Source of the DNA: an uncultured marine group III euryarchaeote
GTDB taxonomy: Archaea; Thermoplasmatota; Poseidoniia; MGIII; CG-Epi1
Assembly (NCBI GenBank): GCA_902531985.1
Contig: CACAGG010000009.1
Coordinates: forward strand, 1 to 32,752
Length of the DNA: 32,752 nt
Direction of reading: 5' to 3'
Below, in pieces: positions 1-32,752 of the stretch. Positions within the stretch are counted from its first letter, which is position 1; the number at the start of each line of letters is the position of its first letter. The position numbers were made by a program, and so were the translations under genes. The notes beneath the pieces are model-generated. The model saw only the letters and a list, made by a program, of their open reading frames with translations, did not search any database and was not told the origin of the DNA.

Positions 1-270
1 TTCCGGATCTTTAATTGGCCAATGTAATCTTTTACAAGTTTCCGGCCAAGGCATTGTCACGCAAGTTTCATTGGCTGAACCGCAAAGAGTTATTGCAAAA
101 TCGGCACCTTGCCAATCAACATCATTCAAATTATCTGAAGTATGATCTGAAATATCTATTTCAATTTCTTTCATAACTTTTATCGCAATTTTACTAACTC
201 CTTCTGGTTTAGTACCTGCACTTATCACACTAATGTCTGAATTAAGGTTTTTGAGCCATTTCAGAGACTT
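1..270 (-). CDS. arsC: Partial arsenate reductase / low-molecular-weight phosphatase-fold protein (ArsC family), missing both ends
   Basis: Reading the minus strand from about 270 to 1 gives an open frame of 90 codons. It contains VISAGTKPEGVSKIAIKVM, then EIDISDHTSDNL, then DFAITLCGSANETC and a final KRLHWPIKDP. This is the order seen in the middle and C-terminal half of thioredoxin-coupled ArsC proteins (SAGT, I-D-I-S-x-H-x-S, D-x-x-I-T-L-C, H-W). The N-terminal P-loop with the C-x5-R nucleophile is absent: beyond about 270 the frame turns into unrelated sequence and stops at 295-297. The C-terminus runs off the left edge. The 5' part is therefore lost at a junction with a plus-strand permease, so the fragment cannot be an active reductase as it stands. 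It could be a real rearrangement or an assembly/amplification chimera. I am confident of the family, not of gene status. Confidence 0.7.
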
Positions 271-531
271 CGTTTGGTTATTCTTCCACAGGCACTACGC
301 AGTATGATTCCACCTATGAATAATCAATATCTTAATTGCTGGAAGAATTCTAGTTTAGCATTAATCATCAGTTTCAGTGATCATTTTGCAGTTACAATGA
401 CTATAGTCAATAACGCAGGTCAGGCAGTTCCAGCTTTCATTATGTTGTTGGTTACTTATCAAATTGGAAGTTTGTTAATTTCAGCAATAATGAATTACTT
501 GAATAGTAGAGTAACGAGCGTGAAAATATGA
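241..531 (+). CDS. Truncated amino-acid ABC transporter permease, C-terminal part (AapQ/HisM type)
   Basis: The frame is open from 241 (stop at 238-240) and starts to resemble a permease at about 256-260, reading PFQRLRLVILPQALRSMIPP. That is the second half of the EAA loop of polar amino-acid permeases, which contacts the ATPase. It is followed by NQYL.CWKNSSLAL, VNNAGQAVPAF and two membrane segments, ending as AapQ/BztB proteins do. A family member is roughly 390-400 residues, so about three quarters is missing. A possible TTG start at 274 exists but is not a natural gene start. The stop overlaps the next permease by ATGA (528-531), so it was the upstream member of an aap-like operon before the break near 265. 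No substrate-binding protein gene is in the window. Confidence 0.7.
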   Translation: MKVFEPFQRLRLVILPQALRSMIPPMNNQYLNCWKNSSLALIISFSDHFAVTMTIVNNAGQAVPAFIMLLVTYQIGSLLISAIMNYLNSRVTSVKI

Positions 532-1988
532 AACAACCAACTTCTCCTGCAGATTATCTTTCAGTTTGGTTTTCTAATTACGAACCGTCCGATAAATTAT
601 TGCATACTCGATTAGCTTTCTTGATGTCACTTTTATTTCTATATACTGCATTAGCAGTTGAAAAATCAAGAACCTGGTTTTCGCTAGATTTACCGTTTGA
701 TTCCCCTATTTTTGTAAATATTTTCATCTTGCTTTCTATTCTTTCGTTTTCTTATTTAGGATATATTTATAGAGACAATTTATTCAATACAAATGCAAAC
801 GTAGTAATTACATTAGTATGTTTTTACATAATCTTCAAATTTATTGAAGGCACGATAAATTTCATATTTTTCAGTGCTAATTGGGATGTAATTTGGGTAA
901 ATCGTCGAATGATAGCAGTCGGGCCTTATTTCACCAGTCACGGTGAGGAAATAGCTAGACTTTGGCCAGCAGTATACATGATGGCAATTTTATTGGGCTG
1001 TGGATACGGAAGTTTAGGTGAAAAACAAAAGAATTTCTTGATTCCATTTACTTTATTTGCATTTTGTTTGGTACTGGGTGCAACTTACAATATCCGTCCC
1101 GAGGGAACTAACTCAGGGCATTATGATTACACATTGACTTTGCAAAGGTTACTATTCACGTTTTTCCTTGCCTATGCCTCTTTCTTATTCACACATAGAC
1201 AATACAAGAATGCAGAGGAATACGAAGTTAATTTCTTTCACCAAATACTTTCTGCAGGAGCCGTTTTAGCTTTTATTTTAACACTTTACTTTCTTGATCG
1301 TACGGTTGATGGCGAAGAGGGAGTTTCACCAGGAGAATGGGGTGGTCTTTTCCTTAATTTTATTCTTGCCAGTGCAGCTATAGTTCTAGGATTTGGAGTT
1401 GGAGTAATACTTGCATTTGGCAGAAGAAGTCCACTTCCACTATTCAGTTGGCCAAGTACGGCTATAATTGAAACAGTTCGTTCAGGACCATTGGTAGCTT
1501 GGCTTTTCATAGCTTACATTCTCTTACCAGATGTACTCATGCCAGTGTGGGATGCAGATCGTGTTTCCAGAACAATTTTGATTCTGTCTTTATTCTCAGG
1601 ATGTTACTTAGCAGAAATTTTGAGAGGAGGCATTCAGGCAGTACCTGCAGGACAAAGAGAAGCAGCACTTTCCCTTGGATTATCAGATAATCAAACAAAT
1701 ATGCTGATTATTTTACCACAAGCAGTTCGAGTTACTATGCCAGCCATCGTTAGTAATATGATTGGCTTATGGAAAGACACTTCGTTGATCCATTTACTTG
1801 GAATTCACGATGCTTTCCAAGTAGCAAAAGTACTTCCTGCTCAATGGGAATTTACAGGTTTATATCCGGAGGCATTACTTTTTGTAGGGATGATATTCTG
1901 GATTGTCTCTTTCTACCTGTCTAAGATATCTCAACGTATCGAGAGGAATCTTGGCTTAAGGAATGAAAGCGGAGGAGAAATGACATGA
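528..1988 (+). CDS. aapM: Amino-acid ABC transporter permease (AapM/BztC type)
   Basis: A 486-residue integral membrane protein with a long hydrophobic N-terminal half and a C-terminal permease core. The EAA loop, about residues 378-402, reads [20 protein letters not shown] followed by QAVR. The core ends with [14 protein letters not shown] and [17 protein letters not shown], typical of the AapM/BztC subunit that pairs with AapQ/BztB in general L-amino-acid or Glu/Gln/Asp/Asn uptake. The ATG at 528 overlaps the upstream permease stop by ATGA, and the stop overlaps the ATPase start by ATGA (1985-1988), so the three genes are translationally coupled. Length is somewhat above the usual 380-430 because of the extended N-terminal membrane region. 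Substrate is inferred from family only. Confidence 0.85.
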
Positions 1989-2725
1989 CGAACTCAATCA
2001 TAAAAACAGAAGGCGTTACAGTAAGCTTTGGCGATTTCCAAGCCTTAAAAGGAATAGATGTAGACATTCGTCAAGGAGAAATAATTGTTGTTTTGGGCCC
2101 ATCAGGCTCTGGTAAATCGACATTTATTCGAACTCTGAATAGACTTCAACCTCATGATGGAGGTCGTGTTATTGTGGACGGAGTAGAAATTAATGATGAA
2201 ACTACTATTGCAGATTTGAAAAGAATTCGTTCAGAAATAGGTTTTGTGTTCCAACAATTTGAACTATTTCCTCATTTAACAGTTTTAGAGAACATTGCAC
2301 TAGCACCTCAGAAAGTTAAGGGCATGAGTAAAAGAGAAGCCGAAGAGCTTGCAGATAAGTTATTGGAAAGAGTAGGCATTCCTGAACAGAAAAACAAGTA
2401 TGCTTCAGCTCTGTCTGGTGGACAGCAGCAAAGAGTAGCTATTGCACGAGCTTTAGCGATGGATCCAAAGATTATGCTTTTTGATGAACCCACCTCTGCT
2501 TTAGATCCTGAAATGATTAAGGAAGTTTTGGATGTTATGATTGATCTTGCAAAAGAAGATGTGACGATGATTGTCGTGACTCACGAGATGGGTTTTGCAA
2601 AAGAAGTAGGAGATCGTATAATGTTCTTTGATGAAGGCCATTTGGTCGAAGAATCGACACCCGATGTTTTCTTTGAGAATCCAAAAGAAGAAAGAAGTAA
2701 ATTGTTCCTAGAACAAATTCTTTAG
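1985..2725 (+). CDS. aapP: Amino-acid ABC transporter ATP-binding protein (AapP/GlnQ type)
   Basis: A 246-residue ABC ATPase that energises the permeases upstream on the cytoplasmic face of the membrane. Walker A is GPSGSGKST at residues 38-46, the Q-loop is [10 protein letters not shown] near 90, the signature is [15 protein letters not shown] near 142-156, Walker B is [13 protein letters not shown], and the switch histidine is in [21 protein letters not shown] is characteristic of the polar-amino-acid GlnQ/HisP/AapP subfamily. The start overlaps the upstream stop by 4 nt. It is convergent with the SixA-like gene, with a single base between the two stop codons. All catalytic motifs are intact. 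Confidence 0.93.
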
Positions 2726-2726
2726 A

Positions 2727-3209
2727 TTACAATTCTCTAGGTAACAGTAATTCTTCTAAATTCCAATTTCCAGGCTCTTTCCATGATTTTGAATTATCGT
2801 TTATTGTAAGTAATGCAGTTGCAGCAGTAGGCATTCGATGCCATTCTCCACACAAATGTTCAAGAAAATCGGCACAGCCAGGATTATGGCCAAGTATCAT
2901 AATTGTTTCACAGTCTAATTCATCTGGAATATTTTTCATAATCTTCTTTGGTTTACTATGGTAAAATTTCCGAGAGTATTTTACATCGACGTCTTTCATA
3001 TATTTACTCATTCTTTTCCAAGTTTCTTTGGTTCTAGCAGAATCGCTGGAAAATAATTTGTTAGGAATCCATTCTAATCTTATTAATTCTTTAGCAATCC
3101 TAACGGAGGCTTTTCTTCCTCTTTTTTTCAAAGGCCTCTCATGATCGGATAAGTCAGGATATTTCCATGAGCTCTTAGCGTGTCTCATCAAAATTAGTTT
3201 TGATATCAT
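2727..3209 (-). CDS. sixA: SixA-like histidine phosphatase
   Basis: A 160-residue member of the histidine (phosphoglycerate-mutase-like) phosphatase superfamily. The RHA motif with the phosphohistidine nucleophile is at residues 9-11, an arginine sits in SSDSARTKET near 59, and the second histidine is in LGHNPGC near 108. This matches SixA, which removes phosphate from phosphohistidine. Its ATG overlaps the stop of the upstream AbrB-PhoU gene by ATGA (3206-3209), so the two are co-translated. That context suggests a role in phosphate-related signalling, but a small-molecule phosphatase role is equally possible because SixA-like proteins are functionally diverse. Confidence 0.85.
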   Translation of the reverse strand: MISKLILMRHAKSSWKYPDLSDHERPLKKRGRKASVRIAKELIRLEWIPNKLFSSDSARTKETWKRMSKYMKDVDVKYSRKFYHSKPKKIMKNIPDELDCETIMILGHNPGCADFLEHLCGEWHRMPTAATALLTINDNSKSWKEPGNWNLEELLLPREL

Positions 3210-4192
3210 TTATTGTCTTTTTTTGCAGAATAGTTTATTGTTGCTTCAGAGATATCCGTTGAATATGCTATCGTCCTCATAATTGCATCAACAGCTATTG
3301 AAAATTCCAGTGGATGTTCCATTTCTTTTTTGTATTTATTCTCGAAATATGTTCTAGCTTTTTGCATAGTTTTCTTCCCCTTATCTATATTATTTGTGGC
3401 TTTACGCGGTTCGTTATTGATGAAACTTTTCATAGCTTCTTTCATAATGTACTCAGCATCTTTTGCTAACGGCAACATTTTCCTTCCAGGAATTAGTCCA
3501 GCAACATATCCTATTTCGGCAAGCCTACATGCATGATCTGCAATTCTCTCAAGATAGCGCGCTACATTTGAATAAATTACACCTTCAAAAGAAGTGGCCT
3601 GAAGTTGCCTTGATAGGCTCGAGTCTTCAAGCATCATGTTAAATTGTCTCTCAATAAACCATTGTAACTTATCAGCTTCTTTATCTCTATCAACAACATC
3701 AGCGGCCAATTCTTTTGCCCCTTCTAAAATTAATATGGAATCGCTGTACATTGCGTTAACAATTTTGTATAATCGTTTTATTGCAGTCCTTAGAGGTAAA
3801 GCGCCCGGATTTGACATATCATTTAAAATGGCGATAGTGGCTTCTTCCTCTATTATTTCTAGGCCAATAACACTCGCGGAAAATTTACGTATGGTCTTTC
3901 TTTCTTTAACTGTAAGTCTGGGGTTTCCTACAACTTTTATTTCTGTCGCTCCTGCTAAATAGACTCCGATTAAGTCTCTGAACAGGTGCTGGCTTTCTTC
4001 GTTGTTACAAGTTACAGTTGATATTTTTTTCTTAATGTTGTAATTTCCTGGGTCGATAGTCATAGTACCATCAGGCTGTTTTATCAATCGTACTTCTGAA
4101 CCTGTTTTTAGGCTATTTTTCTTAATCCATTTTTTTGGTAGTGAAACGATTAGTGTAGATCCTCCAGTTTTTTGTAATTTACGACTTTCCAT
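3206..4192 (-). CDS. AbrB-PhoU fusion: phosphate uptake regulator
   Basis: A 328-residue protein. Residues 1-50 form a SpoVT/AbrB-type swapped-hairpin DNA-binding domain (RKLQKTGGSTLIVSLPKKWI, then GSEVRLI). The remainder is helical with PhoU-like segments, e.g. RDKEADKLQWFIERQFN near 170-186 and NVARYLERIADHACRLAEI near 210-228. Such AbrB-PhoU fusions are common archaeal phosphate-responsive regulators, unlike bacterial PhoU, which has no DNA-binding domain. It is divergent from the PiT transporter at 4272/4284, across an 80-bp region with two TATA-like stretches, which fits local control of phosphate uptake. The ATG at 4190-4192 has a TATA-like element about 34 bp upstream. Confidence 0.87.
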   Translation of the reverse strand: MESRKLQKTGGSTLIVSLPKKWIKKNSLKTGSEVRLIKQPDGTMTIDPGNYNIKKKISTVTCNNEESQHLFRDLIGVYLAGATEIKVVGNPRLTVKERKTIRKFSASVIGLEIIEEEATIAILNDMSNPGALPLRTAIKRLYKIVNAMYSDSILILEGAKELAADVVDRDKEADKLQWFIERQFNMMLEDSSLSRQLQATSFEGVIYSNVARYLERIADHACRLAEIGYVAGLIPGRKMLPLAKDAEYIMKEAMKSFINNEPRKATNNIDKGKKTMQKARTYFENKYKKEMEHPLEFSIAVDAIMRTIAYSTDISEATINYSAKKDNK

Positions 4193-4204
4193 AATTTTTT
4201 GGTT

Positions 4205-4262
4205 TCCTTTGTGCTCACTAAAATATATAGGCTATATATAATATTTAGTATATATTTATTTA
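4205..4262. promoter_or_regulatory. Divergent promoter region between AbrB-PhoU gene and PiT transporter gene
   Basis: This AT-rich stretch contains two separate TATA-like elements: AAAATATATAGG around 4219-4231, placed about 34 bp ahead of the minus-strand AbrB-PhoU start, and AGTATATATTTATT around 4247-4260, placed about 30 bp ahead of the plus-strand ATG at 4284. The spacing for the transporter predicts a transcription start close to the start codon, i.e. a leaderless or near-leaderless mRNA. The partly alternating TATA runs could also be an AbrB-domain target, but no clear operator repeat is visible. Confidence 0.5.
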
Positions 4263-4271
4263 GGTGCAGTT

Positions 4272-5717
4272 TTGAAGGCAGACATGTTTGGACTAGATAT
4301 AATGATTTTTCTTGCAATATTGATTGCAGGATACATGGCTTGGAACATTGGGGCAAATGATGTTGCCAATGCTATGGGAACCAGTGTAGGTAGTGGAGCT
4401 TTAACTTTTAGAAATGCTATAATTGCAGCAGCAATTTTTGAATTTTTAGGAGCTTTCTTTGCAGGAGATGCAGTAACAGATACTGTACGAAAAGGAATTC
4501 TAAATTTTGAAGAAGCAGATCTTGAAACTTATTCTACAGAATTAAAGTATGGATTTATTGCAGCAATGTTTGCAGCTGCTTTATGGCTAACAGTTGCAAC
4601 AAAATATGGTTTACCAGTATCAACAACACACAGTATTGTTGGTGGAATACTAGGAATTGGAATTTATGTTGCTCCAGATAATGTAGATTGGGGAGTTGTA
4701 ACTAAGATTGTAATGAGCTGGGTAGCTTCACCATTACTTGGAGGAATATTAGCTTACACCACATTTGTTATAGTTAAGAAAGTGATTATGGATGCAGAAA
4801 ATCCAATAGAGCGTTCAAGAATAATGGCGCCAATTCTGGCTTTGCCTACTTTCTTTGTTCTAGGCTTAGCCCTTCAATACAAGGCAATGAAAGGAATGAT
4901 TAAGCGCCTTGATTCTGAAGGCATCTTAAACAAATCAGAATGGCTTCCTGCTAGTGAAGGAACCACATTCAATATATTTGAAGAAGGCGCTTGGTTACCA
5001 CTAAATTCTTTGTTATTAGCACTTTTCATAGGAATGATAGCAAGCCTTGTATTGTATTGGATTTTGAGAGAATACGAATTTGAAGAAGAAGGATATCAAG
5101 GTGTCGAAAAAATCTTTGTTTGGCTTCAAATAATTACAGCATGTTATGTTGCGTTTGCACACGGTGCAAATGATAGGAGTAATGCCATCGGCCCGATGGC
5201 CGCCGTATGGCAAATACATGAACAGGATGTCCTTCAGTCAGAAGCGCCAATCCCAACATGGTTAATTTTGTTAGGAAGCGCAGGAATCACTTTAGGAGTA
5301 ATGACGTGGGGTGCTAGAGTTATGGTCACAGTAGGGAAGAAGATTACACACATCACTCCAACTCGGGGATTTGCAGCTGAGTTTGGAGCTGCAACAACGG
5401 TTCTAATCTTCTCGATGCCCTTCTTAGCAGTTCCAATTTCTACAACACATACACTAATTGGATCTGTTGTCGGTGTTGGCCTTGCAGGAGGAGCAGCTTC
5501 GGTGGATTTCAAAGTATTTGGTAAGATAGCTGCAAGTTGGGTAGCAAGTATCCCAGCGGCTGCCTTCGGAGCAATAGGGCTCTACATTATTTTCGGATTG
5601 AATGAGACTCGATTTATTATCTCAGTTTCAATAATTTTAGCCACTATCATTTGGTTATTGTACAATGCAATAACAACAGAGCTAAAGTCTGATATAAGGT
5701 CAGAGGCTGAAGGTTAA
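4272..5717 (+). CDS. pitA: Inorganic phosphate transporter, PiT family
   Basis: A polytopic membrane protein of about 480 residues with the duplicated PiT signature: GANDVANAMGTSVGSGAL near residues 27-44 and AHGANDRSNAIGPMAAV near 297-313. Each is followed by the family's VSTTHSIVGG / ISTTHTLIGSVVG element. PiT proteins move phosphate (often as metal-phosphate) by H+ or Na+ symport. Two starts are possible: TTG at 4272 and ATG at 4284. The promoter spacing favours the ATG. The gene is followed 2 nt later by a DUF47 gene, the usual partner of PiT transporters in bacteria and archaea. A hydrophilic loop near residues 190-240 separates the two halves. Confidence 0.93.
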   Translation: MKADMFGLDIMIFLAILIAGYMAWNIGANDVANAMGTSVGSGALTFRNAIIAAAIFEFLGAFFAGDAVTDTVRKGILNFEEADLETYSTELKYGFIAAMFAAALWLTVATKYGLPVSTTHSIVGGILGIGIYVAPDNVDWGVVTKIVMSWVASPLLGGILAYTTFVIVKKVIMDAENPIERSRIMAPILALPTFFVLGLALQYKAMKGMIKRLDSEGILNKSEWLPASEGTTFNIFEEGAWLPLNSLLLALFIGMIASLVLYWILREYEFEEEGYQGVEKIFVWLQIITACYVAFAHGANDRSNAIGPMAAVWQIHEQDVLQSEAPIPTWLILLGSAGITLGVMTWGARVMVTVGKKITHITPTRGFAAEFGAATTVLIFSMPFLAVPISTTHTLIGSVVGVGLAGGAASVDFKVFGKIAASWVASIPAAAFGAIGLYIIFGLNETRFIISVSIILATIIWLLYNAITTELKSDIRSEAEG

Positions 5718-5719
5718 AG

Positions 5720-6382
5720 ATGAAACTCTTCGAAAGCAGAATTGGCCCTAGCGTATTCAAATCTTATTATGAACATGCCGAGAAAGTGTTTGAAACTGTT
5801 GAGAATATGAACGCCTGCGTTAAAGCAGCTTGTGAAGGAGAAGACATTCAAGGTCATATTACCGCAACATCTGAATCAGAGCTTGCGGCAGATAAAATCA
5901 AGAGTGAAATGAGAGATGTATTGAGAGGCAGTGTTCGTTTAGCAGTAGATAAACCGGTGTTTTTAGATTTAGTTTCTCGTCAAGATAGAATTGCTGATTA
6001 CGCAGAAAACGTGACTGAAATCTTGTCATTTAGAAAATTATACGAAAATAAAGAGGCCAAGGCTTTAGTTTTGGAATTAGCAGACGCAGTTACATCCACT
6101 GTTGAAGAGTACAAGCAAACAGTTGGACGCTTTGAATATCTTCTCGAATCTGCATTCTCAAACAAAGAAAAAGACATCATGCATCAACATATTGGTAGAG
6201 TTAATGATTTAGAACATAGAGCAGATTTAGTAGAAGCTAAAGCAGCTTCATATGTATTCACAAATGGTGAAGATCAACCTCTTGCAGCTTCGCACATGTA
6301 TCGATTGATTCAAAGGCTAGATGATGTTGCTAATGCAGCAGAAACTGCAGCAAATAGCCTTCTACCTATAATATCAAAATAG
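5720..6382 (+). CDS. DUF47/PhoU-like phosphate transport accessory protein
   Basis: A 220-residue, all-helical, charged soluble protein of the DUF47 (PhoU-divergent) family. Characteristic segments are RQDRIADYAENVTEIL near 92-107, VNDLEHRADLVEAKA near 165-179 and LIQRLDDVANAAETAAN near 197-213, with the E/D-x-x-x-D patterns that bind metal clusters in PhoU folds. It starts 2 nt after the PiT stop, so co-expression is near certain. DUF47 proteins are thought to modulate the partner PiT permease. Together with the divergent AbrB-PhoU protein, two different PhoU-type proteins flank one transporter. Confidence 0.88.
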   Translation: MKLFESRIGPSVFKSYYEHAEKVFETVENMNACVKAACEGEDIQGHITATSESELAADKIKSEMRDVLRGSVRLAVDKPVFLDLVSRQDRIADYAENVTEILSFRKLYENKEAKALVLELADAVTSTVEEYKQTVGRFEYLLESAFSNKEKDIMHQHIGRVNDLEHRADLVEAKAASYVFTNGEDQPLAASHMYRLIQRLDDVANAAETAANSLLPIISK

Positions 6383-6417
6383 GCAAACGTTATTTGGGCA
6401 CTCCTTAGTAGTAATCC

Positions 6418-7104
6418 GTGAATTTAGACGTACCATTGTATGCGCAAACCTCAGATTTTAGTTGTGGTTCAGCTTGTGTAGCGATGATTCTAAAATATTA
6501 TAATTTTGTAAGTAATTTAGATCGGGATTTGGAATATGAATTGTGGAGAGAAACTAATGCGGTAGAGATGAAAGGGGCTGGAAGGTATGGCGTCTGTGCA
6601 CCATTATCTGTTAGAGGCCTCTATCCTCATATCATTACAGATAATCCAGGTCTCGGTTTAATCGAAAGAGCTAAAACTTACATCAAAAGTAATGGTGGAA
6701 GTGAGCATTACCTAGAATTTTTCCATGATATGCAGAAAAGAGTGTGCGCACTAAACGGTACAACACAGGAAATACGGAAACCTGAGTTGAAGGATATCAG
6801 AGATGCGCTTAATGCAGATCGAGTAATGATGGCTCTTGTTTCTACAATTATTTTTGAGGAAGAGGATGAAGACATTCCACATTGGATTGTTATAACCGGA
6901 GAAGATAACGGAATTCTTACAGTTAATAATCCAATTGATGAAGATCAATCAAAGGCACACAGGCCAATATATTTCGAGGACTTATACACAAATGTAGAAA
7001 TGTACCAAGAGACAACATTGATTAGTGTAGGAACAAAGGCTATCAGCAAAGAATTAGTTCCTGAACCTCCACTTTCTGATAAATATCTAGAATACGTTCG
7101 TTGA
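6418..7104 (+). CDS. Peptidase C39-like family protein
   Basis: A 228-residue protein starting at GTG 6418. The N-terminus reads VPLYAQTSDFSCGSACVAMI, a papain-like C39 signature with the putative catalytic Cys at residue 16. HWIVITGEDNGILTVNNP supplies the histidine (residue 155) and the following Asn/Asp. No signal peptide, membrane domain or ATPase is fused, so this is a stand-alone cytoplasmic C39-like protein and not a bacteriocin exporter. It may be a protease or an inactive relative; its substrate is unknown. The GTG start is chosen because homology begins immediately after it. Its 3' end overlaps the convergent redox gene by 18 bp. Confidence 0.72.
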   Translation: MNLDVPLYAQTSDFSCGSACVAMILKYYNFVSNLDRDLEYELWRETNAVEMKGAGRYGVCAPLSVRGLYPHIITDNPGLGLIERAKTYIKSNGGSEHYLEFFHDMQKRVCALNGTTQEIRKPELKDIRDALNADRVMMALVSTIIFEEEDEDIPHWIVITGEDNGILTVNNPIDEDQSKAHRPIYFEDLYTNVEMYQETTLISVGTKAISKELVPEPPLSDKYLEYVR

Positions 7105-8463
7105 AAGGTAGTAATACATTAGGTAAATACCTATTACTATCATAATGATTCCACCAGCCATTTCTATTTGGCGAGTTGAGGCCTTCATTCTATCAACAAT
7201 TGTAGTTTCAGATGCAGCAACCATCATTGTGAAGGCCACCATCAAAGTTCCAGCAGTCATTGAGAAAATTAAGAAAACTAGCAGTCCTGTTATTATTCCT
7301 TGACTAATACTTGCAGTTAGCAGTCCAATCACGACCGGAGCTACACATCCTGCAGCAGCAGATCCGTAAGCGACACCATACCAGAATAGACCAACTCGAG
7401 TTCCGTCTGAATTATCTGAGAAACTGAAGTCTTTTCCTGTTGTAGCCTTAATTCCTTTTTCTATTCCTTGTTTAGCCATAAGTGCAGGGGCCGAACTCCC
7501 TATTTGGGCTACAAGTTTACGGAATGGCTGTACTATCTTCTCAGAATCATATTCCATTACCATTACAACACCTAATCCAGTAAGTACTATTCCAATTAAC
7601 AATTCCAAATGTCCTAAGAATCCTCCAATAACACTCACAAATGGAATTAGTAATATTCCAATTAAGAGTAAAACTCCAGCTAATCCTGCCGCAGCAGCCA
7701 ATCCATCAGGCAATGTTTCTCTTGCAGCCGTTTCATCAAATTTACCCGTTCGCTGCTTCTTGTTTGCTAAGTAAAAAGACATGTACCCAGGAAGCATAGG
7801 AAATGAACATGGAGAGAAGAAAACCATCACTCCAGCACCCACTGCAAATAAATAAATTGAAGATTCTTTTAGATTAACAACACCGCCTTGACCAGTAAGT
7901 GCTTTGTCAACTTCATTACTTAATTCACTTTCAGAGATAGGGCCAACATGAGAATAGGTAATTTTCCCTTCTTTATCTATGATGAATATTTTAGGAGTTC
8001 CAATAACATTGTAGTCTATCTCAATATCTCCATTTGAATCTCCAAGGGCATGTCTCCAATCATGTTCTTCAGCATAATTCCTCAATTTAGTTTCATCATC
8101 GTTGCCAAAAACACTAACAGAGACTATTGCAATATCATCCTCGTCCATATAACCAGAATAAGGTCCTAAAGCTTCCTTTACGAATTTCTCACATGGTACA
8201 CAAGTACTGAACATAAAATCGAGAATTACTACCTTCTCACCTTCGTAATCAGATAAGGAGAAAGTTACACCTTCTGTATCTTGTAGTGTAAAATCAGGGG
8301 CCTCATTATCGCCTCCGATCATTCCATAAAGTACAACAGCTAAAATAAGAATTACACCAGTTCCAATCGCAAATAGAACTTTATTTTCTAGTATAGATTT
8401 GTACCAATCACTTTCATTGATATTCTCTATGAATACATCCCAGTTGGTTTTTTGCTTAGCCAC
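7087..8463 (-). CDS. TlpA-like thioredoxin domain fused to CcdA/DsbD-type membrane electron carrier
   Basis: A 458-residue fusion. Residues about 28-48 form a membrane anchor. Residues 54-190 are a redoxin domain (APDFTLQDTEGVTFSLSDY) with active site C88-V-P-C91 and cis-Pro157 in GTPKIF. Residues 200-458 are a CcdA-type bundle with C219 in FFSPCSFPMLPGY and C373 in AAAGCVAPVVIG, the pair that relays electrons across the membrane in DsbD/CcdA proteins. The predicted role is to move reducing equivalents from cytoplasmic thioredoxin to extracytoplasmic thiols. It starts at GTG 8463 with AGGTGA 7 nt upstream, and lies 10 nt after the secreted CxxC gene, so it is the last gene of a three-gene operon. 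Fusing donor and acceptor domains resembles DsbD in principle, but the order (redoxin first) is different. Confidence 0.88.
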   Translation of the reverse strand: MAKQKTNWDVFIENINESDWYKSILENKVLFAIGTGVILILAVVLYGMIGGDNEAPDFTLQDTEGVTFSLSDYEGEKVVILDFMFSTCVPCEKFVKEALGPYSGYMDEDDIAIVSVSVFGNDDETKLRNYAEEHDWRHALGDSNGDIEIDYNVIGTPKIFIIDKEGKITYSHVGPISESELSNEVDKALTGQGGVVNLKESSIYLFAVGAGVMVFFSPCSFPMLPGYMSFYLANKKQRTGKFDETAARETLPDGLAAAAGLAGVLLLIGILLIPFVSVIGGFLGHLELLIGIVLTGLGVVMVMEYDSEKIVQPFRKLVAQIGSSAPALMAKQGIEKGIKATTGKDFSFSDNSDGTRVGLFWYGVAYGSAAAGCVAPVVIGLLTASISQGIITGLLVFLIFSMTAGTLMVAFTMMVAASETTIVDRMKASTRQIEMAGGIIMIVIGIYLMYYYLSTNVF

Positions 8464-8473
8464 CCAGTTTCAC

Positions 8474-9832
8474 CTAGTCTTTTTTTCTATTTAATCCAAT
8501 AAATAATGCGCAAAGGATTCCAATAAGGCCGAGTCCAGGAGAATCTTCTTCGCTGTTTCCAGTTCCAGTACCTGCAAATTGTTTTACATCGCTGGCTGCA
8601 AAACCTTGTTTTCCATCAACCAACAAAATTCGATACCAAACAGGATCTCCGTCGCTAAATTCAATCGATGCAGAAGCTACATTATTTTCATCTATTTCCA
8701 TAGGCATTACTCCCCAAGCTTCATCATTGTATGAGCCATTGTGAAAATTATAAATTAGATAGGCTGAACCAATTCCATCTTCATCTTCTAGTAAAGCACT
8801 AACTTCAGCGATATTCCCTGTCAGTTGTTCATTATAGATAACAACTTTTGGAGGTTCATTTTGCTCATCATATGCTGTGGTTTCAGGAGTTGCTGAATTA
8901 GCCACTCTTGGCGTATCTGCAGCATTGCCCGTCTTCCCAGATGAGGTTGTTCTTGAGGTATCGTCATTATCGTATACTACAGCTACGACTGAAATTTTAG
9001 CAGGGTTGATTGGAGTTGGAATAGGATGTTCTCCTTCCTGCGCATTTCCATCTCTATCTTCGTGTCCACTCATGTAGTCAATAGTATCCGGAATCATCCA
9101 TTCTACTTCATGGGACCATGTTTCTGCAGGTTGTAGTTCAACTTGTTCATTAGTCAAGGCATTTTCCCTGAATACGTTGTGAGTCATAACTTCTTTTTCT
9201 TCTACAGAACTCCAAGCCATGATGTCATCCTCTACTACAAACAGATATACACTAGAATCTAAGATATCAGGATTCAGAGGTGTACTAATTCCACCTTCAC
9301 CAAGGTAAGTTAGGTTTACTGTAAAAACAAATCTATCTTCTCTAAATTCTTGCCATACTCGTAATTCTGTTGGTTTAACATCTCTTTCACCACATTCATA
9401 ATAGTGATCTTTGTAAGTGTCATATGTTCCATCTCCTCCACCTAATTCTTCAATATATCCTCCATCAAACTGAGCATCAGGAGTACCTTGAACGGAATAG
9501 TGATTGTATCTGTCTTTTGATTCTTGACTAGCAAATTCATCATCAGAACCGCCGTTAACTTGATGGAATGAAACAAAAGTTACAGGTTGCCCTGGTTCCT
9601 CTCTGAATTCTTTCCACAATTGGGCTACATCAGGATCAATCCCCATGCATGGAGGGCATCCTAAGCTAGTAAATTGCTCCATGAGAGGCCTGTGAGTCCA
9701 TCCATTTGGGTACTCATCAGGTTCAGCATTATTGGCCCCAGTAGGAATTGAAATTGATGAAATAACAAATATAAAACAAACAGCTATGGCTAGTAAATTT
9801 AGTCTCTTGCTCACACTATCACCTTGAATCAA
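8474..9832 (-). CDS. Secreted thioredoxin-like CxxC protein with PGF-CTERM-like tail
   Basis: About 446-452 residues. A hydrophobic signal segment (residues 11-32) is followed by YPNGWTHRPLMEQFTSLGCP, then a CPPC active site (C59, C62) and a GTPDAQFDGG cis-Pro loop (P118), so the first part is thioredoxin-like. The rest is a long beta-rich acidic ectodomain. The tail SPGLGLIGILCALFIGLNRK has the SPG motif, hydrophobic span and basic end of archaeosortase-processed PGF-CTERM anchors. The longest frame starts at TTG 9832, but AAGGTGAT at 9818-9825 sits just upstream of GTG 9814, which I prefer. The upstream gene is a paralogue with the active site at the same position; the downstream gene is the TlpA-CcdA fusion. 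Exact substrate unknown. Confidence 0.75.
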   Translation of the reverse strand: MIQGDSVSKRLNLLAIAVCFIFVISSISIPTGANNAEPDEYPNGWTHRPLMEQFTSLGCPPCMGIDPDVAQLWKEFREEPGQPVTFVSFHQVNGGSDDEFASQESKDRYNHYSVQGTPDAQFDGGYIEELGGGDGTYDTYKDHYYECGERDVKPTELRVWQEFREDRFVFTVNLTYLGEGGISTPLNPDILDSSVYLFVVEDDIMAWSSVEEKEVMTHNVFRENALTNEQVELQPAETWSHEVEWMIPDTIDYMSGHEDRDGNAQEGEHPIPTPINPAKISVVAVVYDNDDTSRTTSSGKTGNAADTPRVANSATPETTAYDEQNEPPKVVIYNEQLTGNIAEVSALLEDEDGIGSAYLIYNFHNGSYNDEAWGVMPMEIDENNVASASIEFSDGDPVWYRILLVDGKQGFAASDVKQFAGTGTGNSEEDSPGLGLIGILCALFIGLNRKKD

Positions 9833-9868
9833 TATTCTACGAGACGTATTTTACACTTTTGTTTGTTT

Positions 9869-11362
9869 CTAATCCCAAACTTCAGCGTCGTCCCAAGACC
9901 CTTCAGCAGGCCTTCTAGCCCACATAACAAATCCTGCAACAGCTCCCAAAACCAAGATACCAACAGCAATCATCATAATTGGTAAATCTCTTTCTTCAGA
10001 AGGAGGAGTTCCACCATCAGAACCTACAAATTGTAAAACATCAGTTCTACTTGAGGTTTTATTTCCATCTGAGAAAATAACTTGATAATAAATTTCACTA
10101 TCGCCAGAGTAAGGAATTAATGAAGTTCCTGTAGCTCCAGAGTATGCGTAACAGACTCCGTTTTCATCACAGACTTCTTCACCTTCAATTTTCATTTCAT
10201 CAGTCATCCATTCACCAGTGAAATTACTTGATTCATAATTATAGACTACAAATGCAGCACCTATGCCCTCATCAGCATCGAAGTTAGCGAGTATTTCTGC
10301 ACCTTCATCAAGGTATTTTTCAGTTTTTTTGCTTATTTCTGGAACATCTCTCTCAGGGTTGTCATATTCAGTTGATTGAGGAGTAGCAGATTGTATTGCA
10401 CGAGGCGCAGGAATAGTGTCATCACTTGGATCATTATTCTTTCCACCTGAGGAGTCGTCATCCAAATCAAATACAGCAGCAATTGGAATTATCCTACCTG
10501 GGTTGATTGGGATTTTTATGTCTCCAGATTCGCCATCACCATCAATTTGAGTAGTTGGTACTTCCCATACTGCATTTATTGTTGTAGATTCACCTTTAGC
10601 CAATTGAATAGATTCATCTTGAATTCCATATTCTCGAAATACCATTCTATTATTCCAAACTTCATCTAGATATGAAGAATAAGCAGGAACTCCATCTTCG
10701 ACCATAAATACATATAAAGTTCCATCAAGATCCGTATCTTCCAACCCAGCCTGCTGTTCCCATGATTCATCACCTGCAATTCCATGATACGTTACGTCAA
10801 CGGTGAGTTTGAATTGTCCAGCCATATCTTCACTTTCTGAACCAATGAATTCACTGTAAATATCTAAGTCAACTATCTTGAAATCTTCTCCATCATCACC
10901 ATCTCTTAATCCAGATTCAGACATTGCATTGGTGTAATCCTGATAGTTTGAATCTGCACCACCTGAAACATATCTATAATTTCCATCAAATTGTGCGTTG
11001 GGAGTCCCAGTTTGGCCGTAGTGGTCTCTCATTCTAGACTTGGAATCTTCAGTATGGAAAGGATCGTCACCAGCTCCACCATTTGTCTGATGGAAAACAA
11101 CAATATTATATGGATTTGATTCATCCATTTCGCCATCGTGAATCACCTCTTCCATAGCAGGGTCGGCGTAGCTCATACAATAAACACAGCTTAAACTGGT
11201 GAAAAGTTCACCGAAAGGTCTGTGAGTCCAACCGTTTGGATATGTTCTGTCATAATTAGTTGTTTCAAAATCAATTGTTTCTTCAATAAAACCAGATGAG
11301 CAAGGTGAGCAAAAAGAAAGCGCGATAGCCATCACTACAGCTAGTTTAACTGACTCTAACAT
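9869..11362 (-). CDS. Secreted, membrane-anchored thioredoxin-like CxxC protein (paralogue of the next gene)
   Basis: A 497-residue protein with a signal peptide (residues 1-24, containing CSPCS), then YPNGWTHRPFGELFTSLSC-VYC with C59 and C62, and TGTPNAQFDGNYR with cis-Pro121. The spacing of these elements matches the downstream paralogue almost residue for residue. A long acidic beta-rich ectodomain follows, and the C-terminus is a single membrane span (about 458-479) with a short cytoplasmic tail rich in W and D instead of the SPG-type tail of its neighbour. Both proteins also share a late VYNYE/IYNFH segment and a D-V-x-Q-F near the end of the ectodomain. It is the first gene of the redox operon, with a TATA-like ATAATATATT about 30 bp upstream, fitting a leaderless mRNA. 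Confidence 0.75.
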   Translation of the reverse strand: MLESVKLAVVMAIALSFCSPCSSGFIEETIDFETTNYDRTYPNGWTHRPFGELFTSLSCVYCMSYADPAMEEVIHDGEMDESNPYNIVVFHQTNGGAGDDPFHTEDSKSRMRDHYGQTGTPNAQFDGNYRYVSGGADSNYQDYTNAMSESGLRDGDDGEDFKIVDLDIYSEFIGSESEDMAGQFKLTVDVTYHGIAGDESWEQQAGLEDTDLDGTLYVFMVEDGVPAYSSYLDEVWNNRMVFREYGIQDESIQLAKGESTTINAVWEVPTTQIDGDGESGDIKIPINPGRIIPIAAVFDLDDDSSGGKNNDPSDDTIPAPRAIQSATPQSTEYDNPERDVPEISKKTEKYLDEGAEILANFDADEGIGAAFVVYNYESSNFTGEWMTDEMKIEGEEVCDENGVCYAYSGATGTSLIPYSGDSEIYYQVIFSDGNKTSSRTDVLQFVGSDGGTPPSEERDLPIMMIAVGILVLGAVAGFVMWARRPAEGSWDDAEVWD

Positions 11363-11440
11363 ATTTGTAGATTGAATTGGGAATATATTATATTATTGTC
11401 AATGATTACGATATAATTTTTGCAGTCTTTAATTAGTAAT

Positions 11441-11515
11441 CTAAAATATACTGCAAGGAAAACATAAGGAAAGTGCAATGGCTGCTCCGACGACTAGTTT
11501 GATTACTTCCAACAT
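11441..11515 (-). pseudogene. Remnant of a further copy of the secreted CxxC gene: promoter-proximal signal peptide only
   Basis: The minus strand from ATG 11513-11515 encodes 24 codons, MLEVIKLVVGAAIALSLCFP then CSIF and a stop at 11441. Aligned with the start of the 497-residue gene downstream (MLESVKLAVVMAIALSFCSP CS), 15 of 22 residues are identical, and the CxPCS end is kept. A TATA-like element lies about 30 bp upstream, in the same position relative to the ATG as in the intact gene. I read it as the decayed 5' end of a duplicated gene, or a retained micro-peptide gene. Confidence 0.55.
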
Positions 11516-11591
11516 ATAACATTACTGAACTGTTAGTATATTATACTTTACATGAGTCACATTTATTTGTAGTCTCCTAATTCACATACTA

Positions 11592-12095
11592 GTGATTAGA
11601 AGACACTATATGACTAAAAGATTTTATGATGATGCAGTTCAGATAGCAAAGGATAAAGGAAAAAAATTAATGGTGATAGGAGATCCGTGTAGAGGAACTT
11701 ATTTCCAATTTATTTCAGACTGGTTTCCTAATTGTGGACACGGAGATGTCACGATAGATCTTAATGGTTGTGAAAAATGTACTAGAATGGATATTAATGA
11801 TATGGAGGCTTGGGCACAATTCGGAGATGATTCTTTCGTAGTCATGGAAACAGGTACGCTTTCATTTTCAACAGATATAACTAAAGTAATCACGCAGATT
11901 AAACGGGTTTCAGGAGGAGATTTCCTTTCAGCAGGAGGAACACACGGTTATCTTTGGGAGAATTTTTTACACAAAACATATGATAAGAATTTGAAATATT
12001 TAACACATCCGTTTGATTTTAGAGAAGATTCTTTTCATAAATCAAAGACTTTAGCAGGTAAGGAAATTTTAGAACTAGAATTTATGAAATTGTAG
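11592..12095 (+). CDS. Hypothetical protein, possible small SAM-methyltransferase-like Rossmann protein
   Basis: A 167-residue soluble protein (or 161 if the ATG at 11610 is used). The N-terminal part KKLMVIGDPCRGTYFQF resembles the first strand and glycine turn of class I methyltransferase-like proteins. It is followed by GHGDVTIDLNGCEKC, where a D-L-x-G-C-x-x-C pattern ends the second strand. A later FVVMETGTLSFSTD would be strand four with a T/G-rich turn. No catalytic motif is decisive, so the assignment is tentative. It is transcribed alone, divergent from the gene remnant at 11441-11515, and shares an intergenic region with TATA-like AGTATATTATACT at 11532-11544. GTG at 11592 lies about 30 bp after TTTATTTG, so a leaderless start is possible. 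Confidence 0.5.
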   Translation: MIRRHYMTKRFYDDAVQIAKDKGKKLMVIGDPCRGTYFQFISDWFPNCGHGDVTIDLNGCEKCTRMDINDMEAWAQFGDDSFVVMETGTLSFSTDITKVITQIKRVSGGDFLSAGGTHGYLWENFLHKTYDKNLKYLTHPFDFREDSFHKSKTLAGKEILELEFMKL

Positions 12096-12137
12096 CTATA
12101 CACTATTTTTTTTATAATGCCATATTAGTTAGCTTTC

Positions 12138-12413
12138 ATGGATATAACTGCGATTAATTTGTTTTTTTTAATTTTAGGAATTGGCGTAGGATATCCTGTT
12201 ATGATATTCGCTAAGAACCGAGGTCCAATTCCTTGGCTTATGGTTCCTCTTGTTGGTTACTCTATTCCATTATTTACAATAGGTCTTCATCCAATTGTTG
12301 TGGGACTATACTTGCCATTAGCCGTCTATCTAATATACTGCGGTTGGATTGTTTTCCGAAATCCTAGTGCCATCAATGAGTTATGGCTTAACCTTGAAAA
12401 GAAAGATAAGTGA
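12138..12413 (+). CDS. Small hypothetical membrane protein
   Basis: A 91-residue protein with about three membrane segments: NLFFLILGIGVGYPVMIFA (residues 7-25), a span near 33-52 and VVGLYLPLAVYLIYCGWIVF (residues 54-73). A short charged tail ends LNLEKKDK. No family recognised. It begins 42 nt after the preceding gene on the same strand and ends about 40 nt before the 3' end of the convergent tRNA-Ser. Codon use looks like its neighbours, and the hydrophobic pattern supports a real protein. Confidence 0.55.
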   Translation: MDITAINLFFLILGIGVGYPVMIFAKNRGPIPWLMVPLVGYSIPLFTIGLHPIVVGLYLPLAVYLIYCGWIVFRNPSAINELWLNLEKKDK

Positions 12414-12452
12414 AACTAAAGTCCGCTGAAAAGTTCTCGTCAGAGGATAGGA

Positions 12453-12540
12453 TGGCGCGGGGAGGGGGATTTGAACCCCCGTGGGATAAATCCCATTGGA
12501 TTAGCAATCCAACGCAATGGCCAGACTATGCGACCCCCGC
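12453..12540 (-). tRNA. tRNA-Ser(GCT), CCA encoded
   Basis: On the minus strand the gene starts at 12540 with acceptor GCGGGGG, pairing with TCCCCGC at 12457-12463. The discriminator is G (12456) and CCA is encoded at 12453-12455. The anticodon loop TTGCTAA lies in a TTGGA/TCCAA stem, giving anticodon GCT (Ser AGC/AGT codons). A long variable arm (GGGATTTATCCC) marks a class II tRNA, and the T arm is GGGGG-TTCAAAT-CCCCC. No intron. Its 5' acceptor and D-arm sequence is nearly identical to tRNA-Leu at 22035. Confidence 0.95.
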
Positions 12541-12622
12541 TAAACCGTCTCGACAAACCGGCCATATAAGGCAATTACGCTGAAACCCTAACCATTAAAG
12601 TCACAACTCAGTTGTCTTGCCA

Positions 12623-13633
12623 ATGACTTCGGAGGAAATTGACTGGGATATCGTTGATGAAGTTGAATGGAATAGCGATGAAAATATTGATTGGCAATCT
12701 GTTGATAAAGAGGAAGAGACACTTTTAGAATTACGTAATGATCCGCAGCCAAGTTTCTTTGTTAGAAATTTTGCCGTGATTTGGTGGCGCAACGGATTTT
12801 ACAAAACAGGCAAGATAGATGGTTCTATTCGTGTAACGGCCTCACGAACTTTATTTTTTGATGAAAAAGAAAAGCTTAGATTAAGTATAGATAATTCAGA
12901 TATTAAGGAGATTAAACTGCATAAGCATGAAGGTGATTTCCCTATTTTTTATAATGAAATAATTACGAATGAAGAAATTTATGAGATAACAACAGGTGTA
13001 GATAGATCACAATCCGAGCAAAACCACAAAGACTTAGAATCAGCGATTTCAGGTAATTATGAAGGAACACTTAACGAAATTATAGATTTACAGATCGTCA
13101 CATCAAATAATGGTAAAATCAAAGAATTTATAGATATTTTTGAAAAAACACATTTTAATCCGGTTAAGAAAAACATAGATTATCCAGAAATTCAAGCATC
13201 TAGTTTAGAAGAAGTAGTTGATTTTGGGTTGTCTTCGCTTCAAGGAAAACTTAAGCCTCCTTTTGTTATAGATGATGCCGGCGTCTTCATAGATAATCTA
13301 CAAGGATTTCCTGGAGTTTACACACGATATGTGTATGATACAATCGGATTAGAAGGCGTTCTTAAGCAAATGGAGAATGTGGATGAAAGGGAATGTAGTT
13401 TCAAGTGTGTTCTAGGATTAATGACCAAATTTGGTGAAAAACATAAATTCGTTGGAGAGTGCAGAGGGATTTTAATTGACGAACAAAGAGGCAAGGGAGG
13501 TTTTGGATATGATCCAGTCTTTATTCCAAACGGTTTTGACAAAACATTTGCAGAACTTACTTCAGAAGAGAAAAATAGCATAAGCCATCGAGGAATAGCT
13601 ATGAGAAAATTAATAGAGTTTTTATTGAAATAG
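12623..13633 (+). CDS. rdgB: XTP/dITP pyrophosphatase (HAM1/RdgB) with an unusual N-terminal extension
   Basis: Residues about 156-336 are a complete HAM1 domain: LQIVTSNNGKIKEF, DDAGVFIDNLQGFPGVYTR, GKGGFGYDPVFIP and SHRGIAMRKLIEF, the signature of the house-cleaning enzyme that hydrolyses deaminated purine nucleoside triphosphates to monophosphates. A normal enzyme is about 185 residues; this one carries about 155 extra at the N-terminus. The first 30 are acidic with spaced Trp (EEIDWDIVDEVEW, NIDWQSVDKEEE), followed by a beta-rich PH/GRAM-like stretch (FVRNFAVIWWRNGFYKTGKI, ASRTLFFDEKEKLRLSI). The frame opens at TTG 12617, but ATG 12623 is the natural start. The frame is uninterrupted, so it is a true fusion unless there is an unseen internal start near 13090. 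Confidence 0.87.
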   Translation: MTSEEIDWDIVDEVEWNSDENIDWQSVDKEEETLLELRNDPQPSFFVRNFAVIWWRNGFYKTGKIDGSIRVTASRTLFFDEKEKLRLSIDNSDIKEIKLHKHEGDFPIFYNEIITNEEIYEITTGVDRSQSEQNHKDLESAISGNYEGTLNEIIDLQIVTSNNGKIKEFIDIFEKTHFNPVKKNIDYPEIQASSLEEVVDFGLSSLQGKLKPPFVIDDAGVFIDNLQGFPGVYTRYVYDTIGLEGVLKQMENVDERECSFKCVLGLMTKFGEKHKFVGECRGILIDEQRGKGGFGYDPVFIPNGFDKTFAELTSEEKNSISHRGIAMRKLIEFLLK

Positions 13634-13640
13634 GAGTTTC

Positions 13641-14414
13641 ATGGATCATTGTAAAAATTGTTTAGTTCCCATTACTGAATCCCAAGTGTATTGCAGTACA
13701 AAATGCTGGCAAGAGTATAAAGGTAAGAAGGAATCCACAAAAGCACCTTTTGCAGATTTTAGCTTTTCACAGTGGGTTTGGGCCCAAGCATATTCCTGGA
13801 TTTCAATAATTGGAATGATGTTTTCTTTATTTTTTATAATAATTTTAGTAGGCTCATTTACGGATGTTTTCCATTATCAAATTCTGATATCAACAGCAGT
13901 ATTATCAGTCTTTGTGTATCTGGTACTCCGATATATTCACGACTCGGAGAAATTAAGCCAGTTATTAGCTTTTCCAAAAACTATGGAAACTTGGAAACTC
14001 ATTGGATTTGCTCTTGTAGTAGATTTATTCGTTGTTAAACCTCTCAATATTGTTTTTATGCTTGAATTTTTCCCAGATGCTCAAGAACAAGAGGTTATTA
14101 CTGCCCTGCAAGAAATGTCTTTATTATCTTCGATTATAACGGCTTTTTCAGTATCAATATTAACTCCGATTTTAGAAGAGCTCTTATTCCGAGGTTTCAT
14201 ATTGGGTATGTTTTTGAAATGTTACGATAATAAAGTAGCCATACTCTTTTCAGCGATTATTTTTGCTATAGTCCATGAGCCTATTGCAATAGCGATGGCT
14301 TTTGGAATCGGTCTGATATACGGTTGGCTCCGTGTTAGGACGGGTAGTATTATTCCTAGTATGATTCTGCATGCAATATGGAATAGTTTTGTAAGTATTT
14401 TAATTCTTTTTTAG
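13641..14414 (+). CDS. CPBP-family intramembrane metalloprotease with N-terminal zinc finger
   Basis: 257 residues. The first 25 form a treble-clef/zinc-finger-like motif, C4-x2-C7-x10-C18-x3-C22 (CKNCLVPITESQVYCSTKCW). Several membrane helices follow. The CPBP (Abi/CAAX-protease, Rce1-like) motifs are EELLFRGFILG (E179, E180, R184), FAIVHEP (H212) and SMILHAIWNSF (H244, N248). Family members cleave prenylated or other membrane proteins, or act as bacteriocin-immunity proteins; the substrate here is unknown. It starts 8 nt after the HAM1 stop on the same strand, so the two are likely co-transcribed. Confidence 0.85.
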   Translation: MDHCKNCLVPITESQVYCSTKCWQEYKGKKESTKAPFADFSFSQWVWAQAYSWISIIGMMFSLFFIIILVGSFTDVFHYQILISTAVLSVFVYLVLRYIHDSEKLSQLLAFPKTMETWKLIGFALVVDLFVVKPLNIVFMLEFFPDAQEQEVITALQEMSLLSSIITAFSVSILTPILEELLFRGFILGMFLKCYDNKVAILFSAIIFAIVHEPIAIAMAFGIGLIYGWLRVRTGSIIPSMILHAIWNSFVSILILF

Positions 14415-14422
14415 TGACAGCG

Positions 14423-14433
14423 TTTAATATATA
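14423..14433 (+). promoter_or_regulatory. TATA box of metG
   Basis: TTTAATATATA is centred about 25 bp before the GTG start of metG at 14453, with the upstream gene stop only 9 bp before it. The distance equals that from an archaeal TATA box to the transcription start, so the metG mRNA is probably leaderless; no Shine-Dalgarno sequence is present. Confidence 0.55.
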
Positions 14434-14452
14434 GCGTGAATTTTGCGCTCCT

Positions 14453-16456
14453 GTGAAGAATATACTAGTATGTGTGGCTTGGCCTTACGCCAATGGACCT
14501 TTACACTTAGGTCATATGGCAGGTTGCTATTTGCCTCCAGACATATTTGCAAGATATCATCGTCTAAAAGGTAACAAAGTTTTGATGGTTAGCGGAAGCG
14601 ATATGCATGGTACTCCGATAACAGTTACAGCCCAACAAGAAGGTAAGACTCCTGAAGAAGTGGCAATGTACTATCATGCAATTAATAGTAAATCTATCGA
14701 AGACATGGGTATTTCTTTTGATTTATTCTCGCACACACACACTAAAGAACATTTTGAATCAGCTAGATGGATTTTAGATACTCTCGATAAAGCAGGATAT
14801 ATTGAGCCTAGAGTTTCCAAAGAACCATACGACCCTATTGCTAAACAATTTCTGCCTGACAGGTATGTGGAAGGCATTTGCCCACATTGTGATTATGAAT
14901 CTGCTAGAGGAGATCAGTGTGATAATTGTGGAAAGACATTGGATTCAAAAGAATTAAAGAATCCGCATTCGAAGTTAAATCCAGATGCAGAAATTGAATT
15001 TAGAGAAACAGAACATTTGTTTTTCAAATTATCTGAATTTAGAGATAAACTACTTGATTGGCTTTCAAGCGGCAAGGAGCATTGGAGACCTTCAGTAATC
15101 AATTTTACTAGAAATTGGCTCCAAGAAGGATTGATTGATAGACCAATTACTAGAGATTTGGAATGGGGGATAGAGATTCAGCGTGAAGGTTATGAAAAGA
15201 AAAGAATGTATGTATGGTTTGAAGCAGTAATGGGTTATTATTCAGCTTCACTTCACTGGGCTAAAAACCAAGGAGAACCTGAGCTCTGGAAAGAATGGTG
15301 GGAGAATGATGAAGCAGAGCATTATTATTTCATGGCTAAAGATAATATTCCGTTTCATACCATAATATGGCCAGCAATGTTATCAGGTTGTGGACTACAC
15401 TTGCCACACGATGTTCCAGCTAATGAATATTTACTGTTGGATTCAACACAATTTTCTAAATCTAGACGGCACGCAGTTTGGATGCCTGATTATCTAGATA
15501 GATATGATCCTGAATTGTTACGATATTATTTAGCTTCAATAATGCCTGAGCAAAAAGATGCTAATTTTACATGGGAAGATTATGTAACTAGAATAAATAA
15601 TGAATTAATTGGTAATTACGGCAATTTAATGCATAGAGTAATTTCTTTTGCTCATAAAAATTTTCCAGATGGATTGAATTCTAATAAATCTACTTTACCT
15701 TCACTTAATAACAAGATAATCGAGGTGCAAAAGAGGGTTGAAGAAGCTCTTGAAGCTTGTAAATTCAAACGGGCACTTCAAGCAATCATGGAATTATCTC
15801 AAGCAGGAAACATAGAATTGAATGAAGCTGCACCATGGAAACAAGTCAAAGAAGATCGTGACGCTTGCGAAGCTACTTTAGTTACGTTTTTGAATTTATG
15901 CAGAAGTTTATCAGTGTTGATGACGCCTTTCCTTCCTAAGTCATCACAGAAAGCATGGGAATATTTGAATCAGGAAGGAAAAATTGATGATAATGGTTGG
16001 AATTCAGCTTTGGAATTTAAAACTGAATTCAACCTACAACAACCTCTGCCATTGTTCAGTAAATTGAATATGGAAGAAATATTGGAGAAAGAAATGCCCC
16101 CTGAGGAAGAAAACGAGCTAGCTAACGTCAAACCAGAAGTAACGTTTGATGATTTCAAGAAATTGGATATACGAATAGGAACTGTAGAAAAAGTAGAAGC
16201 GCATCCTAATGCCGATAAGCTTTGGTTATTAGATGTGAATTTTGGCGGTCCTACAAGGAGAATAGTAACAGGTCTTCGTGGAATATATGAATCTGAAGAT
16301 TTACTTGGAAAAAAGATTGCCGTTTTGGTTAATTTAGCTCCAGCTAAATTCAGAGGTGAAGAATCAAACGGAATGTTGCTTGCAGCTGAAGGAAATGATG
16401 TAGTTAGTTTACTTCAACCAGATAAAGAAATAGACGACGGTAGCGAAGTACATTAA
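14453..16456 (+). CDS. metG: Methionyl-tRNA synthetase with C-terminal tRNA-binding domain
   Basis: 667 residues, initiated at GTG. The class I catalytic core has the HIGH-type motif PLHLGH (residues 16-21), a zinc knuckle CPHC-x9-CDNC near 142-158, and a KMSKS-type loop written TQFSKSRR (first Lys replaced by Gln). The anticodon-binding helical domain follows. From about 563 a separate EMAP-II/OB-fold tRNA-binding domain begins: FDDFKKLDIRIGTVEKVEAH, NADKLWLLDVNFG, VNLAPAKFRGEESNGMLLAA. It charges initiator and elongator tRNA-Met in the cytoplasm. The fused C-terminal domain is complete; in many archaea it is a separate protein. Confidence 0.96.
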   Translation: MKNILVCVAWPYANGPLHLGHMAGCYLPPDIFARYHRLKGNKVLMVSGSDMHGTPITVTAQQEGKTPEEVAMYYHAINSKSIEDMGISFDLFSHTHTKEHFESARWILDTLDKAGYIEPRVSKEPYDPIAKQFLPDRYVEGICPHCDYESARGDQCDNCGKTLDSKELKNPHSKLNPDAEIEFRETEHLFFKLSEFRDKLLDWLSSGKEHWRPSVINFTRNWLQEGLIDRPITRDLEWGIEIQREGYEKKRMYVWFEAVMGYYSASLHWAKNQGEPELWKEWWENDEAEHYYFMAKDNIPFHTIIWPAMLSGCGLHLPHDVPANEYLLLDSTQFSKSRRHAVWMPDYLDRYDPELLRYYLASIMPEQKDANFTWEDYVTRINNELIGNYGNLMHRVISFAHKNFPDGLNSNKSTLPSLNNKIIEVQKRVEEALEACKFKRALQAIMELSQAGNIELNEAAPWKQVKEDRDACEATLVTFLNLCRSLSVLMTPFLPKSSQKAWEYLNQEGKIDDNGWNSALEFKTEFNLQQPLPLFSKLNMEEILEKEMPPEEENELANVKPEVTFDDFKKLDIRIGTVEKVEAHPNADKLWLLDVNFGGPTRRIVTGLRGIYESEDLLGKKIAVLVNLAPAKFRGEESNGMLLAAEGNDVVSLLQPDKEIDDGSEVH

Positions 16457-16461
16457 ATCAA

Positions 16462-17730
16462 ATGAAAATAGGAATAGTAGGCGCAGGAATTTCTGGCTTA
16501 GCTATTTCAGTAGCTGCAGAAAAAGCAGGACATGAAGTAGTTCTTTTTGAGTCTGAGAGTGATGTTGGTGGTAGAATGTCTTCTATACGTTTCGGCCCTT
16601 ACATAATCGATATTGGTTTTCATGTTTTGCACACGGCTTATCCTTCACTACATAGATGGATTGATTTTAGACAACTTGAATTTAAAGAAATGGAAAAGTG
16701 CACAGAAAGTATTGATCCTGATACAGGAAAAAGAAAATTACTTGCAGATGCAATTAACATGCCTCTCAAGCTTTTTCCAACATTAAGAGCAATTGGTTTA
16801 CGAGATGGTCTCAGACTTTTGAGATGGAGGTTAGCCTCAAACAGCAAAGATATGGAAGCACCTCTAGATTTTAAATCTGAAAAAATAATAGCCGGATTTA
16901 AACAGCGAGGTTTCTCAAACAATCTTATTCAGAATATTCTTCGTCCATTGTTTGCAGGAATCACCCTTGATCCAGATTTAGAAGAGCGTATGAGTTTTGC
17001 TTCTTTCACTTGGGCTGCAATGAGTTTGGGTTCAATGATCATGCCAAAAGGTGGTATCCAAGCTGTACCTAATCAATTAGTTAACAGATTAATTAACACG
17101 AAACTCCGATTTAATTCTAAAGTTGATGCCGTTTCTTCTACAACTATAACTTGTAATAAGCAAACAGAGGAATTCGATAAAGTAGTCTTAGCTACTCCCC
17201 AAAACGTAAGCTTTCATCTTTTAAATCGTAAACCATTCACAAAGGTAAGAAAGACTGCAACAATTATCTTTAATTCAAACAAAAATCCACTACCTAGGTA
17301 TAGATTACTAATTAATGAAAAATACGGTTTAAATGGAAATAAGATTCTTCACGCCCATTCACATCCTTACCATCCAGAACTAATAATTGCTACAGTTATT
17401 GGAAATGACGCAGATTCATTACAGGAAAATCAAGATGAAATTTTGTTAGAGTTTGAAACTTGGTTTGGCAAGCAAGTCAAAGAATGGGAATTTGTAACAG
17501 TAACCAAAGTCGGTAATGCATTGCCGCTAATAGATACAGAACATGTAGGGAGAGTTAGGGAGCCAATATCAGAGAAAGGAATTTTGCTTGCTGGTGATTA
17601 TACTACCCACCCGTCTGTTCAAGGGGCCTTATTTTCGGCTGAAAGAGTTATAGATTACTTAGGAATACCAATTCCTGACAAAACAATAAATGCAACCGCC
17701 TCTCAAACTAACGTAGGGCCTGTAGCCTAG
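16462..17730 (+). CDS. FAD-dependent amine-oxidase/phytoene-desaturase-like oxidoreductase
   Basis: 422 residues. The N-terminal dinucleotide-binding motif is GIVGAGISGLAISVA (residues 4-18), followed by the acidic strand end VVLFESESDVGGRMSS (FAD ribose and GGRM). The C-terminal FAD motif is ILLAGDYTTHPSVQGALFSA near 372-391. This layout is shared by protoporphyrinogen oxidase, phytoene desaturase and related flavoproteins, and substrate cannot be told from sequence alone. No carotenoid genes adjoin it. It lies 5 nt after metG, so it is likely in the same transcript. The stop codon (17728-17730) lies inside the tRNA-Arg gene, so its last four codons are also the first bases of the tRNA. Confidence 0.82.
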   Translation: MKIGIVGAGISGLAISVAAEKAGHEVVLFESESDVGGRMSSIRFGPYIIDIGFHVLHTAYPSLHRWIDFRQLEFKEMEKCTESIDPDTGKRKLLADAINMPLKLFPTLRAIGLRDGLRLLRWRLASNSKDMEAPLDFKSEKIIAGFKQRGFSNNLIQNILRPLFAGITLDPDLEERMSFASFTWAAMSLGSMIMPKGGIQAVPNQLVNRLINTKLRFNSKVDAVSSTTITCNKQTEEFDKVVLATPQNVSFHLLNRKPFTKVRKTATIIFNSNKNPLPRYRLLINEKYGLNGNKILHAHSHPYHPELIIATVIGNDADSLQENQDEILLEFETWFGKQVKEWEFVTVTKVGNALPLIDTEHVGRVREPISEKGILLAGDYTTHPSVQGALFSAERVIDYLGIPIPDKTINATASQTNVGPVA

Positions 17731-17792
17731 CCTGGAAGGGCGTCTGGCTTCTAACCAGAAGATCCAGGGTTCGAATCCCTGCAGGCCCGCCA
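17716..17792 (+). tRNA. tRNA-Arg(TCT), CCA encoded
   Basis: Acceptor GGGCCTG (17716-17722) pairs with CAGGCCC (17782-17788). The discriminator is G at 17789 and CCA is encoded at 17790-17792. The anticodon stem is TCTGG/CCAGA with loop CTTCTAA, anticodon TCT (Arg AGA/AGG). The T arm is CAGGG-TTCGAAT-CCCTG. No intron. The first 15 bases coincide with the end of the upstream flavoprotein gene. A T7 run follows directly (17793-17799) and would serve as terminator. Confidence 0.96.
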
Positions 17793-17797
17793 TTTTT

Positions 17798-18754
17798 TTA
17801 GAAAGGTAATTTTGATAAATCTATATTTCCGCCGGTAAGTATGATTCCTACTTTTTCAATACCTTCAAGTTGTTTAAATTCAGGACTTAATGCTACTGCA
17901 AAAGGTGTAGCACAACTGGGCTCTATTATTATTTTCATTCTCTCCCATATTAGCTTCATTGCCCTTACTACTTCGTCGTCGCTAACAGTGTATATTGTTT
18001 CAAGATGATCTTTTAGTATATTCCAAGTATTTTCACCTAGGCTAGTTAAGAGTCCATCGCAAATAGTATCAGGATTTTCTTGAGGCAATAATCGACCTTC
18101 TTTCAGAGAGCGATAGGCATCATCTGCACCTTTTGGTTCAGCACCATATAGTCTTGCTTCTGGAAGGAGGCTGCGTGTAGTTATGCAAGTACCAGACATT
18201 AATCCACCACCGCCAACTGGTGCAATCATTGCATCTAAGTCGCCAAGATCTTCAATCATTTCAAGTGCAGCAGTTCCTTGTCCAGCAATTACATTTGGAT
18301 TATTGAATGGATGAATTACAGCAGCTCCAGTTCTTTCAGCAATTTCCTTGAGGGTTGATTTTCTTGCATCAAGCGTAGGTTTGCAAAGGGTAACATTTGC
18401 ACCATATCCTTCAACAGCATTAATTTTGACATCAGGTGAATTATTTGGCATTACAATATATGCAGGTATTCCTCTTTTTTTTGCAGAATAAGCAACAGCT
18501 TGGGCATGATTTCCACTACTGTGTGTACATACGCCTTTTTCAGCTTCTTCATCACTTAACATAGATACTGCATTCCAACCACCTCTAAACTTGAAAGCAC
18601 CTATTTTTTGAAAATTTTCACATTTAAAGAAAAGTTTTCGGCCTGCCATTTGATCTAAAGTTTTACTTGTTAGTATTGGTGTTCTATGTCCAATTCCTTT
18701 AATACGTTCAGCAGCGGCACGAACGTCATCTATAGAAGCAGCATATTTTCCCAT
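17798..18754 (-). CDS. Threonine dehydratase / serine racemase-like PLP enzyme
   Basis: A 318-residue fold-type II PLP enzyme. The PLP lysine is K55 in AFKFRGG, the phosphate-binding glycine loop is PVGGGGLMSG (residues 179-188), and SSGNHAQAVAYSAK (79-92) is the substrate-binding loop. The end reads LTGGNIDLSKLPF. The short length, without the C-terminal ACT-like regulatory domain of biosynthetic IlvA, matches catabolic threonine dehydratase (TdcB) and serine racemase, which cannot be separated by eye. It is convergent with tRNA-Arg and divergent from the PH-like membrane protein. No isoleucine pathway gene is adjacent. Confidence 0.87.
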   Translation of the reverse strand: MGKYAASIDDVRAAAERIKGIGHRTPILTSKTLDQMAGRKLFFKCENFQKIGAFKFRGGWNAVSMLSDEEAEKGVCTHSSGNHAQAVAYSAKKRGIPAYIVMPNNSPDVKINAVEGYGANVTLCKPTLDARKSTLKEIAERTGAAVIHPFNNPNVIAGQGTAALEMIEDLGDLDAMIAPVGGGGLMSGTCITTRSLLPEARLYGAEPKGADDAYRSLKEGRLLPQENPDTICDGLLTSLGENTWNILKDHLETIYTVSDDEVVRAMKLIWERMKIIIEPSCATPFAVALSPEFKQLEGIEKVGIILTGGNIDLSKLPF

Positions 18755-18817
18755 TGGAATCTGATGGGATGCAACTAGGATAAAAAAGGTTAATATGGGG
18801 GAGTATTGTCAATTACT

Positions 18818-19300
18818 ATGGCGACTGACTATTCTCCAAGTCTAATTTATGAGGAGAAAAAAATAACATATTGGATTCTTGGGTTTACGCCAGTTTTTTT
18901 CAGCATATTGTTTTTTTTGTACTACTTGTACGAACGCAATGAAATCGGTGAGTTCATCATTCTTCCATTAGTAGGTATTTTCATTGCATTGTTTATATGC
19001 ATTAATATTGCATTTTATTCTATTAAGATTTACGACGGCAAAACAATACAATTTGGTTTCCCATCTTGGAAGAAAAAAATTCAGCTGAATGAAATAGTAT
19101 CTATTGAAGAAGTACCATACCGACCATTATGGGAATTTGGCGGTTTAGGTTGGAGAATTGGACGGGCTCGGAAAAATGGCAAATGGCGAATAGGCTATGT
19201 TATGTGGCTTCAGAAAGGTATTGAAATTGAAGCCACAAATGGGAAATATTATGTTTTTGGAACAAATAATCCTGAAGAAATCCTTTCTTTGTTAAAATAA
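18818..19300 (+). CDS. Membrane protein with a C-terminal PH-like domain
   Basis: About 160 residues from ATG 18818; a TTG four codons earlier (18806) is less likely. Two membrane helices (FTPVFFSILFFLYYLYE and FIILPLVGIFIALFICINIA) are followed by a cytoplasmic beta domain with IQFGFPSWKKKIQLNEIVSI, GLGWRIGR and a final helix EEILSLLK. The pattern is that of small bacterial/archaeal PH-like membrane proteins. Function unknown. It has its own start region, and a T-rich tract after the stop suggests it is not read through into tbp. Confidence 0.62.
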   Translation: MATDYSPSLIYEEKKITYWILGFTPVFFSILFFLYYLYERNEIGEFIILPLVGIFIALFICINIAFYSIKIYDGKTIQFGFPSWKKKIQLNEIVSIEEVPYRPLWEFGGLGWRIGRARKNGKWRIGYVMWLQKGIEIEATNGKYYVFGTNNPEEILSLLK

Positions 19301-19307
19301 TTTTTTT
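19301..19307 (+). terminator. T-tract terminator after the PH-like gene
   Basis: A run of seven T directly follows the TAA stop, with no hairpin before it. Oligo-T tracts alone are adequate archaeal terminators, and this one separates the PH-like gene from the tbp promoter. Confidence 0.4.
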
Positions 19308-19316
19308 AGGGGCCTA

Positions 19317-19336
19317 GTATTTAAATCTTTAAATAC
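19317..19336. promoter_or_regulatory. Perfect inverted repeat ahead of tbp (putative operator or symmetric TATA element)
   Basis: GTATTTAAA, two bases (TC), then TTTAAATAC form a perfect 9+9 inverted repeat. It sits directly before a second TATA-like element TTTATATA (19341-19348) and 39 bp ahead of the tbp ATG. Each arm contains TTTAAA(TA), itself a good archaeal TATA box, so the repeat could be a twofold operator or a symmetric TBP site allowing autoregulation. Confidence 0.5.
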
Positions 19337-19374
19337 CCTCTTTATATAGAAAGTTCTCCACCAAGGAGTAATAC

Positions 19375-19926
19375 ATGGCAGAAATAATAGTGGTAAACGT
19401 TGTAGCTAGTGCATCAATCGGTAAAGAATTGATGCTTCAAGACATAGCCTTTCAGTTGGAAGGTGCAGAATATGATCAGGATAGATTTCCGGGATTGATT
19501 TACAAATTAGCAGAACCAAAGACGGCAGTTTTGATTTTTAGAAGTGGTAAAGTTGTTTGTACTGGTGCAAGATCCATTCCAGATGTTCATGTTGCAATCA
19601 ATAAAGTTGTAGATGAACTTAGAGTTTTGGACATGCCAGTCAAAGATGAACCAGATATAGTTATACAAAATATTGTGGCAACTACAAATCTCGAATCTAC
19701 TTTGAATCTTATTCAAATCGCAATGTCTCTTGGTTTTGAGAATGTTGAATACGAGCCTGAAGCTTTCCCAGGTCTAGTTTATAGAATGGACGATCCAAAA
19801 GTTGTTCTTCTACTCTTCGGAAGTGGAAAGATGGTTTGTGTTGGAGCAAGAGAAGTAAATGATATTAAGAACGCAGTTAGAAACATAAAGGAAGAATTAT
19901 CTACTGCCGGTTTAATGAGAACCTGA
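19375..19926 (+). CDS. tbp: TATA-box-binding protein (TBP)
   Basis: A 183-residue archaeal TBP built of two direct repeats of about 90 residues. First: IIVVNVVASASIGKEL, FPGLIYKL, AVLIFRSGKVVCTGA. Second: IVIQNIVATTNLEST, FPGLVYRMDDPKVVLLLFGS, GKMVCVGA. The saddle bends promoter DNA and recruits TFB and RNA polymerase. The ATG is preceded by AAGGAG (19363-19368). If the nearer TATA element (19341-19348) is used, the transcript would begin at about 19371 and lack this site; if the inverted repeat's distal TTTAAATA is used, a leader of about 18 nt would carry it. It leads the cluster tbp, 57-aa gene, aIF5A, agmatinase. Confidence 0.97.
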   Translation: MAEIIVVNVVASASIGKELMLQDIAFQLEGAEYDQDRFPGLIYKLAEPKTAVLIFRSGKVVCTGARSIPDVHVAINKVVDELRVLDMPVKDEPDIVIQNIVATTNLESTLNLIQIAMSLGFENVEYEPEAFPGLVYRMDDPKVVLLLFGSGKMVCVGAREVNDIKNAVRNIKEELSTAGLMRT

Positions 19927-19931
19927 GCCGT

Positions 19932-20105
19932 ATGATTACAGTAGAACAATTAATTGAACGATTAGAAGCTCTGCACGAAGATACGGGTGACCAATCACTT
20001 GAAGTAGCAGTGGATTTGTTTAATAGAATGCGTCGTAATATTTCTGGCAGAAATACCCTTTACGGTCATCTGTCAGATGACAAATGGCGCGATTTAGAAT
20101 GGTGA
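19932..20105 (+). CDS. Small conserved-looking protein (57 aa) between tbp and aIF5A
   Basis: An ATG 5 nt after the tbp stop opens a 57-codon frame that stops 6 nt before the aIF5A ATG, filling the gap between the two genes. The product begins MITVEQLIERLEALHEDTGD, continues SLEVAVDLFNRMRRNISGR and ends LYGHLSDDKWRDLEW. It is soluble, charged and mostly helical; the W-rich end could pack a small domain or a partner. No family recognised. The tight fit in the cluster and the amphipathic helix pattern argue that it is a real gene, translated with its neighbours. Confidence 0.7.
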   Translation: MITVEQLIERLEALHEDTGDQSLEVAVDLFNRMRRNISGRNTLYGHLSDDKWRDLEW

Positions 20106-20111
20106 GACAGT

Positions 20112-20507
20112 ATGAGCCAAACATCAATACAAGAAATTAGAACATTGAAAGTCGGTAGGTATATCGTTATTGACGGTGAGCCTTGCAAATTGGTAGAATA
20201 TACTACCTCAAAACCAGGCAAGCACGGTGAAGCTAAGGCACGTATGGTTGCCATCGGTCTTTTTGACAAACAAAAGAGATCCTTAGTGCATCCGGTCAAA
20301 CACAAAGTACACGTTCCACAAGTAGATCGCCGTAAAGCCCAAATTTTAGCTAATATGGGGGCTGAAGTTCAAATGATGGATCTTGAAACATTTGAAACGT
20401 TCAATGTACCCTTGGCAGACGTTCCTGAAAAATTCCACGGAGACATGGAACCAGGTAATGAGATTGTTTTTCTCTCAGCTATGGGGCGTAAACTGGTAAC
20501 TGACTAA
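20112..20507 (+). CDS. eif5A: Translation initiation factor 5A (aIF5A)
   Basis: 131 residues. The N-terminal SH3-like domain carries the hypusine loop [12 protein letters not shown] with the modified lysine at K37. The C-terminal OB fold contains [14 protein letters not shown] and ends [10 protein letters not shown]. The factor, modified to deoxyhypusine or hypusine, relieves ribosome stalling at difficult peptide bonds. It begins 6 nt after the 57-aa gene and is followed at once by an agmatinase gene (stop 20505-20507, next GTG 20509). Confidence 0.97.
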
Positions 20508-20508
20508 A

Positions 20509-21369
20509 GTGACAGAATTCTTTGCGGACGCAGAAAGTTCATTTGACGAAGCAAAGTTCGTATTTTACGGATATCCTTACGACGGTACTGCATGTTTTAG
20601 GAAAGGTACTTCCGAAGCGCCTGATGAAATTCGTAAACACAGCTATAATTTTGAAACATACCTAATGGAATTAGGTATTGATCTGTGCGATGTTTCAGCT
20701 AATGATTGGGGTAATTTAGAAATTACTAAAGATCAAGGAAAAAATGAGGCAAAATTAGAAGAGTTAGTAACAAAAATAGTGTCTTCAAATAAATTTCCAA
20801 TAGGTATCGGTGGTGAGCATTCACTGACTCCTGCAGCAGTACGTGCAGTTCAGTCAAAATATCCTAATCTAGCAGTTGTAATTTTAGATGCTCATTTAGA
20901 TTTTAGGCAAGAATATGAGGGAAACGAAAATTCCCATGCTACAGTTACAAGACGTCTTACAGATATTGTTGGTTTAGATAAAGTTCGTCCAGTAGGTATT
21001 CGCTCAGTTTCTCAATCAGAAATATCAGAAGCTAGAACGATAGGTTTGAAATTCATAGAATCTGGTTGGACTGAATTAATAGAATACTTAACAGATATTA
21101 TCGATGAATTAGATTGCCCCATTTATCTTAGTTTAGACATGGATGCTATAGATCCGGCTTTTGCTCCAGGAGTAGGTACTCCTGAGCCATTTGGTATGAC
21201 ACCATACGAAGTATTACAAACAATTAATTTCTTTTCAGATAGAATAGTTGCTTTTGATTGTGTAGAAGTTAGCCCTCCCTATGATAATGGGAATACGTCA
21301 GCTCTTGCGGCCAGAATTATCCGTCATTTAATTGGAGCAATTTGGCAATCCCAAGAACGTTTCAAATAA
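20509..21369 (+). CDS. speB: Agmatinase / ureohydrolase (SpeB)
   Basis: 286 residues, starting at GTG one base after the aIF5A stop. Binuclear Mn ligands are in place: H104 in GGEHSLTP; D127, H129 and D131 in DAHLDFR; D210 and D212 in SLDMDAIDPAFAPGVGTP. The substrate-side loop EYEGNENSHATVTRR fits agmatinase better than arginase. It converts agmatine to putrescine and urea. Adjacency to aIF5A is meaningful: in some archaea agmatinase has been linked to making the deoxyhypusine side chain when spermidine is not the donor. Whether that holds here is inference; no deoxyhypusine synthase gene is in the window. Confidence 0.93.
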   Translation: MTEFFADAESSFDEAKFVFYGYPYDGTACFRKGTSEAPDEIRKHSYNFETYLMELGIDLCDVSANDWGNLEITKDQGKNEAKLEELVTKIVSSNKFPIGIGGEHSLTPAAVRAVQSKYPNLAVVILDAHLDFRQEYEGNENSHATVTRRLTDIVGLDKVRPVGIRSVSQSEISEARTIGLKFIESGWTELIEYLTDIIDELDCPIYLSLDMDAIDPAFAPGVGTPEPFGMTPYEVLQTINFFSDRIVAFDCVEVSPPYDNGNTSALAARIIRHLIGAIWQSQERFK

Positions 21370-21981
21370 TTAATATTCTACAGGTATAGGATCTAAACTT
21401 CTCCACAGGTACCATGTCGCTACAGTACACCAAGGAGACCATTTTGATCTGAATATTTCAAGTTCTTCTCTATCAATTCTTTCAGAATCATAATAGTGCT
21501 TTTCTATTCCCCTAATCAGTCCTATATCTGCTAAAGGCAATATATTTGGCCTTGCTAGGTTAAATATCAAAAACATTTCTGCAGTCCAAACTCCCACTCC
21601 TTTTATTGTACAAAGTTTTTCTATAGCTTCTGTATCTGATAATTCTTCCCATTTAGTAGTTAATACATCAGATTTGGCTATATTTTTTAGATAGGTTATT
21701 TTTTGTTTGGATAGTCCAGCCCCTCCCATTCTTTCATCTGATAAATTAGTTATTTTCTTTCTATTAATATTCTCATTACATAGTTTTTCTAATTTCTTCC
21801 AAACACTATCCGCAGCCTTTACAGAAATTTGCTGTCCAACAATAGAACGACATAACGTTTCGAATGGTTCATTTCTTAATGTCAGTTTTTCTCCTTTGTA
21901 TTGAGATATTATTTTCTTAATTTTAGAATCTTTCTTACAGAGCTCTTCAACAGCCAATTGCCATTGTTCAACTACATTCAT
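21370..21981 (-). CDS. DNA-3-methyladenine glycosylase (AlkA-like, HhH-GPD)
   Basis: 203 residues with the HhH-GPD fold: FETLCRSIVGQQISVKAA near residues 40-57, the helix-hairpin-helix TIKGVGVWTAEMFLIF (125-140) and the catalytic D152 in LPLADIGLIRG. It removes alkylated or deaminated bases in base-excision repair. No iron-sulphur cluster cysteines follow the domain, which separates it from Nth/MutY. It lacks the N-terminal domain of E. coli AlkA, as archaeal and many bacterial short forms do. It abuts the agmatinase gene tail to tail with no intervening base. Confidence 0.9.
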   Translation of the reverse strand: MNVVEQWQLAVEELCKKDSKIKKIISQYKGEKLTLRNEPFETLCRSIVGQQISVKAADSVWKKLEKLCNENINRKKITNLSDERMGGAGLSKQKITYLKNIAKSDVLTTKWEELSDTEAIEKLCTIKGVGVWTAEMFLIFNLARPNILPLADIGLIRGIEKHYYDSERIDREELEIFRSKWSPWCTVATWYLWRSLDPIPVEY

Positions 21982-22034
21982 ATATTGTACCTAACCGCGC
22001 GCCTAAAATAGTGCTACGTTCGTGGAAATTAAGT

Positions 22035-22121
22035 GCGGGGGTCGCATAGTCTGGCCAATTGCGTCGGACTCAAAATCCGATCCTTAGTGGTACGTGGGTT
22101 CGAATCCCTCCCCCCGCACCA
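22035..22121 (+). tRNA. tRNA-Leu(CAA), CCA encoded
   Basis: Acceptor GCGGGGG (22035-22041) pairs with CCCCCGC (22111-22117). The discriminator is A at 22118 and CCA is encoded at 22119-22121. The anticodon stem is TCGGA/TCCGA around loop CTCAAAA, anticodon CAA (Leu TTG). A long variable arm (class II) follows. The T arm is GTGGG-TTCGAAT-CCCTC, with a T-T mismatch at 22095/22109. No intron. Confidence 0.95.
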
Positions 22122-22134
22122 TTTTTGAATTAAT

Positions 22135-22683
22135 CTAAATTTCAGAGTAAATTGTTTCTAATTTAGGTCTTTTAATTTTAGGAGGGATTTTTCCCAATCC
22201 AATGAAGATGAATCCAATTATTTTTTCCTTTTCAGAATTAATCCCAGTAATTTCGTAAGTTTCCCTATCCTCAGTTATTCTCCCTGTAGACCATTTAGAT
22301 CCAATATTATTACTAGCTAAAGATAGCATAATGTTCTGTATAGCGCATGAGCAAGCAGCATAATTCTCTAAATCTATCTTAGCCTCTTCATGCTTAATTT
22401 GACTAGCTACTATTAAATGCGACGAATTCATAATTTTACATATCAATTTTTGTTCAATATTTTTTGCTAAGGATTTACTTCCAGATTTTATTTCTAAATA
22501 TTTTTTCGATATTCTTTTCCTCTTCTTTTGTCCAATATTTTTGAACCGCCATGGGAAAGTAAGACGATGACAAGGTGCAAGATTTCCTGCTTCTATGGCG
22601 TTTTTTACTAATTCGTTTGGTACTTTCTTATTCTCAAATTCATTAATCGTTCTTCTTAATTCAAAAACTTGATTAAAATCCAT
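22135..22683 (-). CDS. Nitroreductase-family protein
   Basis: 182 residues. The N-terminal FELRRTINEFENKKVPNELV and IEAGNLAPCHRLTFPWRF match the FMN-binding start of nitroreductases (R-R-x-x-x-x-F ... A-P-x-x). NIGSKWSTGRI and IIGFIFIGLGKIPP supply the late FMN loop and the final G-x-G-x-x-P. Such enzymes are FMN-dependent dimeric oxidoreductases with very varied substrates. It has its own promoter-like T/A-rich stretch after pdxT. It is somewhat shorter than usual and Lys-rich, in keeping with the AT-rich genome. Convergent with tRNA-Leu. Confidence 0.82.
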   Translation of the reverse strand: MDFNQVFELRRTINEFENKKVPNELVKNAIEAGNLAPCHRLTFPWRFKNIGQKKRKRISKKYLEIKSGSKSLAKNIEQKLICKIMNSSHLIVASQIKHEEAKIDLENYAACSCAIQNIMLSLASNNIGSKWSTGRITEDRETYEITGINSEKEKIIGFIFIGLGKIPPKIKRPKLETIYSEI

Positions 22684-22719
22684 ATTCTGCGTAAATTACA
22701 GCTTTTAAAAAAAGTTTCA

Positions 22720-23265
22720 CTATTTATTGTAGATTAAATTTATCCAAATTTCGTGAAATCGCGTATCTTTAGTTAATTCAGGATGAAAGGTTAAAGCCAT
22801 ATTCTTTCCATCAATACAACCTACAATTTCGTCATTTTTCCAAGCAATTGGTTTAACTTTTCTTCCGATATTCTTAATCGCGGGCGCGCGTATGAAAACC
22901 CCATTGAAAGATTCGTCGTTTTCCAAATTTATTTTTGCCTCAAAAGAATCTTTTTGTCTCCCATAGTAATTCCGATCTATCTCTATATCCATTTTTGCAA
23001 ATGTTTCATCTTCACATTTGCCCAAAAGTATTGCTCCAGCACAGGTCCCCATTATCGGTAATTTAGAATTTTTTATTCTTTTCCACATATTCGAATTCTT
23101 TAGTAATTTTCTAAGTGTAGTAGATTCTCCTCCAGGCATGATTAAACCATCTAATTGATCTATATCTTTGCCTTCTCTCACTTCGATCGTATTGACATCT
23201 AATTGACGCATAATTATTTTATGTTCAGATACTGCACCTTGCAATGCTAGAAGCCCAATATTCAT
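22720..23265 (-). CDS. pdxT: Pyridoxal 5'-phosphate synthase glutaminase subunit PdxT
   Basis: 181 residues, class I glutamine amidotransferase. It starts with GLLALQGAVSEH and carries PGGESTTLRKLL (residues 44-55). The nucleophile is C75 in GTCAGAI, and the catalytic H161/E163 are in TFHPEL. It releases ammonia from glutamine for PdxS, which builds PLP from ribose- and triose-phosphate. The PdxS gene is not in the window, so the pair is split. The gene is head-to-head with the giant surface protein gene and may share a symmetric TATA element with it. Confidence 0.95.
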   Translation of the reverse strand: MNIGLLALQGAVSEHKIIMRQLDVNTIEVREGKDIDQLDGLIMPGGESTTLRKLLKNSNMWKRIKNSKLPIMGTCAGAILLGKCEDETFAKMDIEIDRNYYGRQKDSFEAKINLENDESFNGVFIRAPAIKNIGRKVKPIAWKNDEIVGCIDGKNMALTFHPELTKDTRFHEIWINLIYNK

Positions 23266-23291
23266 GTGTCTCTACATTCCAAACGCTAACC

Positions 23292-23303
23292 TTTATATTA
23301 TAA
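23292..23303. promoter_or_regulatory. Shared bidirectional TATA element for pdxT and the giant surface protein gene
   Basis: TTTATATTATAA is nearly palindromic. Toward pdxT (start at 23265) it is about 32 bp from the ATG, giving a leaderless or nearly leaderless mRNA. Toward the surface protein gene it is about 78 bp from the ATG, implying a 5' leader of about 50 nt. No other TATA-like element is present in the 109-bp gap. Confidence 0.5.
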
Positions 23304-23326
23304 TGGCGTCATGGTAGGTACCCTTC

Positions 23327-23344
23327 AATGGGCTAACGCCTATT
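23327..23344 (+). promoter_or_regulatory. Hairpin in the predicted 5' leader of the giant surface protein gene
   Basis: AATGGGC-TAAC-GCCTATT can fold into a 7-bp stem (one G-T pair) with a 4-nt loop. It would lie at the very start of the predicted leader, followed by AAGGTG (23362-23367) 7 nt ahead of the ATG. A 5' hairpin of this kind can stabilise a highly expressed mRNA; function here is inferred. Confidence 0.3.
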
Positions 23345-23374
23345 GATACAAGGACTCAACCAAGGTGTGTACAT

Positions 23375-26300
23375 ATGCAAAAAACTCATAATGTAAGCAA
23401 GAGAAATTGGGCTGCAAAGCTAATGGCGATTGTAGTCGTCGTGTCTATGGTAGCAAGCACGTTAGTGCTATTCGCTCCAGAGGCATCGGCAAGAACCGGA
23501 AGTGATTCTTACGGTTATACTTTTAAGGATAATGCTGAATCAGACGGTCCAGTATATGCAGATGAATGGATAGAACTAGTAGGCAATGATGCAGCTACTC
23601 TTTTAATTTCATCTAGTACTGATGCTGGTCAATCCGCAGTTGATATTGGCTTTACCTTTGAATTCTACGAAAACGAATATACAACGTGGGGTAACGGAGG
23701 AGATAACGGGTATATTAATCTGGGATCTGCAGGTTATTCCTCTCGCTGGACTCCATATTCAATTCCATACAGTGGATTGGGTACTGCAGTTATTGGCGGA
23801 TGGTTTGACGGCGGTTTCTGTAGAGCAAGTAATCCTACAGCAGGAGTTTACTATGCTACTATCGGTACTGAACCAAACAGACAGTTAGTTGTTCAGTATC
23901 AAGATCAGGGCGCCTGGTATCCTTCAGTTTACCAATGTCCTGGAAGTGCTGCAGCTAATGCTTTGACTTGGCAGATAGTACTTCACGAGAATACAAATTT
24001 AATTACTATGAATTACAAGGATACAAATGGCGGTTACAGTTCAGATAATGAATATATGACTGCAGGTATCCAAGGTGTTCCAGGTGGAACGTTAACTGGT
24101 TTACAATATGCATACCGTAACAACCCATCTTGGTCAGATGAGAAATCAGTAAGATATGCACCACCACCTCCAGCAAGAAATGATTTAAGATTAAAATCAA
24201 CCGCTGTTCCTGACCCAATGTCATTGGCAGATGAAAATGTTCTTGGAGCTACTGTAGCTAATTACGGTGTAAACTGTGATACAGCAGGATCATGCACTCC
24301 AGTAAATGAAGACAACATTGAAGTAAAAGCTAGTATTTTCTCAGTTAAAGAAAGTGTTTCTACTTTTGCATTCGATGGTGAAGATTCAGATTCATTTACA
24401 CCGATGACTGTTCAAGGTCAAAACAAGTGGACTGCGGCTGTAAACGACGGTAAAGGAAACCATAATTACGGAGATGAAGGAAGTGACGATGGTTCTTGGT
24501 CCTCAGGACGTAAATCAACAACGCTTGGCGGTATGTTCTCAGATCAACAAAAAATCCACTATGATGGAACTAATATTTTGATTGCAGATAAAGGCTCAGA
24601 CAGCATTTTGAAATTAGATGTCTCTACAAATACAGTAACAACCGTTATTGCTACAAGTAGCACTTATCTAAACGACGTAATCGATGTTACAGATGATGGA
24701 ACATACTACTATACCTTAGCTAGAACTTCAGGAACTTACTCATCTACAACTAAAGTTTGTAAGTGGTTAATTGCAGATACAACCCAAACACCAACATGTA
24801 GTGGTTCTACTGCAGTAAGATACGGAACTTCTTTGACACACTTTGGCGGAGAGATTTTTGCATTGCAAACTTCATCAAGTTCTACATATCGTAAAGTTAT
24901 AATTTTAGATGCAAGTGATATGTCTACAGAAGGCAGCTTCGCATATTCAGCTTCAGTATCCTCTTATTACTATGCAATGGGAATTGATGCAGATGATACT
25001 ACTGGTGATTTGTATATTGCTTACCGTGATTATTACGGACGTACTAGGGAATATACTAGAGATGGAAGTGGAGATTATTCAGCATCAGATTACAGACAAT
25101 TTTACACATACGCAAGATATCATCATGCATTGGATGTCCAAGATGATTATGTCTATACAAGTGGATATTACTATTCATCCTGGTATGGTGGAATGAAGAA
25201 GTGTTCAACAAGTTCATCTAGTTGTTCAAGTCTTTGGTCATCATATTCTGGAGCAAATGGATACAAAGGTTCAGTTGCAACGACTGATACTGGTGATATT
25301 TACGTATCAAGTAATTATGCATTTAGTTACTACAGTTTCTCTAACTGGGATGACAAGATCTGGATTCACGAAAATGATGGTGGCTACTCAGGTACACCAG
25401 ATACAACCTTGGGACCAAATCCGGCCAGTATGTCAGCATTGTCAACTCCAGCATTTGATACATCAGATGCTATTGGAATGACTATGACGTTCAAATATTC
25501 ATATCAGTTTTACTACAGATGGGAAGGAGCTTACCTTGAGTCATCTGTTGACGGCGGAAGCACTTGGGATTATATCTCAGATGATAAATTCTCAGCCGGT
25601 GGATACTATGGAACAACATTCGGCGTATATGGAAATCCAATATCTACTTCACTAGATACTTGGACTTACTATAACACGAATGACAGATATAGTTACAATA
25701 CAAATACAGCCCCATGGGCTTCAGCTTCATTGGATCTTGGAGATTACACTGGCTACAGTGATGTAAGATTCCGTTGGGTTGTAGGTTTCAATCAGTATGA
25801 TAATACATACTACTATGATTCCTACTTCAGACTTGACGATGTAGTAATAACTACCAAAGAAGCAGATACAACCTATGCTGAAGAAACTCAATCCATAGCT
25901 TCTCTTGGATTTAAAGAAGAAGCAAGCGTAGAGTTCTTTACAGTAAATACCTTCCAGCCTTCGCTAGAAGGATTGGCTGTTGGAGATAAATTAGCAGTAT
26001 TGATCAGCGTTACTGGCGAAAATGGTGACGAAGATGCAAGCAACAACAGAGACATCCAATTCAGGGAAGTCAAATATGTTATATTTGCAGATGACTTCGA
26101 AGATGGCGATGCTAGCAACTGGGAAACTGGTAAAATTAGATACGGATCAGGAGATAGTTGGGGAGTTCGTGACCGAGACGCTAACGCAGGTTCTTACTCT
26201 ATGGACAGTGACTTTAGAAGATCCAATTCACTTCCAGCAGATAACTATGTCTCAACTCCAAGTTTAGACTTGACCTTGCCTGTAGAAGCTGAACTTCAGA

Positions 26301-29300
26301 TGGCAATATCTTTCTATGGATATTACACATACGATGGATATCAAGTACAAGCTTCAGGAGACGGTGGAGATACTTGGGCAGCAATACAACCTAAGGCAGA
26401 GGATTCAAGGCAGTATGGTACAATCTATAACACTGCTTACTATTCTAATCCATTACGTGGACTCAAAGCATATACATCTTATGGAACATCAACTGGGTTT
26501 ACTTATTCACCTGATCCTCAGGGATGGCTGAAAGCTACATTTGATTTGACAGAATTCTGTGGAAAGAACGATGTTAAGGTCAGAGTAGTTACAGGTTGGT
26601 CAACATTATCAACAGGTCCAAGTTACTTTGAATCGTTCTTTAGATTCGACGATGTAGCAGTTACTGGACTAGTGTTCAATGACAATATAGGTCTAGGAGG
26701 ATTTGAACTACCAGACCCATTGGGTGTGGATGCAACAGTTCCTGTAGAAACAACAGTTATCAATGCAGGTATTAACGCTCAAGACGCAGGTGATGCAACT
26801 GTAAGATTACAGTTAGGACCTATGGGATTGGAAACCTATGATTCCTCAGATGATATGGAAAGCTATGCAGATGAAGCTGCAGCAGTAGTTGCAGGCTGGG
26901 CAACCAGTGATGACTGTAATACAACCTACAGCACATGTAGCAACTGGGGATACTATGGAGGAGATCCAGGATTTGTCATGAATACTGATGAAGGAGATGG
27001 AGACGAAACCAACTCTTGGGGATCAGATGGCGATGAATTCCAGATGTATTACGGAGGAGGAAGTGTTAGTGCAACAACACCAACAATCGATTTCTCTGGT
27101 GCAGCTAGTGATTTAACTTTCACAATGGTTCACAGATACAACTTTGACTACTATTCAGGATATACTTCCTATAATGGCGCTCAAGTTCACATATCAACAG
27201 ATGGCGGAGATAATTGGGCAGTACTCACACCTAGTGGAGGATACCCAGGAACAATGTACAACTATGCACCATACGGTAATCCATTGTATGGACAAGCAGG
27301 TTTCGTACACTGTAGTTCATGTCCGGGATCTGGAGCGGCCAGTGATGATGCAGATGAGTACATCTCTTCTGAATTCGATATGGCAGCTTACGTAGATATG
27401 TCTGATGTAAAACTCAAGTTCGTTGTTGGAATGTATAGATACCAATGGCCAGGTGACGGAGAACACTGGCACATTGATTCATTATCATTCACAGGAACAG
27501 GAATGGAGTCAGTTGCGTTTGAAGAAAGGTGGGATATCACTGGCGCTGGTGCTGGTGGCGCTTTCGTGAGCGGTGAAGCTCAGACAGTAGGCGTAGATTA
27601 TCACTTCCAAGTTCCAGGCGAATACAAAATTGTATTTGATGCATGGATTGGAGATAACCCGTCTGACGGAGATGACTTTGCTGGAGACAACAGTGTTGCT
27701 CTTGCAAGAGAAACCATGTTCACAGTTGTAGGAACTACAGGAGATGAAGTTGCTATGACTAAGAAGAATGACGAAAACAATGATAGATTCTATGACAGTG
27801 GTTGGCACGCTTCAGTAGATGGAGGACCTAAGGATGGATTGCAATGGCAACCTTCAGCTACTACAGGTGCAAGTTCAGCCCCAGTATGGTGGAGTGGTAT
27901 CGACACATATGGTAGTTCGTACAACGGTGACGATACCAGTTTAGTATCACCTGTTTTCGATCTTTCAAAGGCAACATCAGCTAAGTTAGTATTCAATCAT
28001 AAATTTGCAATGCACGGGTTTGAATATTCCTGGGCTAACTACTACTATGATGGTGGTAGAGTTGAAATTAGTACAGATGCAGGAGATTCTTGGTCAGCAT
28101 TGAACCCAACTTCTGGTTTGGGCTATGGTGGAACTATCTACAATTATGCATACTATGGTAACCCATTGAGAGGCCAATCTGGCTTCGTTATGGGCTCAGA
28201 TGGTTGGCAAGAAACACAATGTAGATTAGATTCTTACACAGGTCCAGGAATGGATCAACTTCAGATAAGATTCCGATTGGGTGGAACGTTCTTTAACAAT
28301 CCAACAAGTTGGGAAATTGATGATGTAGGAGTTTATGGTCTTGGTTTCGATCTTGCTATGACTTCTGAATCAGCACCATACACCTTAGAGGTTGGTGAAG
28401 GATTCACAATGTCTACTTCATTCAAGAATCAAGGTATGGGTGATCTAGGACCTGGTGGAGCTGTAGAATCAGCTCACGCATACGCATACATAAATGACAT
28501 GAGTGGAAACGAGAAGTGGTCTTCAGCAAGTTCACTTGGATCATTAGGTATGGCTTACTATGATGAATTAGGTAACACATTTGCAGGTGAAGAATCAGCA
28601 GTTCTTGAGTTTAATTACCCAGGAATGGACACAGCTGGTCTATACACAGCAGGTATCAAGGTAGCAGATTCAGATGGTAATACCCTAGCAGACTTGTTTA
28701 TGGCTAACAATGATGCAAGTCATATGTTAATTGTAGGTAAGAGTGCCGATATGGGTACGCCTCTATTGACTGGTGGAGCTAACTGGGTAGCAACCGAAAA
28801 TGAACCAGCAGAAGTCGGTGACGGCGCTATGGGCGTCTCATGGGATCAAACTGGCGTAGCTACTGAAGCATTAGCAGTGTCTATTGGAGGACAAGCAACT
28901 GGCTTTGATCCTCAGAACCCAAGTGTTCAACTTGGAACTACAGTGACATGGACCAATGCAGATAGTATAACTCACACAGTTACAGACAAAGATGCACAAT
29001 TCGATTCTTTCGATATTGGACCTGGTGACAGCTGGTCATTAACCTTCACAGAAGTTGGAGTGTTCAGCTATTACTGTAAGTATCATCCAATGATGGAAGG
29101 AACTGTAACAGTACTGTCATCTCAGTCTGCAGATGAGCAAGTCAGAACAAATTACATTGAAGTTTGGTCTGCCACAGCTTATCTAGTATTCTGGGCCAAT
29201 TTCGATATGTCTGATGACAGTGAAATTAGTCTTTATGCGCAGAAGAAAGGCGCATCTTTGGATGACGCAGACACTCTAGGTCTATGGGGAGCTAACGGAT

Positions 29301-30517
29301 TCACCATAATGGATGGATCAAACCATGAGGAAGTTGGAGGAACACTATCTGGAGCTTCAGATGGTTGGAATCCATACTACATGTCATTGGATTCAAAGAA
29401 GCTAGGATACAGTAGTTTAGATTACGATCCAGCTGATGACAATGCATACTCATTCGTCTTCCGTGCAAGAGGTGTTGAAGGAACTGCCCACATTGGTGGA
29501 GTTCAAGTTATTCGAACACTTGATACTGGATTCTTTATGACCAAAGATGATGTCGGCAAGTTGACTTATGATATATTCCCAAGTTTAGCAGTCGAAATCG
29601 ACTACTTCACTAAGAATATAGGTACACAAGACAACACTTTCCGCATGACTCCAGAATTAGAAGCACAAGGTAAATCCTACGAAGGTGCAGCCTTTGATGT
29701 TTCAATTAATGTCATGATGAATGGTAATACTTTTGAAGATATTACTTCAAGTCAGGATGAAAACGGAATTTGGACATATGAATTCGATATGGCTCCAGAT
29801 GATGAAGCAATGATTACTGTCCGCTTCGGTGCTCCAGACTACGATCAAGAAGCAGGTGAACCAGCAGGTAACCGCAAATTTGATGTAATAGTCAATGGAT
29901 ATGATGTAGGCAGTGATGAAGCTCTAAGAGAACCAGTTGCAGCAACTTTGTTCATCAAACCTTCACAGTTTGTGCTTGGTGAGATGACCTTTAACCGCGC
30001 AGGTGTAATCGAAGGAGACTCTTTAGATATCACAGTTAAAGCATGGAATGAAGGTAACTACGCATCTGATGTGTTAGTTGTTTTCTACGCTATGGATTCA
30101 ACTGGTGATGCATACTCTACTCCAGAAGGAGTCAAACGTATGAAGAGAGTGGCTTCAACAACTGTACCACTAATGGCACCTAAGCCTGTTTTAGAAAATG
30201 ATGGAGTTTTCCAAACTTGGTACTTTGCAACAGCAACATGGGACGAAACATTCATTCCAGGAACTACAGTTCAAGACTTTGAGACTGTAGAAATGTATGC
30301 AATGATCAACCCTGATGCAGAAGAGCAAGATGTCAAAGATGGAGTGAAAACTCAAGATGAGTATCTAAACCAGAAAGATGATAATGATGCAGTTGGCAGC
30401 ATTGCAGTTGTCAAGAACAAGGCATCTACACCATCTTTCACAGTAGGACTCATTGGTCTGTCTGTAGCAGCCTTAGTAGCATCTATTGGTGCTTCTCTCC
30501 GTAGAGAAGAAGAATAG
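23375..30517 (+). CDS. Giant secreted multidomain surface protein with cupredoxin domain and C-terminal sorting-type anchor
   Basis: 2380 residues. Signal peptide 1-39, likely cut after EASA. Then an N-terminal beta domain (about 45-260) and a CARDB-like segment. A Ser/Tyr-rich beta-propeller-like region follows (about 390-675; e.g. YDGTNILIADKGSDSILKLD). Four related jelly-roll modules lie at about 680-830, 900-1098, 1155-1380 and 1466-1659; most share a DGG.TW strand, a YGNPLRGQ-like loop and a closing F-R-F/L-D-D-V. Next come a CARDB-like domain (1660-1790) and a type I copper site (about 1825-1917: H1867 in ITHTVTD, then C1901, H1904, M1907 in YYCKYHPMMEG). Further beta domains lead to the tail PSFTVGLIGLSVAALVASIG plus RREEE, resembling PGF-CTERM-type sorting tails. 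Start ATG with AAGGTG 7 nt upstream. Likely a cell-surface adhesin or S-layer-associated protein; function unproven. Confidence 0.85.
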   Translation: MQKTHNVSKRNWAAKLMAIVVVVSMVASTLVLFAPEASARTGSDSYGYTFKDNAESDGPVYADEWIELVGNDAATLLISSSTDAGQSAVDIGFTFEFYENEYTTWGNGGDNGYINLGSAGYSSRWTPYSIPYSGLGTAVIGGWFDGGFCRASNPTAGVYYATIGTEPNRQLVVQYQDQGAWYPSVYQCPGSAAANALTWQIVLHENTNLITMNYKDTNGGYSSDNEYMTAGIQGVPGGTLTGLQYAYRNNPSWSDEKSVRYAPPPPARNDLRLKSTAVPDPMSLADENVLGATVANYGVNCDTAGSCTPVNEDNIEVKASIFSVKESVSTFAFDGEDSDSFTPMTVQGQNKWTAAVNDGKGNHNYGDEGSDDGSWSSGRKSTTLGGMFSDQQKIHYDGTNILIADKGSDSILKLDVSTNTVTTVIATSSTYLNDVIDVTDDGTYYYTLARTSGTYSSTTKVCKWLIADTTQTPTCSGSTAVRYGTSLTHFGGEIFALQTSSSSTYRKVIILDASDMSTEGSFAYSASVSSYYYAMGIDADDTTGDLYIAYRDYYGRTREYTRDGSGDYSASDYRQFYTYARYHHALDVQDDYVYTSGYYYSSWYGGMKKCSTSSSSCSSLWSSYSGANGYKGSVATTDTGDIYVSSNYAFSYYSFSNWDDKIWIHENDGGYSGTPDTTLGPNPASMSALSTPAFDTSDAIGMTMTFKYSYQFYYRWEGAYLESSVDGGSTWDYISDDKFSAGGYYGTTFGVYGNPISTSLDTWTYYNTNDRYSYNTNTAPWASASLDLGDYTGYSDVRFRWVVGFNQYDNTYYYDSYFRLDDVVITTKEADTTYAEETQSIASLGFKEEASVEFFTVNTFQPSLEGLAVGDKLAVLISVTGENGDEDASNNRDIQFREVKYVIFADDFEDGDASNWETGKIRYGSGDSWGVRDRDANAGSYSMDSDFRRSNSLPADNYVSTPSLDLTLPVEAELQMAISFYGYYTYDGYQVQASGDGGDTWAAIQPKAEDSRQYGTIYNTAYYSNPLRGLKAYTSYGTSTGFTYSPDPQGWLKATFDLTEFCGKNDVKVRVVTGWSTLSTGPSYFESFFRFDDVAVTGLVFNDNIGLGGFELPDPLGVDATVPVETTVINAGINAQDAGDATVRLQLGPMGLETYDSSDDMESYADEAAAVVAGWATSDDCNTTYSTCSNWGYYGGDPGFVMNTDEGDGDETNSWGSDGDEFQMYYGGGSVSATTPTIDFSGAASDLTFTMVHRYNFDYYSGYTSYNGAQVHISTDGGDNWAVLTPSGGYPGTMYNYAPYGNPLYGQAGFVHCSSCPGSGAASDDADEYISSEFDMAAYVDMSDVKLKFVVGMYRYQWPGDGEHWHIDSLSFTGTGMESVAFEERWDITGAGAGGAFVSGEAQTVGVDYHFQVPGEYKIVFDAWIGDNPSDGDDFAGDNSVALARETMFTVVGTTGDEVAMTKKNDENNDRFYDSGWHASVDGGPKDGLQWQPSATTGASSAPVWWSGIDTYGSSYNGDDTSLVSPVFDLSKATSAKLVFNHKFAMHGFEYSWANYYYDGGRVEISTDAGDSWSALNPTSGLGYGGTIYNYAYYGNPLRGQSGFVMGSDGWQETQCRLDSYTGPGMDQLQIRFRLGGTFFNNPTSWEIDDVGVYGLGFDLAMTSESAPYTLEVGEGFTMSTSFKNQGMGDLGPGGAVESAHAYAYINDMSGNEKWSSASSLGSLGMAYYDELGNTFAGEESAVLEFNYPGMDTAGLYTAGIKVADSDGNTLADLFMANNDASHMLIVGKSADMGTPLLTGGANWVATENEPAEVGDGAMGVSWDQTGVATEALAVSIGGQATGFDPQNPSVQLGTTVTWTNADSITHTVTDKDAQFDSFDIGPGDSWSLTFTEVGVFSYYCKYHPMMEGTVTVLSSQSADEQVRTNYIEVWSATAYLVFWANFDMSDDSEISLYAQKKGASLDDADTLGLWGANGFTIMDGSNHEEVGGTLSGASDGWNPYYMSLDSKKLGYSSLDYDPADDNAYSFVFRARGVEGTAHIGGVQVIRTLDTGFFMTKDDVGKLTYDIFPSLAVEIDYFTKNIGTQDNTFRMTPELEAQGKSYEGAAFDVSINVMMNGNTFEDITSSQDENGIWTYEFDMAPDDEAMITVRFGAPDYDQEAGEPAGNRKFDVIVNGYDVGSDEALREPVAATLFIKPSQFVLGEMTFNRAGVIEGDSLDITVKAWNEGNYASDVLVVFYAMDSTGDAYSTPEGVKRMKRVASTTVPLMAPKPVLENDGVFQTWYFATATWDETFIPGTTVQDFETVEMYAMINPDAEEQDVKDGVKTQDEYLNQKDDNDAVGSIAVVKNKASTPSFTVGLIGLSVAALVASIGASLRREEE

Positions 30518-30539
30518 ACGAAATAAGTCAATGAAGGAG

Positions 30540-30560
30540 GGAGAAGGTGAGTCCTTCTCC
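30540..30560 (+). terminator. Hairpin after the giant surface protein gene
   Basis: GGAGAAGG-TGAGT-CCTTCTCC is a perfect 8-bp stem with a 5-nt loop, 22 nt after the stop codon. There is no T tract after it, so it may be a 3' stability element or attenuator limiting read-through into the rhomboid gene rather than an intrinsic terminator. Confidence 0.5.
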
Positions 30561-30618
30561 TATCCGATCATTTAAACATCAGCGTCAGCTTTAATTCCAT
30601 AAGGAGATAGTTAGTATT

Positions 30619-31539
30619 ATGTCTGAACCAGCTTCTTCAACGGGAACGTTATTAGTTCTAGTTGTGGGATTTTTAGTTCTTAACTATTGTAGACAAAACC
30701 AGTTCATGGTTTCACAATCGCTAGTTTTTATCAACTTTAGTATGTTTGCTACTTGGTGGGTTCTAGTTTTTATTAAACCTTCAATGGCACTTGATGCTCT
30801 CTTAAATTTAGGATTCAAGCCTTCCTATTTGGGATCAATAAATCTTGGTTTGTTGACATTGTTTAGTTCAATGTTTATGCATGGAAGCCCTATGCATTTA
30901 CTAATGAATATGTTGATACTGATATTGCTAGGGGTTCCTTTTGAAGACCGCATAGGATCAAAGTCCTTTTTGCGAATTTATGTTATTAGCGGTTTATTAG
31001 GTTCATTACTTACAGGAATCATCTCAGTATGGAACGAAGCAAACGATGTAGAAACGATTCATATTGGTGCTTCAGGCGCCGTTTTCGGCATTATGGGAGC
31101 ATTTGTTTTATTGTATCCTAGGCTTGAGATACCTATGCTATTAGGGCCAATATTTATGCAAAGAGTCCCTGTTTTACTTTCTACTATAGTATTTGTTGGA
31201 ATGGAAACTCTCTATGTGGGTTTAGGTACTGATGATGGTATTGGGCACGGAACACATATGGCGTCATTTGTTGGTGGTGTATTTTTAGCCCCTTATTACG
31301 CGTCAAAAGCAAAAGAGTCTAAAGAAGTAATTGATTTTGATTTATCTCTTTTATCTAAGATCAATGAAAAAACAGGTATGGGAGACCATGAACTCAAAAT
31401 GATTAAAGATTCAGATGAACCCGAATTAGTAGAAGCTTGGGTAGATGAATTCTGGAAAATTCAGAAGTGTCCCAATTGCGATGGCAATATATCTCCAAAA
31501 GGCAAGTGCTCAAGCTGCAATTCTAATTTTATAGATTAA
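30619..31539 (+). CDS. Rhomboid-family intramembrane serine protease with C-terminal zinc ribbon
   Basis: 306 residues, about six membrane helices. The oxyanion H93/N97 lie in FMHGSPMHLLMNM, the catalytic S152 is in IGASGAVFG, and the catalytic H213 is in GHGTHMASFVGG, so the protease dyad is complete. After the membrane domain there is a charged linker and a C4 zinc ribbon, CPNCDGNISPKGKCSSC, ending the protein. AAGGAGATAG at 30601-30610 provides a strong ribosome-binding site 8 nt before the ATG. The gene follows the giant surface protein gene by about 100 bp on the same strand, separated by a hairpin. Substrates are unknown; rhomboids cut single-span membrane proteins, and some bacterial ones (rhombosortases) process C-terminal sorting tails. 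Confidence 0.9.
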   Translation: MSEPASSTGTLLVLVVGFLVLNYCRQNQFMVSQSLVFINFSMFATWWVLVFIKPSMALDALLNLGFKPSYLGSINLGLLTLFSSMFMHGSPMHLLMNMLILILLGVPFEDRIGSKSFLRIYVISGLLGSLLTGIISVWNEANDVETIHIGASGAVFGIMGAFVLLYPRLEIPMLLGPIFMQRVPVLLSTIVFVGMETLYVGLGTDDGIGHGTHMASFVGGVFLAPYYASKAKESKEVIDFDLSLLSKINEKTGMGDHELKMIKDSDEPELVEAWVDEFWKIQKCPNCDGNISPKGKCSSCNSNFID

Positions 31540-32752
31540 GCAGTTAAGAAATGATCATAGAATAAAGCAACAACTATAGATCCTATTGTACAAGTTATAA
31601 TCATTACAGGAACTCCAACGCCTAACCATTCCTTAGTTGAAATTTTATGTCCGCCTCTTTCGCTAATTGCAATAGTCATAACGTTTGCACTAGAACCAAT
31701 AGGGGTAGCATTTCCTCCAAAGCCACAGCCAATTGCTAAAGCCCAATATAGAGGAATAATATCTACCTCAGCTATGCCTGTAATTGGATCTTTACTTAAT
31801 TCCCCTATTTCTAGAATTACAGGTAACATAGCTGCACAAAAAGGAATATTATCAACGATGGCAGATGCAATAGCGGAAACCCAAATGAGAACAATAACCA
31901 ATACTACGGGACTGTTATGTATTGTTCCATCAGGTCCAAAATTATCAAATATCATATTAGCTATAGCCTCTAGATATCCCATAGCTTCCAACCCTCCAAC
32001 CATAACAAATAACCCTGCGAAGAATAAAAGTGCACCCCATTCGACTTTATGCACAACTTCATGGATATCCATACGTTTTTCCTCAGGAACGCCTAGCATA
32101 CTAATTGACATGGCAATACCAGCACCACCGAGAGATACTGCGGAAATCTCTAAATCTAAATGCAAAAGTTCGACTGCAGCAAACATTACAACAGTTACTG
32201 CTAAAGCCCCTAAAGTTCTGTACATCAAAGTATCATTTTTTACAGCAGCCCATTCATCTTCACTAGTTACTTCTTCCACGTTCTGAGGTTTAACTTCTCT
32301 CCAGTTTTTGAAGTGGCGATGCATATACCAGAGCGTAGCACCCCATGCAATTATTGCTAAGGGAGTCAAATGGTAAATAAAACTCATAAATCCAAATCCT
32401 AAATCTCGAGCGCTTGCATATGACGCGATTAAAACGTTAGGAGGATCACCTACTAATGTCGCTACACCTCCTGTGTTTGAAAAGATTGCTAGGGCAATTA
32501 GTGGTGGGATAGGACTAATTTCAATCTTAGAGCAAATTTTCAGCGTTACAGGTGCTATTAGAATCAAAGCTGTAACATTATCAATAAAGACAGAGATTAC
32601 TGTGGTGAAAGTTCCTAGATAGAATACCAATTTCCAAGGATCTCCTCCAGATAATTTTGTAGCTTTTATTGCTACAAATTCAAAGAAACCACTTATCTCT
32701 AGCATTCCAGCAAAGATCATCATTCCCAATAGCAATCCTATGACGTTGAAAT
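31536..32752 (-). CDS. ArsB/NhaD-type ion transporter, N-terminus beyond the right edge
   Basis: About 405 visible residues of a polytopic membrane protein of the ion-transporter (arsenite permease / Na+:H+ antiporter NhaD / P-protein) superfamily. Characteristic motifs are DNVTALILIAPVTL, SNTGGVATLVGDPPNVLIAS, VDNIPFCAAMLPVI and FGGNATPIGSSANVM, the paired N-T-G-G / G-N-A-T and D-N elements of the inverted repeat. The frame stays open to the window edge (FNVIGLLLGMM...), so the TTG at 32735 is not a true start, and perhaps 20-30 residues are missing. Substrate cannot be decided: ArsB, NhaD and dicarboxylate-type relatives share these motifs. Its stop overlaps the convergent rhomboid gene end by 4 bp. 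Confidence 0.85.
   Translation of the reverse strand, partial: FNVIGLLLGMMIFAGMLEISGFFEFVAIKATKLSGGDPWKLVFYLGTFTTVISVFIDNVTALILIAPVTLKICSKIEISPIPPLIALAIFSNTGGVATLVGDPPNVLIASYASARDLGFGFMSFIYHLTPLAIIAWGATLWYMHRHFKNWREVKPQNVEEVTSEDEWAAVKNDTLMYRTLGALAVTVVMFAAVELLHLDLEISAVSLGGAGIAMSISMLGVPEEKRMDIHEVVHKVEWGALLFFAGLFVMVGGLEAMGYLEAIANMIFDNFGPDGTIHNSPVVLVIVLIWVSAIASAIVDNIPFCAAMLPVILEIGELSKDPITGIAEVDIIPLYWALAIGCGFGGNATPIGSSANVMTIAISERGGHKISTKEWLGVGVPVMIITCTIGSIVVALFYDHFLTA

Follow-up and report, generated by a model that had tools for sequence, protein, structure and literature searches.

A predicted extracellular thiol-reducing operon linking a redoxin-CcdA conduit to two Omp28-type proteins in Marine Group III archaea

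Three adjacent genes on a Marine Group III (Poseidoniia) contig probably constitute an extracellular thiol-reducing operon, in which electrons would pass from cytosolic thioredoxin to CcdA, then to a redoxin domain, to two large effectors (E1 and E2) and finally to surface disulfides. This reading builds on direct observations of gene order, of conservation of the redox cysteines and of the operon, of natural gene fusion, of co-occurrence across genomes and of a thioredoxin-type order of elements in a structural model. All three open reading frames that the initial annotation had joined into an operon are present in the window (the whole stretch of 32,752 nucleotides that was analysed), in the order E2, E1 and redoxin-CcdA fusion (hereafter the conduit). 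Chance or artefact can be ruled out as the source of the operon and its motifs, as both are kept in many genomes. The features are the following:

9869-11362, minus strand: E2 effector, ORF of 497 aa, paralogue of E1, orthologues in 11 genomes; signal peptide, thioredoxin-type domain with CVYCM, beta-rich ectodomain and C-terminal anchor
11177-11188, minus strand: E2 active-site CVYC (C59/C62), the next residue being a nearly invariant Met
10151-10171, minus strand: second Cys pair of E2, C398-x5-C404, in the C-terminal beta domain
9872-9991, minus strand: predicted C-terminal transmembrane anchor of E2 with a short charged tail (WARRPAEGSWDDAEVWD), from sequence; the tail varies among orthologues
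8474-9832, minus strand: E1 effector, ORF of 452 aa from TTG at 9832, paralogue of E2; signal peptide, thioredoxin-type domain with CPPCM, beta-sandwich ectodomain and PGF-CTERM-like tail
9647-9658, minus strand: E1 active-site CPPC (C59/C62 counted from TTG, C53/C56 from GTG)
8477-8542, minus strand: putative PGF-CTERM-like sorting signal of E1 (SPGLGLIGILCALFIGLNRKKD), from sequence; PGFG in several orthologues
7087-8463, minus strand: redoxin-CcdA fusion (conduit), ORF of 458 aa; N-terminal TM, extracellular ResA/TlpA-type redoxin domain and CcdA-like membrane domain
8191-8202, minus strand: redoxin CVPC (C88/C91); CxxC in 25/25 conduits compared
7807-7809, minus strand: CcdA intramembrane C219 (SPCSFPMLPGY; context FFSPCSFPMLPGY); SPC/APC in 25/25 conduits
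7345-7347, minus strand: CcdA intramembrane C373 (GCVAP); GC/SC/AC in the 24/24 conduits reaching there

The conduit does carry both redox centres that had been attributed to it, and it contains exactly four cysteines: C88 and C91 in the redoxin domain (FSTCVPCEK), and C219 and C373 (AAAGCVAPV) in the membrane part. The redoxin domain scores above the cut-off with PF00578 (AhpC-TSA, 4e-16) and PF08534 (Redoxin, 7e-14), matches that together with its CxxC class it as ResA/TlpA-type. It is nearest in sequence to ResA (ResA structures, to 3e-17), and its nearest solved structures include the thioredoxin-family entries 2yp6, 4hqz, 4hqs and 4evm, which we take to be pneumococcal Etrx. The match of the membrane part to Pfam DsbD_TM (PF02683) is weak (E 0.049) and below the cut-off; its CcdA identity is drawn from homologues that do pass it (the fused proteins L109 and L114, and L108 from Poseidoniia) and from the two intramembrane cysteine motifs. 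The AlphaFold2 model of the conduit has a mean pLDDT of 57.7, and the redoxin domain alone is usable.

An effector gene lies immediately upstream of the conduit gene, on the same strand, in 22 genomes belonging to three Poseidoniia families and with differing flanks. Furthermore, five other Thermoplasmatota genomes from two other families encode effector, redoxin and CcdA in a single ORF (901-930 aa in the four complete ones, the fifth ending at its contig end), with DsbD_TM above the cut-off in two of the five; on the tree, the fused state as a label needs two changes. Such fusion of effector and conduit sequences is strong evidence that the two work jointly. The co-occurrence of effectors with TlpA-CcdA fusions, which the initial annotation had proposed to survey and whose absence it would have counted against its reading, is clear in 245 genomes of the phylum: taking a strong effector match as presence, the conduit is found in 18 of the 19 genomes with an effector and in 8 of the 226 without (Fisher test, 3e-20 per genome and 8e-4 per family over 39 families, both uncorrected for kinship). 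There are exceptions, such as G100, where an effector is present and the conduit match is only weak, or G017 and G020, with a conduit and no effector; the latter situation is that of 8/26 conduit-bearing genomes of the phylum sample. Strict co-evolution of the two partners is not supported, as their similarities do not run in parallel: the conduit of G018 shares 71% with that of the window and yet accompanies a different, single effector, while G014 has a conduit at only 46% and yet both E1 and E2. Taken together, CxxC conservation, co-occurrence, gene order and fusions support the proposal that a TlpA-CcdA conduit feeds surface CxxC effectors. Our literature search found no paper on an archaeal Omp28-CcdA system.

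The conduit could instead act mainly as a reductase in cytochrome c or CuA maturation, a CcdA-ResA/CcmG role in which E1 and E2 would be accessory proteins or chaperones. This is unlikely in our opinion, despite the closeness of the redoxin domain to ResA, its weak similarity to SCO1/SenC, and the presence of PF01578 proteins (Ccm-type assembly) in 20 of 21 relatives, the window genome among them, so that the conduit may serve other clients. However, the PF01578 genes are found at other loci, and also in eight Poseidoniia genomes (G021-G028) for which the search gave no strong effector; there are also redoxins encoded on their own, which could fill the CcmG part; and the partner to which the conduit is linked and fused is the effector, not a cytochrome gene.

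E1 and E2 are paralogues (BLASTP 1e-65, 32% over 483 columns, far above chance) that share a layout of an N-terminal thioredoxin-type domain, with CxxC-Met and Thr-Pro, followed by some 300 beta-rich residues. The signature YPNGWTHRP...FTSL-C...TPxAQFDG described earlier is present in both, and the divergent dipeptides of their active sites, PP in E1 (CPPC) and VY in E2 (CVYC), fall in aligned columns. Among 27 homologues, the CxxC cysteines, the next Met and the HRP, FH..NG and GTP..DG motifs are invariant or nearly so. We also looked for loss of the CxxC, which the initial annotation had named as evidence against its own reading, and found the motif kept in 43 of 44 effectors; in one divergent copy CPSS replaces CPSC. 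The CxxC sites had been placed at identical positions (59/62), and indeed the columns are homologous, whereas equal numbering requires E1 to start from the TTG at 9832. In nearly all E1 orthologues the start corresponds to the GTG at 9814 (CxxC then at 53/56), which is likely the true start and would give a protein of 446 aa. Being set by the choice of start codon, equal numbering is ruled out as a meaningful signal.

The second cysteine pair of E2, C398-x5-C404, had been overlooked; a pair of this type occurs in most E2, single and fused homologues and is absent from all 13 E1 proteins. Another CxxC of E2 (C18/C21) was set aside, for it belongs to the leader (signal peptide) and is not kept in G014 and G016. 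The two proteins also differ in their C-terminal anchors, as had been suggested. The tail of E1 reads by eye as PGFG-hydrophobic-RRK, a putative archaeosortase-like, PGF-CTERM-like signal; archaeosortase A (ArtA, TIGR04125) is above the cut-off in the window genome, and the NCBIfam sorting-tail models gave no match to E1. E1 and E2 may be two specialised effectors, the sole pointers to this being their dipeptides, their anchors and the loss of that Cys pair by E1; in many relatives the effector is single.

In the AlphaFold2 model of E1 (mean pLDDT 77.5), the N-terminal domain adopts a thioredoxin-type order of secondary structure: DSSP gives beta-alpha-beta-alpha-beta-beta-alpha, with the CxxC starting helix 1 and the Thr-Pro loop preceding strand 3. 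The ectodomain is modelled as a beta-sandwich, in agreement with the beta-rich ectodomains proposed initially. A Foldseek search with this model was uninformative and did not confirm the thioredoxin fold, the listed hits being mostly beta-sandwich proteins and their query TM-scores staying under 0.3; searching PDB sequences with a profile of the effectors yielded no significant relative. A relationship did emerge with NF045500 (Omp28_seleno), which matches E1 at 1.6e-8, E2 at 6e-5 and 24 of 27 effector homologues at E<=0.001 (best 6.6e-9), with alignments that run through the thioredoxin part into the first portion of the beta domain. All these matches fall far short of the curated cut-offs (for E1, 34.3 bits versus 200 for NF045500 and 23.5 versus 150 for NF033782), and the Pfam search gave no match to PF11551 for E1 or E2. 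The effectors are thus distant members of the Omp28 superfamily, outside the named families NF045500, NF033782 and PF11551, and in that sense are not a wholly new protein type. For NF045500, PMC13188914 gives a UxxC selenocysteine motif, so in these relatives the first position of the motif serves redox chemistry.

This bears on whether E1 and E2 might be clients or sensors, in which the CxxC, kept reduced by the conduit, would bind a metal (CxxCM) or form a disulfide with a structural or regulatory role. The almost invariant Met after the CxxC, the large ectodomains and the two Cys pairs of most members would fit, but the thioredoxin-type order of elements with its Thr-Pro loop in the E1 model, and UxxC selenoproteins within the homologous family, which fit catalysis, make this reading very unlikely.

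In the thiol-reducing system that we favour, electrons of cytosolic thioredoxin would cross the membrane through the C219/C373 pair of CcdA to reach C88/C91, and the redoxin domain would keep reduced the CxxC of the membrane-anchored Omp28-type oxidoreductases E1 and E2. Their own targets would be disulfides in proteins of the cell surface, to be reduced or isomerised, and the beta-sandwich domains probably serve to place E1 and E2 or to bind clients. We infer the reductase or isomerase activity, the clients and how E1 and E2 divide the work; the electron direction is deduced from known CcdA/DsbD systems. The same genus has a separate oxidising-type locus (VKOR and redoxins), of the sort that classically accompanies a reducing or isomerising branch. 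To our knowledge, the VY/VF dipeptides of E2-type effectors are atypical of thioredoxin, which could count for electrons flowing inward. Yet, although a CxxC by itself leaves direction unset, it is hardly credible that E1 and E2 oxidise and the conduit drains their electrons, given that characterised CcdA/DsbD proteins, such as pneumococcal CcdA-Etrx, export them (PMC3914529) and that VKOR is available in the genus for oxidation.

Extracellular disulfide handling in archaea is little known, and in the papers that we searched we came across no biochemical function assigned to the Omp28 proteins. The conservation of the operon and the fusions that occur in nature now point this family to a specific partner, a CcdA-linked redoxin. 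More tentatively, it is possible that the Omp28 superfamily consists of extracellular thiol reductases or isomerases fed by CcdA, and that Thermoplasmatota use a modular CcdA-redoxin-Omp28-type relay whose effectors, working with two Cys pairs, undergo duplication, exchange or fusion to a single conduit. We know of no bacterial CcdA or DsbD system with such a three-layer relay and interchangeable effectors on one conduit.

The effectors share their CxxC/UxxC logic with the named Omp28 families (NF045500, Omp28-related selenoprotein; NF033782, Omp28 lipoprotein), from which they differ by their archaeal anchors and by CcdA linkage and fusion. Like ResA, TlpA and CcmG, the system associates a redoxin domain with a CcdA partner, but here in one chain with an N-terminal TM that is linked to Omp28-type effectors, not to cytochrome c genes. 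With DsbD and DsbC/DsbG it has in common a membrane conduit whose fused redox domain, on the extracytoplasmic side, supplies a thiol reductase or isomerase (predicted in our case), and in DsbC/DsbG too a Thr precedes the Pro of the loop. In contrast to that system, the redoxin is N-terminal of CcdA, the effectors have beta-sandwich domains and are fused to the conduit in some archaea, and no DsbC/DsbG family appears among the Pfam or NCBIfam matches of the window proteins. In Streptococcus pneumoniae, CcdA1-Etrx1 and CcdA2-Etrx2 are surface thioredoxin systems (PMC3914529) in which, as predicted here, small operons encode a CcdA that feeds surface-anchored thioredoxin-fold proteins, with two surface paralogues. 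In the pneumococcal systems the redoxin is Etrx, with MsrAB2 as terminal client, whereas the archaeal redoxin forms one chain with CcdA and would pass electrons on to an additional layer, the large Omp28-type proteins. The system is thus most likely a variation on the DsbD/CcdA-fed extracellular reductases, a known kind.

The initial annotation placed three minus-strand genes here, and all three open reading frames are found, in a genome of 0.97 Mb that is 75% complete and has its closest named relatives among the Marine Group III euryarchaeotes (class Poseidoniia). They are listed here with other genes:

9869-11362, minus strand (contig C9, the window): E2, first secreted CxxC effector, 497 aa
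8474-9832, minus strand: E1, second effector, 452 aa from the listed TTG start
7087-8463, minus strand: redoxin-CcdA fusion, the conduit, 458 aa
6418-7104: C39-like peptidase gene (DUF3335), convergent with the conduit gene, whose last 18 nt it overlaps
23375-30517, plus strand: ORF of 2380 aa
L048:5757-8087 (same genome, contig C11): third secreted paralogue, roughly 776 aa, with a WCVYC thioredoxin-type domain and Big_7 Ig repeats
L144:4366-6913 (genome G007, contig C2): in a row, VKOR (CPFC), a redoxin (CGYC) and a 486-aa redoxin with a lipobox-like start (CGHC)

The two effectors are paralogous (32% identity, 1e-65); their genes lie 54 nt apart if E1 starts at its likely GTG (9814), and E1 lies 10 nt from the conduit gene. 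The claim that both carry CxxC at 59/62 holds with the TTG listed for E1 but not with the GTG, the equivalent of which is where E1 orthologues begin and which gives 53/56; the equal numbering arose because TTG was taken as the start. The C39-like peptidase neighbour is retained in most Marine Group III loci.

Linkage, fusion, co-occurrence and conserved cysteines together support the main claim, that the conduit feeds surface CxxC effectors. In 22 genomes the gene directly upstream of a conduit gene, in the same orientation, encodes an effector. Seventeen of these genomes are Marine Group III, four belong to family f3, with Thalassarchaeaceae records among its members, and one belongs to f2; the genes on either side of the pair vary from group to group. 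Effector, transmembrane segment, redoxin and CcdA form a single reading frame in families f10 (G066, G075, G081, G086) and f24 (G090), of 901-930 aa in four cases, the fifth being cut by a contig end; profiles match inside these ORFs down to 8e-120 (effector) and 2e-75 (conduit). On the maximum-likelihood tree the fused state needs two changes, and E1 and E2 form separate, fully supported clades. Among 245 genomes of the phylum, a conduit is present in 18 of the 19 that have a strong effector and occurs alone in eight (Fisher 3e-20 per genome and 8e-4 per family, counts that ignore shared descent), so that the expected co-occurrence with CcdA-type genes survived. Counter-examples exist: G017 and G020 hold a conduit without effector, and G100 an effector with a weak conduit match. 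Unlinked effectors occur in five genomes, with a conduit elsewhere in four; the neighbours of two are only partly seen because their contigs are shorter than 4.3 kb. Conduits with different N-terminal extensions occur in genomes with unlinked effectors, Pro-rich and cytosolic-looking in L122 and L123, beta-rich with a signal peptide in L127 and L129. A contig titled Neomarinimicrobiota (PCCQ01000072.1), whose copy of the operon has high identity to that of Marine Group III, is probably mislabelled or a contaminant.

Neither effector has a confident Pfam match. Distant similarity to the NCBIfam model NF045500 (Omp28-related selenoprotein) appears in 24 of 27 homologues, at best 6.6e-9 and far below the curated cut-off; in that family a UxxC motif places selenocysteine at the first cysteine of CxxC (PMC13188914, a 2026 review). 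The E1 model (mean pLDDT 77.5) predicts a beta-alpha-beta-alpha-beta-beta-alpha order, with CxxC beginning helix 1 and a Thr-Pro loop before the third strand, followed by beta-rich domains, in line with the beta-rich extra region proposed earlier. A Foldseek search with it listed no thioredoxin match, the top matches being beta-sandwich proteins at low TM-score. The 27 homologues keep W/HRP, CxxC-Met, FH..NG, GTP and DG, and 43 of the 44 effectors in a wider set retain CxxC, in keeping with the claim of surface CxxC effectors. The exception, a divergent second copy in G066 (L119:3610-5505, the contig ending inside the gene), has CPSS for CPSC and has lost its C-terminal cysteine pair. That second pair (E2 C398/C404), in the last beta domain, is present in most effectors, but none of the 13 E1 proteins has it, nor do two divergent copies. 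The anchors differ as described: E1 ends in a PGF-CTERM-like tail, with an archaeosortase A gene in the genome and no match to sorting-tail models, whereas E2 has an ordinary transmembrane anchor. The third paralogue (L048) is conserved in the family, and long CxxC relatives of this type (ATDCFYC) adjoin the fused effector-conduit gene in L113, L114 and L115.

The conduit begins with a ResA/TlpA redoxin (PF00578, 4e-16). Among solved structures ResA is its closest match, and the list also includes 2yp6, 4hqz, 4hqs and 4evm, in our reading entries for pneumococcal Etrx. The membrane part of the window protein matches DsbD_TM (PF02683) weakly (0.049), a model whose cut-off is passed by two fused homologues and one Poseidoniia homologue. 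The redox centres attributed to it are borne out: the intramembrane C219 (SPCSFPMLPGY) and the redoxin CxxC are each kept in 25 of 25 conduits compared, and the intramembrane C373 (GCxAP) in 24 of 24. In the AlphaFold2 model (mean pLDDT 57.7) the redoxin domain alone is usable.

Across relatives, the effectors and the conduit do not diverge in step from those of the window. In G018 and G013 the conduit shares 71% identity with that of the window, but the single effector is a different one, at about 39-40%; G014 encodes both E1 and E2 (68% and 66%), with a conduit at just 46%. These sequence comparisons fit effectors being swapped while the conduit is shared, and speak against strict pairwise co-evolution.

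Marine Group III relatives also encode, away from the operon, the VKOR-redoxin-redoxin lipoprotein-like locus, an oxidising-type system and likely the oxidising counterpart of the operon; no VKOR was detected in the genome of the window, which is incomplete. MsrA, of about 155 aa, is likewise encoded outside the operon. Cytochrome c assembly proteins are encoded at other loci, and it is therefore possible that the conduit also serves cytochrome maturation.

The supported reading is an extracellular thiol relay that CcdA feeds; it is conserved across Thermoplasmatota, and in some lineages its parts are fused. Among the characterised CcdA/DsbD systems that serve as analogy is the pneumococcal CcdA-Etrx (PMC3914529). 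By that analogy, cytosolic thioredoxin would pass electrons to CcdA, CcdA to the redoxin domain and this domain to E1 and E2, which would reduce or isomerise surface disulfides. The x-Tyr pattern of CVYC is that of DsbC and DsbG; we conjecture that E1 (CPPC) is reductase-like and E2 (CVYC) isomerase-like. CcdA-fed extracellular thiol relays are already known as a kind; what is new here, and sets this one apart from them, is the added layer of Omp28-type effectors.
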